Shown here one piece after another: positions 1 to 64,000 of a stretch of 64,000 nucleotides of DNA (the first letter of the stretch is position 1; every line of letters begins with the position of its first letter). Origin of the DNA: Aminobacter aganoensis (lineage in GTDB: Bacteria; Pseudomonadota; Alphaproteobacteria; Rhizobiales; Rhizobiaceae); NCBI RefSeq assembly GCF_014206975.1, contig NZ_JACHOU010000003.1, positions 1 through 64,000 of the forward strand. Reading direction: 5' to 3'. Below the pieces are notes generated by a model. That model did no database searches. It had not been told where the DNA came from and saw only the letters and a list, made by a program, of their open reading frames with translations. A program made the translations under genes and the position numbers.

Positions 1-111
1 CGCGTCTGGACCGGCCACGGCCGCAGCCTCGACTGGCCAACCGCACAAGGCGAAGCCTTCCTCCGCCGTGCCGTCGAAGTGAAGAACGTCTGGGTCCCCT
101 ACGGCGATTGA
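1..111 (+). CDS. Aldehyde dehydrogenase family protein, C-terminal end only (partial)
   Basis: An open frame runs from the window edge to a TGA at 109-111 and encodes 36 residues ending VKNVWVPYGD. This ending, with a basic residue, V, K/N, a W and a terminal PYG, resembles the oligomerisation tail of some NAD(P)-dependent aldehyde dehydrogenases. The catalytic Cys/Glu part lies outside the window, so substrate and cofactor cannot be judged. The gene converges on the minus-strand MarR operon and is separated from it only by two heptanucleotide arrays. The assignment rests on a short tail and is tentative. Confidence 0.5.
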   Translation, partial: RVWTGHGRSLDWPTAQGEAFLRRAVEVKNVWVPYGD

Positions 112-122
112 GGGGGAAAATG

Positions 123-178
123 AGGGAATAGGGAATAGGGAATAGGGAATAGAGAATAGAGAATAGAGAATAGAGAAC
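123..178. repeat. Heptanucleotide tandem array, left arm
   Basis: Eight perfect 7-bp units: four AGGGAAT (123-150), three AGAGAAT (151-171) and a final AGAGAAC (172-178). The array lies just after the stop of the preceding plus-strand gene. With the right arm at 192-240 it forms an imperfect inverted pair with a 13-nt spacer, so a transcript could fold into a long G-A/G-U-rich hairpin. Arrays of this type are expected to vary in copy number by slippage. Confidence 0.9.
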
Positions 179-191
179 AAGGCAGTAAGTT

Positions 192-240
192 CTCCCTACT
201 CCCTACTCCCTACTCCCTACTCCCTACTCCCTACTCCCTC
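192..240. repeat. Heptanucleotide tandem array, right arm
   Basis: Seven 7-bp units, six CTCCCTA (192-233) and a last CTCCCTC (234-240). Its reverse complement TAGGGAG differs from the left-arm unit TAGGGAA by one base, so the two arrays face each other. The last unit overlaps the stop codon of the MarR gene (TCA at 239-241), so the array begins exactly at the end of that coding region. It may act as a terminator-like structure for the two converging genes. Confidence 0.9.
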
Positions 241-667
241 AGCTTATCTTCGAAAGCAGTGCCACCAGTGTCGCCGCATCCTTGGCGGACAGTGGCGACA
301 GCGTTTCTTCGGTGATCGTGCGCGCCACCGGCACGAGCTGGTCGATCATCTGGCGGCCTTCGCCGGTCAGGCGCACCATCAGCCGCCGCTTGTCGACCTC
401 GTGCTTGGCCAGCTGCACCAGGCCGCGCGCGGCGAGCCGGTCGATCACGCCCTTGACGGTCGCCGCATCCATGGCGATCAGCCCGCCGAGCTGGTTCTGC
501 GAGGTTTCGCCGACGTCGCGCAGCTTGGCCAGTGCCGCGAATTGCGGCGGCGTCAGGTCGACGATATGCGAGGAAAAGATCGCCAGGTGGCGCTGGTTCG
601 CCTTGCGCAGGACGAAGCCGATCTGCCCCTGCAGCCGATAGTCGTTCTCGACCGCTTCCGGGCTCAT
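239..667 (-). CDS. MarR family transcriptional regulator
   Basis: A 142-residue protein with the usual MarR layout. An N-terminal dimerisation helix is followed by a winged helix-turn-helix; the segment SQNQLGGLIAMDAATVKGVIDRL is read here as the recognition region and VDKRRLMVRLTGEG as the wing with its typical DxR signature. The start ATG at 667 overlaps the stop of the upstream AA_synth gene by ATGA, making this the last gene of the six-gene minus-strand operon. It probably controls that operon in response to an aromatic or heterocyclic ligand, perhaps through the imperfect palindrome at 7283-7298. Ligand and target are inferred. Confidence 0.85.
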   Translation of the reverse strand: MSPEAVENDYRLQGQIGFVLRKANQRHLAIFSSHIVDLTPPQFAALAKLRDVGETSQNQLGGLIAMDAATVKGVIDRLAARGLVQLAKHEVDKRRLMVRLTGEGRQMIDQLVPVARTITEETLSPLSAKDAATLVALLSKIS

Positions 668-1245
668 CTCAGCCCATCCCAGGCCTTGATGTCGGAGGCC
701 TTCAATCCACCCATGCGGTCGTGGATGCGCGGACCGCAGGTCATGACCAGTGCGAAGACGATCTCGTCTGGGCGCGGGCCGTCGGGCACGCCGACTTCCA
801 TGGCGTCGAAATGGCTGCGCACATAGGCGGCGTTGATGTGCCCGACCGGCACGTCCATGCGCGCGCCGAAACCGCCGAGCTTCTTCGCCGAAGGCACGAT
901 CGCCTTGGCCTCGCCCAGCCTTTCGCGCATGGCGTAGCCGCCGGGCACATGCCACAGCGCGCCATGTTCCAGCTCGCCGGCGCTGCCGACGATGGCACCC
1001 TTGCCATAGCCGTCGATGGTCCTGGCGTCGCCGAGCGCCGAGATCAGCCGGTCGGTCAGCATCAGCCCGAGCGGCTTGAGGTCGTCCATGGCGCTCTGCA
1101 GCTCCTCGACATGGCGACCGGCAAACGGGTTCCTCACCACCGCAAGGGCCGCAGCGCGGCGGCGCGGCTGCTGGGCGGGCGGGCCGCCATCGTGGAATAT
1201 CTCTTCGACGGTGACCGCGATCTTGCGGATCGGAAACTCATGCAT
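664..1245 (-). CDS. Amino acid synthesis family protein (AA_synth / DUF1185)
   Basis: A 193-residue soluble protein that matches from memory the AA_synth (DUF1185) family, despite that name a family of unknown biochemical role. Features are an N-terminal KIAVTVEEIFHDGG segment, a central Gly-rich GYGKGAIVGSAGELEHGALWH and a C-terminal stretch with MDVPVGHINAAYVRSHFD. No signal peptide or membrane segment is seen. Its first 8 nt overlap the end of the UPF0280 gene and its stop overlaps the MarR start, so it is made with the hydroxylase/reductase operon. In that context it could handle a ring-derived intermediate, but nothing in the sequence proves it. Confidence 0.8.
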   Translation of the reverse strand: MHEFPIRKIAVTVEEIFHDGGPPAQQPRRRAAALAVVRNPFAGRHVEELQSAMDDLKPLGLMLTDRLISALGDARTIDGYGKGAIVGSAGELEHGALWHVPGGYAMRERLGEAKAIVPSAKKLGGFGARMDVPVGHINAAYVRSHFDAMEVGVPDGPRPDEIVFALVMTCGPRIHDRMGGLKASDIKAWDGLR

Positions 1246-2107
1246 GGCTCAGTACCCCCCTCGTGAACCGCTCAGCCGGCATGCCGCTGACACGATGTTC
1301 GCCTGCAAGGAATAATACGGCAGTCTGGATCGACCCTTGCCGCCGCATCCGGTCGGCGACCGTAAGCCCGGCGTCGAGCGCCCGGTCGATCTCCGGCGGC
1401 GTCAGCAAACCGACACCGGTGGTCACCGGCCTGTCGCCGAGATCGCTGTCGGGAGCCAGATCGCGCGCCGGCCGCCGCGCGATCGCCAGGTGGCCCGGCA
1501 GGTCGACGGCATTGGCGATCAGCGTTGCCGCCGCGTCGGCCGCTGCCGCGCTCGCCGCAAGGACAGTGACCGCATCGGCGATGCCGAGCGAAAAGCTGCG
1601 CCCGCGCCAGCCGCTGGTGGCGATGCCGCGCACGGGATCCTGCCAGCGGATCGTCAGCCGGTCGGCGAGGCCATGGCCGGTGCCGGCGATGGCCGCCGAC
1701 ATCTGCGCGCCCGGCGCGATATGCAGCGCTACGTCGCCGCCATTGTTGACATAGGCCCGGTCGAGCCGGCGCCCGGCGACCATCGCCGCCAGCATCTCGT
1801 CGGCGACCGAGCCGGCGACGGCGGCCATCGGCGTGATGAACCGTCGCGCCAGCGGCGCGACCGCCGCTTCCATGCGCCGTGCCGTCGCGCTGGCGAAGTG
1901 CCGGGGGCTGGTCGAAGCCGGGCGGCGCAGCTCGCCCAGCTCTGCGACCAATTCGGGCAATATGGCCGGGAAGCGCTCGATCGCCTGGCCATAGGCGGCG
2001 CGCAGTTCGTCGCTCGCGCCGAAACCCTCGACGATCAGGTCAATCGGCCCGTGGTTGAGATGCAGACGGCGCCCGTCCGGCAGCCAGTGTGCCTGCGCGC
2101 CGTTCAT
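1238..2107 (-). CDS. UPF0280 family protein (ApbE-like fold)
   Basis: A 289-residue protein recognisable as UPF0280, a family that shares the ApbE superfamily fold. Visible family features are FITPMAAVAGSVADEML in the middle, the AYVNNGGDVALH strand and SGWRGRSFSLGIADAVTVLA near the nucleotide-binding region. ApbE proteins transfer FMN to proteins; UPF0280 members have no firmly established reaction. The start ATG (2107) overlaps the stop of the 6-hydroxynicotinate-reductase-like gene by ATGA. Because the characterised reductase carries covalent flavin, a role as flavin-attachment or maturation factor for its neighbour is a reasonable hypothesis (see findings). Confidence 0.85.
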   Translation of the reverse strand: MNGAQAHWLPDGRRLHLNHGPIDLIVEGFGASDELRAAYGQAIERFPAILPELVAELGELRRPASTSPRHFASATARRMEAAVAPLARRFITPMAAVAGSVADEMLAAMVAGRRLDRAYVNNGGDVALHIAPGAQMSAAIAGTGHGLADRLTIRWQDPVRGIATSGWRGRSFSLGIADAVTVLAASAAAADAAATLIANAVDLPGHLAIARRPARDLAPDSDLGDRPVTTGVGLLTPPEIDRALDAGLTVADRMRRQGSIQTAVLFLAGEHRVSGMPAERFTRGVLSHA

Positions 2108-3639
2108 GGCGAACTGCCCGGCTTAGCCCGGCGCAGTTGCACCAGCGGCGGCCAGGGATTGTCCGCCATCGCCGCTGCCACGGCCCGCTCGTTGAAGTAT
2201 TCGCCGCCGCGCGCGAGCACGTCGCCAATGCTGCGGATGTCGGCCTCGTAGCCGCCGAGCGCCAGGTAGTCGTCCTTGCGCAGCGTGAATTCGATCGGGG
2301 CCACCAGCGCCGGCGTCGGCACGTAGCCGAAGGCGCCATCGGGCACGCGGGTGACGTCGACCATCAGCGTGATGCCGCCTCCCGGCCAGACATAGACCGG
2401 CGCCCCGCCGACGGTGACATAGGTTTTCAGCCCATGGACGGAGCGGGTCAGGTTGACCGGGTTTTCGGTGACCCCGGCGCGCAGCGAACCGCCTGCGCCG
2501 CCGACGAACAGCACGGTGCACAAAGCCGGCTCACAATTGTCCTCGATCAGCCCGACCGACTTGCGCAGCCGTTCGGGAAACGGCTTTTCGACTGGCTTGA
2601 GCGCCTCGTCCAGCTCGTAGTAGGCAAACTGCTCGCCCGTCGTCGACACCATCAGCAGCGACAGGCCGGGCCGTGCGCCCTTCTTGGCGTTCCAGTCGCC
2701 GAGGATGGCGAGGGGATCGGAGATCGACGTGCCGCCCCAGCCGAGACCGGGCTCCGATACCTTGAAATAGCGCCCCGGCGTCGATTTCCGCCCGAGGATC
2801 CGGATCCCCGTGTCTTCCCAGCCCAGCACCTTGCCGGCCTGGTGCTCGGACACGACGCCAGTGATGTGATCGTCGACCACCACCACCTCGTCGACCAGGC
2901 CACGCCATTGCGTGCCGAACATGCCGATGGTCGCCGAGCCGCAGCCGACCCGCATGCGGTGTTCGGCCTGGCCGTCGATGACCGGGGGCTTGCCGGCTTC
3001 GACGACCACGGTCGCGCCGCCGTCGATGGTCAGCTCGACCGGCTTCTTGTTGCAAAGCTCGAGCAGGGTCTCGCAGGTCGCCCGCCCCTCGGATTTCGAG
3101 CCGCCGGTCAGGTGGTGCACGCCGCCGAGCGACAGCATCTGCGAGCCGTATTCGCCCGTCGTCACATGGCCGACCGCCTCGCCCTGGGCGCGCACGGTCG
3201 CTGTCTCCAGGCCGAGATGGCGGTCGGTGTCGATCTTCACCTTGACGCCGCAATAAGAGAAGATGCCCTCGGTGACGACGGTCACAAGGTCGACGCCCTC
3301 GACCTCCTGGCTGACGATGAATGGTGCTGGCTTGTAATCGGGATAGGTCGTGCCGGAACCGATGGCGGTGACGAAATGCCGGCCGGTGTTGACCAGTTCG
3401 CCGTCCCAGGGCTCGTCGCCGAACGGCACCAGCGGGGCGCCGCGCTCGACGGCATAGTCGAGCACGCGCACGGGATCGCAGCGCACGATGCGGTTGCCGA
3501 AATTGCCGTAGCGGTCGCAGGCGCCGGTGCGGCCCTCGGCGATGTAGCACATGACCGGGCAGGCATCGCAGCGCAGCTTCTCGCCTGCCTGCCTGTCGCC
3601 GGCCTCATGCGTTTCGAAGCGCTCGGACAATTCGTTCAT
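2104..3639 (-). CDS. 6-hydroxynicotinate reductase-like Fe-S flavoprotein
   Basis: A 511-residue protein resembling 6-hydroxynicotinate reductase of Eubacterium barkeri, which reduces 6-hydroxynicotinate to tetrahydro-6-oxonicotinate and contains Fe-S clusters and covalent flavin. The N-terminus has a cysteine cluster C24-x2-C27-x3-C31-x9-C41, with another Cys at 54, suited to an Fe-S cluster. Further cysteines occur at CETLLELC and VGCGSATIG. The rest is a large globular domain with many Gly-rich loops. It sits between the Mo hydroxylase and UPF0280 genes with ATGA overlaps on both sides. The actual ring substrate in this organism is unknown. Confidence 0.8.
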   Translation of the reverse strand: MNELSERFETHEAGDRQAGEKLRCDACPVMCYIAEGRTGACDRYGNFGNRIVRCDPVRVLDYAVERGAPLVPFGDEPWDGELVNTGRHFVTAIGSGTTYPDYKPAPFIVSQEVEGVDLVTVVTEGIFSYCGVKVKIDTDRHLGLETATVRAQGEAVGHVTTGEYGSQMLSLGGVHHLTGGSKSEGRATCETLLELCNKKPVELTIDGGATVVVEAGKPPVIDGQAEHRMRVGCGSATIGMFGTQWRGLVDEVVVVDDHITGVVSEHQAGKVLGWEDTGIRILGRKSTPGRYFKVSEPGLGWGGTSISDPLAILGDWNAKKGARPGLSLLMVSTTGEQFAYYELDEALKPVEKPFPERLRKSVGLIEDNCEPALCTVLFVGGAGGSLRAGVTENPVNLTRSVHGLKTYVTVGGAPVYVWPGGGITLMVDVTRVPDGAFGYVPTPALVAPIEFTLRKDDYLALGGYEADIRSIGDVLARGGEYFNERAVAAAMADNPWPPLVQLRRAKPGSSP

Positions 3640-6395
3640 CGCGATCGGGCCCGATTTATTGCCTCCACGATACGCGTCGGGCTTGCCGGAAGCTTGCGGA
3701 CCGAAGCGCCGGTGGCGTGGCGGATGGCGTTGAGGATCGCCGGTGCCGTCGGGATCAGCACGTGCTCGCCCAAGCCCTTGGCGCCGAACGGTCCTTCCGG
3801 GTCCGGAACTTCCACCAGAACGGTCTCGATCGGCGGCACATCGCCGATCGTCGGAATCAGGTAGTCATGCAGGTTCTCGGTGCGGCCGGGGATGTATTCC
3901 TCCATCAGCGCCATGCCGATGCCCTGGGCGATGCCACCTTCGATCTGGCCTTCGGCGAGCAGCGGGTTGATCGCTTTGCCGACATCGTGCGCGGCGGTGA
4001 TTTTGATCAGCTTCACCGTTCCCAGCGCCATGTCGACCTCGAGCTCGGCGATCTGCGCGCCATAGCCATAGACCGCGTAGGGCTTGCCCTGGCCTCTGGC
4101 GTCGAGCGGCGTGGTCGGCGGGTCGTAGCTCTCCTCGGCGGCGAAGACGAGGCCGTCGCCATCGGGCGCAAGCAGCGCCAGGTCGATGCGCCGCCGTTCT
4201 CCGCCCTCATGCACCAGAAGCAGCCCGCCGGACAGCAATTGCAGCGATGCATCCGCGGAGACGTTGGCGTAGCGCAGGATGCGTTCGCGCAAGGTGCGTG
4301 CGGCCTTTTCCGCTGCCTTGCCCGAGACATAGGTCTGGCGCGACGCCGAGGTCTTGCCGGCATCGGGCGTGATTGCGGTGTCGGCGCTGCGCAGCGTGAA
4401 ATCGCCAAGCGGCAGGCCGAGCGCGTCGGCGGCGATCTGGGCAACCACCGTGTTCGAGCCCTGGCCGATGTCGACCGCGCCCTGGTGCAGCGCCACCTTG
4501 CCATCGGGCGTGATGCCGAGCTTGATGGTCGAGGGGTTGGGCAGTGAGGTGTTGCCGCAGCCATACCAGCACGAGGCGATGCCGACGCCGCGCCGGACGA
4601 CGCTCTGCGAAGCATTGAAGATGTCCGCGTCCGTCAGTGCGCGCGTCCAGTGTGGCGCGAGAGCAGTGAGGCAGTCGGCGATGCCGACGCCGGCTTCGAG
4701 CCGCTGGCCAGTTACCGTTTCGGAGCCGTTTCGAAGGGCATTCTGCAAGCGGATTTGCAGGCGGTCGATGCCGAGGCGATAGGCAAGCGCGTCGAACAGC
4801 GTTTCCTGCATCAGCGTCGCCTGCGGCACGCCGAAACCGCGGAACGCGCCCGACACCGGGCCGTTGGTGTGGATGGCGCGGGCGACGCCGCGGTAGTTGG
4901 GCGTGGCGTAAGGGCCCGATGCATGCACCGGCACGCGGTTGGCGACTGTGGGTCCGAAACTGGCATAGGCGCCGGTGTTGAAGTCGCCGGAAAAGACCAT
5001 GCCGCGGATCGTGCCGTCGGCATCGGCGCCGATCGTCGCCTGCATGGCGGCGGGATGGCGCTTGGTGGTCGAGGCCATCGAGTCCGTGCGCGTATAGGCA
5101 AGGGCCGCCGGCCGGCCGGTCTTCAGCGCAACGAGGCCGATCAGCGGCTGCAGCGAGACATCGATTTTCGAGCCGAAGCCGCCGCCGGTCGCAGTCGGCA
5201 CGACGCGGACCTTGTCAGGCGCGAGACCGAGGACCCGCGCCGTGTCGTCGCGGTCCATGTGCGGCGCCTGCGTGCAGGCGACGATGGTGAGCACGCCGTC
5301 GTCGACGAATGCATAGCCGGCTTCCGGCTCGATATAGGCGTGTTCGACATAGCAGGTTTCGATCTCGCTCGAGACGATGACAGCGGCATTGGCAAGCGCC
5401 GTCTCAGGATCGCCGCGCTCGGCCACGCCCTGCACCAGGATATTGTCCGGCCGGTGGGCATGGACCAGCGCGGCGCCCGCCGCCTGTGCCGTGGCGGGCT
5501 CCATCGCTGCCGGCAGCTCGTGCCATTGTATCGGGAATTCGGCGAGGTCGAGTTCGCGGGCGACCCAGCCTTCGCAGGCCACCAGCGCCACCGCCTCGCC
5601 GCGGAACCGGGCCTCGCTATCGGCCAGCGCCGGCTGGTCGGCGAAGGGCGGGATGACGCCGAAGCAGTTGACGCCGGGAATGTCGGCGGCGGTGAAGACG
5701 GCCGCGACACCGGCATTGCCGGCGATATAGGCGTCGAGATCGCCGAAGCTGAACGCGGCGCGGTGGTGCGGCGAGCGGACGACCAGCACCGACAGCGCAT
5801 CCGCGGGGAACGAATCGCCGCCGAATTTTTCGGCACCCGTCACCTTCGCCACGCCGTCGAGCCTGACCGGCGAGGCGCCGACCGCCTGGCCTGCGGGCGG
5901 CAGGCGCAAATCCGGATCGCCGCCCGGCAGGTGCCGATGCGCATCCAGGACCGCTGCCACGATCTTGCGATAGCCGGTGCAGCGGCAGAGCACACCGCCC
6001 AGCGCATCCTGCACCTCGGCTTCGCTGGGAGACGCGTTGCGTTCGAGCAGCGCGGTCGCCGCCACGAGGATTCCCGGCGTGCAGATGCCGCATTGTGCTG
6101 CGCCATGGGCCAGCAGCGAGGCCTGGAGGGCAGACAGCCCGCCGCCGCCGAGACCTTCGACGGTTCGCACCGCAGCACCTTCCACCGAAGCCATCGGCAA
6201 CAGGCAGGCGCAGACCGGCTCGCCGTCGAGCATTACCGTGCAGGCGCCGCAATCGCCGGCATCGCAGCCGACCTTGGTGCCGGTGAGCCCGAGGTCGTCG
6301 CGCAGCACCGACGACAGCCGCCGCAGCGGCGCTGTCGACACCGACGCCGGCGCGCCGTTGACGATGAAGCCGATCGGCGCGCGCTCGGTTTTCAT
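3636..6395 (-). CDS. Fused 2Fe-2S / molybdopterin-binding hydroxylase (xanthine dehydrogenase family)
   Basis: A 919-residue fusion of two usually separate subunits. Residues about 1-160 carry both [2Fe-2S] sites: the plant-type set C44-x4-C49-x2-C52 with C64, then CGIC and LCRCTGY. Residues about 170-919 are the Mo-pterin catalytic part with GGGFGSKID, the Gln-rich VDIGQGSNT segment and a C-terminal GAKGLGEH whose Glu is the expected base for hydroxylation beside a ring nitrogen. The chosen start MKTERAPIG (ATG 6395) overlaps the stop of the FAD subunit by ATGA. A longer upstream reading would run into that gene. It likely hydroxylates an N-heterocycle and passes electrons to the FAD subunit. 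Confidence 0.9.
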   Translation of the reverse strand: MKTERAPIGFIVNGAPASVSTAPLRRLSSVLRDDLGLTGTKVGCDAGDCGACTVMLDGEPVCACLLPMASVEGAAVRTVEGLGGGGLSALQASLLAHGAAQCGICTPGILVAATALLERNASPSEAEVQDALGGVLCRCTGYRKIVAAVLDAHRHLPGGDPDLRLPPAGQAVGASPVRLDGVAKVTGAEKFGGDSFPADALSVLVVRSPHHRAAFSFGDLDAYIAGNAGVAAVFTAADIPGVNCFGVIPPFADQPALADSEARFRGEAVALVACEGWVARELDLAEFPIQWHELPAAMEPATAQAAGAALVHAHRPDNILVQGVAERGDPETALANAAVIVSSEIETCYVEHAYIEPEAGYAFVDDGVLTIVACTQAPHMDRDDTARVLGLAPDKVRVVPTATGGGFGSKIDVSLQPLIGLVALKTGRPAALAYTRTDSMASTTKRHPAAMQATIGADADGTIRGMVFSGDFNTGAYASFGPTVANRVPVHASGPYATPNYRGVARAIHTNGPVSGAFRGFGVPQATLMQETLFDALAYRLGIDRLQIRLQNALRNGSETVTGQRLEAGVGIADCLTALAPHWTRALTDADIFNASQSVVRRGVGIASCWYGCGNTSLPNPSTIKLGITPDGKVALHQGAVDIGQGSNTVVAQIAADALGLPLGDFTLRSADTAITPDAGKTSASRQTYVSGKAAEKAARTLRERILRYANVSADASLQLLSGGLLLVHEGGERRRIDLALLAPDGDGLVFAAEESYDPPTTPLDARGQGKPYAVYGYGAQIAELEVDMALGTVKLIKITAAHDVGKAINPLLAEGQIEGGIAQGIGMALMEEYIPGRTENLHDYLIPTIGDVPPIETVLVEVPDPEGPFGAKGLGEHVLIPTAPAILNAIRHATGASVRKLPASPTRIVEAINRARSR

Positions 6396-7249
6396 GCCGC
6401 CGCCCGTTTGTCGCTCGCGCCTGCCGCCTGCACCAGCGCGCGCGCCACGATTTCCCGCGCCGCCGCCCGCCGGTAGCCGGCAGTGGCGCGCACGTCGTCG
6501 ATCGGCGACAATTCGACGAAGGCAGCACTGCCGACGATCCGTTCGATGAGCTCCGGAGGCTGGCCGGCCAGTTCGCGCTCCAGCCCGTGCAGCCGCTGCG
6601 CCACCGCCGAGCACGAACCCACCGCGACCGCTGCCGTGGTCATGCGTCCTTCGCCGTCGAGGACGACGCGCGCTGCCGCCATGGCGATGGAGATGACGAG
6701 GTAGCGCCGCGCCCCAAGCTTGTAAAAGGCCGAATTGCCGGCAGTCGTCGCCCTGGGGACCCGCACCGCGGTCACCATCTCGTCGTCCCGCAGGATTGTC
6801 TTGCGGTTGCCGACGACGAACTGGTGCAGCGCAACGATCCGCGTGGCGTGCCGCGATCGCAGCTCAAGCTCGGCATCAAGCACCAGCAGCGCCGGAACGC
6901 CGTCCGCCGCCGGCGAGGCGTTGCAGATGTTGCCGGCGACCGACGCCACGTTCTGGATCTGGACCGAGCCGATTTCGCGCGCCGCCTGCTTCAGGGTGTC
7001 GAAGGCCGGCGGCAGCGGCGTATGCAGCAACTCCGTCCAGCTTGTGCGGGCGCCGATGACGAGATGGCTGTCGGTCCAGGCGATGCCGCGCAGCGCGGCG
7101 ATGCCGTTGATGTCGATGACATCCTGTTGCAGCGGGCGGCTGCCGAGGGCGGGGTAGAAGTCGGTCGCTCCGGCCAGGATGCGCCACGACCCTTCGCTGA
7201 GCAGCGCGAGCGCTTCATCGAGCGTCTTGGGTTTCGCGTAACGGGTCAC
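6392..7249 (-). CDS. FAD-binding subunit of molybdenum hydroxylase
   Basis: A 285-residue protein of the FAD_binding_5 / CO dehydrogenase medium-subunit family. It shows the N-terminal RYAKPKTLDEALALL helix, the pyrophosphate loop ILAGATDFYPALG, and ASVAGNICNASPAADG, both typical FAD contacts, followed by the C-terminal domain. The start is GTG at 7249: a strong GGAGG lies at 7256-7260, six bases upstream. A possible ATG at 7291 lies inside an operator-like palindrome and has no ribosome-binding site. First gene of the operon; its stop overlaps the start of the Mo subunit. Confidence 0.85.
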   Translation of the reverse strand: MTRYAKPKTLDEALALLSEGSWRILAGATDFYPALGSRPLQQDVIDINGIAALRGIAWTDSHLVIGARTSWTELLHTPLPPAFDTLKQAAREIGSVQIQNVASVAGNICNASPAADGVPALLVLDAELELRSRHATRIVALHQFVVGNRKTILRDDEMVTAVRVPRATTAGNSAFYKLGARRYLVISIAMAAARVVLDGEGRMTTAAVAVGSCSAVAQRLHGLERELAGQPPELIERIVGSAAFVELSPIDDVRATAGYRRAAAREIVARALVQAAGASDKRAAA

Positions 7250-7282
7250 GCAATGCCTCCCGGCATGCCGCCGGACAAAACT

Positions 7283-7298
7283 CATTCGCATGCAAATG
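7283..7298. promoter_or_regulatory. Candidate MarR-type operator in the pncA/hydroxylase divergent region
   Basis: An imperfect 16-bp palindrome, CATTCGCATGCAAATG, with one mismatched pair. It lies 34-49 bp upstream of the GTG start of the FAD subunit gene, in the 210-bp region between the hydroxylase operon and pncA. Length and form suit a MarR-dimer site, and the operon ends in a MarR gene. Binding is inferred only. Confidence 0.45.
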
Positions 7299-7459
7299 AT
7301 AGCTCGCTGCGACCTTTTGTCAAAGCCGTTACGTCGCGTGAGGGCCGGCCCCTTGGACCGCCGCGGCCAGTTTGGCGGTTGACGCGGGCGGCCATCTGGT
7401 CGAGTTTCAGCGGCCGCCGGGACGGCGGCTCCACTCGACGCAGGTTTGATGGAGGCTCC

Positions 7460-8059
7460 ATGGCTGGTGATGCGCTCATCGTCATCGACATACAGAACGA
7501 TTTTTGCCCCGGCGGCGCGCTAGCCGTCGCTGGCGGCGACGAGATCATGCCGCTGGTCAACGATCTCATCCGCAACACCGAGCATGTGCTGTTGACCCAG
7601 GACTGGCACCCGGCCGGCCATTCCAGCTTTGCCTCCAGCCATCAAGGCAAGCAGCCCTTCGAGACCATCGACATGCCCTATGGTGCGCAGACGCTGTGGC
7701 CCGACCATTGCATCCAGGGCAGCAAGGGCGCCGATTTCCATTCCGGCCTCGCCTGGGCAAAGTCCGAGCTGGTCATCCGCAAGGGCTTTCGTGGCGGCAT
7801 CGACAGCTATTCGGCCTTCTTCGAGAACGATCACCTGACGCCGACCGGCCTTGCCGGCTATCTCGACGAACGCGGCATCGATTCGATCACCCTGGTCGGC
7901 CTCGCGACCGATTTTTGCGTCGCCTATTCGGCACTCGATGCGGTCAGGCAGGGTTTCTCCACCACGGTGCGGCTCGATGCCTGCCGGGCCATCGATCTCG
8001 GCGGCTCGCTCGACATCATGATCGGCAAGATGCGCGACGCCGGCGTCAGGCTCGTTTGA
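7460..8059 (+). CDS. pncA: Nicotinamidase (bifunctional nicotinamidase/pyrazinamidase)
   Basis: A 199-residue cysteine hydrolase that converts nicotinamide to nicotinate and ammonia for NAD salvage. The isochorismatase-like fold is complete: catalytic triad D10, K108 (VIRKGF) and C153 (ATDFCVAYSAL), and metal ligands D48 and H50 (TQDWHP) with H83 (WPDHC). Start ATG follows GGAGG at 7451-7455. It diverges from the hydroxylase operon across a shared regulatory region and lies upstream of an antiporter-like gene. The matching nicotinate phosphoribosyltransferase pncB is at 16406-17710. Its product nicotinate could also feed the adjacent hydroxylase/reductase operon, but that link is inference. 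Confidence 0.95.
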   Translation: MAGDALIVIDIQNDFCPGGALAVAGGDEIMPLVNDLIRNTEHVLLTQDWHPAGHSSFASSHQGKQPFETIDMPYGAQTLWPDHCIQGSKGADFHSGLAWAKSELVIRKGFRGGIDSYSAFFENDHLTPTGLAGYLDERGIDSITLVGLATDFCVAYSALDAVRQGFSTTVRLDACRAIDLGGSLDIMIGKMRDAGVRLV

Positions 8060-8084
8060 GCATCCGTTCTGGGGTAAGGGTGAA

Positions 8085-8101
8085 CCGGCGTTTCGCGCCG
8101 G
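8085..8101. other. Short GC-rich hairpin between pncA and the antiporter-like gene
   Basis: CCGGCG and CGCCGG arms around a TTTCG loop. No T-tract follows; instead the GAGGGG ribosome-binding site of the next gene comes eight bases later. It could be a weak terminator or an mRNA-processing point. Function not shown. Confidence 0.35.
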
Positions 8102-8115
8102 CTTGAGGGGACGAC

Positions 8116-9540
8116 ATGAAATTCGTGCATATTGCGGCAGCTCCCTTGGCGCTGTCCGGGCTGCTCCTGACCGCTGGTTCGGCCTTGGCAGCGGAAGGGC
8201 TGCCCGGTGCGGCCATGTCGTTGTGGTGGACACTGCCTTTTGCCGGCCTGCTGCTCAGCATTGCCACCGGGCCGCTGCTCTATCATCACGTCTGGGAGCA
8301 TCACTACGGCAAGATCACCGCCGGCTGGGCGGCACTGGCCGTCCTGCCGATGGTGTGGTTCCACGGTCTCGGCGTATCGTCGGAAGCGGTGCTGCATGCG
8401 CTGCTGCTCGAATACATGTCCTTCATCATCCTGCTGTTCGGGCTGTTCACCATCGCCGGCGGCATCCTGGTTGCCGGCAATATCCACGGCACGCCGATGG
8501 TCAATGGCGCGCTGCTGCTGATCGGTGCAGCGCTCGCCTCGGTGGTCGGCACCACCGGTGCGTCGATGATCCTGATCCGCCCGATCATCCGCGCCAATGA
8601 CAACCGGCCGTTCAACGCCCATGTCATCGTCTTCTTCATCTTCCTGGTGTCGAACATCGGCGGATCGCTGACGCCGCTCGGTGACCCGCCGCTGTTCGTC
8701 GGCTTCCTCCGCGGCGTCGATTTCTTCTGGACGACGGCCAATCTGTGGCGCGAGACGCTGCTGGTCGGCGGCATCGTGCTCGGCGTCTTCCTCGCCCTCG
8801 ACTGGTTCCTGCACAGCCGCGAGAAGGGCCAGCCCAAGATCAAGGACCCGACGCCGGACTCCAGGGTCCGCATCCGCGGCCGCGCCAACATCGTCCTGCT
8901 CGCCGGCGTCGTCGGCGCCATCCTGCTGTCGGCGTCGTGGAAGCCGGGCACGGCCTTCACCATCCAGGGCGTGCACGTCGAGCTGCAAAATCTCGTCCGC
9001 GACGCCATCATCGTGGTGCTTGCGCTGGTTTCGCTGCGCATCACCCGCAAGGAGTATCGCGCCGCCAACGGCTTCAACTGGGGCCCGATCCTCGAGGTGG
9101 CCAAGCTGTTTGCCGGCATCTTCATCTGCATCGTGCCGGTCATCGCCATCCTGCGGGCGGGCCTGGACGGGGCCTTCGCTCCATTGGTGGCGATGGTCAC
9201 CGGGCCGACCGGCGCACCGAACGACCTCGCCTATTTCTGGCTGACCGGCGCATTGTCGTCGTTTCTCGACAATGCGCCAACCTACCTCGTGTTCTTCGAA
9301 CTCGCCGGCGGCGATCCCAAGGTGCTGATGACCACGTTTGCCAGCACCCTGGCGGCGATCTCGGCGGGTGCGGTGTTCATGGGCGCCAACACCTACATCG
9401 GCAACGCGCCCAATTTCATGGTCTATGCCATCGCCCGCGAGAGCGGGATCAGGATGCCGGGCTTTTTCGGCTACATGCTCTGGTCGGGGCTTGTGCTGAT
9501 CCCGACCTTCCTGATCGCGGGCTTCGTGTTCTTCGGCTGA
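8116..9540 (+). CDS. Sodium:proton antiporter-like membrane protein (CitMHS_2/NhaD-type)
   Basis: A 474-residue inner-membrane protein of the ion-transporter superfamily often annotated as sodium:proton antiporter. It begins with a probable signal peptide ending near ALAAEG and has roughly eleven to thirteen hydrophobic segments. Family marks are the conserved inner loops VVGTTGASMILIRP and NIGGSLTPLGDPPLF, and in the second half FLDNAPTYLVFFE and MGANTYIGNAPN, which form the two inverted-repeat halves typical of this fold. Transported ions are inferred from family only. It follows pncA by 56 nt on the same strand and may be co-transcribed; it is followed by a palindromic repeat. Confidence 0.8.
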   Translation: MKFVHIAAAPLALSGLLLTAGSALAAEGLPGAAMSLWWTLPFAGLLLSIATGPLLYHHVWEHHYGKITAGWAALAVLPMVWFHGLGVSSEAVLHALLLEYMSFIILLFGLFTIAGGILVAGNIHGTPMVNGALLLIGAALASVVGTTGASMILIRPIIRANDNRPFNAHVIVFFIFLVSNIGGSLTPLGDPPLFVGFLRGVDFFWTTANLWRETLLVGGIVLGVFLALDWFLHSREKGQPKIKDPTPDSRVRIRGRANIVLLAGVVGAILLSASWKPGTAFTIQGVHVELQNLVRDAIIVVLALVSLRITRKEYRAANGFNWGPILEVAKLFAGIFICIVPVIAILRAGLDGAFAPLVAMVTGPTGAPNDLAYFWLTGALSSFLDNAPTYLVFFELAGGDPKVLMTTFASTLAAISAGAVFMGANTYIGNAPNFMVYAIARESGIRMPGFFGYMLWSGLVLIPTFLIAGFVFFG

Positions 9541-9550
9541 GGGCGAGATT

Positions 9551-9668
9551 GCCCCTCACCCTTACCCTCTCCCCGTGAAGGACGGGGCGAGGGGGCGTCA
9601 CCGTTGCGGCCGGCATCCTTCTCCCCGTCATGACGGGGAGAAGGTCCGGCAGGGGATGAGGGGCAATC
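9551..9668. repeat. Mosaic palindromic intergenic repeat, copy 1
   Basis: Two facing modules begin and end with CCCCTCA / TGAGGGGC. Each contains a hairpin core: CTCCCCGT-GAAGG-ACGGGGCGAG and CCTTCTCCCCGT-CATG-ACGGGGAGAAGG. The copy lies between the converging antiporter-like gene and livF. The same building blocks recur at about 12985, 23485, 57109, 58113 and, more diverged, 63335. This resembles the mosaic intergenic elements known from rhizobia. Confidence 0.85.
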
Positions 9669-9671
9669 CGA

Positions 9672-10379
9672 TTACCCTACGCCGACATAGCGGCGCACCA
9701 GCGCCGGGTCGTCGCGTAACTGCGCGACGTCCACTGTCTCGCGGTTGCGGCCGTTCTCGATGAAGGCGACACGGTCGGCAACCGACAGCACCGCGTCCAC
9801 CCGCTGCTCGACCAGGATGGTCGAGACCCCGCGATCGCGCAGCCCGGCCACGGTCTCGCGTATCCTGGCGATCATCGACGGCATCAGCCCTTCGGTCGGC
9901 TCGTCGAGCAGCAGCACATCGGGTTCGAGACACAAAGCACGCGCCATCGCCAGCATCTGCTGTTCGCCGCCCGACAGCGTGCCGGAGCGCTGCCTGAGCC
10001 GGTCGCGCAGCAGCGGAAACAGGTCGAGGACGCTTTCCCGCACGGCCTTGCCCTTGTTGCGCGTCATCAGGCCGATTTCGATGTTCTCGGCCACCGTCAG
10101 TTCGGCAAACAGGCGGCGGCCCTGCGGCACGTAGGCGACGCCCGCCTTAGGCACCTCATGCGCCGCAAGTTCGGTCAGTTCGCGCGCGGCCAGTTTGATC
10201 GAGCCGGCACGCGCCGGTACCAGCCCCATGATCGTCTTCAGCGTCGTCGTCTTGCCGGCGCCGTTGCGGCCGAGCAGGCACAACACCTCGCCCTTGCGCA
10301 ACTCGAGCTCGAGGCCGTGCAGCACCTGCACCTCGCCGTAGAAACAGTCGAGGCCGCCGATCGTCAGCGCCGCGCTCAT
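9672..10379 (-). CDS. livF: ABC transporter ATP-binding protein LivF
   Basis: A 235-residue ATPase of the branched-chain amino acid / amide importer family. Walker A is GRNGAGKTTT, the signature is LSGGEQQMLAMARAL, Walker B is VLLLDEPTEGL and the switch His is replaced by Gln in VEQR, as is usual in LivF. Length and N-terminus fit the short LivF type. Last gene of a five-gene minus-strand transport operon; its start overlaps the livG stop by ATGA. It works as a heterodimer with LivG to drive the LivHM permease. The substrate is set by the binding protein at 13121-14425. Confidence 0.9.
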   Translation of the reverse strand: MSAALTIGGLDCFYGEVQVLHGLELELRKGEVLCLLGRNGAGKTTTLKTIMGLVPARAGSIKLAARELTELAAHEVPKAGVAYVPQGRRLFAELTVAENIEIGLMTRNKGKAVRESVLDLFPLLRDRLRQRSGTLSGGEQQMLAMARALCLEPDVLLLDEPTEGLMPSMIARIRETVAGLRDRGVSTILVEQRVDAVLSVADRVAFIENGRNRETVDVAQLRDDPALVRRYVGVG

Positions 10380-11113
10380 GCGCCGGCCTCCCGCACGGTG
10401 CCGAGATAGGCCTCCTGAACGGCGCTGTTGGCGCGGATTTCGGCCGGGCTGCCCTCGGCCAGGATCCTGCCGGCGTTGAACACGGTGATGCGCCGGGCCA
10501 GTTCCATCACCACCTGCATGTTGTGCTCGATCAGGAGCACGGTGGCATCCCTGGCGATCTCGCGCACCAGGGCGATGAAGTTCTCGATCTCGCCGTCCGA
10601 CAGGCCCTGCGTCGGCTCGTCGAGGATGAGCAGCCGCGGCTTGAGCGCCAGGCCCATCGCCACCTCGAGCAGGCGCTGGTGGCCGTAGGCCAGCGCACCT
10701 GCCGGCTCGTGCGCGCGGTTTGCGAGCCCCACGCGCTCCAGCGCCTCCATCGCGCCCTGCCGCACCGCACCGCGCGAACGCCCGTCGGTCAGCGTCCGCT
10801 GCACCGGCAGGGCCACGTTCTCGTAGGCGCTGAGATTGGCAAAGACGCTGGTGATCTGGAACGTGTAGGCGATGCCGCGCCGGACCCTCATATGCGCCGG
10901 CATGTCGGTGATGTCCTCTCCGTCGAAGACGATGCTGCCGGAGGTCGGCGCGTAGCGGCCGCAGACGAGGCTGACGAAGGTCGTCTTGCCGGCACCGTTG
11001 GGGCCGATCACCGCCCGGATCTCGCCCGGCTCGAGCGAGAAGTCGACGTCGTCGACGGCGCGCAGGCCGCCGAAATGGCGCGACAGCCCTGTCGTGGTCA
11101 GCAGCGCCGTCAT
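10376..11113 (-). CDS. livG: ABC transporter ATP-binding protein LivG
   Basis: A 245-residue ATPase with Walker A GPNGAGKTTF, a LAYGHQRLLEVAMGLALKP signature, in which the usual LSGG is read as LAYGHQ as is common in LivG, Walker B LLILDEPTQGL and the switch His in LIEHNMQVV. The C-terminal NSAVQEAYLG is the usual LivG ending. Start ATG 11113 overlaps the livM stop; a longer in-frame reading into livM was discarded. Partner of LivF in the importer. Confidence 0.9.
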   Translation of the reverse strand: MTALLTTTGLSRHFGGLRAVDDVDFSLEPGEIRAVIGPNGAGKTTFVSLVCGRYAPTSGSIVFDGEDITDMPAHMRVRRGIAYTFQITSVFANLSAYENVALPVQRTLTDGRSRGAVRQGAMEALERVGLANRAHEPAGALAYGHQRLLEVAMGLALKPRLLILDEPTQGLSDGEIENFIALVREIARDATVLLIEHNMQVVMELARRITVFNAGRILAEGSPAEIRANSAVQEAYLGTVREAGA

Positions 11114-12075
11114 GGCAGCCACCCGAGCCAGCGCTCGCGCAAGGTGCCGAGAATGCCCTTGCGGAACCATAACACCAGCAGGATCAGCATCGCGCCGACA
11201 ACCAGCATGTAGGCCGAAGTGAAGCCGCTGGTGATGTCGATGACGTAGTACATGAACAGCGTGCCGATCAGCGGCCCGAGCGTCGTCGCAGCGCCCCCGA
11301 GCAGCACCCAGAGCAGCGGCAGGATCGAATATTGCACCGAGGCGAAGGTCGAGCCGACATAGCCGAACAAAAGCGCGTAGGCGGCACCGGCTGCGGCGCA
11401 GATGATGCCCGAAATCACCACCGCCGTCAGCTTGTTGGCGAAGGTGTCGTAGCCGAGCATCCTCGTCCGCTCCTCGTTCTCGCGGATGGCAACGAGGACA
11501 CGGCCGTGGCGCGAGCGCACGATGGCAAGCGTGGCGAACAGGGCCGCGGCAAACAGCGCCACCGCCGTGAGATAGCGCGTCACCGGGTTGGTCAGGTCGA
11601 GCGTCCCGCTGCCGAGCGTGATCCGCCGCGCCTGTTGCTGCAGCACCAGCCCTTCGTCGCCGCGCGTCCATTCGCCGAAATAGAGCGTGGTGAGGTAGAA
11701 TACCTGGGCGAACATCATGGTCACGATCATGAAGGCGACGCCGGACGTGCGAAGCGCCAGCAGCCCGACGGCCAGCGCGACGACGAACCCTGCCCCAATG
11801 CCACCGGCAAAGGCCGGCACGACGCCCCAGCCGAGATGATAGAGCGGCAGGCCGGCGCCATAGAGCCCGGCGGCAAAGAACATCGCATGGCCGAGGCTGA
11901 GCAGCCCGACATAGCCGAACAAGAGGTTGTAGCCCATGGCGAAGACGGCGAGCACCAGCACCCGCGCCAGGACGCCATGATGATATTCGGGCAGCACGAA
12001 GTTCAGCGCGACGAGCAGGGCGATGACCGCCACATGCAACGCGTAGACCCTTGCCGCTTCTCCCTCTCCGGTCAT
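11110..12075 (-). CDS. livM: Branched-chain amino acid-type ABC transporter permease LivM
   Basis: A 321-residue inner-membrane permease with about eight to ten hydrophobic helices. It contains the LivM markers GYNLLFGYVGLLSLGHAMFF near the start and a coupling-helix segment EERTRMLGYDTFANKLTAVVISG that contacts the ATPases. Start ATG 12075 overlaps the livH stop by ATGA. Together with LivH it forms the channel of the importer. Confidence 0.9.
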   Translation of the reverse strand: MTGEGEAARVYALHVAVIALLVALNFVLPEYHHGVLARVLVLAVFAMGYNLLFGYVGLLSLGHAMFFAAGLYGAGLPLYHLGWGVVPAFAGGIGAGFVVALAVGLLALRTSGVAFMIVTMMFAQVFYLTTLYFGEWTRGDEGLVLQQQARRITLGSGTLDLTNPVTRYLTAVALFAAALFATLAIVRSRHGRVLVAIRENEERTRMLGYDTFANKLTAVVISGIICAAAGAAYALLFGYVGSTFASVQYSILPLLWVLLGGAATTLGPLIGTLFMYYVIDITSGFTSAYMLVVGAMLILLVLWFRKGILGTLRERWLGWLP

Positions 12076-12953
12076 TTCGTTGCCGTTCCGAACAGGCCCT
12101 GCGGGCGGAACACCAGCACCATGGCGACGACGAGCGTGGCGATGATCTTGGCCAGCGTCGGCGAGAAGAACATCGAGATGATGCCGTCGGACACGCCGAT
12201 CAGAAGCGCCGCGATGACCGTGCCGCGCAGCGAGCCGAGCCCGCCGATGATGACGACGATGAACGACAGCAGGAGCGGGTCGAGCCCCATCAGGTAATGC
12301 GCCTGCTGGATCGGCACGATCAGCACGGCGGCGATTGCCGCCAGCATGGCGCCGAGCGCGAACACCGCGCCATAGACGCGGCCCACCGGGATGCCGAAGG
12401 CCTGCGCCGTTTCGCGGTCATACTGCGTCGCCCGCATGATGAGGCCGATCCTCGTGCGGGTCAGCACCAGCCAGGTGGCAAGCAGCAGCAGCGCCGAGGC
12501 CGCGATGATCGACAGCTTGTAGCCGGAATAGCCGAACCAGGGCAGCTGGATGCGGACGTTGAAGGGCGGCGCCACCGGCCGCGCCTCGGGGCCATAGAAG
12601 GTCAGCGCCAGCTGCTGGATGATGTAGAGCAGGCCGATGGTGGCAACGATCGTCGCCTCCGGGTTGTATTCGACCCGCCGCAGCACGAGCCGCTCCGACA
12701 CCCAGGCTATGGCGCCGACGATCAGCGGCGACAGCACCAGGGCGGCGGCGAAGCCGAGCGCCGGGTGGCCGCTCACGGCAGTGGTGATCGCCCAGGCAAG
12801 CACCGCGCCGAGCATGAAGAACTCGCCATGGGCGACGTTGACGATGCGCATCACCCCGAACACCAGCGACAGGCCGAGCGCCGTCAGCGCCAGCACCGCC
12901 GAGGTGACCAGCCCTTCGAGCGTGGCAAGCAGGAGATGCGGGAAGAAGGCCAT
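12072..12953 (-). CDS. livH: Branched-chain amino acid-type ABC transporter permease LivH
   Basis: A 293-residue permease starting MAFFPHLLLATLEG. Typical LivH features are ALGLSLVFGVMRIVNVAHGEFFMLGA early and GRVYGAVFALGAMLAAIAAVL with IIGGLGSLRGTVIAALLIG later. ATG 12953 is preferred to an in-frame TTG at 12974, which gives seven extra polar residues at the edge of a palindromic repeat; neither has a strong ribosome-binding site, so the start is somewhat uncertain. A 167-nt gap carrying the repeat separates it from the binding-protein gene. Confidence 0.88.
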   Translation of the reverse strand: MAFFPHLLLATLEGLVTSAVLALTALGLSLVFGVMRIVNVAHGEFFMLGAVLAWAITTAVSGHPALGFAAALVLSPLIVGAIAWVSERLVLRRVEYNPEATIVATIGLLYIIQQLALTFYGPEARPVAPPFNVRIQLPWFGYSGYKLSIIAASALLLLATWLVLTRTRIGLIMRATQYDRETAQAFGIPVGRVYGAVFALGAMLAAIAAVLIVPIQQAHYLMGLDPLLLSFIVVIIGGLGSLRGTVIAALLIGVSDGIISMFFSPTLAKIIATLVVAMVLVFRPQGLFGTATK

Positions 12954-12984
12954 CAGGTGTCGATTGTCCGGCAAGGACAGCGCT

Positions 12985-13098
12985 GCCCCTCACCCTTACT
13001 CTCTCCCCGTAAACGGGGCGAGGGGGGCGTCGGCGTTGCGGCCGTCTTCCTTCTCCCCGTTCCACGGGGAGAAGGTCCCGGCAGGGGGATGAGGGGCA
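12985..13098. repeat. Mosaic palindromic intergenic repeat, copy 2
   Basis: Same two-module design as copy 1: GCCCCTCACC at one end, ATGAGGGGCAGC at the other, with hairpin cores CTCCCCGT-AA-ACGGGGCGAG and CCTTCTCCCCGT-TCC-ACGGGGAGAAGG. It lies inside a transport operon, between the substrate-binding-protein gene and livH, where stable hairpins could protect the upstream message or lower downstream expression. Confidence 0.85.
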
Positions 13099-13120
13099 GC
13101 ACCGGCATTGGGCCTTCAGC

Positions 13121-14425
13121 TCACAGCGGCTGCGTCGTGTAGTCGCCTTCCGGCTCGTACATGCCGTCCTCGATCGAGGTCCGGTGGACGACGTTGAGCT
13201 TGCCGCCCTCGACCTTGGAGATGTTCTGGTGGCCGAAGACCTGGTGGATCTTGCCGTTGAACGTCTTGTCGCCCTGCGGATGCTCGGGGCCGTCCTTGAA
13301 CTCGGTCAGCGCCTCGGTCGCCTCGACCAGCTTTGCGCGGTCCTCCGGTCCCTTGTAGCCGGAATCCTCCATCGCCTTCTTGATGACGTAGAGCGTCTCC
13401 CAGCAGCCGAACATGTGGGCGGCGGTCGAGACGTCCTTGGCGTCCGTCGTCGAAGCGCCGTTGTCGTCGATGCCGACGGCTGCGCGGTAGGCCTTCATCG
13501 CTTCGCTGTCATTGGCCTGGGCGTAGCGCGGCGAGCCTTCCCAGAAATGGCTGCCGTCGAGGAATTCGAGGCCTGGGCTGTTGATGTCGACGGCTTCGAG
13601 CGAATCGATGAAGCCGAACAGCTGGGGCTTGTTCGAGCCGTAGAACTCGCCGAGTTCCTTGACGAAGGTCAAAACGCCGGGGCCGACCATGACGTGGTAC
13701 AGGACCTCGGTGTCGGCGGGGATCTGCGGCAGGTACTTGGTGAACGAGCTTTCGGTCGGCGGGATCGGGATCTGCGCCACCACCTCGCCGCCCTGTGCCT
13801 TGATGGCGGGCGCGAAATAGTCGCGGTGGTCGTAGCCGAAGGCATAATCCGGATAGATCATCGTCACCTTCTTGCCCAGGTTGGCCGCGACCCAGGGCGC
13901 GACCGAGGTGACCTGCGAGCGCACGTCGGTGATGCCGGGCTGGAAGACCCAGCGGTTCAGCTTGCCCGAGGCGACGTGATAGCCCTCGCTGACCACGTAA
14001 TAGGGGATCTTGAGCTCGCCGGCGGTCGGCGCCGAGCCGACGACGACATGGGAAAACAGCGTGCCGAAGACTATGTCGGTCTTGTGCTGGGACGCGAACT
14101 TGCCGACCACCTCGGCGCCGCGCTTGGGATCGGTGCCATCGTCCTCGACGATGATCTCGACCGGCCGGCCGTTGATGCCGCCGGCGTCGTTGATCAGCTT
14201 GACGGCGGCGTTGGTGGTCTTTTCGTACCAGCGGCCGTAGGCGGCGCCGATGCCGGTGCGGTGGGCCTGGAAGCCGATCTTGATCGGCGCCGACGACTGC
14301 GCCTGCGAATAGCGCACGAAACCGGGTGCCGCCATCAGGCCGGCACCCGCGGCGAGGCCCTTGAGTGCGGTGCGGCGCGTCAGTCCCGATTTGCCGAGGT
14401 CGAAGAAGCGTTTGCTGTCAGTCAT
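13121..14425 (-). CDS. ABC transporter substrate-binding protein (Leu/Ile/Val-binding family, Tat-exported)
   Basis: A 434-residue periplasmic binding protein of the Peripla_BP_6 type. The N-terminus has a twin-arginine motif LTRRTALKG followed by a hydrophobic stretch and a likely cleavage near SQAQSS, so export as a folded protein is probable. The mature part starts IKIGFQAHRTGIGAAYG and has GGINGRPVEIIVEDDGTDP, the classic first-lobe signature, then MIYPDYAFGYDHRDYF. Many paralogues bind amides, urea or aromatic acids rather than amino acids, so the substrate is open. First gene of the operon with livHMGF; the urease operon is not adjacent. Confidence 0.88.
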   Translation of the reverse strand: MTDSKRFFDLGKSGLTRRTALKGLAAGAGLMAAPGFVRYSQAQSSAPIKIGFQAHRTGIGAAYGRWYEKTTNAAVKLINDAGGINGRPVEIIVEDDGTDPKRGAEVVGKFASQHKTDIVFGTLFSHVVVGSAPTAGELKIPYYVVSEGYHVASGKLNRWVFQPGITDVRSQVTSVAPWVAANLGKKVTMIYPDYAFGYDHRDYFAPAIKAQGGEVVAQIPIPPTESSFTKYLPQIPADTEVLYHVMVGPGVLTFVKELGEFYGSNKPQLFGFIDSLEAVDINSPGLEFLDGSHFWEGSPRYAQANDSEAMKAYRAAVGIDDNGASTTDAKDVSTAAHMFGCWETLYVIKKAMEDSGYKGPEDRAKLVEATEALTEFKDGPEHPQGDKTFNGKIHQVFGHQNISKVEGGKLNVVHRTSIEDGMYEPEGDYTTQPL

Positions 14426-14514
14426 GCCCTATCCCCTTGCCGTGCGTTTTGACCAACGTTCGCGTGGATGTGAAATCGTTTCCCCCGGACCTTGTGCCGG
14501 GACGAAAAATCGCA

Positions 14515-14522
14515 TGTATACA
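14515..14522. promoter_or_regulatory. TGTATACA palindrome upstream of the ABC operon
   Basis: A perfect 8-bp palindrome 90 bp upstream of the binding-protein start. TGTATACA cores are typical of operators of FadR-subfamily GntR regulators. No GntR gene is present in this window, and an 8-mer can arise by chance, so this is only a candidate site. Confidence 0.3.
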
Positions 14523-14590
14523 AACTAGATCACCAATCCCGGGAGGTGGCAATAGTTGCTTCCCCAAGGTCAAAACCAGCTGCATTTGCA

Positions 14591-16030
14591 CTATCCGGCG
14601 GTGGCTGTCGAGAGCAGCCAGAGGCCGAAAACGGTGTAGCCGATCATCAGCAGGGTCAGCGGCAACTGGCTGAGCGAGGCACGGGCGGCGGAGGGGTGCA
14701 GCCGCCAGGCGAGCAGGTGGGCGACGAGCACCGCCAGCACGTGTCCGCCGACGATGGCCGCCGCCTGAAGGTTCCACAGCATCCAGGCGGAATGCGCGCC
14801 CATGGCGATGCCGGCCTCTACCGGCATGTGCGCGGTGCCGAGCAGGTTCCAGCCGCGCGCGAACGGGTCCGACAGCGCCACCAGCGCGTATTGCCCATTG
14901 ACCAAGAACGCCGTCAGGTAATGCGAGAAATGGTAGGCCAGCGCGATCGGCACGATCGACCAGACGAACAGGCCGGCGGATTGCCGAAGCGGCTGTTTGC
15001 TGCGCACCAGCCTTTCGCCGACCAGGACGGCAAGCAGGCCGACAGCGGCGAGCAGGAAGAGCATGACCGCGAGGCCCAGGCTGTTGGTGGCGACGAGTGC
15101 TGTGCGGCCGGGCAGTTCGAGCGGGTTGATGCCGTTGAGGCCGAGCCAGAAGAAGGTCTTGGAAAAGCCGTCGAAGGAGACCGAAGCCAGTGTCGCCAGC
15201 AGAAACAGCGCGCCCGACGGGGGCAGCGCCTCGGCCTCGTTGAGCTTGGCGCCGGGCCAGCACAAGGCGAGGCGCAGCCGGGGCCCGTCCTGCTTGCCCT
15301 CGAAGATGCCGAAGCGCGAGATCATGGCGAAGAAGGCCGACAGGAACTCGCCCTGCCGGCTCCAGCGTTCGAAGCCGAAGATCAGCATGGCGGCGAATGA
15401 GAACAGCCAGTAGGTGCCGGCTGCGATGGCGAGCCGTGCCGGGTCGTCGGGCGCCGGGTCGATCAGCTCGAACCAGGCAAAGGCAAGAAACAGGGCAAAG
15501 GCTGGGAAGTAGCCGACCCATTCGGGCAGGCGCAGTGGGCTGTCTTCCTTCGCACCGAGCGCCTTCCAGGCCAGCCGATACGGCCCGTACCAGGGGTTGA
15601 GCCAGGCCCACAGATTGCCGAGCAGGCCCTGGGCCAGGGTCAGCCCGACCCAGAGCAGCGTCCAGACGGTCAGCGGCAGCGGGTTGGACAGTGGGTCGCG
15701 GCTGCCGGTGATCCCGGCGGCGGTGAGCGTTGCGAAGAAGGCGAAGGACACGAGGCTGACCGGCAGCCGCAGGTCGGGGATCGAACCGAGCGGCAGACGC
15801 TTGCGCCAGAAGCTCGTCAGCCGTTCCGGCGGCAGCAGCGCCAGCACCAGGAAGGAGGCCGCCACCGCCAAAGCTGCGCCGGCTATGTAGTGCCCGGTCG
15901 GCAGCAGCAGGACGTGGCCCCGGTCGGAGGCATGGGCGAGGGCAGGGGAGGTTTGCCATGCGGTCGCAGCGCAGGCAGCAAGCGCTGCGGCCGTGCGTTG
16001 GATGGTTCTCGTTGTCGTGGGTCCCCGCAT
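14591..16030 (-). CDS. Large polytopic membrane protein of unknown function
   Basis: A 479-residue protein with a clear signal peptide: polar MRGPTTTRTIQR, an Ala-rich core and probable cleavage after SPALA. About eleven to twelve hydrophobic segments follow, with short Trp-rich loops such as GNLWAWLNPWYGPYRLAW and GLFVWSIVPIALAYHFSHYL. The His-containing helices YHFSHYL and GIAMGAHSAWMLWNL could hold metal or haem, but no known catalytic motif is visible. I recall related proteins carrying the unverified label fenitrothion hydrolase; I do not rely on it. ATG 16030 gives the clean signal peptide; an upstream in-frame start would add about 50 unlikely residues. It stands alone, upstream of the ABC operon. 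Confidence 0.7.
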   Translation of the reverse strand: MRGPTTTRTIQRTAAALAACAATAWQTSPALAHASDRGHVLLLPTGHYIAGAALAVAASFLVLALLPPERLTSFWRKRLPLGSIPDLRLPVSLVSFAFFATLTAAGITGSRDPLSNPLPLTVWTLLWVGLTLAQGLLGNLWAWLNPWYGPYRLAWKALGAKEDSPLRLPEWVGYFPAFALFLAFAWFELIDPAPDDPARLAIAAGTYWLFSFAAMLIFGFERWSRQGEFLSAFFAMISRFGIFEGKQDGPRLRLALCWPGAKLNEAEALPPSGALFLLATLASVSFDGFSKTFFWLGLNGINPLELPGRTALVATNSLGLAVMLFLLAAVGLLAVLVGERLVRSKQPLRQSAGLFVWSIVPIALAYHFSHYLTAFLVNGQYALVALSDPFARGWNLLGTAHMPVEAGIAMGAHSAWMLWNLQAAAIVGGHVLAVLVAHLLAWRLHPSAARASLSQLPLTLLMIGYTVFGLWLLSTATAG

Positions 16031-16150
16031 CACGCTCCCGATGTGCCATATGGCCGGAGGCGCGGGAAGAGTGCCCGAGACTGTCAATGGGCCGGTGACA
16101 GCGACGCTGGCGGTGTTGCGTAGCTCTACAAAGCAAACGTTCAGCGTCGT

Positions 16151-16301
16151 GATCCTTCGCAACCCCTCTGGCCTGCCGGCCATCTCCCCCGCAAGGGGGG
16201 AGATTAGTCTCGTCGCCGGCGGCGCCCATTCTACGAGTTCGCAAGGATCAATGCTGCAAAGTGGTGATTGGCCGGCAGCGCAGAGGGGCGTGCGAAGGAT
16301 C
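16151..16301. repeat. Intergenic inverted-repeat element in the gene-free stretch 16031-16405
   Basis: Arm 16151-16189 (GATCCTTCGC, then CCCCTCTG and CTGCCGGCCA) is repeated in inverted form at 16264-16301, giving a roughly 150-bp mosaic element. An inner hairpin ATCTCCCCC-GCAAG-GGGGGAGAT lies at 16182-16204. It fills the 375-bp gap between pncB and the unknown membrane protein. Similar GATCCTTCGC-ended elements are widespread between genes in rhizobia. No gene is seen here. Confidence 0.8.
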
Positions 16302-16405
16302 GCGGCTGAGGCGGACTGCGGCAGCTTGCACGGGGTGATTGTCGTTCAGAAAAGCGCGAACCCATGGGTACGCCTCCCGAACTTGCCGGGCGCAGGGCTA
16401 CCACC

Positions 16406-17710
16406 CTAAACCTTCACCAACTGCTCCACCCGGTCCTTCTCACCAAAGATGCGCAAGTAACGCGCGATTTCCTTTTTGTCGCCTGTGGCCTTGGCCGGGT
16501 TGTCCGACAGCTTGACCGCCGGGCGGCCATTGGTTTCGGTGACCTTGCAGACCAGAGAAATGGCGTTGAGCCTGTCGGTTTCCTTCGGCGCGCAGCCTTC
16601 GAAATCGTTGGTCAGGTTGGTGCCCCAGCCGAAGGACATGCGCACCTTGCCCTCGAAATGGCGGTAGGTCTCGATGATGGTGTCGACATCGAGGCCGTCA
16701 GAGAAAATCAAGAGCTTCGAGCGCGCGTCCTGGCCCTTCTTGCGCCACCAGTCGATGATGCGCTCGCCGCCTTCGATGGGCGGGGCGCTGTCGGGGCGGA
16801 AGCCGGTCCAGTCGGCGACCCAGTCGGGCGCGTCGCGCAGGAAGGCAGCGGTGCCGAAGGCGTCGGGCAGGACGATCAGGAGGTTGCCGCCATAATAGCG
16901 CTGCCAGTCGCGCAGCACCGTGTAGGGCGACTGCTTGAGCTCGTCCTCGCTGTTGGCGAGTGCGGCATAGACCATCGGCAGCTCGTGCGCGTTGGTGCCG
17001 AGCGCCTCGAGGTCGGTGTCCATCGCCAGAAGCACGTTGGAGGTGCCGGTGAACGCGTCGCCGATGCCTTCCTTGAGCGCCTCGACGCACCAGCGCTGCC
17101 ACAGGAAGGAGTGGCGGCGGCGGGTACCGAAGTCGGAGATCTTGATCTCGGGCAGCATCTTCAGCCGCTCGGTCTTGTCCCACATCTTGGCCTTGGCGCG
17201 GGCATAGAGCACATCGAGCGCGAACGGCCCGAACGCCTTCATCGCCGAGCGCGAGCGCAGCTCGTTGATGATGGCGAGCGCCGGGATCTCCCACATCGAG
17301 GTGAGCACCCAGGGGCCGGCGAAGGTCAGCTCATATTGGCCGTCGCGCTTTTCCAGATGGTAGGGCGGCAGCTGGAAGTTCTCGAGCCAGGCCAGGAACT
17401 CCGGCTCGAAGATCTGCTTGCGGCCGTAGAAATTGTTGCCGCCGAGCCAGATCATTTCCTTCTTGGAAAAGCGCAGGGTGCGCGCATGGTCGAGCTGCTC
17501 GCGCAACTCGCCCTCGTCGATCTCCTCGGCGAGCTTGACCGAGGTGGCGCGGTTGATCAGCGAAAAGGTAGCGTTGACCTTGGGGTGCATGCCCCAGATC
17601 ATCTGCAGCATCAGCAGCTTGTAGAAGTCCGTGTCGAGCAGCGAGCGGACGATCGGATCGAGCTTCCAGGTGTGGTTGTACACCCGCCGTGCAATATCGG
17701 TCCTGGCCAT
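16406..17710 (-). CDS. pncB: Nicotinate phosphoribosyltransferase
   Basis: A 434-residue enzyme that makes nicotinate mononucleotide from nicotinate and PRPP, with ATP hydrolysis, in NAD salvage. Family hallmarks are [13 protein letters not shown] at the N-terminus, ELRSRS, the [10 protein letters not shown] loop whose His is the one phosphorylated in the family, [10 protein letters not shown] and [11 protein letters not shown] with [12 protein letters not shown] near the phosphoribosyl site. Full length for the family. The gene stands alone on the minus strand; it completes the salvage route begun by pncA at 7460. Confidence 0.96.
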
Positions 17711-17877
17711 GCCGCTTCATTCCTCCTTGGCGATCCCCCGCCGCAGGGGTCTGGACCGCATCCTCGCTGATAGCATTGGGATATAGCGCCGGAGCGATCA
17801 AGCTGCCGACGAGAAAAAAGCAACCGTGGCCCTATCGTTGCATCGGCAGCACAAGAAAGACGAGGCGGCCCCAATGC

Positions 17878-18840
17878 TTAGCCCGTCGCCGTCGCTTTCT
17901 GCCCGCGCCGCTTGCGGATGCTGATCTGGCCGGTGACGGCCTGTTCGGTGCGCGCCGGCAATTCCTCGCGCTGGGCGAACAGCCAGTCGATGAAGACCTG
18001 GGCGATGGGCGCCGATTTCACCTCGTTGCGGCAGACGACGTAGAAGGCGTCGACCGCCGGCACCGACAGATTGAACGGCGTCACCAGCTGTCCCCTGGCG
18101 AGCATGCTCGACGCGGTGACGCTGTCGCCCAGTGCCAGGCCGTGGCCGTGGACGGCGGCTTCGGTGGTCAGGCTGGCGCCCGACATGTGATGCTGCTGCA
18201 CCGGCCGGAGGTCGAGCGCGTCGGCGGCCGCAAGCCAGGTGTGCCATTCGCGGCCGTCGTCGGCATGCAGGAGCACGTGGTCGGCAAGGTCGCGGACACT
18301 GCGGATCGGCCGGTTGTTGATCAGCGTCGGGCTGACGACCGGGAACAGCTCCAGCGTCGACCATTTCTTCAGCCAGCAATCGGTCCAGCTGCCGTCGCCA
18401 TAGAGCACGCAGACGTCGACGTCGGGCGCATGGATGTCGCGTGGATCGTTGGAGGCGTTCAGGCGCAGGCTGATGCCGGGATATTGCGAGGTGAAGCCGC
18501 CGACCCGGGGCACCAGCCAGAGCGACAGCAGCGCCGGCACGCAGCTGACCGTCAGCTTGCCCGAACTCGTCGGCCGCGTCATGCGCGCAGTGGCCGAGGC
18601 GATGCTTTCGAAGGCGCCGGTCACCGCAGGCAGCAGCTCGGCGCCTTGCGGGGTCAGCTTGAGCCGCGATCCGGCGCGCTCCAGCAACTTGACCTTGAGC
18701 GTCGCCTCCAGCGCCCGGATCTGGTGGCTGATGGCGCCATGGGTGACGTTGAGTTCGCCCGCCGCCTTGGTCAGCGAGCCATGACGCGCAGTCGCCTCGA
18801 AGGCGCGCAGCGGGTTGAGCGGGGGCAGGCGCCGGGACAT
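17878..18840 (-). CDS. LysR family transcriptional regulator (GcvA-like)
   Basis: A 320-residue regulator starting MSRRLPPLNPLRAFEATARHG. The winged helix-turn-helix covers about residues 8-65 (SLTKAAGELNVTHGAISHQIRALE) and a LysR_substrate domain follows to the end. Its AFEATARHGSLTKAA and SHQIRALE pattern is that of the GcvA/AmpR branch. ATG 18840 has GGAGA about five bases upstream; a longer frame would cross the operator. It diverges from the ureohydrolase gene at 19049, the usual layout for a LysR activator and its target. A perfect palindrome lies between them. Inducer unknown; a guanidino compound or polyamine is a guess from context. Confidence 0.88.
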   Translation of the reverse strand: MSRRLPPLNPLRAFEATARHGSLTKAAGELNVTHGAISHQIRALEATLKVKLLERAGSRLKLTPQGAELLPAVTGAFESIASATARMTRPTSSGKLTVSCVPALLSLWLVPRVGGFTSQYPGISLRLNASNDPRDIHAPDVDVCVLYGDGSWTDCWLKKWSTLELFPVVSPTLINNRPIRSVRDLADHVLLHADDGREWHTWLAAADALDLRPVQQHHMSGASLTTEAAVHGHGLALGDSVTASSMLARGQLVTPFNLSVPAVDAFYVVCRNEVKSAPIAQVFIDWLFAQREELPARTEQAVTGQISIRKRRGQKATATG

Positions 18841-18869
18841 GAAATCTCCGCCTGGGAGGGACGGTCCAT

Positions 18870-18886
18870 TGTGAGAAATTCTCACA
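18870..18886. promoter_or_regulatory. Perfect 17-bp palindrome, probable LysR operator
   Basis: TGTGAGAA-A-TTCTCACA, a perfect inverted repeat 30 bp upstream of the LysR start and 163 bp upstream of the ureohydrolase start. It contains the T-N11-A form expected of LysR sites. Such boxes usually control the regulator itself and the divergent gene. An AT-rich stretch with possible promoter elements follows at 18895-18915. Confidence 0.7.
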
Positions 18887-18960
18887 CGATAGACCTTAAC
18901 ATTATCAATTGCTATTTCAACGGCGCTGCCGGAAACTCGCTGCAATAACAACCAAAAAGC

Positions 18961-19026
18961 ATGCGGGGAACACGAGGTACAGGCTGGCCGCCGGGAGCGG
19001 ACGGCCGCAGGCGATCATTCCCGCAT
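18961..19026 (+). ncRNA. Possible structured 5' leader of the ureohydrolase gene
   Basis: ATGCGGGGAA (18961-18970) can pair with TTCCCGCAT (19018-19026), nine pairs with one bulged G. Inside, GGCCG (18986-18990) can pair with CGGCC (19002-19006), leaving CACGAGGTACAGG unpaired on the 5' side. The ribosome-binding site follows 11 bases later at 19037-19043. This could be a cis-regulatory RNA, but the fold was found by eye, GC-rich DNA folds readily, and I cannot match it to a known riboswitch class. Confidence 0.3.
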
Positions 19027-19048
19027 TGCGACTTACGAGGAGGCAATC

Positions 19049-20110
19049 ATGGGTTTCGACGTCAACAAGCTTGCCGAGCTGCGCCAGAAATACGGCGAAG
19101 GCCATGGCGGCGATCTGTTCGACCCGAAGTTTCGCCGTGTCGCCGACAAGATCTTCAACAAGGCGGGCACGCGGCTGGCGCCCTATTCGGGCGTGCCGAC
19201 CTTCCTGACCGCACCCTATCTCCAGGTCGACAACGACAATCCCGATTTCGGCGACCTGCAGGTGGCAATGATCGGCGTGCCGATGGATCTCGGCGTCACC
19301 AACCGTCCGGGCTCGCGCTTCGGCCCGCGCGCGCTGCGCACCATCGAGCGTATCGGTCCCTACAATCACGTGCTCGACTGCGCCCCGGTGCAGGAGCTGC
19401 GTGTCGCCGACATCGGCGACGTGCCGTTCCGCAGCCGCTATCGCCTCGAGCTCAGCCATGAGGACATCGAGCGCCGCATCGGCCAGATCGTCGACGCCGG
19501 CGTGGTGCCGCTGTCGGTCGGCGGCGACCATTCGATCACCCATCCGATCCTCAAGGCGGTGGGCAAGAAGCGCCCGGTCGGCATGATCCACATCGATGCC
19601 CATTGCGACACCGGCGGCGCTTACGACCTGACCAAGTTCCACCATGGCGGCCCGTTCCGCAACGCGGTGCTCGACGGCGTGCTCGACCCCACCCGCGTCA
19701 TCCAGATCGGAATCCGCGGTTCGGCCGAATATCTGTGGGAGTTCTCCTACGAGTCCGGCATGACAGTCATCCATGCCGAGGAGATCAGCGGCATGGGCAT
19801 CCCGGCCGTCATCGAGAAGGCCAAGAAGATCGTCGGCGACGGCCCGACCTATCTCTCCTTCGACATTGACAGCCTCGACCCGGCCTTTGCGCCGGGCACC
19901 GGAACGCCCGAAGTGGGCGGGCTGACAACGCGCGAAGTGCTGGAGATCGTCCGCGGCCTCAAGGGCCTCAACCTTGTCGGCGGCGACGTCGTCGAGGTGG
20001 CGCCGCAATACGACTCGACCACCAACACCGCGCATGCCGGCGCCCAGGTGCTGTTCGAAATCCTCAGCCTGATGCTGTTCAGCCCCTTCGTCACCGGCAA
20101 GGGTGCCTGA
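19049..20110 (+). CDS. speB: Agmatinase / guanidino-acid hydrolase family protein
   Basis: A 353-residue manganese-dependent ureohydrolase that releases urea from a guanidino compound such as agmatine, guanidinobutyrate or guanidinopropionate. The metal-binding set is complete: GGDHS, HIDAHCD and SFDIDSLDPAFAPGTGTPE, with EVAPQYD near the C-terminus. It is longer than classic agmatinase (about 305 residues), with a roughly 50-residue N-terminal extension common in the guanidino-acid hydrolase branch. Start ATG has GAGGAGG at 19037-19043. It leads a plus-strand run of transport genes, and the released urea could feed the urease at 32.7-40.1 kb. Exact substrate unresolved; the symbol is used in the family sense. 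Confidence 0.85.
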   Translation: MGFDVNKLAELRQKYGEGHGGDLFDPKFRRVADKIFNKAGTRLAPYSGVPTFLTAPYLQVDNDNPDFGDLQVAMIGVPMDLGVTNRPGSRFGPRALRTIERIGPYNHVLDCAPVQELRVADIGDVPFRSRYRLELSHEDIERRIGQIVDAGVVPLSVGGDHSITHPILKAVGKKRPVGMIHIDAHCDTGGAYDLTKFHHGGPFRNAVLDGVLDPTRVIQIGIRGSAEYLWEFSYESGMTVIHAEEISGMGIPAVIEKAKKIVGDGPTYLSFDIDSLDPAFAPGTGTPEVGGLTTREVLEIVRGLKGLNLVGGDVVEVAPQYDSTTNTAHAGAQVLFEILSLMLFSPFVTGKGA

Positions 20111-20202
20111 CCACAGCAATTTCGACTGGCCGCTGTTCTGGAAGCGGCGGCCAGGTGCTATCGCGACACTTCAACAACCAGACATTCCGAGGGATTCACG
20201 AC

Positions 20203-21006
20203 ATGAACATCAAGACGACACTCAGATCGACTGCCGCCGCCTTGCTTGTCGCCGTAACAGCGGCCCTCGCCGCCCAGCCGGCCCATGCCGACGCGCTCGA
20301 GGACATCGCCAAGGCCGGCCAGATCAATGTCGGCGTCTTTGCCGATTTTCCGCCCTTCTCCTCGGCCAGCGCCGACATGAGCCTCAAGGGCTATGACATG
20401 GACGTGGCGCAGGCAATCGCCGACGCGCTGAAGGTCAAGCTCAATCCGGTGCCGGTCACCGGTCAGAACCGCATTCCCTACCTGACCGACAAGCGCGTCG
20501 ACCTTTTGATGAGTGTCGGCTATTCCAAGGAGCGCGAGCAGGTCATCGACTTCGCCGCGGCCTATGCGCCCTACTACATCGCCGTGATCGGCCCTGCCGA
20601 GCTCAAGGTTGCCGGCAAGGACGACCTCGCCGAGAAGTCGATCGCCGTCAATCGCGGCACGCTCGAGGACACCTCGCTGACTGAGGCGGCACCCGCCGGC
20701 GCCGACATCAAGCGCTTCGACAATTACAACGCCGTCATCCAGGCCTTCATTTCCGGCCAGACCCAGCTGATGGTGGTCGGCAACGACGTCGGCGCCCAGG
20801 TGCTCGCGCGTCAGGAGGCGCTGAAGCCGGAGCAGAAGTTCCAGCTCCTCACCTCGCCGTCGCATATCGGTCTCAACAAGAGCGAGGAAGGCCTGAAGAA
20901 GGTCATCAACGACACGGTGGCTGCGATGCTCGCCGACGGCCGTCTCAACACCGCGTCGGAAGCCTGGCTCAAGACCCCGCTCAACCCCGAGAACCTCAAG
21001 GATTGA
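20203..21006 (+). CDS. Polar amino acid-type ABC transporter substrate-binding protein
   Basis: A 267-residue periplasmic binding protein of the family-3 solute-binding type. The signal peptide ends near QPAHADA. The mature domain has GQINVGVFADFPPFSS, GYDMDVAQAIADAL, NRIPYLTDKRVDLLM and VNRGTLEDTSLTE, the standard bilobed ligand-binding signature of this family. ATG 20203 is preferred to a start 48 nt upstream because it gives a clean signal peptide. It follows the ureohydrolase by 92 nt and two permease genes follow, so it probably delivers a guanidino compound or basic amino acid. Confidence 0.88.
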   Translation: MNIKTTLRSTAAALLVAVTAALAAQPAHADALEDIAKAGQINVGVFADFPPFSSASADMSLKGYDMDVAQAIADALKVKLNPVPVTGQNRIPYLTDKRVDLLMSVGYSKEREQVIDFAAAYAPYYIAVIGPAELKVAGKDDLAEKSIAVNRGTLEDTSLTEAAPAGADIKRFDNYNAVIQAFISGQTQLMVVGNDVGAQVLARQEALKPEQKFQLLTSPSHIGLNKSEEGLKKVINDTVAAMLADGRLNTASEAWLKTPLNPENLKD

Positions 21007-21008
21007 TC

Positions 21009-21677
21009 GTGGGCTACAGCCTCGACTTCGGCTGGCTTGAAGGGGCCGTGGGCGCAATCGCCCGCGGCGCCGCCATGACGGTCTTCCTGATCGTGGTGAC
21101 GACGATTGCCGGGACGCTGATCAGCGTGCTGGCGGCGGCCGGGCGGCGCAGCGGGCCGACATGGCTGAAGCGCGCCATCACGGTCTATGTCGAGGTGATC
21201 AGGAACACGCCGTTCCTGGTGCAATTGTTCTTCATCTTCTTCGGCCTGCCGGCGATCGGCATCCGGCTCGATCCGATCGTCGCCGCCATCCTGGCGATGA
21301 CGCTGAACATGGCGGCCTACACCACAGAAATCGTCGGCGCCGGCCTCGACGCTGTGCCGAAAGGCCAGCGCGAAGCCGCCCTGGCTTTGGGCTTGCGGCC
21401 GCGCCAGGTCTTCGTAAAGATCGTCTTGCCGCAGGCGCTCAAGGTCATCTTCCCTGCGCTGACGAGCCAGATCGTGATCATGATGCTCGAGTCTTCGGTG
21501 GTGTCGCAGATCGCAGTCAGCGAACTCACCTACGAAGCCGACATGCTGCAGGCACGGACCTTCCGCCCCTTCGAGACCTACTTCGTCGTCGCGATGATCT
21601 ATCTCGGCCTGTCGATCGCACTGCGCCGTTTCCTCGTCGGCATCGGCCGGCGCACGCTCTCGGCGGGTGTGTCATGA
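21009..21677 (+). CDS. Polar amino acid-type ABC transporter permease (1)
   Basis: A 222-residue HisM/GlnP-type inner-membrane permease with about five helices. It carries the family's EAA-like loop GAGLDAVPKGQREAALALGLRPRQVFVKIVLPQALK and the start-side VIRNTPFLVQLFFIFFGLP. GTG 21009 is chosen because AAGGA lies at 20998-21002, six bases upstream; a TTG at 21003 overlaps the previous stop but has no spacing. Its end overlaps the next permease by ATGA. Confidence 0.88.
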   Translation: MGYSLDFGWLEGAVGAIARGAAMTVFLIVVTTIAGTLISVLAAAGRRSGPTWLKRAITVYVEVIRNTPFLVQLFFIFFGLPAIGIRLDPIVAAILAMTLNMAAYTTEIVGAGLDAVPKGQREAALALGLRPRQVFVKIVLPQALKVIFPALTSQIVIMMLESSVVSQIAVSELTYEADMLQARTFRPFETYFVVAMIYLGLSIALRRFLVGIGRRTLSAGVS

Positions 21678-22321
21678 TCGAGTTCACCTTCTGGGACATA
21701 CTTCGCAACCTGCTCTTCGCTACCCGCTGGACCGTGCTGCTGTCGATCGTGGCCTTTGTCGGCGGCGGCATCGTCGGCGTCCTCATCCTGTTCCTGCGCA
21801 TCTCCAAGGCCAGGTGGGCGCGCCGCTTCGCCAGCGGCTACATCGCGCTGTTTCAGGGCACGCCCTTGCTGATGCAGCTGTTTTTGATGTTCTTCGGCCT
21901 GCCGATGCTCGGCTTCCGCATCGAGCCGTGGACGGCCGCCGTGCTCGGCCTGACCTTCTTTGCCAGCGCCTACCTCGCCGAGATTTGGCGCAGCGGTGTC
22001 GATGCCCTGCCGCGCGGCCAGTGGGATGCCGGTGCCAGCCTCGGCCTGCACTATGTCCAGGAGCTGCGCCTGGTGATCCTGCCGCAGGCCTTTGCCATCA
22101 CCCGCGCCCCGGTCGTCGGCTTTCTGGTCCAGTTGATCAAGGCGACGGCGCTGACCTCGATCATCGGTTTCGAGGAACTGCTCAGGACCTCGAACGCCAT
22201 CAACAACGCGACGTTCGAACCATTCACCGTCTACGGGCTGGTGGCGCTGATCTTCTTCGTGCTCTGCTACCCGCTGACCCAGTATGCCCGTTCATTGGAG
22301 GCCCGCGCCGCAGCACGCTGA
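21674..22321 (+). CDS. Polar amino acid-type ABC transporter permease (2)
   Basis: A 215-residue second permease of the same family, with FQGTPLLMQLFLMFFGLP and the EAA-like loop SGVDALPRGQWDAGASLGLHYVQELRLVILPQA. The start overlaps the stop of permease 1 by ATGA, so the two are translationally coupled and probably form a heterodimeric channel. No HisP/GlnQ-type ATPase follows, although this importer type needs one; the next ATPase belongs to the polyamine-type system. Confidence 0.88.
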   Translation: MIEFTFWDILRNLLFATRWTVLLSIVAFVGGGIVGVLILFLRISKARWARRFASGYIALFQGTPLLMQLFLMFFGLPMLGFRIEPWTAAVLGLTFFASAYLAEIWRSGVDALPRGQWDAGASLGLHYVQELRLVILPQAFAITRAPVVGFLVQLIKATALTSIIGFEELLRTSNAINNATFEPFTVYGLVALIFFVLCYPLTQYARSLEARAAAR

Positions 22322-22387
22322 ACGACACTCCATCATAACAATTGGGAACAGCCGGCACAAAGCCGGCAACAAATGAGGAGAATGAAG

Positions 22388-23476
22388 ATGACCAAGATAC
22401 TGAACCATCGGATCAGCCGCCGCGCCGTGCTCGGTGCCGGCGTCGCGTCGGCAAGCCTGCTTGCCATGCCCTCGGTCCTGCGCGCCCAGGACAGGTCGAT
22501 CAAGATCGGCGTCTATGGCGGCTACTTCAAGAAGTCCTTCGACGAGCACATCTTCCCCGAATTCACCAAGGCGACCGGCATCGCCGTCGAGTCGATCGCC
22601 GAGCCGACCGGCGAGGCCTGGCTGGTGCAGCTGGAGCAGGCGGCCAAAGCAGGCCAGGCGCCCGCCGACATTTCGATGATGTCGCAGACCTCGACGCTGA
22701 AGGGGCAGGCGACCGAACTGTGGACGCCGATCGATGCGGCCAAGATCAAGAACCACGGCAATCTGCTCGATCACTTCGTCAACAAATATCCTGACGGCCG
22801 CATCGCCGGCATCGGCGCCGTGGCGTGGTACATCACACTGGTGACCAACACGGACGTGTTCAAGGAGGCGCCGACCTCCTGGGCCGCCCTTTGGGATCCG
22901 GCAAACGCAGACAAGCTCGGGCTTTTGGCGCTGGCTTCCAACTCCTTCCTGCTCGAGGTCACGGCCTCCACCTTCATGGGCGGTACCAAGGCGCTCGACA
23001 CCGAGGAAGGCATCCTCAAGGCGTTCGAGAAGCTGGCCGAGGTCAAGCCGAATGTCCGGCTGTGGTATCGCGACGAGGCGCAGTTCGAACAGGCGCTGAA
23101 GTCGGGCGAAATCCCGATGGGCCAGTATTACCACGACGTCACCGGCCTGGCCGCGGCTGACGGCCAGCCCGTGCGCTCGACGTTCCCCAAGGAAGGCGGC
23201 ATCCAGGATTCCGGCAACTGGGTCATCTCGCGCGCCTCGACCATGGTCGATGAAGCGCATGTCTTCATCGACCATATGAGCCAGCCGGCCGTGCAGGCGC
23301 TGATGTCGCGCAAGGTTGGCACCGCGCCGACGCTCAAGAAAGAGGTTCTCGACCTCAAGCCGGAAGAGTTCGCCGCCGTCTCGTCCGACATTCCGCCGAT
23401 CATCCCGCGCTACGACCTCTACACCACCAAGGCCGACTGGATTAACCAGAAGTGGACCGAGCTGATCGTCGGCTGA
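22388..23476 (+). CDS. Spermidine/putrescine-type ABC transporter substrate-binding protein
   Basis: A 362-residue periplasmic binding protein of the SBP_bac (PotD/PotF-like) type. The N-terminus contains a twin-arginine motif ISRRAVLG with a hydrophobic run and a cut near LRAQDR. The mature chain starts SIKIGVYGGYFKKSFDEHIFPEFTKATG, followed by WLVQLEQAAKAGQAPADI. Three in-frame ATGs are close together; the one at 22388 has AGGAG (22376-22380) seven bases upstream and is preferred. It feeds the ATPase and permeases at 23653-26338. Confidence 0.88.
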   Translation: MTKILNHRISRRAVLGAGVASASLLAMPSVLRAQDRSIKIGVYGGYFKKSFDEHIFPEFTKATGIAVESIAEPTGEAWLVQLEQAAKAGQAPADISMMSQTSTLKGQATELWTPIDAAKIKNHGNLLDHFVNKYPDGRIAGIGAVAWYITLVTNTDVFKEAPTSWAALWDPANADKLGLLALASNSFLLEVTASTFMGGTKALDTEEGILKAFEKLAEVKPNVRLWYRDEAQFEQALKSGEIPMGQYYHDVTGLAAADGQPVRSTFPKEGGIQDSGNWVISRASTMVDEAHVFIDHMSQPAVQALMSRKVGTAPTLKKEVLDLKPEEFAAVSSDIPPIIPRYDLYTTKADWINQKWTELIVG

Positions 23477-23484
23477 GCGCCTTT

Positions 23485-23610
23485 CCCTTCTCCCCGTTTA
23501 CGGGGAGAAGGTGGCCCATAGGGCCGGATGAGGGGCAGAGCCAGCGCGGCAAGGCTCGCACCGCCCCTCATCTGCCTGCCGGCATCTTCTCCCCGTGAAC
23601 GGGGAGAAGA
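23485..23610. repeat. Mosaic palindromic intergenic repeat, copy 3
   Basis: Two hairpin modules in opposite orientation. CCTTCTCCCCGT-TT-ACGGGGAGAAGG is followed by GGATGAGGGGC; then CCCCTCATCTGCCTGCCGG leads into TCTTCTCCCCGT-GA-ACGGGGAGAAGA. It lies between the polyamine-type binding-protein gene and its ATPase gene. It has the same building blocks as copies 1, 2, 4 and 5. Confidence 0.85.
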
Positions 23611-23652
23611 GACGCTTTCCGCAACGCCGCTCCAACGTTTCAAGGCCCCCTC

Positions 23653-24690
23653 ATGTCCGGACTCGTGCTTAAGGACATCACCAAGTCATTCGGCAACTTC
23701 AAGGCCGTCGACACGGCCAACCTCTCGGTGCCGCATGGCAAGTTCGTCTGCCTGCTTGGCCCGTCCGGCTGCGGCAAGACCACGCTGCTGCGCATGATTG
23801 CCGGCCTCGAGGATCCGTCCAGCGGCGAGATCCTGCTCGACGGCACCGACATCACGCCGGTGCCGACGCACAAGCGCAATCTCGGCATGGTGTTCCAGTC
23901 GCTGGCGCTGTTTCCGCATTTGTCGGTCGGCGACAACATCGCCTATCCCTTGCGTATTCGCGGTGCCTCGCGCGACGAGCAGAAGAAGCGCTCGGACGAG
24001 CTGTTGAAGCTCATCCATCTGCCCGGCTTCGCCGACCGCCCAGTGGCCAAGCTGTCCGGCGGCCAGCGCCAGCGCGTCGCCATTGCGCGTGCGCTTGCGC
24101 TGTCGCCGAAGCTGTTCTTGCTCGATGAGCCACTGTCGGCGCTCGACGCCAAGCTGCGCGAGGCGATGCAGGTCGAGCTGCGCCAGCTGCAGCAGCGCCT
24201 CGGCATCACCACCTTCGTCGTCACCCACGACCAGCGCGAGGCGATGACCATGGCCGACCTCGTCGTCGTCATGGGACACGGCAAGATCCTGCAGGCGGCC
24301 CCGCCGATCGAGATCTACCGCAGGCCGGCCGACGCCTTCGTCGCCGACTTCATCGGCATGACCAATTTGCTCGACGCGGAAGTCGACCGCGTCGGCCGTG
24401 TCTCGGTGCTTGGACAGGCAATCCCCGGGCTGACCATGCCCGAGGGCCTGACCAGGGCGTCGGTGTCGATACGGCCCGAAGACGTGCATCTCGGCCCGGT
24501 TGGCGGCGACGCGATCGCCGGCACGGTCACCTTCGTGCGCGATCTCGGCGGCACCATCGAGACCTTCGTCGAGGCCGGCGGCAAGATCATCGTGGCGGTG
24601 GCCACGCCGCGCGAGCGGCCCGACGTCGTCGCCGGCCAGCAGGTCGGCGTGACCTTGCCGGCCGAAGCCTGCGTGGTGCTCAAGTCATGA
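23653..24690 (+). CDS. potA: Spermidine/putrescine-type ABC transporter ATP-binding protein
   Basis: A 345-residue ATPase of the CUT1/PotA type. Walker A is GPSGCGKTTLL, the signature LSGGQRQRVAIARAL, Walker B LFLLDEPLSALDAKLR and the switch His lies in VVTHDQREAMT. A C-terminal TOBE-type regulatory domain begins around residue 240 (FIGMTNLLDAEV) with SIRPEDVHLG. Its stop overlaps the next permease start by ATGA. It energises the two following permeases. Confidence 0.85.
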   Translation: MSGLVLKDITKSFGNFKAVDTANLSVPHGKFVCLLGPSGCGKTTLLRMIAGLEDPSSGEILLDGTDITPVPTHKRNLGMVFQSLALFPHLSVGDNIAYPLRIRGASRDEQKKRSDELLKLIHLPGFADRPVAKLSGGQRQRVAIARALALSPKLFLLDEPLSALDAKLREAMQVELRQLQQRLGITTFVVTHDQREAMTMADLVVVMGHGKILQAAPPIEIYRRPADAFVADFIGMTNLLDAEVDRVGRVSVLGQAIPGLTMPEGLTRASVSIRPEDVHLGPVGGDAIAGTVTFVRDLGGTIETFVEAGGKIIVAVATPRERPDVVAGQQVGVTLPAEACVVLKS

Positions 24691-25541
24691 AACGCGAGGC
24701 GCCGAAATCCCTGGCCGATTACAGCCCGCTGTTTTTCCCCGGGCTGATGCTGATCGTCTTCTTCGTTATCCCGTTCTCGACGATGATCGCCGTCAGCTTC
24801 TTCCAGCGCGATCCCTCGGGCTTCTACACGCCCGATTTCGTCTTCACCAATTATGCCCGCTTCCTCAGCCTGTTCTTCGCCAAGGTGCTGGGCTTCTCGC
24901 TGATGCTGGCAGTGATGGTGGCGATCTGCTGCGTGGTCATCGCCTTCCCCTTCACCTTCCTTCTGACCAGGCGGCCGCGCAAGGTCCAGACGGTCTGGCT
25001 CGTCTGCCTGCTGTCGGTGCTGTCGCTGTCGGAGGTCATCATCGGCTTTGCCTGGTCGACGCTGTTTTCGCGCACTGCCGGCATCACCAACCTGTTCGTC
25101 GCCATCGGCCTGATGAAGGAGCCGGTGGCGCTGCTGCCGAGCTTCTGGGCGGTGCTGACCGGCATGGTCTACCAGGCGCTGCCTTACACCATCCTGGTGC
25201 TCTATCCCGCCCTCGTAAGGCTCGACCCGACCTTGCTTGAAGCCGCGCGCACGCTCGGCGCCTCGCCGGTCAGGGCATTCATGAACGTCGTCGTGCCGGC
25301 GCTGCGCAACACCATCGTCGCCACGCTGATCATGGTCTTCGTCTTTGCGCTGGGCTCGTACCTCCTGCCGCAGATCCTCGGCCGGCCGTCGCACTGGACG
25401 CTGTCGGTCCTGATCACCGACCAGGCCATCTACCAGTCAAACATGCCCTTTGCCGCTGCAATGGCGGTGTTCCTGGTGCTGATGTCGCTGGCGCTGGTGG
25501 GGCTGACGCTGCTCGTCGGACGCAGGGAGAACGCGCTGTGA
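24687..25541 (+). CDS. Spermidine/putrescine-type ABC transporter permease (PotB-like)
   Basis: A 284-residue inner-membrane permease with about six helices. The N-terminal FFPGLMLIVFFVIPFSTMIAVSF is typical of PotB, and the EAA loop is LVRLDPTLLEAARTLGASPVRAFMNVVVPAL. It overlaps the ATPase gene upstream (ATGA) and the next permease downstream (GTGA), so all three are coupled. Confidence 0.87.
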   Translation: MKREAPKSLADYSPLFFPGLMLIVFFVIPFSTMIAVSFFQRDPSGFYTPDFVFTNYARFLSLFFAKVLGFSLMLAVMVAICCVVIAFPFTFLLTRRPRKVQTVWLVCLLSVLSLSEVIIGFAWSTLFSRTAGITNLFVAIGLMKEPVALLPSFWAVLTGMVYQALPYTILVLYPALVRLDPTLLEAARTLGASPVRAFMNVVVPALRNTIVATLIMVFVFALGSYLLPQILGRPSHWTLSVLITDQAIYQSNMPFAAAMAVFLVLMSLALVGLTLLVGRRENAL

Positions 25542-26338
25542 GACAGACATTCCTTCGCCGGCTGTATTTCGTCGCCATTGCCCTGTTCCTGGCAGCGCCG
25601 CTGATCGTCGTCGCCGGCGTCTCGGTCAACGAGAAGCAGGACCTGGCCTTCCCGCCGAAAGGTTTTTCGCTGGCCTGGTACGCGCAGATCTTCGCCGATC
25701 CGGAGTGGCGCAAGGCACTGATCGCCTCGCTGTCGCTGGCGGTGACCGCAGCCGCCCTCGCGGTCGCCATCGCCTTGCCGCTGGCCTGGTTCCTGTGGCG
25801 GCGCATCGCGCCATGGGCCAACGTGTTCCAGATCCTGGGGCTCGCCCCCTTTATCCTGCCGCCGGTCATCACTGCGCTTGGCATGCTGACCTTCTGGGCG
25901 ACGACGGGCTTCTACGGCCAGCCCTGGACGGCGGTCATCAGCCACGCGATCTTCTTCGTCACGCTGCCGCTGGTGACGCTGTCGCTCGGCTTCGCCTCCA
26001 TCGACCGCTCGCTGGTCGAGGCGGCGGCGACGATGGGCGCCGACGACCGCACCGTGCTGAAGACGGTGGTGCTGCCGCTGATCCGGCCCTACCTCGTCTC
26101 GGGCTATGCCTTCGCCTTCGTGCTGTCGCTCAACGAATACATCGTCGCCTACATGACCATCGGCTTCACGCTCGAAACCCTGCCGATCAAGATATTCAAC
26201 GCCCTGCGCTACGGCTACACGCCGACCATGGCGTCGGTGTCGGTGTTCTTCGTCGCGGTGGCGGCGCTGGTGTTCGGCCTGATCGCCAAGTTCGGCGACA
26301 TCAGGCGGCTCTTGGGCGCGATGTCGTCGGAGACCTGA
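25538..26338 (+). CDS. Spermidine/putrescine-type ABC transporter permease (PotC-like)
   Basis: A 266-residue inner-membrane permease beginning with GTG at 25538, which overlaps the upstream stop. The EAA loop is ASIDRSLVEAAATMGADDRTVLKTVVLPLIRPYL, and SLNEYIVAYMTIGFTLETLP is a common PotC-family segment. Last gene of the polyamine-type transport set; 150 nt with two hairpins separate it from the asparagine-synthase-like gene. Confidence 0.87.
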   Translation: MRQTFLRRLYFVAIALFLAAPLIVVAGVSVNEKQDLAFPPKGFSLAWYAQIFADPEWRKALIASLSLAVTAAALAVAIALPLAWFLWRRIAPWANVFQILGLAPFILPPVITALGMLTFWATTGFYGQPWTAVISHAIFFVTLPLVTLSLGFASIDRSLVEAAATMGADDRTVLKTVVLPLIRPYLVSGYAFAFVLSLNEYIVAYMTIGFTLETLPIKIFNALRYGYTPTMASVSVFFVAVAALVFGLIAKFGDIRRLLGAMSSET

Positions 26339-26355
26339 CGGGCATTCAACGGTCG

Positions 26356-26426
26356 GGCGGCACCCTTTCGAAGGGTGTCGCCTGAGTGACAATTGCCAGT
26401 CGCCTGGTTGTCGCGCCAGGCGGCTG
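26356..26426. other. Two successive hairpins between potC-like and asnB-like genes
   Basis: First stem 26356-26382: GGCGGCACCCTT pairs with AAGGGTGTCGCC around a TCG loop, 12 pairs with one G-U. Second stem 26397-26426: CAGTCGCCTGG pairs with CCAGGCGGCTG around an 8-nt loop. No T-tract follows either. They may stop or process the transport-operon message, making the next gene partly independent. Confidence 0.45.
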
Positions 26427-26488
26427 CCGCTCCTAGCATCGCTTACATGCCGACCAGACACCCGGCGGCCATGCGGGAGCGAAGCGCC

Positions 26489-28009
26489 ATGTGCGGATTT
26501 GTGTGCCTCTGGAACCTCGACGACGAGGCGCTGGCGTCGCGGATGATCCGCAAGATGGAGCACCGCGGGCCCGACGCGCTGGAGGTGGTGCGACCCAGGA
26601 ATATCCCTGTCGTGATGGCGCATGCCCGGCTTGCCATCATCGGTCCCGAAAACGGTGCCCAGCCGATCTACCAGGGCGACAACATCCTGGTCGTCAACGG
26701 CGAGATCTACAATCACACCGACCTCAGGGCGATCCTCGGCGAGAGCGCCTTCCAGACCCGCAGCGACAGCGAGACGGTGCTGCATCTTTTCCGTAGGAAC
26801 GCGCTGCGCTGGGTGTCGCGGCTCGACGGCATGTTCGCCTTCGTGCTGGCGACGCCGGATCGCATCGTCGCCGCCCGCGACCCGCTCGGCATCAAGCCGC
26901 TTTATGTCGCCCATATCGGCGAAGGGCTTGCCTTCGCCTCAGAGCTCAAGGCCTTCGATGGTGTCGATGTCGCCAGGGTCGAGGCGCTCGAACCCGGCGC
27001 CATGTTCGACAGCCAGGGCGGCATGCGGCGCTGGTATCGCATGCCGCACGGCGCGGCGGATGCCGAACCCGGAATCAGCGAGGAACTGACCTGGCGCGAG
27101 CTGCGGCTGGTGCTGGAAGAAGCGGTGGCCAAGTGGATGGTGGCGGACGTCGAGGTCGGTTCGTTCCTGTCGGGCGGGCTGGACAGCTCGATCATCGCGG
27201 CGATCGCCGCCCGGCAGTTGCCGAAACGGCTGAAGACGTTTTCCGTCGGCCTGGCCGGCAGCCCCGATCTCATCGCCGCGCGCCGCGTCGCCGACCACCT
27301 CGGCACCGAGCATTTCGAGCATGCGTTTACGCCGGAACAGGTCGCGGCTGTGCTGCCGCATGTCATCTACCATCTCGAAAGCGCCGACATCGATCTGGTG
27401 CGCTCGGCGGTGCCGACCCATTTCGCCGCCCGGCTGGCGCGGCGCCATGTCAAGGCGGTGCTGACCGGCGAGGGCGCCGACGAGCTGTTTGCCGGCTACA
27501 CCTACCACCACGCCTATGTCGACCGGCCGCGCGAGCTGGCCGACGAGCTGACGCGGTCGCTGGGCACCATGCACAACATCAACCTCCAGCGCGTCGATCG
27601 CGTCACCATGGCCGAGAGCCTGGAGGCGCGCACGCCCTTCCTCGACCGCGAGCTGATCGACTTCGCCCAGAGCATTCCGGCGACGCTGAAGCTGAGGCGC
27701 ACCGACCCGGCCTCGCCAGAGAGCACAGGGCCGACGACGGAAAAATGGATCCTGCGCAAGGCCTGCGCCGATCTGCTGCCGCATGACCTGGTCTGGCGCA
27801 AGAAGGCGCAGTTCGACGAAGGCTCCGGCGCAGTGGCGGCGCTGGGCGAGGCGTTGCAGGCGATGACCGGCGCGGCCGGGCCGCTAGACCGCGCCGCCGA
27901 GGGCGCGGTCTATGAAAGCCTGCTGCGGCAAAGCTATGTCGATCCCGACCGCATCATGATGGCGGCGGGCAAGTGGGAATCGAACCGCGTCGCGATGGCG
28001 GTGGCCTAG
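26489..28009 (+). CDS. asnB: Asparagine synthase (glutamine-hydrolysing) family protein
   Basis: A 506-residue two-domain enzyme. The N-terminal class II glutamine amidotransferase starts MCGFVCLW, with Cys2 as nucleophile, which fixes the start at 26489. RLAIIGPENGAQPI and NGEIYNH are typical glutamine-pocket segments. The C-terminal synthase domain has the PP-loop FLSGGLDSSIIAA and LTGEGADELFAGY. It would amidate aspartate using glutamine and ATP. It follows a polyamine/guanidino transport run, so it might amidate another carboxylate; the call is by family. GGGAG at 26475-26479 is its ribosome-binding site. Confidence 0.85.
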   Translation: MCGFVCLWNLDDEALASRMIRKMEHRGPDALEVVRPRNIPVVMAHARLAIIGPENGAQPIYQGDNILVVNGEIYNHTDLRAILGESAFQTRSDSETVLHLFRRNALRWVSRLDGMFAFVLATPDRIVAARDPLGIKPLYVAHIGEGLAFASELKAFDGVDVARVEALEPGAMFDSQGGMRRWYRMPHGAADAEPGISEELTWRELRLVLEEAVAKWMVADVEVGSFLSGGLDSSIIAAIAARQLPKRLKTFSVGLAGSPDLIAARRVADHLGTEHFEHAFTPEQVAAVLPHVIYHLESADIDLVRSAVPTHFAARLARRHVKAVLTGEGADELFAGYTYHHAYVDRPRELADELTRSLGTMHNINLQRVDRVTMAESLEARTPFLDRELIDFAQSIPATLKLRRTDPASPESTGPTTEKWILRKACADLLPHDLVWRKKAQFDEGSGAVAALGEALQAMTGAAGPLDRAAEGAVYESLLRQSYVDPDRIMMAAGKWESNRVAMAVA

Positions 28010-28032
28010 CCGGCAGGCGCGGCGCCTGCCGG
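28010..28032. terminator. Strong hairpin between converging asnB-like and MATE genes
   Basis: CCGGCAGGCGC and GCGCCTGCCGG form a perfect 11-bp inverted repeat around one base (effective loop CGCGGCG). It begins two bases after the asnB-like stop and ends 13 bases before the MATE stop, so it can serve both converging genes. No run of T follows, so this would be a weak or factor-assisted terminator. Confidence 0.5.
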
Positions 28033-28044
28033 ATCACTCGTCCG

Positions 28045-29448
28045 TCAGATTACCTGCTTGTCCATCAGGCCGAGTTTCTCGCGCCTGAGCCAGCGCCACA
28101 ACAGCAGCACCGAAACCACGGCGAGGCCGGAGAAAAGGCCGATCCAGATGCCGCGGCCCTCGAAGCCGAAATGGAAAGCAAGGACGATGCCAAGCGGCAG
28201 GCCCACGCCCCAATAGCCGATGGCGGCGAGGATCATCGGCACCGTCGTGTCCTGCAGCCCGCGCAACTGGCCCGCCGACACCGCCTGGGCGCCGTCGACC
28301 ACCTGGAACAGCGCCGCGAACACCAGGAAGCTGACCGCCAGGCCGATGACCTGGGCGTTGGCCGGGTCACCGATGTCGATGAAGGCCGAAATCAGCAGGT
28401 GCGGCCAGAACACCATCACCATCGCCATCAACGCCATGAAGCCGACGCCGAGCACATAGGCCGTCCAGCCGGCACGGGTGATGCCGTCATGGTCCTTGGC
28501 GCCGAAGGCGAGCCCGACGCGCACGGTGACGGCCTGGCCGAGCCCGAGCGGGATCATGAAGGTCACCGCGCAGATCTGGATGGCGATGGCGTGCGCCGCG
28601 AGCGAAGCCGAATTGATCAGCCCCATCAGGAAGGCGGCGGCATTGAAGATGGTGACCTCGAAGGCGAGGATGCCGGAGATCGGCGCGCCGAGCTTGAGCA
28701 AGGCCATGAAACGCGGCCAGTCGGCCCGCCAGAAGCGCCCGAACAGTCGGTAGCGGCGGAATTTCTTCTCCGTCATCACCACCACGGCCATGCCGACGAA
28801 CATCATGGCGCTGGCAATGCTGGTGGCAAGACCGGAGCCGGCGATGCCCATCTCGGGGAAGCCCCATTTGCCGAACACCAGCAGCCAGTTGCCGAGCGCG
28901 TTGGCTGCGACCGCCACCGCCATGATGACCAGCGCCCAGCCGGGACGCTCGAGCGCCGAGATGAACGAGCGCAGGACGATGTAGCCGAAGAACGGCAGCG
29001 CCGCCCATTGCAGGTGATGGACATAGATGCCGGCCTGTTCGGCGAGCTTGGGGTCCTGGCCCATGACCAGCAGGATCGCCTCGGTGTACCACAGCAGGGC
29101 CCAGATGGGGATCGAGATCAGGACCGCCAGCCACAGGCCTTGGCGAACGGTGCGGCGGACATCGCGCACCGAATGGGCCTTGCGGCCGAGTTCGGCCGCC
29201 ATCATCGGCGATGTCGCGTACATCAGGCCGAGCCCGAAGATCAGCGGCGCGAAATAGAGGTTCGAGCCGAGCGCGCCAGCGGCAAGCGCATCAGGCCCCA
29301 GCCGGCCGAGCATCATCACGTCGGTGGCGGTCATGGCGGTTTGCGCCAGGTTGGTGAGGATCATCGGCCAGGCCAGCGCCAGCATTGCGCGGAGCTCGCC
29401 ACGCCAAGGACTGGCCGGTGATTGCGCGCCGGTTTCGATCGCAGACAT
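28045..29448 (-). CDS. MATE family efflux transporter (NorM-like)
   Basis: A 467-residue inner-membrane exporter with about twelve helices in two related halves. Family marks are LAWPMILTNLAQTAMTATDVMMLGRLG at the start of half one and LKLGAPISGILAFEVTIFNAAAFLMG in half two, with AGQLRGLQDTTVPM near the C-terminus. It should expel cationic drugs or dyes in exchange for Na+ or H+. ATG 29448 (MSAIETG) was chosen because upstream in-frame residues look non-coding and belong to no family. It stands alone between converging asnB-like and same-strand LysR genes. Confidence 0.9.
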   Translation of the reverse strand: MSAIETGAQSPASPWRGELRAMLALAWPMILTNLAQTAMTATDVMMLGRLGPDALAAGALGSNLYFAPLIFGLGLMYATSPMMAAELGRKAHSVRDVRRTVRQGLWLAVLISIPIWALLWYTEAILLVMGQDPKLAEQAGIYVHHLQWAALPFFGYIVLRSFISALERPGWALVIMAVAVAANALGNWLLVFGKWGFPEMGIAGSGLATSIASAMMFVGMAVVVMTEKKFRRYRLFGRFWRADWPRFMALLKLGAPISGILAFEVTIFNAAAFLMGLINSASLAAHAIAIQICAVTFMIPLGLGQAVTVRVGLAFGAKDHDGITRAGWTAYVLGVGFMALMAMVMVFWPHLLISAFIDIGDPANAQVIGLAVSFLVFAALFQVVDGAQAVSAGQLRGLQDTTVPMILAAIGYWGVGLPLGIVLAFHFGFEGRGIWIGLFSGLAVVSVLLLWRWLRREKLGLMDKQVI

Positions 29449-29632
29449 GTTTTCCGTCTTTCGTGCCGATATCGCGAGAAATGCCGCAGATATCGTGCGA
29501 TTCGGCCTCAAAACACCCGATTTTGCCTCGCCGTGGTCCGCTTTTGAAGCAAACCGCCCGGTGTGGCAAGCCGTCAGGGCGGCCAAGCATTGAGCCAGCA
29601 GGACGTCGAGTGGCGGCGCACGGCGCTGCCGT

Positions 29633-30526
29633 TCAGCCGCCGAAGTCGGCGATTTCGGGCAGGATCCACTCGCGGAAGGCGCGGATCTTGGGCACGTTGC
29701 GGCGCGCTTCGGGATAGACCAGCCAGTACGCATGGCCGTCGTCGCCGACGATGTCGAAGGGCTGGATCAGCCGGCCCTCGGCGATTTCGTTGGTGAAGAA
29801 TTTCTGCGTCAGGATCGCCACGCCCTGGCCGGCCATCGCCGCGTTCGCCTCATAGGCCTGCGAGCCCATCGAGGTGTCGGGTCGCCCTTCGAGGCTGTCG
29901 ATCGGCACGTTCGCCAGTTCGAACCAGCGCTTCCACCAGACATCCGTCGGATCGAGGATGCGGAGCTTGAGCAGGTCGGCCGGCTCCTTCACCCCGCCGA
30001 TGCTGTCGGCGAGGCGTGGGCTGAGCATCGGCGTGTACTGGGCGCGGAAAAGCAGGTGGGCGACAAGGCCCGGCCATGCGCCGTCTCCCGAGCGGATGCC
30101 GATGTCGACCTCCTCGCGCGCGAAATCGACCATGTGGCTGGAGGTGTCGAGCCGCACGGCAATGGCGGGGTGGCGCATCTGGAACGAGCCGATATGCCGC
30201 GCCAGCCAGTTGGAGGCGAAGGTCAGCACGGTGGAGATGCACAATGTGCCGCCCGATCCGGCGCGCGCCGCGGCATAGGCTTCGCCCAGTATGTCGAAGG
30301 CGTCGCTGACGGCCGGCGCAAGGCGGCTGCCGGTTTCGGTCAGCACTACCTGCCTGGGTTTCCTCAGGAACAGCGGCGTGCCCACCCGCTCCTCCAGCAG
30401 CTTGATCTGGTAGCTCACCGCCGCCTGGGTCATGCCGAGTTCGGCCGCGGCCTTGGTGAAGCTGCCATGGCGCGCGGCAGCCTCGAAGACCCGTAGCGCC
30501 GTCAGCGGCGGCAGTTGCAGGCTCAT
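29633..30526 (-). CDS. LysR family transcriptional regulator (GcvA-like), next to DUF1127 gene
   Basis: A 297-residue regulator starting MSLQLPPLTALRVFEAAARHG. The helix-turn-helix is SFTKAAAELGMTQAAVSYQIKLLE and the rest is a LysR substrate-binding domain. ATG 30526 is preferred to a TTG two codons earlier. It diverges from a DUF1127 gene at 30659 with an ATTGG-N5-CCAAT site between them. Ligand unknown. Confidence 0.88.
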   Translation of the reverse strand: MSLQLPPLTALRVFEAAARHGSFTKAAAELGMTQAAVSYQIKLLEERVGTPLFLRKPRQVVLTETGSRLAPAVSDAFDILGEAYAAARAGSGGTLCISTVLTFASNWLARHIGSFQMRHPAIAVRLDTSSHMVDFAREEVDIGIRSGDGAWPGLVAHLLFRAQYTPMLSPRLADSIGGVKEPADLLKLRILDPTDVWWKRWFELANVPIDSLEGRPDTSMGSQAYEANAAMAGQGVAILTQKFFTNEIAEGRLIQPFDIVGDDGHAYWLVYPEARRNVPKIRAFREWILPEIADFGG

Positions 30527-30578
30527 GCCCAAGGCATCCTATGCATAAGGGCTCTTAATGGGTCGTGATCGACGTTCG

Positions 30579-30593
30579 ATTGGAAATGCCAAT
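30579..30593. promoter_or_regulatory. ATTGG-N5-CCAAT palindrome, probable LysR box
   Basis: A perfect 5-bp inverted repeat with a five-base centre; within it, T-TGG-AAATG-CCA-A matches the T-N11-A LysR box. It lies 53 bp upstream of the LysR start and 66 bp upstream of the DUF1127 start, a good position to control both. Confidence 0.6.
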
Positions 30594-30658
30594 CATTACA
30601 AACCAATATGTAGGCCAACGCATCAGCAATCTTCAAGCATCTCATAAGGATGACGATC

Positions 30659-30838
30659 ATGGCCACGCTACAGGCAAGTCTTGTCCATTGCGAGCAGATC
30701 AGCTGGACGGCAAGGCTGGCTGCCGCCTTCGGCGTGCGTTCCCGGCGCCGTGTCCTCGATGCCAGGGACCTTTCCGACCACCTCAAGCGCGACGTCGGCT
30801 TTCTCGACGGCAACAACCCCTGCGGCCGGCGCCTCTGA
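30659..30838 (+). CDS. DUF1127 domain-containing small protein
   Basis: A 59-residue basic protein. The C-terminal half RRRVLDARDLSDHLKRDVGFLDG is the DUF1127 (YjiS-like) pattern: an Arg-rich helix ending in L-x-D-(I/V)-G. In alphaproteobacteria such small Arg-rich proteins have been linked to RNA turnover and phosphate or stress physiology. ATG 30659 lies eight bases after AAGGA (30646-30650); the ATG at 30650 is too close to it. Divergent from the LysR gene, which may control it. Confidence 0.7.
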   Translation: MATLQASLVHCEQISWTARLAAAFGVRSRRRVLDARDLSDHLKRDVGFLDGNNPCGRRL

Positions 30839-30937
30839 AGCCCGGACGCATGCGCATGTGTCCTCGAAGGTCATATGAACGGTTCATTTCCGCCGCCAAA
30901 GCTCTTATGAGCAAGGGGGTGAACGAGGACCGGTCAG

Positions 30938-31573
30938 ATGACACCGAAGGCAGTGTACTGGGATATGGACGGCACGCTGATCGACAGCGAGCCGCTGCAT
31001 GAGCAATCGCTGGTCGCAGCACTGCGCAGCGCCGGCGTCGAGCCGCCGGTCGACCTGCACGCTCGTGTCGTCGGTCAGGCGGCACGGCCGGTCTATGAGG
31101 TGCTGCGCGAGCAATTCGGCCTAGGCCTTGAATTCGACGACTGGATCAACCTGAAATACGCCCACTATATGGGGCACGCGCCGGGCCTGCTGCCGCGCGA
31201 GGGCGCGATGGAGGTTTTCCGCGACCTGAAGGCCAGGGGCGTGACCCAGGCGATCGTCTCGAATTCCGACCGCATGGTGGTCGACGTCAACCTGCGGGCC
31301 GTCGGCCTTCACGAGCCGGCGATGAAGACCATCAGCCGCAATGACGTGCGCAACGGCAAGCCCGATCCCGAGCCCTATCTGCGCGCCGCCTGGCTGACCG
31401 GCATCGACCCGGCAGATACCGCGGTGATGGAAGACAGCGTCACCGGCGCCATCGCCGGCGTCGCCGCCGGCATGCGCACCATCTTCTGGCCGCAGGACAG
31501 GATCGACGGCCCGCCCGGCGCGCTGGTGGCGCACAGTGCCGAGGAAGTGCGGGCGCTGCTCGGGTTGGGGTGA
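30938..31573 (+). CDS. HAD family hydrolase (phosphoglycolate-phosphatase/beta-PGM-like)
   Basis: A 211-residue haloacid-dehalogenase-type phosphatase. Motif I is VYWDMDGTLIDSEP with the nucleophile Asp and acid/base Asp, motif II is AIVSNSDR, motif III is K in NGKPDPEPYL and motif IV is AVMEDSVTGAIAG. A helical cap sits between motifs I and II, as in the subclass acting on small sugar phosphates. The variants KPDPEP and EDSVTG resemble beta-phosphoglucomutase-like phosphatases. The start has GAGGA about eight bases upstream. Substrate not predictable. Confidence 0.88.
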   Translation: MTPKAVYWDMDGTLIDSEPLHEQSLVAALRSAGVEPPVDLHARVVGQAARPVYEVLREQFGLGLEFDDWINLKYAHYMGHAPGLLPREGAMEVFRDLKARGVTQAIVSNSDRMVVDVNLRAVGLHEPAMKTISRNDVRNGKPDPEPYLRAAWLTGIDPADTAVMEDSVTGAIAGVAAGMRTIFWPQDRIDGPPGALVAHSAEEVRALLGLG

Positions 31574-31623
31574 CTGGCTTTCGAACCTGCCTGGGGCGGT
31601 TGTCTTGGTGGAGATGTCACAGC

Positions 31624-31866
31624 ATGGGTCCCCGGGTCTGCGCAGTTCGCTTCGCTCCTGCTCCGCCCGAGGATGACGAAGGGAGGGAGCCCCTCGCACA
31701 TCGTGAACGTCGCTCCCGAAAATACGAGAACTGTCAGCCAACGAACCCGTCAGCCGTTGAACCGTCCGCGCATGCACGACCGTTCGCGATTGGTGGTGAC
31801 GCCACCCAAACTCGTCATCCTCGGGCGGAGCAGGAGCGAAGCGACTGCGTAGACCCGGGGATCCAT
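31624..31866. repeat. Long inverted repeat in the gene-free stretch 31574-31912
   Basis: Arms of about 55 bp, 31624-31679 and 31812-31866, are near-perfect reverse complements. Both contain the GAGGATGACGA core and the alternating GAGCAGGAGCGAAGCG segment, and both end in a GGGTCCCCGGGTCTGCG-like block. The 130 bp between them shows no gene. This is a typical dispersed rhizobial intergenic element able to form a cruciform or long RNA hairpin. Confidence 0.85.
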
Positions 31867-31912
31867 GCCGTTACGTTGCAGATGATGCGCACTACGCGAG
31901 GCCGCCCGCCTT

Positions 31913-32671
31913 TCAGTTCCGGTAGACCGGTTCCTGCTCGTCGAGGATGGCCTTGAGCTCGGCGAGGTGGCGTTCGGCCTGGCCGGGGTAGTCTTCCTGT
32001 TCCAGCGCCGCCTTTTCGGCGATCTCGTCGGACAGCGTCCGCAGCGGCCGGCCGGTCCACAAGGCCTTGATGTAGGTCTCGCAGGCGCGCTCGAAATAAT
32101 AGAGCCGGTTGAAGGTGTCGGCGACGCTGTCGCCGATGACCAGCACGCCGTGATTGCCCATGATCATCACCTTGACCTTGGGGTCGGCGAGCAGGCTGGA
32201 ACAGCGCTCGCCCTCCTCTTCGAAGGCGAGCCCGCCATAGTGCCCGTCGACGACATGGCGGCGGAAGAAGATCGCCGTGTTCTGGTCGATCGGCGGCAGG
32301 GTGGAATCGGCGAGCGAGGCGAGCACGGTGGCGTGGATCGAGTGCACATGCATGACGCAGCGTGCGTGCGCGCAGTTGCGGTGGACGGCGCCATGCAGGC
32401 CCCAGGCGGTCGGGTCCGGCGCGTTCGGCCCGGTCATGGTCTCGGGGTCGTTGGCGTCGATCAGAAGCAGGTCGCTCGCCTTGATGCGTGAGAAATGAAC
32501 CTGGTTGGGGTTCATCAGGAACTTTGAGCCATCGTCGTTGACGGCGAGAGAGAAGTGGTTGGCCACCGCCTCGTGCATGTTGAGCCTGGCCGTCCAGCGG
32601 AAGGCGCAGGCAAGGTCGACGCGCTCCTCGTAGAACGGCAGGTTGGTCTGCTTGAGCTGGGTGACGGCCAT
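31913..32671 (-). CDS. Class II aldolase/adducin family protein
   Basis: A 252-residue protein of the L-fuculose-phosphate aldolase/adducin type. The zinc-binding pair HVHSIH is present, with a further His in GNHGVLVIGD, and the N-terminal HEAVANHFSLAV is the usual first conserved segment. Enzymes of this family act as aldolases, epimerases or decarboxylases; many proteobacterial paralogues have no assigned substrate. A GGAGGAAGAG ribosome-binding site precedes the ATG at 32671. It is 62 nt from the end of ureG on the same strand but is downstream of a different product class, so membership of the urease operon is doubtful. Confidence 0.85.
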   Translation of the reverse strand: MAVTQLKQTNLPFYEERVDLACAFRWTARLNMHEAVANHFSLAVNDDGSKFLMNPNQVHFSRIKASDLLLIDANDPETMTGPNAPDPTAWGLHGAVHRNCAHARCVMHVHSIHATVLASLADSTLPPIDQNTAIFFRRHVVDGHYGGLAFEEEGERCSSLLADPKVKVMIMGNHGVLVIGDSVADTFNRLYYFERACETYIKALWTGRPLRTLSDEIAEKAALEQEDYPGQAERHLAELKAILDEQEPVYRN

Positions 32672-32733
32672 CTCTTCCTCCCTCGCTGGCTGGAGGAAGA
32701 ATGCCGTGTCATGACCAGCGCGGCAACCGCCGA

Positions 32734-33369
32734 TCAGGCCGGAATCCGCTGGTCCAGCCTCAGCCCGCCATTGTCGACGATGAAGTCGATGACCGCCTCC
32801 AGCCCCTTGCCGCGCGAGAGGTCGGTGAAGCCGAACGGGCGCTTGCCGCGCTGGCGGGCGGCGTCACCTTCCATCACCTCGAGATTGACGTTCACATAAG
32901 GAGCGAGGTCGCTCTTGTTGATGACCAGGAAATCGGAACGGGTGATGCCGGGGCCGCCCTTGCGCGGGATCTCCTCGCCCTGGCAGACCGAGATGACATA
33001 GAGCGTGATGTCGGCGAGATCGGGCGAGAAGGTGGCCGCGAGATTGTCGCCGCCCGACTCGATGAAGACGATGTCGAGGTCGGGGAATTTTCGGTTCATC
33101 TCGGCGATGGCCTGCAGATTGATCGAGGCGTCCTCGCGGATGGCGGTGTGCGGACAACCGCCAGTCTCCACGCCCATGATGCGCTCTTCCGGCAGCGCCT
33201 GCAGGCGGGCGAGCAGCAGCGCGTCCTCCTTGGTGTAGATGTCGTTGGTGACCACCGCGATGGAGAACTCGTCGCGCAGCGCCTTGCACAGCTTCTCGGT
33301 CAGCGTCGTCTTGCCCGAGCCGACGGGGCCGCCGATACCGATGCGAAGCGGGCCGTTTTTCGAGGTCAT
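32734..33369 (-). CDS. ureG: Urease accessory protein UreG (GTPase)
   Basis: A 211-residue SIMIBI-class GTPase that powers nickel insertion into urease. Walker A is [13 protein letters not shown]; the metal-binding CPH motif is in [12 protein letters not shown]; switch and base motifs are [13 protein letters not shown] and NKSDLAPYV. Start ATG 33369 overlaps the DUF3995 stop by ATGA, so it is translationally coupled to the membrane protein gene. Last gene of the urease operon. Confidence 0.97.
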
Positions 33370-33806
33370 GGCTGGAATCCCTTGATGGCGAGGAAGGCGA
33401 AGCCTGCGCCGATGAACAGGCACAGCGGCGAATAATACAGCCGGTCGAGCCGGGCGAAGGGCATTTCCGGCGTCAGTCGACGCCATGCCGGGGTGAAGCC
33501 GGCGATGCCGCGGCCGAGAAAGACCAGCGCGATCATCAGCGCCGAGGCAGCCAGGCCTTCCCTTGGAAAGGGCGTGGCGAACACGCCGACCAGCGCCAGC
33601 GGCCACAGCGTCGCCAGCAGCAGGCAGGCGGCAACCGTAAAGCAGGCGAAGGGCGTGGGCATGGCGTCGATGCCGCGGAAGCCGGCGATGGCCCGGGCGC
33701 AGGAGGCCTGGTCGGTGCCGGGCCAGACGCCGCCGAGGCCCCAATAGACGTGCAGCGAGGTGAGCAGGTAGAGCACCGCGGCGAGCGCGAAGGCGACGTT
33801 TGTCAT
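33366..33806 (-). CDS. DUF3995 domain-containing membrane protein in the urease operon
   Basis: A 146-residue inner-membrane protein with four predicted helices: [61 protein letters not shown] and the C-terminal [20 protein letters not shown]. The first helix ends in [14 protein letters not shown], the DUF3995 hallmark. Its start overlaps the ureF stop and its stop overlaps the ureG start (both ATGA), so it is made with the nickel-insertion proteins. Function is unknown; membrane anchoring or nickel/urea transport is possible. Confidence 0.8.
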
Positions 33807-34474
33807 GAGCGGAAAAGCCTTGAGTGCTGGGTTTCGTGGCGCATGGCCACGATGTCGGAGGCGATGGCGGCCGAGCCGAGGTCGTCGAGGCTCGAGCGCG
33901 CGGCACGGGAAGCGACCGTCAGGGCCGTCGGTTCGAACCCGGCAATGATGCCCGTCGCTGCGACCTGGCCGACGACGCCGAGGCGGATCGCCGCCTGGAC
34001 GAGATTGGTCGAAAACGCCTGCAACCAGGCCGCAAGCCCATCCTCGAGGGCAACGCCATGGGCCCCTGCAACCGCGCCTACGGCAACGCAATAGGCGCAC
34101 TCTGCCGGCAGTCTTTCGAGCACCGGATGCGGCCAGGCCGAGGCGGCGGCGAGGAAGGCCTGTCCCTGCAGCATCGTTTCCATGTGTCGTTCGCGCGACC
34201 CGGCCAGCGCTTCGGCGAGTTCGGCAATTTCGACAAGGTTTCCGTCGGTGCCGGCGCGGCGCCAGCTTTCCGCGAACAGCACCGTGTCGTTCCAGCCGGA
34301 GCCGAGTTCGGCGAGCGCGGTCAGCCATACGGCCAGGTCGTCGCGGCTGGCAACAAGCCCGTCATTCACGGCACGTTCGAGGCCATGGCTGTAGGAGAAG
34401 CCGCCGACCGGGAATGCCGGCGATAGCCACGCCATCAGCCGCAGCAGCGCGGCACCCTTGCCAGGCTCAGTCAT
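33803..34474 (-). CDS. ureF: Urease accessory protein UreF
   Basis: A 223-residue all-helical accessory protein that binds UreD and UreG and checks GTP-dependent nickel delivery. Conserved UreF features are [19 protein letters not shown] at the N-terminus, [10 protein letters not shown] and [15 protein letters not shown], and the C-terminal [43 protein letters not shown] 34474 ([13 protein letters not shown]) is preferred; a longer reading would only re-read the His-rich ureE tail in another frame. The start overlaps ureE by 8 nt. Confidence 0.95.
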
Positions 34475-35033
34475 GATGGTGATGGTGGCCGCCGCCATGA
34501 TGATGGTGATGGTCACCGTGATCGTGGTGGTGATCCCCGTGGTCGTGCGAATGGCCGTGGGCATGGCCGTTTCCGTGGTCGTGGCCCTGGCCGGAATAGG
34601 CGCCGCGCACCGTTTCGAACGGCTCCAGGACATCGCGGACCCTGGCACCCAGGCCTTCGAGCATCGCCTTGATGACGTGGTCGCGCAGGATCAGGATGCG
34701 GTCGGCCTCGATCGCCGCCGCGAGGTGGCGGTTGCCGATATGCCAGGCGAGCTGCGTCAGGTGCACCGCATCGCGGGCGCGGATTTCGTAGAGCTCTTCG
34801 TCGGCGGCGAAGATCTCGGCGTGGCGCCCGTCGTCGAGCACCAGCACATCGCCGGTTTCGAGCACCACTGGCTCGGCCAGGTCGACCAGCACGCGGTCGC
34901 CATGGACCAGTTCGATGGCGCGGCGGCGGATGTGGCGTTCGTCATGGGCAAGCACGGCAAGGTCGAACGGCAGCGGGCGCTGCGCGTCGGCACGGATGGT
35001 CTCGGCGCGAATGAAACGGGAGGCGCGCAGCAT
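34467..35033 (-). CDS. ureE: Urease accessory protein UreE (nickel chaperone)
   Basis: A 188-residue nickel-binding chaperone. The N-terminal domain covers residues about 1-70, and the metal-binding domain has [34 protein letters not shown] with the conserved His of the dimer site. The tail is strikingly His-rich: 21 His in the last 41 residues, alternating with Gly and Asp and ending in two runs of five His, a nickel-storage type of tail. ATG 35033 is chosen; an upstream GTG (35054) would add seven residues. First gene of the ureE-F-DUF3995-G block. Confidence 0.94.
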
Positions 35034-35225
35034 CGGTAAGCTCTTTCCTTTCACGTGAAGTCGGGGCTTTAGCCTGTTCGGGCGATGGTGTCGAACAGGA
35101 CCAAAACCGCGATATCTGACGGGTTACAGTAGCCGTGATGATGGCGCGTTGGAATTGCCCGCCGCGGGCGGCGATGGCGACAAAGTGCCACCAGCACAGG
35201 TGCTGACACCTCGATTTGCGGCCAA

Positions 35226-35681
35226 TTACTGCGGGAAGAACTCCAAATCGAGGACCTGACTAATGCTGAAAGGGCAATCTGACGGGAAGGCGTCTGCAAG
35301 CAGTCCGGTTTCGGTGGCGGCGTTCGACCGTGCAAGCGCATATTCCTCGGCCAGAACCTTCCTAGGATAGCTGTTCAGGCTTGGGCTGTCCTTGACCACC
35401 CGCGAAATCCGCCAACGCTGTTCGGTAATCGTTGCTTTCCAGCTTCCCGCCCGCTGATCCGGCTGAAACCGCCATTTCAAAAGATGGACAAGCAGCACAT
35501 TGAGCCTGCTTTCGATTTCGCGTTTGTCACTGCGCCCCAAGCTTTCGATCTCCTCGGCGAGATTTTCCCGGTCGAGCGCCTGCAGATTTCCTTCGCGCAG
35601 CAGTGCGCCTTGCTCTGCGCACCAGCGAGCATAGTCGGCCCCGTAGGGCGTCAATTGCGGTTTGCCGAAAATCTTGTTCAT
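35226..35681 (-). CDS. DUF29 family protein
   Basis: A 151-residue soluble protein with the DUF29 pattern: YGADYARWCAEQGALLREGNLQALDRENLAEEIESLGRSDKREIESRLNVLLVHLLKW, then WRISRVVKDSPSL and a C-terminal DCPFSISQVLDLEFFP. Function of DUF29 is unknown. ATG 35681 is chosen as the family start. It sits between the peroxiredoxin and ureE genes on the urease strand, with gaps of about 190-220 nt on both sides, so it probably has its own promoter and is an inserted passenger. Confidence 0.8.
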   Translation of the reverse strand: MNKIFGKPQLTPYGADYARWCAEQGALLREGNLQALDRENLAEEIESLGRSDKREIESRLNVLLVHLLKWRFQPDQRAGSWKATITEQRWRISRVVKDSPSLNSYPRKVLAEEYALARSNAATETGLLADAFPSDCPFSISQVLDLEFFPQ

Positions 35682-35847
35682 GGCACGTATCCTGCGCTGA
35701 AACAGGCGATCCGCCAACAGCTTTGGAGCAAGTGGAGCCTGACAAGATCGGCAATCCCGGTCAAATCACGCTATTTTCCCTTTCGCGGGATACTTACGGG
35801 TTTTTGCAATTGTCAAACCGTGTGCAATCCAGCTTGACCCTATTCAT

Positions 35848-35881
35848 GAAAAAACCCCGGCGCGCGGGTGCGGCCGGGGTT
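35848..35881 (-). terminator. Rho-independent terminator of the peroxiredoxin gene
   Basis: Read on the minus strand: AACCCCGGC, an 11-nt loop, GCCGGGGTT, then a run of six T. The 9-bp GC-rich stem and T-run are a textbook intrinsic terminator located 24 bases after the peroxiredoxin stop (35906). It separates this gene from the DUF29 and ureE genes. Confidence 0.9.
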
Positions 35882-35905
35882 CGATCTTGGCGAAAGCGCT
35901 GGTGC

Positions 35906-36451
35906 TTATGCGGCTTTGGCGACGTCGTCGTTCTTCAGTGCTTCAAGAATGTTCTGCGGCGAGGAAACGCCGTAGGGATCGCTGTCGCAATTGTCGGAGA
36001 AGCCTTCTTCCTCGAACCACTTCTCGATGCGGCCGTTGTTGATGACGGCGGCATAGCGCCACGAGCGCATGCCGAAGCCGACATTATCCTTGGCAACCAG
36101 CATGCCCATCTTGCGGCTGAATTCGCCCGAGCCGTCCGGGATCAGCTTCACCTTATCGAGGTTCTGCGACTTGCCCCAGGCGTTCATGACGAAGGCGTCG
36201 TTGACCGACAGGCAGTAGATCTCGTCGACGCCCTGGGCCTGGAACTCGCCGAACAGCTTCTCGAAGTCGGGCAGCTGGTAGGTCGAGCAGGTCGGGGTGA
36301 AGGCGCCCGGCAGCGAGAACAGCACGACGCGCTTGCCGTCGAAATAGTCGGCCGAGGTCTTGTCTTCCCAGCGGAAGGGATTGGGGCCGCCGACGGCCTC
36401 GTCGCGCACGCGGGTGCGGAAGGTGACGGAAGGAACTTTCTTCCCGAACAT
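35906..36451 (-). CDS. Peroxiredoxin (Prx5-like)
   Basis: A 181-residue thiol peroxidase. The peroxidatic cysteine is Cys55 in PGAFTPTCSTYQLP, the Prx5-type motif, and a second Cys occurs in FSDNCDSDPYG. It reduces hydrogen peroxide or alkyl hydroperoxides at the expense of glutathione or thioredoxin. ATG 36451 (MFGKKVP) has GGAG about seven bases upstream and matches the family start; TTG and ATG codons a little upstream are disfavoured. Followed by an intrinsic terminator. It lies between ureC and ureE but has its own 5' gap, so it is likely an independent unit. Confidence 0.92.
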   Translation of the reverse strand: MFGKKVPSVTFRTRVRDEAVGGPNPFRWEDKTSADYFDGKRVVLFSLPGAFTPTCSTYQLPDFEKLFGEFQAQGVDEIYCLSVNDAFVMNAWGKSQNLDKVKLIPDGSGEFSRKMGMLVAKDNVGFGMRSWRYAAVINNGRIEKWFEEEGFSDNCDSDPYGVSSPQNILEALKNDDVAKAA

Positions 36452-36612
36452 GTATGTCTCCATTTCCAAGATGGCAGAAGCCCCCCGATCTTGGGGCTCG
36501 GTGGTCCTGCCGAATTTTTGCTAGCGGAGGCTAGATAACAATTGGCCGGAGGCTGTTCCAGCATTGCCGCCGTGGCATCAGGTCGCGGGCCTGCCCCACG
36601 GGCAGGAATCCG

Positions 36613-38324
<1,712 letters not shown>

Positions 38325-38325
<1 letters not shown>

Positions 38326-38630
38326 CAGAGTTTTCCCATCACCTTCTTCTGGAAGCCGTAGACCTCGCGCTTGCCGCCGAGCGGCACTAGCGTGACGTCA
38401 CGTTCCTGGCCGGGCTCGAAGCGCACGGCGGTGCCGGCGGCGATGTCGAGCCGCATGCCCCGCGCCTGTTCGCGGTCGAATTTCAGGCCGTTGTTGGTCT
38501 CGTAGAAATGATAGTGGCTGCCGACCTGGATCGGCCGGTCGCCCGTGTTGGCGACCTTGAGCGTGACCGTCGGCTGGCCCTTGTTGAGCTCGATCGAGCC
38601 GGGGGCGGGAATGATTTCGCCGGGGATCAT
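38325..38630 (-). CDS. ureB: Urease subunit beta
   Basis: A 101-residue small structural subunit with the family start [16 protein letters not shown] and the conserved [10 protein letters not shown] and [28 protein letters not shown] segments. ATG 38630 has GGAG nine bases upstream and matches family length; an ATG eight codons earlier is not needed. It abuts ureC by a one-base overlap and follows the DUF1272 gene by 13 nt. Confidence 0.97.
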
Positions 38631-38643
38631 GGCCGGGAGCTCC

Positions 38644-38904
38644 TCAAGCCGCATTTCTTGGCAATGGCGCGCAGCCTTCGGCTTTCAGCACGCGCTTGGT
38701 CGAGGCGGGGTATTTCGCAAGCATGGCAGCGGGCCGGATCGGCCGGGCGGAGAAATTGCCGCCGCAATTGGGGCAGGTGCCGCCCAGCACACCTTTCGCG
38801 CAGTCGCTGCAGAAGGTGCATTCGAAGGTGCAGATCACCGCGTCGGCAGCTTCGGGCGGCAGGTCGCGGTCGCAGCATTCGCAGTTGGGACGCAGTTCGA
38901 GCAT
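38644..38904 (-). CDS. DUF1272 domain-containing zinc-ribbon-like protein in the urease operon
   Basis: An 86-residue protein with nine cysteines in the first half: [25 protein letters not shown] and [10 protein letters not shown]. The spacing suggests one or two structural zinc sites, the DUF1272 pattern. No known reaction. It lies between ureA (7-nt gap) and ureB (13-nt gap) on the same strand, so it is co-transcribed with urease and may help assembly, metal handling or regulation. Start ATG 38904 is the only good family start. Confidence 0.85.
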
Positions 38905-38911
38905 GGCGGCC

Positions 38912-39214
<303 letters not shown>

Positions 39215-39229
39215 TCGGGCACCGAAATC

Positions 39230-40084
39230 CTAGAGTGACCACAGTCTGGGCAAGCCTGCCTGTCCGTTGAGCAGGGCGACCAGGGGCATGAGTCGTTTAC
39301 GTAGCTGGTAGCCGTCCTCGGCGTAAAGCCTCGCAAGAAGCTTGCCAGTTCCGGCCACATTCCAGGCGCTGATGCCGCCATCGTCGCCGATGATTCGCCG
39401 CGCCGGTTCCACCAAGACCTCGGTTTCGCCGGAGATCAAGAGCAGCGTTGCCATGGCGATGCGCCCACCGGCCGATGCCGGTTTGGCGAGCATCGTTTCC
39501 ATCTCGGGGCCGACCGAAAATTCTTCGGCGTGGACGAGTTTTCCCTCGCAGCGGATGCGCCAGCGGTCGCGGAACAGGCCGCTCCTGGCGCGCTCGCCCA
39601 TGGCGCTGCGGCCGAAGACCGTCGCTTCGACGACCAGCGCCTCGGCGCCTGCGGCGAGGTCGACGTCGAGCGAACGCGAGAAGGCCGAGCGGTCGAAGAC
39701 GATCGTCTCCTGCGGCAGCCATGCAAGCCGGCCGCCATGGCCGACCGTCAGCCGTACGTCCACTTCGGCCCGGCCGGCCAGAGCGCGGTAGACCTTTTCG
39801 CACGCCTGGGTGGTGATCGACGCCCGTGCATCGGCACCGACGGCGACCTCCCATCCGATACGGTCGCCGCCGGTCAGTCCGCCGGCCATGTTGATCAGCA
39901 CCGCCTCCAGCGGCTCAACCCCGGTGTCGGGCAGCCTGATCTTGGCCGCGCCGTCCTGGTAGAGGCGGGCGAGGCGGCTGCGCCCGGCGCGATGCTCGAT
40001 CTCGATGCGGGCGCGTGCGGCCACGCGTTGCGAGGAAATCGCTGCTGCGTCCGCCGCCGCGGATAGGGATACGTTGAAGGTCAT
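39230..40084 (-). CDS. ureD: Urease accessory protein UreD
   Basis: A 284-residue accessory protein that forms the pre-activation complex with apo-urease and UreF/UreG. Recognised by GRSRLARLYQDGAAKIRLPDTG, INMAGGLTGGDRIGWEVAVGADARASITTQACEKVYRAL and LPQETIVFDRSAFSRSLDVDLA. First gene of the urease operon; the 199-nt gap to the divergent ACP gene at 40284 should hold the operon promoter. Confidence 0.96.
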   Translation of the reverse strand: MTFNVSLSAAADAAAISSQRVAARARIEIEHRAGRSRLARLYQDGAAKIRLPDTGVEPLEAVLINMAGGLTGGDRIGWEVAVGADARASITTQACEKVYRALAGRAEVDVRLTVGHGGRLAWLPQETIVFDRSAFSRSLDVDLAAGAEALVVEATVFGRSAMGERARSGLFRDRWRIRCEGKLVHAEEFSVGPEMETMLAKPASAGGRIAMATLLLISGETEVLVEPARRIIGDDGGISAWNVAGTGKLLARLYAEDGYQLRKRLMPLVALLNGQAGLPRLWSL

Positions 40085-40283
40085 GACGCCCTGAGGTTTA
40101 GCCGAGACGACGCGTTTGTCGACATATAGCTTGTTGCCTCACGGCGTTTCCGTTTCTATAGAGGGATGCCTTTTTGGCTCATTTCGGGGGCGAACAGTGC
40201 AATTCGGGCCTGCAACAGGCCCGGCGCGACAATCGCGTGACGCATGCCCGGCAAGTGTAAGAGAGTTCTGGGGAAGGGTACTG

Positions 40284-40538
40284 ATGGCTGACAAGCTGGC
40301 AACGGAAATCATCGACAAGATCAAGGCGCATGCAGAGACCGGCGGCGAAGAGATCACGCTTGATACCGAATTGACCGCGCTCGGCATCCATTCTCTCGAG
40401 TTGACCGAGATCATCTTCGATCTCGAAGAGGAATACGGCATCGAGATCGAGATGAACACGGCCGATGCCTGGAGCAGCCTCAAGAATGTTGGCGACATGG
40501 TTGAAGCCGTACGCGGCCTGATTGCACAAAAAGCCTGA
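40284..40538 (+). CDS. NodF-like acyl carrier protein
   Basis: An 84-residue acyl carrier protein. The C-terminal half [34 protein letters not shown] closely follows NodF from symbiotic rhizobia, more than the housekeeping AcpP. The phosphopantetheine serine is S37 in GIHSLEL: the usual D of the D-S-L motif is His here. The next gene, one base later, is a NodE-like ketosynthase, so the two should make a special fatty acyl chain. No nod box or nodABC genes are nearby, so a role in Nod factor synthesis cannot be claimed. Start ATG 40284 gives the family N-terminus. Confidence 0.88.
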
Positions 40539-40539
40539 C

Positions 40540-41751
40540 ATGGATCGCAAGCGCATCGTCATCACCGGCCTCGGCGGGCTGTGCGGACTCGGCACCGACG
40601 CGGCTGCCATCTGGGACGGCCTGCGCAATGGCCGCTCTGCCATCGGCCCGATCGTGCAATCGCCATTGCACGATCTCAAGACCCGCACCGGCGCCGAGAT
40701 CAAGGAACTGCCCGACCACGGCATCGACCGCAAGCAGCTGGTGTCGATGGACCGCTTCAGCCTGCTTGCCGTGATCGCGGCGCGCGAGGCGATGCGCCAT
40801 GCCGGCCTGACCTCCGACGAGACCAACACCTACCGGATGGGCACCGTCGTCGGCGTCGGCGTCTGCGGCTGGGAAGCGATCGAGGAAAACTACCGCGCCA
40901 TCCTGCTCGAGGGCAGGAACCGCGCTGGCATCTTCACCGTGCCCAAGGTCATGCCGGGTGCCGCAGCCGGCCAGGTCAGCATGAATCTCGGTCTGCGCGG
41001 CCCGGTCTTTGGCGCCACCTCCGCCTGTTCGTCCTCCAACCACGCATTCGCCACCGCCATGGATCAATTGCGCGCCGGCCGTGCCGACGTGATGGTCGCC
41101 GGCGGCACCGATGCGCCGCTGGTCTGGGGCATCGTCAAGGCTTGGGAAGCGCTGCGCGTGCTCTCGCCCGACACTTGCCGTCCGTTCTCGGCCGACCGCC
41201 AGGGCCTTGTGCTTGGCGAAGGCGCGGGCATGGCCGTGCTCGAGACTTACGAACATGCCGTCGCACGCGGCGCCACCATCCTGGCCGAGCTCGCCGGAGC
41301 CGGCATGTCGGGCGACGCCTCCGACATCGTTGCGCCGACTGTGGAAGGCCCGGCCGCCGCCATGCGCGCCTGCCTGCACGATGCCGGCCTGGCGCCCGAA
41401 GAGGTCGACTACATCAACGCCCATGGCACCGGCACCAAGGCCAACGACCAGATCGAGACCGCGGCCATCAAGCGCGTGTTCGGCGCGCATGCGCACAAGC
41501 TGTCGGTGTCGTCGACCAAGTCGATGCACGCCCACTGCCTCGGCGCCTCGGGTGCGCTCGAAATGATAGCCTGCGTCATGGCGGTGCGCGAAGGGCTGGT
41601 GCCGCCGACCGCCAACTATCGCGAGGCGGATGCCGACTGCGACCTCGACGTGACGCCCAATGTCGCCAAGGCGCGCCCGGTGCGTGTGGCGATCAGCAAC
41701 GGATTTGCCTTTGGCGGCACCAACGCCGTGGTGGCGGTGAAGGCAGCCTGA
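40540..41751 (+). CDS. NodE-like beta-ketoacyl-ACP synthase (FabF type)
   Basis: A 403-residue KAS II-type condensing enzyme. Catalytic residues are C163 ([10 protein letters not shown]), H295 ([10 protein letters not shown]) and H332 ([13 protein letters not shown], where the usual Gly before His is Ala), with K327. The C-terminal [12 protein letters not shown] closes the family. ATG 40540 starts one base after the ACP stop. Pairing with a NodF-like ACP points to elongation of an unusual acyl chain for a surface lipid or signal molecule. Exact product unknown. Confidence 0.9.
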
Positions 41752-41799
41752 GAGCGGCCTTCGTCCACGTTGCGTAGGGACAAATCAGCGCGCTTGCAT

Positions 41800-41851
41800 A
41801 TTGATGCAGCGCGCCTGCATGCCTAATTGATGCAGCGCGCCTGCATGCCTA
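41800..41851. repeat. 26-bp tandem duplication carrying palindromes
   Basis: Two perfect 26-bp units, 41800-41825 and 41826-41851, each containing ATGCAG-CGCGC-CTGCAT. A diverged part-copy (CAGCGCGCTTGCATATTG) precedes them. The repeats lie 66 bp upstream of the GST-like gene and just after the ketosynthase stop. They could be paired operator sites or simply unstable duplicated spacer DNA. Confidence 0.75.
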
Positions 41852-41916
41852 ACTCTTGCGTGCCCCACCATTCCGGTCAGCGCTCCGCGCCGGCCCACCC
41901 CCACGAGGAACCGTCG

Positions 41917-42621
41917 ATGAGCGATCTCACTCCATTTCCGATTGCCGCGCGTTGGCCGGCGCAGCACCCCGACCGCATCCAGCTCTATTCGTTCCCGACG
42001 CCGAATGGCGTCAAGGTGTCGATCGCGCTGGAAGAGCTCGACCTGCCCTATGAGGCCCACGCCATCAACATCGGAAAGAACGAGAGCTGGACGCCCGAGT
42101 TCCTGGCGCTGAACCCGAACGGCAAGATTCCGGCGATCATCGATCCCAACGGCCCCGGCGGCAAGCCGCTGGCGCTGTTCGAATCGGGCGCGATCCTGCT
42201 CTATCTCGCCGAGAAGACCGGGCGCCTGATCCCCGCCGATCGCGCCCGCCATTACGAGACGATCCAGTGGGTGTTCTTTCAGATGGCCTCCGTCGGCCCG
42301 ATGTTCGGCCAGCTCGGCTTCTTCCACAAGTTCGCCGGCCGCGAGATCGCCGACAAGCGGCCGCTGGAACGCTACCGCGACGAGTCGCGCCGGCTTCTCG
42401 GCGTACTTGACCAGCGCCTTGCCGGCCGCAAGTGGATCATGGACGACGACTACACCATTGCCGACATTTCGCTGCTCGGCTGGGTGCGCAACCTGATCGG
42501 CTTCTATGAAGCGGGCGACATCGTCGGCTTCAAGAGCTTCGAGAATGTCGCGGCATGGTTGGAACGCGGACTGGCGCGGCCGGCGGTGCAGGCCGGGCTG
42601 AACATCCCCGCGCGTTCCTGA
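41917..42621 (+). CDS. Glutathione S-transferase family protein (YfcG/YghU-like)
   Basis: A 234-residue GST with a thioredoxin-like N-terminal domain (IQLYSFPTPNGVKVSIALEELDLPYEAH) and an all-helical C-terminal domain. The LNPNGKIPAIIDP loop with cis-Pro and the ESGAILLYLAEKTG glutathione-binding segment are typical, and the pattern N-G-x-K-V is that of the disulfide-bond reductase YfcG/YghU branch. ATG 41917 has GAGGA seven bases upstream. Probably a glutathione-dependent reductase or peroxidase. Confidence 0.9.
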   Translation: MSDLTPFPIAARWPAQHPDRIQLYSFPTPNGVKVSIALEELDLPYEAHAINIGKNESWTPEFLALNPNGKIPAIIDPNGPGGKPLALFESGAILLYLAEKTGRLIPADRARHYETIQWVFFQMASVGPMFGQLGFFHKFAGREIADKRPLERYRDESRRLLGVLDQRLAGRKWIMDDDYTIADISLLGWVRNLIGFYEAGDIVGFKSFENVAAWLERGLARPAVQAGLNIPARS

Positions 42622-42645
42622 AAATCGCGCTGGCCGGGGCTTGGT

Positions 42646-42963
42646 CTACTTGGCCTTGGCTTTCGCCTTGCCGCCGTCGCGGGTGATCACCGAGGCGGCG
42701 ATGCCGGCCACGCCGGTTGCCACGCCCTTGACCTTGCGCATCATCCGGGCGGCCACCGATGGCCGCTTGTCGGCGGCGGGCGTCTTCGGGCTGCCAGCCT
42801 TCGCCGGCTTATCGGCCGCAGGCGTCACCTTTCTTGGCGCGGCCTTGCCGAACGCCGGCTTGGCCGCGTCTTTCGACCGTTCGGCCATTGCCGGCCCTGC
42901 GCCCACCTTCGACTGAAGGGCCTTGCCCGACCTGGGGGCAGCTTTCTTCGCCTTGGTAACCAT
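42646..42963 (-). CDS. Small basic Lys/Ala/Pro-rich protein (histone H1-like composition)
   Basis: A 105-residue protein rich in Lys, Ala and Pro with repeated KPA, AAP and KA motifs and a C-terminal KAKAKAK tail. Only one weakly hydrophobic stretch, VATGVAGIAASVI, interrupts it. The composition resembles H1-like or AlgP-like DNA-binding proteins rather than an enzyme. ATG 42963 (MVTKAKK) is preferred over a GTG and an ATG a few codons upstream. It converges on the GST gene. The low-complexity composition makes homology calls unreliable. Confidence 0.6.
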   Translation of the reverse strand: MVTKAKKAAPRSGKALQSKVGAGPAMAERSKDAAKPAFGKAAPRKVTPAADKPAKAGSPKTPAADKRPSVAARMMRKVKGVATGVAGIAASVITRDGGKAKAKAK

Positions 42964-43055
42964 GGCCATCACCTCGCTGTTCCGAATGTCCGGACCCGCA
43001 TCTGCAGGTCGTACCCATCAGACAACGGGCAATCCGGGCTTCGGTTCCGGCTGGC

Positions 43056-43664
43056 TCAGATGACCAGGTCGGCCTTGCGCCGCGCCGCGAGCACGCGGTC
43101 GATGTTGGGCATGTCGTTGGTATCGATCCAGTTGCGGGCGTCGGCGTCGGACCGGCCATGCTCGCGCCAGCGTTCGACCAGGCGCCGTTCGAGTTCCTCG
43201 CGTGGCACGTCGACGAAGATGGTGAAGTCGAACAGGGATTCGAGCCGCTGCCAGGGCTCCTCGTCGAGCAGCAGGTAATTGCCTTCGACGAGGATGAACT
43301 TGACGTCGGCGCCGACGATCTCGGCCGCGGCGCGCGACAGCTCGATGCTGCGGTCGAACACCGGAATGGCAATGTCGGGTTCGGCGGCGCGCAGCCGCTT
43401 GAGCAGCACTTCGAAGCCGGCAAAGTCGAAGGTTTCCGGTGCGCCCTTGCGCGCGCTCAGTCCACGCGTCTCGAGCACCTTGTCGTCGAAGTGGAAGCCG
43501 TCCATCGGCACTACGGCAGCCGAACCTTCGGGCAGCACGTCGCGCAGCGCCGCCGACAGCGTCGACTTGCCCGAACCGGGCGGCCCGGCGATGCCGATGA
43601 CGAAGCGCTCGGCGTGATGGGCGCGCTTGAAAAGGGTGGCTGCGATATGGGCTATCTCTGACAT
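43056..43664 (-). CDS. P-loop nucleoside/sugar kinase family protein (FrcK/PanK-like)
   Basis: A 202-residue kinase with Walker A GIAGPPGSGKSTL, a DGFHFDDKVLETRG segment, FDRSIELSR and the Walker-B-like VEGNYLLLDEEPW. The C-terminal LVERWREHGRSDADARNWIDTNDMPN resembles the pantothenate/uridine kinase-like family that includes the rhizobial FrcK. ATG 43664 (MSEIAH) is preferred to an upstream start that adds 16 unlikely residues. No transporter gene is adjacent, so the substrate cannot be inferred. Confidence 0.82.
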   Translation of the reverse strand: MSEIAHIAATLFKRAHHAERFVIGIAGPPGSGKSTLSAALRDVLPEGSAAVVPMDGFHFDDKVLETRGLSARKGAPETFDFAGFEVLLKRLRAAEPDIAIPVFDRSIELSRAAAEIVGADVKFILVEGNYLLLDEEPWQRLESLFDFTIFVDVPREELERRLVERWREHGRSDADARNWIDTNDMPNIDRVLAARRKADLVI

Positions 43665-43736
43665 GGGCCTTCCCGATGGTCTCGTTTGGCATCCTGCTGG
43701 AGCATCAGACAAAATTGAGGCGGCGAAGGTTCCAGT

Positions 43737-44822
43737 TCAAGTGCGTTTTGCAATTCGCAGGAACTGATCGTCGAAGGCGGTGTCGCGGGTGCTGCCGTCC
43801 GCGAATGCCAGCCGCAGCGTTCCCGCGCCGGGAGTGATCGAAACCGGCGGCTGCCCGCCTTCCAGCGGCAGGGCGCCGACGACCTGGCGGAAGGCAACAT
43901 GGCCGCCGAGCGCAAAGGCGGTCTCCACGCCCTCGCGCCGCAGCCAGTTGTCACCGAGCGAGGCGGCATGACCGATCGCCGTGCGGCCGTCCTCGATGCC
44001 GAGGGCACCGGCCCGGCCGTTCCACGGCGCGTAGTAGCGGCCGCCATTGCTGATCCACAGCATGGTAACGGGCAGCTCGTCCGGGTTCTTCAGCACCAGC
44101 ACGACGTCACCCTCGGCCTTGCGCGCCACCGCCGTCCAGCCCATGCCGCCGTGGTCGGCTTCGACAAGCGTGACGAAATCCTCGTGCCGGCGGCTGGCGC
44201 TGTAGTCGGCGAGGTCGACCTCGCCGCCCGAAGCGTCGGGAAAGCGCGCCAGATCGGTGCTGCGGGCGGGGTAGGCGAGCAGATGGCTGCCGCGCGCCGG
44301 GTCGGGTTCGGTCGCATCCGGCGGAGTCGTCGCCAGCCGCTTCGGCGAAAACGCCAGCCGCCCGCCTGCCTGCATCTCCGTCATCGGGTGATGTGCGACG
44401 GAGATCGCGCCGGAACCGCCGGTGAAGCTGTGTTCCTGGTAAAGGAAGGGATGGCCGTCGCGCAGGATGAGCGTCTTGTCGACCGTCGCGCCCATCACCT
44501 TGTGCTGCAGCCGGAAGCCGGCGCGGCGGCCGCCCGGAATGGCTTCATCGAAGACGAGGTCCCATGCGCTGTTGGCCGGCCAGCCATGGAGCGGTGCTGC
44601 CTCGACGTCGCTGCGCGAAAACGGCGCGCAGAGAAAATCGCCAGACAGCCTGGCGACACCCGCCGGCAGCCCTTCCGGCAGGTCCGGCCTGTCGATCCAC
44701 GGCGCGCGATGCAGCGGCCTGATGCTGCGCCCGCCGGCGTCGATGGCCAGATCGGCGAGGTGGCCGACCGAGAGGTCCAGTGCGACGGAAATGCCCCCGG
44801 CCTGCAATCGATGCACGTTCAT
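43737..44822 (-). CDS. Galactose-mutarotase-like fold protein, function unknown
   Basis: A 361-residue soluble protein. Features such as GDFLCAPFSRSDV, APLHGWPANSAWDL, HKVMGATVDKTLILRDGHPFLYQEHSF and SVAHHPMTEM match the pattern of aldose-1-epimerase-like proteins: a beta-rich fold with His pairs near the sugar pocket. The exact family is not recognised. ATG 44822 (MNVHRLQAGG) is the first start that yields a folded-looking N-terminus, but no clear ribosome-binding site precedes it. It diverges from the penicillin-binding protein gene. Confidence 0.6.
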   Translation of the reverse strand: MNVHRLQAGGISVALDLSVGHLADLAIDAGGRSIRPLHRAPWIDRPDLPEGLPAGVARLSGDFLCAPFSRSDVEAAPLHGWPANSAWDLVFDEAIPGGRRAGFRLQHKVMGATVDKTLILRDGHPFLYQEHSFTGGSGAISVAHHPMTEMQAGGRLAFSPKRLATTPPDATEPDPARGSHLLAYPARSTDLARFPDASGGEVDLADYSASRRHEDFVTLVEADHGGMGWTAVARKAEGDVVLVLKNPDELPVTMLWISNGGRYYAPWNGRAGALGIEDGRTAIGHAASLGDNWLRREGVETAFALGGHVAFRQVVGALPLEGGQPPVSITPGAGTLRLAFADGSTRDTAFDDQFLRIAKRT

Positions 44823-44920
44823 CTGCCAAATCACCCGCTGTTGCTGCACCAGACAAGCCGCTTTTTCACGGCTGGCGCAAGCTTGCAGGTGTAACCAATA
44901 GTCAACACCGTCCGCGCAAC

Positions 44921-46087
44921 ATGAGCCTGGCGCGTCGAGCCAAATGGACGGCTTGGCGTACATTCTGTAGTTTCCGGCTGTTGTTGCCGGCCGGCATCTC
45001 ACTCAGCCAGAGTTTTTGGCGACCACCGACAGGTTTTTCGTTGCTAGCCCAAGTTTTCCTGCTTCCGCGCTTCCCCGGGTCGTTCCAGCTGCCAGTGCCC
45101 CGGCTTCTCCGCCAGGTCGCAGCGCTGTTTGCCATGGCCGTGCTGCTCGCCGGCTGCGCCACATCGGAGGCGCTTGATGTCGCACCGCCGGCCGCGCCGG
45201 AAAAATATGCCGCCATCGTCGTCGACGCCTCCAACGGGCGCACGCTGTTCCAGGCCTATTCGACGGCGCCGCGCTATCCCGCCTCGCTGACCAAGATGAT
45301 GACGCTGTACCTGACCTTCGAGGCGATGCAGCAGGGTCGGGTCGCCAAGACGACGCTGATCCCGGTGTCGGCCAACGCGGCGGCGCAGCCGCCGTCCAAG
45401 CTCGGCTTCAAGCGTGGCGAGCAGATCGAGCTGGAAGCGGCGATCCGCGCGCTCGCCACCAAGTCGGCCAATGACGTGGCGGTGGCCGTCGGCGAATATC
45501 TCGGCGGTTCGGAGGAGGGATTTGCCCGCCAGATGACGTCGAAGGCGCGCCAGCTCGGCATGACCTCGACGGTGTTCCGCAATGCGTCGGGCCTGCCCGA
45601 TGCCGCCCAGCGCACCACCGCGCGCGACATGGCCGTGCTCGGCATGGCGCTGCGCAAGCATTTCCCGCAGCATTATTACTATTTCTCGGCCACCGATTTC
45701 AATTTCCGCGGCAAGCGGGTGCGCGGCCATAACGACCTGCTCGGCCGGGTCAATGGCGTCGACGGCATCAAGACCGGCTACATCAGGGCGTCGGGCTTCA
45801 ACATCGTCACTTCGGTCAATGCCGGCGGCCGCAAGCTGGTGATCGTGGTGATGGGCGGCGACAGCGCGCGCAAGCGCAACGCCCATGTCGAGGAACTGAT
45901 CGTGCGCTACATGCCGCAGGCTTCGGGTGGCAGCGTGGCGTCGTCGCTGTTCCAGCCGGCGCCCGCGGCCCAGCCGGTGCAGATGCCGACCGAGACGGCG
46001 GTTGCGATGCCCGCCGCGACGGCGATGCCGGCGCCTCCGGGCCTGCCGGCGGCCCCGGAACCGGTGCCGGCGGCCGGAATCTACTGA
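44921..46087 (+). CDS. D-alanyl-D-alanine carboxypeptidase (PBP5/6 family, S11)
   Basis: A serine penicillin-binding enzyme that trims the last D-Ala of peptidoglycan stem peptides. The active-site triad of motifs is complete: YPASLTKMM (Ser-x-x-Lys), KSANDV (Ser-x-Asn) and IKTGYI (Lys-Thr-Gly). A lipobox-like VLLAGCATS precedes the mature domain. The start is uncertain. ATG 44921 gives 388 residues with a long odd leader; GTG 45095 would give a compact 21-residue lipoprotein signal (330 residues). Neither has a clear ribosome-binding site. The C-terminus is Pro/Ala-rich. It diverges from the mutarotase-like gene. Confidence 0.88.
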   Translation: MSLARRAKWTAWRTFCSFRLLLPAGISLSQSFWRPPTGFSLLAQVFLLPRFPGSFQLPVPRLLRQVAALFAMAVLLAGCATSEALDVAPPAAPEKYAAIVVDASNGRTLFQAYSTAPRYPASLTKMMTLYLTFEAMQQGRVAKTTLIPVSANAAAQPPSKLGFKRGEQIELEAAIRALATKSANDVAVAVGEYLGGSEEGFARQMTSKARQLGMTSTVFRNASGLPDAAQRTTARDMAVLGMALRKHFPQHYYYFSATDFNFRGKRVRGHNDLLGRVNGVDGIKTGYIRASGFNIVTSVNAGGRKLVIVVMGGDSARKRNAHVEELIVRYMPQASGGSVASSLFQPAPAAQPVQMPTETAVAMPAATAMPAPPGLPAAPEPVPAAGIY

Positions 46088-46095
46088 CGCGCGTC

Positions 46096-46118
46096 CCCCG
46101 GCGCTCGATCCGCCGGGG
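46096..46118. terminator. Hairpin between converging carboxypeptidase and cupin genes
   Basis: CCCCGGCG and CGCCGGGG arms (8 bp) around a 7-nt CTCGATC loop. It lies 9 nt after the carboxypeptidase stop and 15 nt before the cupin stop, so it could end both transcripts, though no T-run follows. Confidence 0.45.
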
Positions 46119-46133
46119 CTAGCATGGGTTGGC

Positions 46134-46535
46134 TCAGGCCGGCGCCTTGTATTGCGCGGCGCTGACATGCTCGAGCCAGTCGACGGCGCGGCCATCCTGC
46201 GCTTCCTGGATCGCGATGTGGGTCATCGCCGTGGTTGCCGTGGCGCCGTGCCAGTGCTTTTCGCCGGGCGCGAACCAGACGACGTCGCCGTTGTGGATTT
46301 CCTGCACCTCGCCGCCCCAGACCTGGACCCAGCCGCAGCCTGACGTCACGACCAGGGTCTGGCCGAGCGGATGGGTGTGCCACGCTGTCCGGGCACCGGG
46401 CTCGAAGGTGACGCTGACGGCGCGGACCATGGCCGGCGCCGGCGCCTCGATGAGCGGGTCCTGGCGCACGGCGCCGGTGAAGTAGTCGGGCGAGGGGGTT
46501 GCCGACGGCCGCGATCCGCAGCGTTTGATGTCCAT
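46134..46535 (-). CDS. Cupin domain-containing protein
   Basis: A 133-residue single-domain cupin. Motif 1 is [20 protein letters not shown] (two His ligands) and motif 2 is [15 protein letters not shown], which together bind a metal ion in the barrel. The layout with a C-terminal [20 protein letters not shown] resembles the small cupins related to (R)-mandelonitrile lyase or gamma-carboxymuconolactone decarboxylase accessory proteins. No reaction is assigned. Stands alone between the carboxypeptidase and YigZ genes. Confidence 0.88.
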
Positions 46536-46682
46536 TTCGCAATCTCCTTTCAGGCAGATGGTGGCGCAAGCGACGGCCGGCGGCGCGGGCTGGGGGTGTC
46601 TTGCCCGAGCTTATGGCCGTTTCCCGGCCAGCGCCATCCGTGCCGCGCCCAGGCTGGCATGCTGCAAGGCCCGCACCGGGAA

Positions 46683-47270
46683 TCAGTCGGGCAATGCCAC
46701 GGTTGCCCGCCCGCTGCTCAGGTTGACGACCATCCCGGCGATGGCCGCCGCATCGGCTTCGGGCAGGGCAAGGGTCAGCACAGCGCCGGTGGCGGTGAAG
46801 GTTTCGACGACGGTGCGGACGCCAGGCAGGGCGGCTAACCTCGCCTGGACGATCGCCAGGTCGGCGAAGTCGAGGGTCACCACGGCGTCGACGGTGGTGA
46901 CGAGCGGCACCTTGGCGGCCGCGCGCAGGCAGGCCGAAGCGGTGCCGCCATAGGCGCGGACCAGCCCGCCGGTGCCGAGCAGCACGCCGCCGAACCAGCG
47001 CGTGACCACGACCGCGACATTGTCGAGCGCCTGGCCGTCGAGCGCCTGGAGGATCGGCTTTCCCGCCGTGCCGCTGGGTTCGCCGTCGTCGCTGAAGCGG
47101 TACGCCTGGCCTGTGCGCCAGGCCCAGCAATTGTGGTTGGCCGACGCATCCGAATGGGCGGCGATGAACGCCTTGGCCGCAGCCTCGTCGGCCACCGGAC
47201 CGGCGACCGCCAGGAAGCGGCTTTTCTTGACGTCCTGGGCGAAATTTTCGATGTGCGCGAGGGTGAACAT
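46683..47270 (-). CDS. YigZ/IMPACT family protein (UPF0029)
   Basis: A 195-residue protein with the UPF0029 domain: [22 protein letters not shown], then [30 protein letters not shown] and [22 protein letters not shown], all highly conserved. A smaller C-terminal DUF1949-like domain follows. Related proteins (YigZ, IMPACT) are thought to act in translation or regulatory interactions; the bacterial role is not settled. Stands alone upstream of tRNA-Arg. Confidence 0.93.
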
Positions 47271-47533
47271 GGCTGGGGGCGGTTAGACAATGCATGGCGA
47301 TCCTCGTCAATCTGCTCCGGCGTGCGCCGGCACCCCGCTTCTGTCTCTGTCTCGGCCAGGGACGAGGCAAGGCGCGGCACGCGCGTGCGTTGCTCGCCAC
47401 AACTGCCGCCTCGGGTGCGCGACTGCCGTGCGTGTCGCGCAACTCCATTTCCCCCGTTGAAGCCTGCCGCCGCATCGGCTATGAACGCGCGTCGTCCGGT
47501 GCGCCGGGCGTGTTCGGTGGTTGCCACCGACGA

Positions 47534-47610
<77 letters not shown>

Positions 47611-48004
47611 ATTGGCGGAAGTTTTCCGTCCGTACGCTTTTTGAATTGAATGCATTCCACTGCGGGCAATCTGGACGCACTGGAACCCTGAAATGGCTTC
47701 AATTCGAAAAGCGAAAAGGCACATGACTCGGCGCGAGTCCGTCATGTCGCCTCCGGAACTCCCCGCAGGATCGCAACACAATACGATCGCCGTCGACTGT
47801 CTCGCGCCAGTCTGCATCGTGGCGAAAGTCGGGTTGCTGAGCCGTCCCGGCTGTCGGACGGCGACAAGGTCTCCAAGGATTTTGCCGCTCTGAAGAAATA
47901 GGGCCTTCCCGCCGGTCCGGGCCCGCCGGTACCCGACGACCCGGCGCCATGGACGGCGTTCCCGTCGGCGCCTAGGTTGGGGCGCCCATCCAGGAGAACA
48001 CCGA
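47611..48004. other. Gene-poor stretch between tRNA-Arg and the amidohydrolase gene
   Basis: I see no convincing gene in these 394 bases. A 5-bp hairpin (CGGAA/TTCCG) around 47615-47630 followed by CTTTTTGA may help end the tRNA transcript. The ribosome-binding site AGGAG of the next gene is at 47992-47996. Short open frames on both strands have no family features. Confidence 0.5.
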
Positions 48005-49690
48005 ATGACCAGCAGCGGCATCAAGACGGCGGCGGCGATCCTTGCCGGGGGCTTGGCGACGGTTCCGGCCCTGGCAAAGCCGATGGTCCTGACCAACGCC
48101 AGGGTTCACACGGTCAATCCGGCCGCGCCGTCGGCGCAGGCGATTGCCATCGACGATGACGGCGTCATCCTGGCCGTGGGCACGAAGGAGGCGGCGCTGG
48201 CCGCAGCGGGCAAGGACGCCGATGTGATCGACCTCGACGGCATGTCGGTGCTGCCCGGTTTCCAAGACGCGCACATGCACCTGATCGAAGCCGGCGTGAA
48301 CGAGATCCTGTGCGAGTTCGAACCCTTCGACACGCTCGACAACACCCTCGATGCGGTTCGCGACTGCGTGAAGTCCAGCAAGACCGAATGGGTGCTGGGG
48401 TCGGGCGTCAGCATGACGAACCTGCTCGACCAGAGCGACAACCCAAGAGCCTTGCTCGACGAGATCTCTCCGGACAGGCCGGTGCTGATCCTCGACGACA
48501 TCGGCCATGGCGCCTGGGCCAACTCGGCCGCGATGCAGGCCGCAGGCTATGACGCGATGGCCGCCGATCCGCCTGGAGGCATCATCCTGCGCGATGCCGG
48601 GACCGGCGAGCCCAACGGCGTCGTGCTGGAGAACGCGCAGCAGAAACTGCGCAACCTGGCCTTTCCCGACACGCCGGAGAACGTCGAATTCGCTTATGAA
48701 AGCCTGTTGCCGACGTTGCGGACCCTGGCCGAGAACGGCATCACCTCGGTCAGCGACGCCGGCGGGTTCTGGCCGCAGGGCCACCTCAAGGTCTGGCAGA
48801 AGGCGGTGGCCAACGACACGCTGACGGTGCGCGCGTCGAATGCGCTCTATGTCTATCCGGACCTGCCCTTCGACGAGCAGATGGCGGCGCTGAACAAGCT
48901 CTATTCCAACGACCCCGCCAGCCTGCTGCGCTTCAACCAGGCCAAGATCTATGTCGACGGCATTCTCGAGCAGCGCACCGGTGCCGTGCTGCAAACCTAT
49001 CTGAAGGGTGCCGGCATCGATCACGGCCATGACAGCGGCTTCCTCTATTTCGATGTCGACACGCTGGATCGCTATTCCCGGGAGCTGTCGAAGTCGGGCT
49101 TCCAACTGCACTACCATGTGACCGGAGATCGCGGCGCGCGCCTCGCCCTCGACGCCATCGAGCAGTCCGATCCCAAGCCCGGACCGCATCGGCTGACCCA
49201 CCTCTATCTGCTCGACAAGGCGGACTATCCCCGTTTCAAGCAACTCGGCGTGGTTGCCGATTTCCAGCTGGCGCCGAGTTCGATCGATCCGGAATACAAC
49301 AAGTTCATCCGCCAGTTCATCGGCGACCGCGCCGACCGCATGCTGCCGGCAGCGTCGCTGACGGCGACGGGCGCCGAGGTGGTGATGAGCAGCGATTTCG
49401 ACGCCGACGAACTGTCGCCGCTGGTCAAGATACAGGCGGCGCTCACGCGCAAGAGCGAAGGCGCGCCCGATGTCGCCACCGCCATCGAATGGATGACCAT
49501 CAACCCGGCGCGCCTGCTGCACCAGGACAGGACGACCGGTTCGCTCGAGGTCGGCAAATTCGCCGACCTCGTGGTGATCGACCGCGACATCACGGCCATT
49601 CCGGTCGCGCAGATCGGCAAGGCAAGGGTCGTGGCGACACTGCTGCAAGGCAAGCCGGTCTATGATCCCGACGAGATGTTCGAGGAATAG
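48005..49690 (+). CDS. Secreted YtcJ-like metal-dependent amidohydrolase
   Basis: A 561-residue exported hydrolase of the amidohydrolase superfamily, YtcJ-like branch. The signal peptide ends near VPALAKP. The metal site begins with PGFQDAHMHLIEAG (His-x-His), and later ligand segments are QLHYHVTGDRGARLALDAIE and HRLTHLYLL; MSSDFDADELSP carries the distal Asp. Such enzymes cleave C-N bonds in amides or N-acyl compounds; the substrate is not readable. AGGAG lies eight bases before the ATG. It stands alone between tRNA-Arg and the converging nhaA gene. Confidence 0.88.
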   Translation: MTSSGIKTAAAILAGGLATVPALAKPMVLTNARVHTVNPAAPSAQAIAIDDDGVILAVGTKEAALAAAGKDADVIDLDGMSVLPGFQDAHMHLIEAGVNEILCEFEPFDTLDNTLDAVRDCVKSSKTEWVLGSGVSMTNLLDQSDNPRALLDEISPDRPVLILDDIGHGAWANSAAMQAAGYDAMAADPPGGIILRDAGTGEPNGVVLENAQQKLRNLAFPDTPENVEFAYESLLPTLRTLAENGITSVSDAGGFWPQGHLKVWQKAVANDTLTVRASNALYVYPDLPFDEQMAALNKLYSNDPASLLRFNQAKIYVDGILEQRTGAVLQTYLKGAGIDHGHDSGFLYFDVDTLDRYSRELSKSGFQLHYHVTGDRGARLALDAIEQSDPKPGPHRLTHLYLLDKADYPRFKQLGVVADFQLAPSSIDPEYNKFIRQFIGDRADRMLPAASLTATGAEVVMSSDFDADELSPLVKIQAALTRKSEGAPDVATAIEWMTINPARLLHQDRTTGSLEVGKFADLVVIDRDITAIPVAQIGKARVVATLLQGKPVYDPDEMFEE

Positions 49691-49787
49691 GAGCCTGGCG
49701 CAGGAGCGGATGTGCTGCATCCGCCCCGGTTCGAACAAATCGTCGCCAAGCGCCCCGAAACTGCGTGAACAGAGCGGGGTGGTCAGG

Positions 49788-50963
49788 TCATCGGGCCGCG
49801 TCCGGAGCTGCGACGCGGAGCAGCAGGTAGCCGACCAGCCCCGCGGCGAGCGAGCCCAGCAGGATGCCGATCTTCGCCTGTGCCTGAAGGTCGACGTCGC
49901 CTTCGAAGGCCAGCAGCGTGATGAACAGGCTCATGGTGAAGCCGATGCCGCACAGGAAGGCCGTGCCCGCAAGTTGCAGCCAGCTTGCATGGACCGGAAG
50001 ATCCGCGACGCCAAGGCGTATCGCCAGCGTTGAAAGGCCGAACACGCCGACAAGCTTGCCGGCCAGAAGCCCGAGCCCGACGCCCATCGTCACGGGTGCG
50101 GCCAGGGCTTCCGCCGGCAGGCCGAGGAAAGGCACGCCGGCATTTGCCAGGCCGAAAATCGGCACGATCAGGAAGCCGACCGGCACATGCAGGCGGTGTT
50201 CGAGGTGGTGCAGCGGGCTCTTGCTCTCGTCGTCCGGGTGGCCGGGCGTGGGCCTGAGGGGAATGGTGAAGGCGAGGATCACGCCGGCCAGCGTGGCGTG
50301 GACGCCGGAGCGGAGCACGAACACCCACAGGACCAGCCCGAGCAGCAGATAGGGCGTCAGTCGTTTCACGCCGAACCGGTTCATCCCGAAAAGCACCGCG
50401 ATCACGGCGGCTGCGCCCGCGAGGTCCGGGAGCGACAGGCCTGCCGTGTAGAACAGCGCGATGATGACCACCGCGCCGAGGTCGTCGATGATCGCCAGCG
50501 CGGCGAGGAAGACGCGCAGCGAGGCCGGAACCCGGTCGCCGAGCAGCGACATGACGCCGAGTGCGAAGGCAATGTCTGTGGCCGCGGGGATAGCCCATCC
50601 GCGTGCACTCGGACCGGCGTTGAACGCCAGGTAGATCAAGGCAGGCACGACCATGCCGCCAAATGCGGCGATGCCCGGCAGCGCACGTCGTGACCAGGTG
50701 GACAACTGCCCGTCGAGAACCTCGCGCTTGATCTCCAGCCCGACCAGCAGGAAGAACACCGCCATCAGCCCGTCATTGATCCAGTGGGAGACGGACATCG
50801 GTCCGACATAGGTACGGAGCAGGCCATCATAGGCGGGCCAAAGCGGCGAGTTCGCGGCGACCAGCGCCAGCGCGGCAGCCCCCATCAGGATCAGTCCGGC
50901 AGAGGACTGATTGTCCAGGAACCGGCGCAGGGCGCTTGGCTGGCGATTTACGGGATTGGTCAT
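49788..50963 (-). CDS. nhaA: Na+/H+ antiporter NhaA
   Basis: A 391-residue inner-membrane antiporter with about twelve helices. Key features are [27 protein letters not shown] near helices 2-3, [18 protein letters not shown], and the double-aspartate helix [19 protein letters not shown], which binds the ions. C-terminal [18 protein letters not shown] is also typical. It exports Na+ or Li+ in exchange for protons. ATG 50963 (MTNPVNRQ) is chosen; a longer reading would add about 89 non-family residues. It diverges from the sigma-factor operon. Confidence 0.96.
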
Positions 50964-51158
50964 GGGCGTCTCCGGACACAGGCTCTCGGCGCTGACGGCC
51001 CGACCAGCGCTGGAACCTGCCCGCACAAGGCGAACACCCAGCGTGGATATGGCATCTGGGGACGCCGATCGCAACCCGACCGGTGTTTGTCCTCGTCTCG
51101 CGCCCGCTGGCCATGCCGGCAAAGTTCGGCTAGCTTCGTTTCGTCCGAAACATTCCGG

Positions 51159-51185
51159 TGAACCTTTTTGCGGCCAACGACGACC
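51159..51185 (+). promoter_or_regulatory. Candidate ECF-type promoter upstream of the sigma-factor gene
   Basis: TGAACC (51159-51164), a 16-bp spacer, then CGACC (51181-51185), 33 bp before the chosen ATG. The GAAC -35 element with a CG-rich -10 is the general form of ECF-dependent promoters, which would fit autoregulation of the operon. Found by eye; weak evidence. Confidence 0.3.
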
Positions 51186-51217
51186 AAGCAGACAGGAGCC
51201 CGGCGGTTGCACCGGCC

Positions 51218-51790
51218 ATGAACATCGCATCAGACCCCATGTCCGATCGTGATCTCGTGAGCCGGGTCGCGAACGGCGACCGCGCCGCCTTGCGGCTCCT
51301 GTTCACGCGCCACCACGCACGGGTCTACCGTTTCGTGGCGCGCCAGACGGGGTCGGAAGCCATGGCGGATGACGTTGCCAATGAAGTGTTCCTGGAGTTG
51401 TGGCGCAAGGCGCCGCAGTTCGAAGGCCGTTCGGAAGTCTCGACCTGGCTGCTCGGCATCGCCCGCTTCAAGGCGCTGTCGTCGCTGCGCAAGCGCAAGG
51501 AGGACTGGCTCGACGACGACGATGCAGCCGCCGTGCCCGACGGCTCGGACACCCCGGAAGTGGTGACGATGAAGCTGGACAAGGGCGCAGCCCTGCGCCG
51601 CTTCGTCGATGCGCTGGCCGAGGAGCATCGCACCGTCATCGACCTCGCTTATTATCACGGCAAGTCGGTGACCGAGATCGGCGAGGTGCTGGACATTCCG
51701 GTGGCGACGGTGAAGACGCGGATGTTCTATGCCCGCAAGAAGCTTGGCGAAGCCTTGAAGGCCGCCGGATACGACAGGGGCTGGCCATGA
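51218..51790 (+). CDS. ECF-type RNA polymerase sigma factor
   Basis: A 190-residue sigma-70 family factor. Region 2 has [86 protein letters not shown]; region 4 has [42 protein letters not shown]. The start is uncertain: GTG 51158, ATG 51218 and ATG 51239 are all in frame, and none has well-spaced Shine-Dalgarno. ATG 51218 is chosen because it lies after the promoter-like site. Its stop overlaps the anti-sigma start (ATGA). It diverges from nhaA. Confidence 0.9.
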
Positions 51791-52449
51791 GCGCTGCCGA
51801 GAAGATGTCCCGCCGCGACGAGATCGAAACGCTGCTGCCGTTCTACCTGAACGGTACGCTGGAAGGCGCCGAACTGGCGACTGTCGAGGACTGGCTCGCC
51901 AGCGATCCGGCCGCACCCGCCGCCCTCGAGGCCGCCGAGGCAGAGTTCTCCGGCACAATGGCGTCCAACGAGGTGATCCGCCCGCCGGCCGATGCGCTGA
52001 GCCGCTTCTCCAGGATGCTCGATGCCGAAGCCGGGCCGGTGCGCGAGCCGCAGGCGCAGTCGTTGCTGTCGCGTGTCTGGGAAAGGTTCATGGGCCTGCC
52101 TGTTGGCGTCGCCTGGGGTGCGGCTGCGGCCTTGCTGGCGCTGGTCATGGTGCAGTCGGTGCTCGAACCCGGCGGCCGCGGCAACGATGTTCAGGTCGCC
52201 GGCACCGGCGAGGAGCAGTCGAAGCTGCCCTTCGCGCTGGTCACGTTCAAGCCGGATGCCAGGATGGCCGACATTGCCGCGCTGCTCGGCGACAACGGGG
52301 CGGCGATCATCGACGGCCCGACGGCAAGCGGCGTCTTCCGCGTCGCCATTCCCGCCGAGACCGTCGCCGACTACGACCGCATCGTCGGCCTGATCGCGGC
52401 GGCACCCTTCGCCGATACGGTAACGGCGGGAAGGAAGCCAGCGGGATGA
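51787..52449 (+). CDS. Membrane-anchored anti-sigma factor with protease-prodomain-like periplasmic domain
   Basis: A 220-residue protein. Residues about 1-60 form a sigma-binding region (DEIETLLPFYLNGTLEGAELATVEDWL) lacking the zinc-binding His/Cys set. One membrane helix spans about 106-124 (GVAWGAAAALLALVMVQSV). The periplasmic part has a folded-looking segment at 148-212 (FALVTFKP, then GVFRVAIP) whose strand-helix-strand pattern resembles subtilase prodomains and the segment before the catalytic domain of the next gene product. It overlaps both neighbours by ATGA, so it should hold the sigma factor until a periplasmic signal is received. Confidence 0.78.
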   Translation: MSAAEKMSRRDEIETLLPFYLNGTLEGAELATVEDWLASDPAAPAALEAAEAEFSGTMASNEVIRPPADALSRFSRMLDAEAGPVREPQAQSLLSRVWERFMGLPVGVAWGAAAALLALVMVQSVLEPGGRGNDVQVAGTGEEQSKLPFALVTFKPDARMADIAALLGDNGAAIIDGPTASGVFRVAIPAETVADYDRIVGLIAAAPFADTVTAGRKPAG

Positions 52450-53948
52450 CACTGCCGGGGCAGGTTACAGGGTTGATGCTGGCGGCGACATTGTTTGCCG
52501 CCGCGCCTGCTCTTGCCCAGACCAACGATCCCAGCCTGACGCCGCAGCAGCTGGATTGCCTCAACCGAACGACTGCCGCAACAAGCGTCGATTGCCTGCA
52601 GCCCGGCGCCGGCCCGACGCCAGGCGGCCCGGCCGATGGTAGCGGAATCCCGCCCCGGGCGGTCGGCTTGCCCGAATTGCTCGTCGACCTCTTTCCCAAT
52701 CCCGGCGACTTTCCCGGTGTCGCATCCGGCGGGCAGGCAGCTGTTCCGGTGCCGACGCCAAACCCGCTGCGCGACCCGGCCGCCGCAAGCCCCGATCCGT
52801 CTGGTGGCGGCACCCAGGCGGGCGGAACGCCGACACCGCCGCCACCTGATGTGCCTCCGCCCGGAGCGGCGATCATCGCACCGCCGCGTGCCATAGCGGG
52901 CGCCTTCGTGCCCGACGAGGTGCTGGTCACCGTTGATGGCGGTGCGCCTGTCGCCCAGGCTGTCGCTGCCGCCTATGGCCTGGAAATCCGGTCGCAGCGA
53001 CTGTCGGCCCTGCTCGGCACCAGTCTCGTCCGCTACGGCATCCCCGATGGCCGTCCGGTCGGCACGGTGCTTGCGCAGCTCGCCGGCGACGGCCGCACCA
53101 CGACACGCGAGCCCAATCACATCTACGAGTTGCAGCAGGCGGCAGCGGTGCCCAATTTCGCCTTCCAGCGTATCGCGCTCGACGAGGCCGCCGCTAATGG
53201 CGAGAACGTCAGCGTCGCGGTCATCGACACCGCCATCGACGACACCCATCCGGCGCTGAAGGGCGTTGTCGCGGGGAGCTTCGACGCCATGCCGGGGGTG
53301 ACCGTCACCGCCCGCGACCATGCCACCTCGGTCGCCGGCCTGATCGCCGGCACGGGGCCGTTCAAGGGCATGGCGCCGGGCTCGAAGATCTTCCATGCCC
53401 GCGCCTTCGAAGGCGGCAAGTCCAACATGGAGATCATTCTCAACGCGCTCGACTGGGCCGCCGAGCAGAACGTCCAGATCGTCAACATGAGCTTCGTCGG
53501 GCCCAAGAACGCGCTGCTGGAGCAGGCCAGCCGTGGCGCCCGCGCCCGCGGCATGATCTTGGTCGCTGCCGCTGGCAACAATGGTCCCGGCGCGCCCTAT
53601 GGCTACCCTGCTGCCTACAAGGGTGTCATCGCGGTGACGGCGACCGACGCCAAGGACGCGCTGATGAAGCAGGCCAATCGCGGGCCTTATGTCTACATCT
53701 CGGCCCCCGGCGTCGATCTCATGGCGCCGGTCGGCGGCGGCACCGACCTGGTGACGGGCACCTCGTTTGCCGCAGCCGTGGTCAGCGGCGCGATCGCTAA
53801 CCTGCTGCACAATGAGCCTGGGCGCTCGGCCGACTCGATCGAAAAGGCGCTCGCCGCCACGGCCACCGACCTTGGCGACAAGGGCCGCGACACCGATTTC
53901 GGTTTCGGCCTGATCAACACCAAGGCCGCCGAAGCCGCCCGGGAGTAG
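52446..53948 (+). CDS. Secreted subtilisin-like serine protease (S8 family)
   Basis: A 500-residue exported protease. The signal peptide ends near APALAQ; a long Pro/Gly-rich linker (about 55-150) precedes a prodomain-like segment (FVPDEVLVTVDG, about 154-226). The catalytic triad is complete: D261 (VAVIDTAID), H292 (RDHATSVAG) and S440 (GTSFAAAVVSG), with oxyanion N378 (AAAGNNG). It overlaps the anti-sigma stop by ATGA, so sigma, anti-sigma and protease form one coupled unit. Two Cys (38, 50) near the mature N-terminus could pair. The substrate may be a surface or secreted protein, or the anti-sigma factor itself. Confidence 0.9.
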   Translation: MTLPGQVTGLMLAATLFAAAPALAQTNDPSLTPQQLDCLNRTTAATSVDCLQPGAGPTPGGPADGSGIPPRAVGLPELLVDLFPNPGDFPGVASGGQAAVPVPTPNPLRDPAAASPDPSGGGTQAGGTPTPPPPDVPPPGAAIIAPPRAIAGAFVPDEVLVTVDGGAPVAQAVAAAYGLEIRSQRLSALLGTSLVRYGIPDGRPVGTVLAQLAGDGRTTTREPNHIYELQQAAAVPNFAFQRIALDEAAANGENVSVAVIDTAIDDTHPALKGVVAGSFDAMPGVTVTARDHATSVAGLIAGTGPFKGMAPGSKIFHARAFEGGKSNMEIILNALDWAAEQNVQIVNMSFVGPKNALLEQASRGARARGMILVAAAGNNGPGAPYGYPAAYKGVIAVTATDAKDALMKQANRGPYVYISAPGVDLMAPVGGGTDLVTGTSFAAAVVSGAIANLLHNEPGRSADSIEKALAATATDLGDKGRDTDFGFGLINTKAAEAARE

Positions 53949-53957
53949 GGGCTCGCC

Positions 53958-54209
53958 TCAGTCCGGCTTGCTTTCCTCTTCGAAGGTCACCGCGACGTCG
54001 GCATTGGCCGACAGGCGCACCTTATTCCCCTCGGTCTCTGCAACGAGCGCCATGGAGATGTAGTGATGATGGCCGCGATGGCTGCCTTCGCCGCTGTCCC
54101 GTTTCGTGAGCTTGATGCGCCCGTCCTCGACCTTGTCGACGGTGCCGATGTGCACGCCGTCGGCGCCGATGACTTCCATGTGCTCGCGAATTGCTGTGCT
54201 GGCTGACAC
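53958..54209 (-). CDS. DUF2171 domain-containing protein
   Basis: An 83-residue soluble protein with the DUF2171 pattern: REHMEVIGADGVHIGTVDKVEDGRIKLTKRD and the H-x-H-rich GSHRGHHHYISM, resembling PRC-barrel-like domains. GTG 54209 is chosen because AGGAG (54217-54221 on the plus strand as CTCCT) lies seven bases upstream; a longer reading would use untypical residues and cross the shared regulatory region. It diverges from sitA and might share the manganese operator at 54306-54322. Its end converges on the protease gene. Confidence 0.78.
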   Translation of the reverse strand: MSASTAIREHMEVIGADGVHIGTVDKVEDGRIKLTKRDSGEGSHRGHHHYISMALVAETEGNKVRLSANADVAVTFEEESKPD

Positions 54210-54305
54210 GACCGTTCTCCTTGTCTGGGATTGCAAACGAAAACGCGCTAGGTCCCGATTGGATGCACGGATCGAACTTGCCTTGGCCGAAATTCGCACT
54301 TCTTG

Positions 54306-54322
54306 TTGCAAACGATTTGCAA
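54306..54322. promoter_or_regulatory. Mur-type palindrome (manganese operator) upstream of sitA
   Basis: TTGCAAA-CGA-TTTGCAA, a perfect 7-bp inverted repeat. In rhizobia the Fur-family regulator Mur represses sitABCD when manganese is sufficient, and this palindrome looks like its recognition site. It lies 86 bp upstream of the sitA start. A TTGCAAACGA half-site at 54231-54240, nearer the DUF2171 gene, may extend control to that gene. Confidence 0.7.
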
Positions 54323-54407
54323 TTGCATTGACAGGCAGGCCGGCTGCCATTAGGTAATGGCAACGTATCTGCCGCCTGAGCGGCGCGCATTCTCGAACGG
54401 GACCCCC

Positions 54408-55316
54408 ATGACAGCGCTACGCACCACCCTTGCCGCCATCGCCATGCTCGCGGCCATGCTCGGGCTTTCGGCCTGCTCCCAGGACAGCGAAGCCGGCGGC
54501 AAGATGAAAGTGGTGACCACTTTCACCGTCATCGCCGACATCGCCCGCAACGTCGCCGGCGACGTTGCCGAGGTGGAATCGATTACCAAGCCCAATGCCG
54601 AGATCCACAACTATCAGCCGACGCCGGGCGACATCATGCGCGCCCAGAAGGCCGACCTGGTGCTGTGGAACGGGCTGAACCTCGAGCTGTGGTTCGAGAA
54701 GTTCTTCGAAAACCTCGATGGCGTCGCGCAGGCCGTCGTCTCCGACGGGGTGACGCCGATGGGCATTGCCGAGGGCCCCTATACCGGCAAGCCCAACCCG
54801 CATGCCTGGATGTCGCCCGAGGCGGCGCTGGTCTATGTCGAGAACATCCGCAAGGCCTTCGCCGAGAAGGACCCTGCCAATGCCGAGACCTATGCCAAGA
54901 ACGCCGCCGCTTATGCGGAGAAGATCAAGGCAACGGTCGCGCCGATCCACACGGCCATCGAGACCATTCCCGAGCAGCGCCGCTGGCTCGCCACCAGCGA
55001 GGGCGCATTTTCCTACCTCGCCCGCGATTTCGGCTTGAAGGAGGTCTATCTTTGGCCGATCAATGCCGACCAGCAAGGTACGCCCCAGCAGGTGCGCAAG
55101 GTGATCGACCTCGTCAAGGCCAACGGCATCCCGGCGATGTTCAGCGAAAGCACGGTGTCGTCCAAGCCGGCCGAGCAGGTGGCGCGGGAAACCGGCGCCA
55201 AATATGGCGGCGTGCTCTATGTCGACTCGCTGAGCGACGAAGGCGGCCCGGTGCCGACCTATCTCGACCTGCTCAGCGTCACAACCCAGACCATCGTCAA
55301 GGGACTTGCCCAATGA
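54408..55316 (+). CDS. sitA: Manganese/iron ABC transporter substrate-binding protein SitA
   Basis: A 302-residue cluster-9 (TroA/SitA-type) metal-binding lipoprotein-like protein. The signal has a lipobox-like LGLSAC with C23. Metal ligands are recognisable: His in [11 protein letters not shown], His in [10 protein letters not shown], Glu in MFSESTVSS and Asp in [11 protein letters not shown], the set of Mn(II)/Fe(II)-binding proteins. ATG 54408 (MTALRTTL) gives a proper signal; an ATG 51 nt upstream adds a polar stretch. Its stop overlaps sitB by ATGA. First gene of sitABCD, preceded by a Mur-type palindrome. Confidence 0.95.
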
Positions 55317-56227
55317 ACGTGCCGCTGAAGGGCCGCCCCGCGGCCCAGGTGCAGGCCGGCGACGGCCTGAGCGTCGACAACATCTCTGTGACCTACCGCA
55401 ACGGCCACACCGCCCTGCGCAACGCTTCCTTCGCCATTCCGCGCGGCACCATCACGGCGCTGGTCGGCGTCAACGGCTCGGGCAAGTCGACCCTGTTCAA
55501 GTCGATCATGGGCTTCGTCCCGCTCGCCACCGGCAGCGTCGAGATATTGGGCCATCCCGGCCGCGAGGCGCTGAGGAAAAACCTCGTCGCCTATGTGCCG
55601 CAGAGCGAGGACGTCGACTGGAATTTTCCGGTCCTGGTCGAGGACGTGGTGATGATGGGCCGCTACGGCCACATGAACTTCCTGCGCATGACGCGCGGCA
55701 TCGATCGCGAGGCGGTGGATGCCGCGCTCGAACGCGTCGGCATGGCCGACTTCCGCAAGCGCCAGATCGGCGAGCTCTCGGGCGGTCAGAAGAAGCGCGT
55801 CTTCCTGGCGCGCGCGCTGGCGCAGGAGGGCGAGCTGATCCTGCTCGACGAACCCTTCACCGGCGTCGACGTGCGCACTGAAGAAGCGATCATCGCGCTT
55901 TTGCAGGGCCTGCGCGACGAAGGCCGGGTGATGCTGGTGTCGACCCACAATTTGGGTTCTGTGCCGCGCTTCTGCGACCGTGCCGTGCTGATCAACCGGA
56001 CCGTGCTGGCCGCCGGCCCGACCGCCGAGACCTTCACCAAGGCCAATCTGGAAAAGGCCTTCGGCGGGGTGCTGCGCCAGTTCATCCTCGGCGGCGCCGA
56101 GTTGCACCAGGATGCCGCCGACACGCGCCAGGTGACGGTGTTGACCGACGACGAACGCCCCTTCGTCATCTATGGCGACGGCGCCGAGAAGGACGCCACG
56201 GACAGGAAGGGCGGGCGCAAGAAATGA
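55313..56227 (+). CDS. sitB: Manganese/iron ABC transporter ATP-binding protein SitB
   Basis: A 304-residue ATPase with Walker [11 protein letters not shown], signature [15 protein letters not shown], Walker [13 protein letters not shown] and switch His in VSTHNLGSV. The 50-residue C-terminal extension beyond the ATPase core, including [17 protein letters not shown], is a common feature of rhizobial SitB. Start and stop overlap sitA and sitC by ATGA. It powers the SitC/SitD channel. Confidence 0.94.
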
Positions 56228-57084
56228 TCGCCACGCTCCTCGAGCCGTTCGGCTATGGCTACATGGTCAACGCCATGTGGGTGTCGGCACTGGTCGGTGG
56301 CGTCTGCGCCTTCCTCTCGGCCTATCTCATGCTCAAGGGCTGGTCGCTGATCGGCGATGCGCTCTCGCACTCCATCGTGCCGGGTGTCGCCGGCGCCTAT
56401 ATGCTCGGCCTGCCCTTCGCGCTCGGTGCCTTCCTGTCGGGCGGGCTGGCGGCCGGCGCGATGCTGTTCCTCAACCAGCGCACCAAGCTCAGGGAAGACG
56501 CCATCATCGGCCTGATCTTCACCTCCTTCTTCGGCCTCGGCCTGTTCATGATCTCGCTGTCGCCGGCCTCGGTGAACATCCAGACCATCGTGCTCGGCAA
56601 CATCTTGGCGGTGACGCCGGCCGACACGCTGCAACTGGCGCTGATCGGCGGCATTTCGCTGGTCATCCTGCTCGCCAAGTGGAAGGACCTGATGGTCGCC
56701 TTCTTCGACGAGAACCACGCGCGCTCGATCGGCCTCAACCCCGACAGGCTCAAGGTTCTGTTCTTCATGCTGCTGTCGGCCTCGACGGTGGCGGCACTCC
56801 AGACCGTCGGCGCGTTCCTGGTCATCGCCATGGTGGTGACGCCGGGCGCGACCGCCTACCTGCTCACCGACCGCTTTCCCCGGCTGATCGTCATCAGCGT
56901 TGTGATCGGCAGCGTGACCAGCTTCGTCGGCGCCTATGCGAGCTATTTTCTCGATGGGGCTACGGGCGGCATCATCGTGGTGGCGCAGACGCTGATCTTC
57001 CTCACGGCGTTCGTCTTGGCGCCCAAGCACGGCATGCTGGCGGCAAGGCGAAGGGCGCGGCAGGAGCTGGAGGCGGGGGCATGA
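56224..57084 (+). CDS. sitC: Manganese/iron ABC transporter permease SitC
   Basis: A 286-residue ABC-3 family permease with about eight helices. Typical segments are [35 protein letters not shown] and [27 protein letters not shown], the ABC-3 coupling region. It overlaps sitB by ATGA. A palindromic repeat in a 178-nt gap follows before sitD. Confidence 0.94.
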
Positions 57085-57108
57085 GCGAGTTTGTGACAGT
57101 CATCGCTG

Positions 57109-57224
57109 CCCCTCACCCTTGCCCTCTCCCCGTAATGACGGGGAGAGGGGGATCGCCGACGCTGCCGCTTCTCCCTTCTCCCCGTCCTTCACGGGGAGAA
57201 GGTGCCGGCAGGCGGATGAGGGGC
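57109..57224. repeat. Mosaic palindromic intergenic repeat, copy 4 (inside sitABCD)
   Basis: Same facing-module design as copy 1: GCCCCTCACC start, hairpin cores CTCTCCCCGT-AATG-ACGGGGAGAG and CTTCTCCCCGT-CCTTC-ACGGGGAGAAG, and GGATGAGGGGC end. It separates sitC and sitD, the only non-overlapping junction in this operon. Confidence 0.85.
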
Positions 57225-57262
57225 TTTGAAGGCCGCGTGTCTTCGCAACGCGAGGCACAGCC

Positions 57263-58105
57263 ATGATCGAAACCCTCACGCTCCCCATTGCCTTCCCCTT
57301 CATGCAGCAGGCCTTTGCCATCTCGCTCTTGGTGGCAGTGCCGATGGCGTTGTTGTCGTGTTTCCTGGTGCTGAAGGGCTGGTCGCTGATGGGCGATGCC
57401 ATCAGCCATGCGGTGCTGCCCGGCGTGGTGCTGGCCTACATCGCCGGCATCCCCCTTGCCATCGGCGCCTTCGCCGCCGGCATGACCTGCGCCCTGGCGA
57501 CCGGCTACCTCAAGCAGAACAGCCGGATCAAGGAAGACACCGTCATGGGCATCGTCTTCTCCGGCATGTTCGGGCTCGGCATCGTGCTCTACACCAAGAT
57601 CCAGACCGACGTGCATCTCGACCACATATTGTTCGGCGACATGCTGGGCGTGAGCTGGAGCGACGTCGGCCAGACCGCCGTGATCGCGCTGATCGCCACC
57701 GGGGCGATCGGCATCTTCCGTCGCGACCTGTTGCTGCATGCCTTCGACCCGCAGCACGCCCAGGCCATCGGCCTGCCGGTCAGGCTGCTGCACTACGGGC
57801 TGTTGACGATTCTGTCGCTGACCATCGTCGGGGCGCTGAAGGCGGTCGGCATCATCATCGCCATCGCCATGCTGATCGCGCCCGGCGCCATCGCCTATCT
57901 TCTCACCGACCGCTTCGAGCGCATGCTGACGGTGTCGGTGCTGGTGGCGGTGCTGTGCTCGTTCGCCGGCGTCTATCTCAGCTTCTTCATCGACAGCGCG
58001 CCGGCGCCGACAATCGTGCTTTTGATGAGCCTGACGTTTGTCGTCGCGTTCTTCGTCTCCAAGCGGCGGACCGAGCTGAAGCAGCGGCAGGTGACGGTGG
58101 AGTGA
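57263..58105 (+). CDS. sitD: Manganese/iron ABC transporter permease SitD
   Basis: A 280-residue ABC-3 permease homologous to SitC, with CFLVLKGWSLMGDAISHAVLPGVVLAYIAGIPLAIGAF and [30 protein letters not shown]. It likely forms a heterodimeric channel with SitC. ATG 57263 (MIETLTLP) fits the family start. Converges on the agl operon across copy 5 of the mosaic repeat. Confidence 0.94.
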   Translation: MIETLTLPIAFPFMQQAFAISLLVAVPMALLSCFLVLKGWSLMGDAISHAVLPGVVLAYIAGIPLAIGAFAAGMTCALATGYLKQNSRIKEDTVMGIVFSGMFGLGIVLYTKIQTDVHLDHILFGDMLGVSWSDVGQTAVIALIATGAIGIFRRDLLLHAFDPQHAQAIGLPVRLLHYGLLTILSLTIVGALKAVGIIIAIAMLIAPGAIAYLLTDRFERMLTVSVLVAVLCSFAGVYLSFFIDSAPAPTIVLLMSLTFVVAFFVSKRRTELKQRQVTVE

Positions 58106-58112
58106 TTGGTGC

Positions 58113-58226
58113 TCTTCTCCCCGTCATTACGGGGAGAAGATGCCGGCAGGCAGATGAGGGGCGGCGCAAGCGTTGCAGATTGCCCCTCACCCTTACCCTC
58201 TCCCCGTGAAGAACGGGGAGAGGGGG
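58113..58226. repeat. Mosaic palindromic intergenic repeat, copy 5
   Basis: Modules in opposite orientation: CTTCTCCCCGT-CATT-ACGGGGAGAAG with AGATGAGGGGC, then GCCCCTCACC and CTCTCCCCGT-GAAG-AACGGGGAGAG. It lies between the converging sitD and aglK genes. A second hairpin, CGGCGCTTTCAGCGCCG, lies just beyond at about 58256-58273 and could help end the agl transcript. Confidence 0.85.
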
Positions 58227-58302
58227 ACCTCGACGTCCAGCCCCTACCCCCGCCCCGGCGCTTTCAGCGCCGACCCTCCCCACATGGGGCAGGGCAAAAA
58301 GC

Positions 58303-59412
<1,110 letters not shown>

Positions 59413-59442
59413 GGTTTCCTCCCAGATTTCGTTCAACGTCGG

Positions 59443-61107
59443 TCAGGCGAAGCGCCCGAACCAGGCGCCGTAACCGCCGAGCCGGACCGCGCCGGCGTCT
59501 GTCTTTCCATCGAGCCCGTGTCCCGCCAGGGGCTGCAGGCTCTTGCCCCCGAGATCGACCGTGGCCGGCGCGCTGCCGAGATTGAAGACACAGACGATCT
59601 CCTCATTACCCTCGCGGCGGCTGAAGGCGACCGTGTCGCCCTGCGTGTCGAGGAAAGAGATGTCGCCCTTGGCAAGTGCCGGATGCGAGCGGCGGAAGGC
59701 GAGAAAGCGCCGGTAGTGTTCGAGCAGCGAGGCGGCGTCGCCTATCTGGGTGTCGACCGCCTTGGCGAGATGTTCCGCCGGCACCGGCAGCCAGGGCTTG
59801 GCCTTGGAGAAGCCGCCATTGGCCGCGTCCTTGTTCCACACCATCGGCGTGCGGCAGCCGTCGCGGCCCTTGAACTCGGGCCAGAAGCGGATGCCGTAGG
59901 GGTCCTGCAGGTCCTCGAAGGCGAGATTGGCCTCGGTCAGGCCGAGTTCTTCGCCCTGGTAGATACAGACCGAGCCGCGCAGCGACATCAGCAGCGCCGA
60001 GACCACCTTGAGATAGGCGGTGCGGTCGGCCTCGCCCATGCCCCAGCGCGAGGCGTGGCGGACGACGTCGTGGTTGGAGAAGGCCCAGCACGACCACCCG
60101 TCGCTGGCGGCCCTGCCGAAGTCTTCGAGCACCGTGCGTACCTTGGCGGCCGAGATCTTTTCCGGCGCCAGGAAGTCGAAGGCGTAGCACATCTGCACCT
60201 TGTCGCCGCCGGCGGTGTAGGACGCCACGACTTCGAGGCCGCGCTGGGAATCGCCGACCTCGCCGACGGCAGCGGCAGCCGGATATTCGTCGAGCACGGC
60301 GCGGAAGCGGGCGAGGAATTCGAGGTTCTCGGGCCGGCTCTTGTCGTAGATGTGGTCCTGGAAATTGTAGGGGTTCACCGCGGGTGCGGTCTGGTCGTTG
60401 CGCTCTTCGGGCGGCAGTGCGGGATTGTCCTCGAGGCCGGCCGAGTGGAAGTAGAAATTGATCGTGTCGAGGCGGAAGCCGTCGACACCGCGGTCGAGCC
60501 AGAAGCGGGTGACGTCGAGCAGTGCGTCCTGGACGTCGCGGTTGTGGAAGTTGAGGTCGGGCTGCTCGGACAGGAAATTGTGCAGGTAATACTGCATGCG
60601 CCTGGTGTCCCACTGCCAGGCCGAGCCGCCGAAGATCGACAGCCAGTTGTTGGGCGGGCTGCCGTCGGGCTTGGCGTCGGCCCAGACGTACCAGTCGGCC
60701 TTGGCGTTGTCGCGGCTCGCCCGGCTTTCCCGGAACCAGGGATGCAGGTCGGAGGTGTGCGAGATGACGCCGTCGATCATCACCTTGAGGCCGAGCCGGT
60801 GCGCCTCCGATATCATCACGTCGAAGTCGGCCAGCGTGCCGAACATCGGGTCGATGTCGAGATAGTCCGAGATGTCGTAGCCGAAATCCTTCATCGGCGA
60901 CTTGAAGAAGGGCGAGATCCAGACGGCGTCGGCGCCGAGGTCGGCGATGTGAGCCAGCCGCGAGATGATGCCCTTCAGGTCGCCGATGCCGTCGCCGTTG
61001 GAGTCCTGAAAGCTGCGGGGGTAGATCTGGTAGATCACCGCCCCCCGCCACCAGTCGCGATCCGCGGCGGGAACAGGATTTTCGATTTTGCGCACAGCGG
61101 ACTGCAT
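59443..61107 (-). CDS. aglA: Alpha-glucosidase (GH13)
   Basis: A 554-residue GH13 enzyme that hydrolyses terminal alpha-glucosidic bonds in sucrose, maltose or trehalose-type sugars after uptake. The conserved regions are visible: DSNGDGIGDLKGI, VMIDGVISHTSDLHPWF, GFRLDTINF with the nucleophile Asp, VGEVGDS with the acid Glu and AFSNHDVVRHASRW with the third carboxylate. ATG 61107 is the clean family start; a longer frame would run into aglG. No signal peptide, so it is cytoplasmic. It lies between aglG and aglK, as in aglEFGAK. Confidence 0.94.
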   Translation of the reverse strand: MQSAVRKIENPVPAADRDWWRGAVIYQIYPRSFQDSNGDGIGDLKGIISRLAHIADLGADAVWISPFFKSPMKDFGYDISDYLDIDPMFGTLADFDVMISEAHRLGLKVMIDGVISHTSDLHPWFRESRASRDNAKADWYVWADAKPDGSPPNNWLSIFGGSAWQWDTRRMQYYLHNFLSEQPDLNFHNRDVQDALLDVTRFWLDRGVDGFRLDTINFYFHSAGLEDNPALPPEERNDQTAPAVNPYNFQDHIYDKSRPENLEFLARFRAVLDEYPAAAAVGEVGDSQRGLEVVASYTAGGDKVQMCYAFDFLAPEKISAAKVRTVLEDFGRAASDGWSCWAFSNHDVVRHASRWGMGEADRTAYLKVVSALLMSLRGSVCIYQGEELGLTEANLAFEDLQDPYGIRFWPEFKGRDGCRTPMVWNKDAANGGFSKAKPWLPVPAEHLAKAVDTQIGDAASLLEHYRRFLAFRRSHPALAKGDISFLDTQGDTVAFSRREGNEEIVCVFNLGSAPATVDLGGKSLQPLAGHGLDGKTDAGAVRLGGYGAWFGRFA

Positions 61108-61112
61108 CGGAG

Positions 61113-62267
61113 CTAGCCTCCCTTGACCGAGCCCGCGAGCAGGCCGCGGACGAAATAACGTTGAAGCGAGAAGAACACGATCAGCGGCACGATGATGGTG
61201 ACGAAGGCCGAGGTCGTGAGGATTTCCCAGTCGCCGCCGCGCGAGCCGAGCAGGGCGTTGAGCTTGCCGGTCAGCACCAGCTGGTCGGAGCCCGAGCCGA
61301 GGAACACCATCGCTACCAGAAGATCGTTCCAGACCCAGAGGAACTGGAAGATGGCGAAGGAGGCGAGCACCGGGAAGGACAGCGGCAGCACGATCTTGAC
61401 GAAGATCTCGAAGTCGCTGGCGCCGTCGATGCGGGCAGACTCCATGATCTCGCGCGGCAGGCCGGCGATGTAGCTGCGCAGCAGGTAGATGGCGAAGGGC
61501 AGGCCGAAGCCGGTATGCGCCAGCCATATGCCGAGATAGGTCTTGGCCGGCACGCCGAAGAACAGCCCGACGCCGTTGTAGAGCTTGAGCAGCGGGATCA
61601 GCGACATCTGCAGCGGCACGACGAGCAGGCCGATGATGACGGCGATCAGAAGTGCGCGGCCGGGAAAGCGCATCCAGGCCAGCGCATAGGCGGCATAAGC
61701 GGCGATCAGGATCGGGATGATGGTCGCCGGAATGGTGACCGTCAGCGAGTTGATGAAGGACCGGCCGATGCCCTCCGAAAACAGCACCGTCTGGTAGTTG
61801 TCGGTGGTGAAGCGCGGCGGCGACGAGGCGGAGAAATAGACGCGCTGTCCGCGGCTGCCCTCGAACGCCTTGGGCGAGGACATGACGTAGGAGCCGTCGT
61901 CATTGACCTGCAGCGTCACGCCGTCGCCGAGATCTGCGACCGCGCCGGCCTCGTATTGCGTCGGCTGCTGCGCCTTGGTGCCGAAGGCCGTGATCGTGCG
62001 CGCATCGCCGGCGCCGAACAGATTGCCCATGATGTGGAACTTGCCGTCCTTCTCGACCTGCTTGTCGGCGGCGTCGGTGCGGCCGGCTTCGGTCTGCGAC
62101 GAGGTCGACAGTGCCGTCCACCAGCCCGAGACGATGAGCTGGTCCTTGTCGCGCAGCGAGCTGACCAGGATGCCGAGCGTCGGGATGGTCCAGATGGCGA
62201 CGAAGACGAGCACCGCGATGTGGACGCCGAAACGGCCGAGGAAGGACTTTCCGCTTGAACTGGCCAT
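61113..62267 (-). CDS. aglG: Alpha-glucoside ABC transporter permease AglG
   Basis: A 384-residue inner-membrane permease of the CUT1 family, longer than usual because of a roughly 130-residue periplasmic insertion after the first helix (about 40-170, rich in charged and polar residues). The EAA loop is SYIAGLPREIMESARIDGASDFEIFVKIVLPLSFPVLASF. Start ATG 62267 lies one base after the aglF stop. Pairs with AglF. Confidence 0.92.
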   Translation of the reverse strand: MASSSGKSFLGRFGVHIAVLVFVAIWTIPTLGILVSSLRDKDQLIVSGWWTALSTSSQTEAGRTDAADKQVEKDGKFHIMGNLFGAGDARTITAFGTKAQQPTQYEAGAVADLGDGVTLQVNDDGSYVMSSPKAFEGSRGQRVYFSASSPPRFTTDNYQTVLFSEGIGRSFINSLTVTIPATIIPILIAAYAAYALAWMRFPGRALLIAVIIGLLVVPLQMSLIPLLKLYNGVGLFFGVPAKTYLGIWLAHTGFGLPFAIYLLRSYIAGLPREIMESARIDGASDFEIFVKIVLPLSFPVLASFAIFQFLWVWNDLLVAMVFLGSGSDQLVLTGKLNALLGSRGGDWEILTTSAFVTIIVPLIVFFSLQRYFVRGLLAGSVKGG

Positions 62268-62268
62268 C

Positions 62269-63285
62269 TCAGTGTCCTCCCCCGCCTTCGCGATTGGCCT
62301 GGCGGATGTTCCAGATCATGATCGGCACGACGGCGAGCATGATGATGACGGCGATGGCAGCACCACGGCCGAAGTCGCCGCCGCCGCGGAACATCCAGTC
62401 GAACATCAGGTTGGCCAGAACCTGGCTGTTCCACTGGCCGTTGGTCATCGTCAGCACGATGTCGAAGACCTTGAGCACCAGGATGGTGATGGTCGTCCAG
62501 ACGACGGCGATGGTGCCCCAGATCTGCGGCACCATGATCTTCCAGAAGATCTGGAACGGGTTGGCACCGTCGATGACTGCGGCTTCGATTGTCTCCTCGG
62601 GAATGCCGCGCAGGGCGGATGACAGGATGACCATGGCAAAGCCGGTCTGGATCCAGATCAGGATGACCATCAGGAAAAAGTTGTTCCAGAACGGCGTCGA
62701 AATCCACACCTGCGGATTGCCGCCGAGATACTGCACGGCGGCGTTGAGGATGCCGATCTGGGTCTGGCCCTCGGCGCGGTACTCGTAGACGAATTTCCAG
62801 ATCACGCTGGCGCCGACGAACGAGATGGCGAGCGGCAGGAAGACTAGGCTCTTGGCGATGTTGCCCCACCAGATCTTGTCGGTGAGCACGGCGATGATCA
62901 GGCCGAAGAAGGTGCAGGCGGCCGGAACGACGGCGAGCCAGAGCAGGTTGTTGAAGATCGAGTTGCGGAACTCGCGGTCGCCGAAGGCCCAGCTGTAGTT
63001 GGCGAGCCCGACGAAGTTCTCGCCGCTGCGGTCCATGAAGGACAGCCTCAGCGTCTCGATCACGGGATAGACGAGATAGACGGTGACGATCAGCATCGCC
63101 GGGCCGACGAACAGCCATGGCCGGATGAGGCCCTGGCGGCGGAGGTTGTCGACGGCGGCAGCGCCCGAGACGCCGCGCGACGGGAAGACCGCGTCGAGGA
63201 TCTTGTTGGCGCCCCAGTAATAGACGACGCAGCCGCCGACGCCGATGATGATGGTGAAAATGGCTGAAACTATCTGTGCCGTCAT
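62269..63285 (-). CDS. aglF: Alpha-glucoside ABC transporter permease AglF
   Basis: A 338-residue CUT1-family permease with an extra N-terminal helix (VSAIFTIIIGVGGCVVYYWGANKIL) before the common six-helix core. The EAA loop is ALRGIPEETIEAAVIDGANPFQIFWKIMVPQIWGTI. It forms the channel with AglG. A 192-nt gap with a diverged mosaic repeat separates it from aglE. Confidence 0.92.
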   Translation of the reverse strand: MTAQIVSAIFTIIIGVGGCVVYYWGANKILDAVFPSRGVSGAAAVDNLRRQGLIRPWLFVGPAMLIVTVYLVYPVIETLRLSFMDRSGENFVGLANYSWAFGDREFRNSIFNNLLWLAVVPAACTFFGLIIAVLTDKIWWGNIAKSLVFLPLAISFVGASVIWKFVYEYRAEGQTQIGILNAAVQYLGGNPQVWISTPFWNNFFLMVILIWIQTGFAMVILSSALRGIPEETIEAAVIDGANPFQIFWKIMVPQIWGTIAVVWTTITILVLKVFDIVLTMTNGQWNSQVLANLMFDWMFRGGGDFGRGAAIAVIIMLAVVPIMIWNIRQANREGGGGH

Positions 63286-63334
63286 GGGATCAGTCCCTTT
63301 TCAACGGGCTGGTTCGAACAGACTGCAGGGATGG

Positions 63335-63466
63335 AAAGACGCCCCCTCATCCGCTCTCCGCGACGCCCGGGGCACCTCTTCCCAGCGGGAGAGGGACCGG
63401 GACGGCGCCGCCGGTGCCTTCCCCAGGGGAGAAGGCGGCCGCGAAGCGGCAGGACGAGGGGGCGAA
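63335..63466. repeat. Diverged mosaic repeat between aglE and aglF
   Basis: CCCCCTCATCC-type start, CTCTTCCCAGCGGGAGAGGGA and CCTTCCCCAGGGGAGAAGG hairpin cores and a GACGAGGGGGCG end: the same plan as the other mosaic copies but more diverged. It lies directly after the substrate-binding-protein gene inside the operon. Confidence 0.65.
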
Positions 63467-63477
63467 CTAAGACGCTC

Positions 63478-64000
63478 TTACTTGATCGCGTCCCAGCTCT
63501 TCTGGATGTCGGCGGCGACATCGGCTGCGGGCTTGCCGCCGACGAGGTCGATCATGCCGGTCCAGAATGCGCCTGCGCCGATCTTGCCCGGCATCAGGTC
63601 GGAGCCGTCGAAGCGGAAGGTCGAGGCGTTGACCAGGATGTCGCCCTGCTTCTTCAGCGCCTCGTTGCCATAGGCCTCCTTGTTCGCTGTCTTGAGCGGG
63701 GTCAGGAAGCCCGACTGGGCCATCCAGATCTCATGGGCCAGCGGCATCTTCAGGAAGTCGATGAAGGCGCGCGCGGACTTGGAGTCCTTGGCGATCGTGA
63801 ACAGCGTGCCGCCGCCGAGCACCGGGTTGCCGAGCTCGGGCTTGGAAGCCATCGGCGGCAGGTAGAAGAAGTCGGCATCCTCGCCGAGCTTGGTGCCTTC
63901 GGGGAAGAAGGACGAGATGAACGACGCCTGGCGATGCAGGTAGCACTTGGGCGGCACCGCAAACAGGCCCTTCGGGCTGTCGCGGAAGTCGGTCGCCGCG
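63478..64000 (-). CDS. aglE: Alpha-glucoside ABC transporter substrate-binding protein AglE, C-terminal part (partial)
   Basis: An open frame from the window edge down to a TAA at 63478-63480, 173 residues. The segment runs through ATDFRDSPKGLFAVPPKCYLH, FFPEGTKLGEDADFFYLPP, VLGGGTLFTIAKDSKSARAFIDFLKMPLAHEIWM and SDLMPGKIGAGAFWTGMIDLVGGKPA to a DIQKSWDAIK end, the C-terminal lobe of a carbohydrate-binding SBP. The N-terminus and signal peptide lie outside the window. Position before aglF confirms the aglEFGAK order. Confidence 0.88.
   Translation of the reverse strand, partial: AATDFRDSPKGLFAVPPKCYLHRQASFISSFFPEGTKLGEDADFFYLPPMASKPELGNPVLGGGTLFTIAKDSKSARAFIDFLKMPLAHEIWMAQSGFLTPLKTANKEAYGNEALKKQGDILVNASTFRFDGSDLMPGKIGAGAFWTGMIDLVGGKPAADVAADIQKSWDAIK

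Follow-up and report, generated by a model that had tools for sequence, protein, structure and literature searches.

An anti-sigma factor with an outer domain related to subtilase prodomains and usually encoded beside a subtilase: a candidate sensor of exported protease

In Aminobacter aganoensis, an ECF sigma factor, a membrane anti-sigma factor and a secreted S8 subtilase are encoded in a single operon, and the periplasmic C-terminal domain (CTD) of the anti-sigma factor is, at the level of the family, a relative of the subtilase prodomain according to profile comparison, Pfam matches and fold. Because in many bacteria this prodomain-like domain is usually encoded beside such a protease, the arrangement suggests that the protease and the anti-sigma factor act directly on each other. 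To our knowledge, how bacteria measure the activity of the proteases they export is little understood; the anti-sigma factor described here, with its prodomain-related outer domain and its subtilase operon partner, is a clear and widely conserved candidate for such a sensor, and both its promoter and one protein of its regulon have been predicted.

Results

Organization of the operon

The three genes were found in a window of 64,000 nucleotides, the whole stretch of DNA that was analysed (contig NZ_JACHOU010000003.1, positions 1 to 64,000), and they are joined by ATGA overlaps: the anti-sigma ATG at 51787 overlaps the sigma stop at 51788-51790, and the S8 ATG at 52446 overlaps the anti-sigma stop at 52447-52449. 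A preliminary description of this DNA had reported the three genes as fused in this way, and its coordinates and overlaps are correct. The features are as follows.

51159..51186, + strand: promoter-like site of ECF type ahead of the sigma gene, TGAACC-N16-CGACNA (pattern search)
51218..51790, + strand: ECF sigma factor, 190 aa from ATG 51218; ATG 51239 is an alternative start
51787..52449, + strand: membrane anti-sigma factor, 220 aa (NCBIfam and Pfam, weak)
52105..52161, + strand: anti-sigma transmembrane segment, residues 107-125 (hydrophobic stretch identified by eye)
52162..52227, + strand: anti-sigma periplasmic juxtamembrane linker, a candidate cleavage segment (motif counts; cleavage putative)
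52216..52446, + strand: anti-sigma periplasmic CTD, modelled as residues 144-220 (profile, Pfam, fold)
52446..53948, + strand: secreted S8 subtilase, 500 aa (Pfam Peptidase_S8, 9.4e-46)
52905..53120, + strand: S8 prodomain, residues 154-225, beta-alpha-beta-beta-alpha-beta (AlphaFold2 secondary structure)
53199..53909, + strand: S8 catalytic domain, residues 252-488 (Pfam, family alignment)

The sigma gene matched Sigma70_r2 (5.6e-17) and Sigma70_r4_2 (7.3e-12) in Pfam, together with NF009168/PRK12515 in NCBIfam (287 bits versus a cut-off of 236). The N-terminal half of the anti-sigma factor matched two NCBIfam anti-sigma models (2.4e-6 and 4.6e-6, both under their own cut-offs) and, weakly, zf-HC2 in Pfam (0.18); its putative role is to silence the sigma factor by binding it. 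In most loci a sigma gene adjoins the anti-sigma gene; none was found for L052, L053 and L114. For the subtilase, inspection by eye indicated a signal peptide (ALA-Q, residues 22-25) followed by a proline-rich stretch at about residues 26-150, and the sequence REPNHIYELQ (53106-53135) forms the prodomain junction. The catalytic triad Asp261, His292 and Ser440 is invariant in a 58-row alignment (D124, H155 and S303 of alignment A4), and the AlphaFold2 model of the protein matched subtilisin BPN' at 4.2e-26 in a Foldseek search.

The CTD is related to subtilase prodomains

AlphaFold2 modelled the CTD (residues 144-220, 65-row alignment) with a mean pLDDT of 95.5 and the element order E-H-E-E-H-E, at residues 149-154, 160-169, 173-176, 184-187, 193-205 and 209-214. 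The model of the S8 protein (pLDDT 94.6) has the same order of elements at residues 154-225, ahead of the catalytic domain. Both models thus bear out the strand and helix pattern that the preliminary description had claimed to be common to the anti-sigma factor and the protease, and the S8 model places it in the protease where that description had expected a prodomain. When the CTD was compared with 350,542 PDB chains using Foldseek, the top match was the prosegment of subtilisin BPN', and subtilisin propeptides occupied ranks 1, 2 and 4, with no match of any kind below an E of 0.001; the fold itself is the common ferredoxin-like one.

Profile comparison of the anti-sigma domain with prodomain families, a check that had been proposed at the outset, also favoured kinship. 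Aligning 65 CTDs to 60 prodomains of neighbouring S8 genes with hhalign gave a probability of 82.7% (E 9.5e-6), compared to 0.7% for a reversed profile and 0.5 to 6.2% for control regions, and with another choice of columns the score of 33.4 stood above all 400 column shuffles (maximum 18.4). With a threshold of E <= 1, 18 of the 65 CTDs matched the Pfam family PF22148 (Fervidolysin_NPro-like), the best of them at 1.4e-6, while the family in second place matched two; at that threshold PF22148 also matched 26 of the 60 S8 prodomains. Scans of ten single CTDs yielded one above the cut-off, that of L062 (27.5 versus 21 bits).

For the window's own CTD, the Pfam scan found no PF22148 match, and its own S8 prodomain stayed under the cut-off for this family (15.6 bits, E 0.022); the evidence for prodomain kinship is therefore evidence at the family level. 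When PDB chains were searched by sequence, the CTD profile gave 11 matches with E values of up to 10 (0.074 for the best), none of them a subtilase relative, and the prodomain profile gave a weak subtilisin-like match only (9rk9_A, 0.06), so the link to solved structures rests on the fold search. That the window's two domains each fall short of the Pfam cut-off alone, and that the CTD profile finds no subtilase in the PDB by sequence, would be in keeping with two unrelated small alpha/beta domains that happen to look alike by eye. We regard such a coincidence as very improbable given that none of the 400 shuffles reached the observed score, that PF22148 recurs among the CTDs and passes the cut-off in one single scan, and that the best fold matches are subtilisin propeptides.

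Weak CTD-like matches in G034, G061, G068 and, at its second place (residues 153-213), G074 lie inside long proteins that look by eye like ABC substrate-binding proteins and were not retained; G120 was excluded from the relatives as it has no anti-sigma match.

Linkage of the CTD to peptidase genes

An S8 gene was found nearby in 78 of 85 CTD-bearing loci compared to three of 30 CTD-less loci, and linkage to S8 therefore goes with the CTD and not with anti-sigma factors in general. In 67 of the 78 S8-linked loci the open frames are 0 to 4 bases apart, both within the window's class and outside it. Among the named loci, which are the best 80 of 113 relatives, 78 have an S8 gene nearby and both misses lie at contig ends. 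The preliminary description had proposed a survey of co-occurrence and had considered that homologues might mostly lack a neighbouring subtilase; the opposite was observed.

Four of the seven CTD loci that lack S8 have a gene for a caspase-like (C14) peptidase close by, and the C14 motif was detected in none of the 78 S8-linked and none of the 30 CTD-less loci. The notion of the CTD as an S8-only adaptor was dropped on finding these neighbours. CTDs linked to C14 are less prodomain-like (27.9%). Neither peptidase is present on the stretch in L052, L039 and the C14-seeded L250, L252 and L258; L039 is a true exception, in which 3 kb downstream of the CTD contain no S8 gene and the upstream side ends at a contig end. 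The possibility that the C14-linked members all arose once was considered; on a tree of few columns, low resolution and unsettled bootstrap, the C14 label requires four changes, two of them forced by well supported branches. These pairings suggest that a single signalling chassis can exchange its protease partner between S8 and C14, and specificity should therefore be testable by swaps of domain and linker.

Where the CTD departs from a prodomain

Rather than preceding an S8 catalytic domain in one chain, the CTD lies C-terminally in a different protein, one that is anchored in the membrane. The PN segment present in 35 of the 60 prodomains occurs in none of the 65 CTDs, E.[DN] occurs in one of the 65, and the tail is short, with a median of 4 residues beyond the last strand. 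A mirror-tree style analysis of 59 loci did not find excess distance correlation between the CTD and S8 (partial rank correlation 0.09, versus 0.186 for the anti-sigma N-terminus and S8; bootstrap difference -0.30 to 0.08), a comparison of low power because the CTD is short.

These features bear on the idea that the CTD acts in the manner of RsiV, as a trans-prodomain that binds, inhibits or samples the mature subtilase, so that sigma activity would track protease level or folding through the stability of the anti-sigma factor. Prodomain kinship by profile, Pfam and fold and the overlapping genes would fit such a receptor, and there are precedents. In the RsiV-lysozyme/SigV system of Bacillus subtilis, engagement of an enzyme controls an ECF anti-sigma factor whose outer domain binds and inhibits that enzyme, as outlined in the part of the source cited here (PMC5014341); the ligand there is lysozyme, whereas here the operon itself supplies the partner peptidase and the outer domain is kin to subtilase prodomains. 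In Plasmodium, stand-alone propeptide-like inhibitors such as SUB1-ProM likewise place a prodomain relative on a protein distinct from the protease, with its gene next to those of subtilases (PMC6993865, in the passages cited). SUB1-ProM inhibits potently and has both the capping residues and a tail, while the CTD is membrane-tethered, is part of an anti-sigma factor and has neither. The missing Glu/Asp-Asn capping segment, the short tail where a propeptide tail enters the active site, the pairing of C14 enzymes with the same domain and the lack of excess CTD-S8 coevolution lead us to consider an RsiV-like receptor-inhibitor unlikely. Of the earlier interpretation, prodomain kinship and the subtilase neighbours held up; the absent PN segment and short tail, the C14 pairing and the unexceptional correlation speak against a plain prodomain plugging its protease.

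Linker motifs vary with peptidase class

The linker between the membrane and the CTD carries [YF]x[TV][AL][SG] in 28 of 66 S8-linked members, less than half of them (shuffle mean 0.6, maximum 3), and in none of eight C14-linked members, counts made on the same data in which the motif was noticed. TRG[AG] is present in four of the eight C14-linked linkers (shuffle mean 0.05, maximum 1) and in none of the 66 S8-linked ones, and the looser R[GANS] in all eight, a number that shuffles also reach (mean 4.8, maximum 8). The window's linker has VQVAG (52189-52203) at the motif position, where V replaces Y/F and the strict pattern is unmatched. Subtilisins favour an aromatic residue at P4, and metacaspase-type enzymes favour arginine at P1. 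The variation of the motifs with peptidase class gives some support to cleavage of the anti-sigma factor by the protease, an alternative raised in the preliminary description, as a candidate activity.

Promoter-like sites and an exported partner protein

Of 85 S8-linked loci, 34 have a site related to that at 51159..51186 ahead of the sigma gene (shuffle mean 0.28, maximum 2), as against none of 22 CTD-less control loci; the search pattern was derived partly from the same loci. Elsewhere in the genome, an ECF-like promoter stands ahead of a gene for an exported protein (P0004), which adjoins the triad in other genomes. Such sites lie upstream of P0004 in 21 of the 27 loci with at least 400 bases upstream (shuffle maximum 3). 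Of 36 genomes that have the anti-sigma factor, 32 encode this protein, versus 11 of 115 that lack it, and in eight of the 32 it lies within 5 kb of the triad. Targets of sigma are predicted at C10:151960, C3:81331, C7:81281 and C2:666891. Promoter activity at the operon and at the exported-protein gene is putative, and the exported protein is the most likely client of the protease, as judged by adjacency and co-occurrence only.

The promoter and distribution that the exported protein has in common with the triad could also be read as placing the subtilase among the outputs of the regulon, for example as the enzyme that processes an exported partner, with the CTD sensing some other envelope ligand and its prodomain kinship reflecting ancestry without present contact. 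The common ferredoxin-like fold with no Foldseek match below an E of 0.001, retention of the CTD where S8 is absent and the null result for coevolution agree with this reading, and in Sinorhizobium meliloti the targets of the ECF factor encoded by rpoE6 include a serine protease gene that lies divergent to it (PMC6180224, in the section cited). The close spacing and the frequency of S8 beside the CTD, compared to CTD-less loci, argue against it, as do partner swaps that still leave a peptidase and a linker motif that varies with peptidase class. An output-only role for the subtilase thus strikes us as rather improbable.

A model for protease sensing

We tentatively favour, at close to even confidence, an autoregulated envelope-signalling module in which the neighbouring peptidase docks on the CTD and cuts the linker as a site-1 protease. 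This peptidase is most likely a dedicated protease and regulator of the anti-sigma factor, and the prodomain relative its recognition module. The CTD would serve as a docking site for the neighbouring peptidase (S8 mostly, C14 in a few loci), which would make the first cut in the short segment between membrane and CTD; the anti-sigma factor would then be broken down in the usual series of steps, which would free sigma. Freed sigma would then transcribe its own operon, including the protease, as well as the gene for the large exported protein with the same promoter, a presumptive client of the protease. In RsiV, the site-1 cut is made by signal peptidase. A related formulation, in which the anti-sigma factor is a membrane-tethered trans-prodomain that recognises the co-encoded subtilase and has been rewired to caspase-like peptidases through the linker motif, is, in our view, less likely than not. 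If this formulation is true, the state of an exported protease would be read directly into gene expression, and a prodomain relative would be the sensor of a transcription switch.

Comparison with known systems

In RseA/DegS-type regulated intramembrane proteolysis, as described in the part of the source cited (PMC10028731), an envelope protease makes the first cut in a membrane anti-sigma factor, which is then destroyed stepwise; here it is an S8 or C14 peptidase gene that is linked, with a putative role in the cut. The same source, as cited, describes the CASP system, in which the caspase-fold peptidase Csx29, whose gene is linked to a sigma factor, cuts the sigma inhibitor Csx30 (PMC10028731), but there activation is by CRISPR and the cited text does not mention a prodomain-like domain. 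A search of titles and abstracts in the open-access literature showed no prodomain-like anti-sigma domain among the matches listed, and the main text of a B. japonicum ECF paper contains neither protease nor peptidase (PMC3420878). ECF54 sigma factors have a subtilase context according to the portion cited (PMC8999054), and the ECF26 pair RpoE6-EcfR6 of S. meliloti is genetically linked to the serine protease SMa0142. For that anti-sigma factor, the cited part of the report notes some similarity of the C-terminal domain to RsiW and does not note a prodomain (PMC6180224). The promoter consensus also differs, being GGAATA/GT for ECF26 and TGAACC/CGAC here.

The anti-sigma factor carries a relative of a subtilase prodomain

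The ECF sigma, anti-sigma and S8 subtilase genes overlap by ATGA at both junctions, and their forward-strand coordinates bear out the fused arrangement read in the preliminary description:

51218-51790, ECF sigma gene, matching NCBIfam PRK12515 above its cut-off
51787-52449, anti-sigma gene, encoding a one-pass membrane protein of 220 residues (membrane segment at residues 107-125, placed by eye)
52446-53948, S8 subtilase gene (Pfam S8, 9.4e-46), its product secreted, with a signal peptide recognised by eye

The N-terminal half of the anti-sigma factor gave weak matches only in Pfam and NCBIfam, and its closest named relatives, among the best 80 of 113, are 95 % identical and belong to Aminobacter anthyllidis and A. 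carboxidus. Directly 3' of the triad (54357-58105), translations read by eye indicate an apparent Zn/Mn-type metal ABC transporter operon with a binding protein, an ATPase and two permeases.

Relatives were collected from three partly overlapping samples: 151 near genomes (40 matched at E <= 1e-3, of which 36 remained once false ones were removed), 385 genomes of the class (28 matching at E <= 1e-6) and 398 of the phylum (48 matching), only the best candidates per genome being scored in the latter two. When 65 anti-sigma C-terminal domains (CTDs) were compared with 60 prodomains from adjacent S8 genes, hhalign returned a match of 82.7 % probability (E 9.5e-6, 62 columns); control regions, taken from the N-terminal part of the anti-sigma factor and from three segments of the S8 catalytic domain, gave 0.5 to 6.2 %. 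With another column choice the score was 33.4, exceeding all 400 column-shuffled prodomain profiles (maximum 18.4), and a reversed-profile control gave 0.7 % probability. PF22148, the Fervidolysin N-terminal prodomain, a Pfam family built independently of this operon, was detected in 18 of the 65 CTDs at E <= 1, the next family in two. Ten CTDs were also scanned singly: one (locus L062) passed the curated PF22148 cut-off, five more gave matches below it with E of at most 0.09, and several gave none; nor did the window's own CTD, alone, match this family in the Pfam scan.

The structure model of the CTD was confident (pLDDT 95.5), and subtilisin propeptides take ranks 1, 2 and 4 among its PDB matches, with E-values that are modest because ferredoxin-like folds are common. 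In the S8 model, a subtilisin catalytic domain is preceded by a prodomain whose strands and helices follow the same order as those of the CTD, so that the shared pattern first noticed by eye is found in both predicted structures. Weighed with the modest fold-search values and the CTDs lacking a PF22148 match, the shuffled profiles and family matches leave coincidence a very improbable account; the likeness is real. We count as demonstrated both the operon and the kinship of the outer domain of the anti-sigma factor with subtilase prodomains. While ECF/anti-sigma switches themselves are known, we call a prodomain relative within an anti-sigma factor apparently new, because none is described among the open-access titles and abstracts listed in literature searches. 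ECF54 factors, with subtilases and CHAT proteins in their context, are discussed in one account as controlled without an anti-sigma factor (PMC8999054).

The domain accompanies exported peptidases

Counting each place of the three samples once, and leaving out 18 re-fetched stretches, four apparent ABC proteins and one genome (G120), we obtained 85 CTD loci. In 78 of them the fetched sequence also contained an S8 gene, compared with 3 of 30 anti-sigma loci lacking the CTD, some of which are cut by contig ends; the co-occurrence that the preliminary description proposed to survey holds well beyond the window. The S8 and anti-sigma frames, measured stop to stop so that overlaps score 0, were 0 to 4 bases apart in 67 of the 78, with a largest gap of 1,297 bases. 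S8 is usually 3' of the anti-sigma gene, being upstream in L037, L058 and L060, and the anti-sigma gene is on the opposite strand in L056 and L067. Among named genomes, which belong almost entirely to Mesorhizobium and Aminobacter (the best 80 of 113 relatives), S8 was present in 78 of 80 loci, both misses falling at contig ends.

Four of the seven CTD loci without S8 have a caspase-like C14 peptidase gene, which adjoins the anti-sigma gene in L069 and L118 and is one gene off in L065 and L072. The remaining three are L041, where the contig ends 0.3 kb downstream, the orphan L052, and L039, with no S8 within 3 kb downstream and its upstream side cut by a contig end; the L039 linker nonetheless reads YQTAS, a motif described below. 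All six C14 proteins scanned matched PF00656 (two from a later C14-seeded set), and the C14 motif was absent from the 78 S8-linked and the 30 CTD-less loci. The C14-seeded search, biased by its seed, added 17 stretches to the collection; 16 of these encode a CTD, which was accompanied by S8 in 11, by C14 in two and by neither in three (L250, L252 and L258). On a poorly resolved tree of 80 CTD-plus-linker rows the C14 label requires four changes, two of them forced by well supported branches. The neighbourhood counts in CTD and CTD-less loci therefore show that the CTD accompanies an exported peptidase, chiefly S8.

In S. meliloti, the ECF26 factor RpoE6 activates a serine protease gene that is divergent from its own (PMC6180224). 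That S8 is here a mere output of the regulon, the CTD having some other ligand, seems quite unlikely beside the association of the CTD with peptidases of two classes. The three CTD-less loci with S8 nearby (L102, L107 and L125) have other C-terminal domains in place of the CTD, with S8 divergent from sigma in L107 and L125, and possibly represent an ECF26-type arrangement. C14-paired CTD anti-sigma factors occur in L065, L069, L072, L118, L253 and L254 (wider stretches L220-L223); L065 and L072 each encode two CTD proteins, the second apparently without an anti-sigma domain.

Predicted promoter sites and a co-distributed exported protein

51159-51186, predicted ECF-like site TGAACC-N16-CGACNA, 5' of the sigma gene
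C10:152364-154256 (contig:position in the window's genome; L281:865-2757), P0004, exported protein, length at least 631 residues

The loose pattern TGAACC-N16-CGACNA has 11 matches genome-wide (reversed control, 2), and GAACCTTT-N13-CGAC has five in the same genome (reversed control, 0). A related pattern, GAAC[CT]T[TA]..CG[ATG]C, was derived in part from the loci in which it was counted. Of the 85 S8-linked loci whose upstream stretch is long enough, 34 have it 5' of sigma, where shuffles average 0.28 and reach at most 2; none of four other CTD loci or 22 CTD-less control loci has it. One of the sites in the window's genome, at C10:151960, is about 0.4 kb 5' of the assumed start of P0004, whose true start is unsure. 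The promoter pattern also precedes P0004 in 21 of the 27 loci with at least 400 bases upstream (shuffle maximum 3; mean 0.56 when the same 21 are counted over all 30 P0004 loci).

P0004 had no match in Pfam or NCBIfam. Other genomes encode homologues of it next to the triad, as 13 open frames in 8 separate places, and among the 151 near genomes it was found (E <= 1e-20) in 32 of 36 with the anti-sigma factor versus 11 of 115 without (Fisher 4e-19, kinship ignored). At the level of sequence, both the predicted sites and the co-distribution of this exported protein are established, and P0004 stands out as the leading candidate for a client of the S8 protease. Longer homologues have DUF11 or, by eye, cysteine-rich C-terminal parts.

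Possible inhibition or cleavage

In subtilisin propeptides, Glu and Asp/Asn residues cap two protease helices and the tail is pushed into the active site (PMC6993865). A PN segment is present in 35 of 60 S8 prodomains versus none of 65 CTDs, E.[DN] occurs in one of the 65, and the CTD tail beyond the last strand has a median length of 4 (range 1 to 19); the CTD is thus, judging from the alignments, a prodomain relative that lacks the inhibitory segment. Five CTDs, none from the window's order, keep AEP at the position of the prodomain EPN capping segment (L062, L064, L066, L068 and L071). Over 59 loci, CTD and S8 distances showed no correlation beyond the contribution of sigma and the anti-sigma N-terminus. 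C14-linked CTDs, although clear relatives of S8-linked ones (98.9 %), resemble prodomains more weakly (27.9 %). The missing PN segment, the short tail, the lack of extra correlation and the lesser likeness of C14-linked CTDs speak against a simple inhibitor.

That the CTD may be a receptor or inhibitor of S8, close to one of the two possibilities in the preliminary description, calls to mind RsiV, which binds and inhibits lysozyme and whose site-1 cleavage is reported to require that binding (PMC5014341), and a stand-alone propeptide-like inhibitor encoded beside subtilases in Plasmodium (PMC6993865). If the CTD captured and restrained S8, the circuit would provide homeostasis; on the evidence of the CTDs themselves we think this unlikely. 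We lean instead, tentatively and at a little short of an even chance, towards cleavage of the anti-sigma factor by its dedicated peptidase, as the sigma inhibitor Csx30 is described to be cut by a caspase-like CRISPR protease (PMC10028731). The peptidase would engage the anti-sigma factor through the CTD and cut its linker; stepwise destruction would then free sigma, which would raise its own operon and P0004. If S8 is the enzyme that cuts, the result would be positive feedback.

The linker between membrane and CTD offers a lead to a candidate cleavage site. At 75 % redundancy, [YF].[TV][AL][SG] occurs in 28 of 66 S8-linked linkers (shuffle mean 0.6, maximum 3), none of eight C14-linked rows, which represent six loci, and one of six with neither partner (L039), counts that are inflated by kinship among rows and made on the data in which the motif was spotted. 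A looser form is found in 49 of the 66, where shuffles average 16.9 and reach 27 at most, and again in none of the eight; the window's VQVAG fits only a loosened motif. TRG[AG] shows the reverse distribution, in four of eight C14-linked rows (shuffle mean 0.05) versus none of 66, and R[GANS] is present in all eight, a count that shuffles also reach (mean 4.8, maximum 8). Subtilisins favour an aromatic P4 residue, and metacaspase-like enzymes arginine at P1. In L258, which has neither peptidase, the linker reads ATRS, and a ShlB/POTRA-like two-partner secretion gene is seen upstream by eye.
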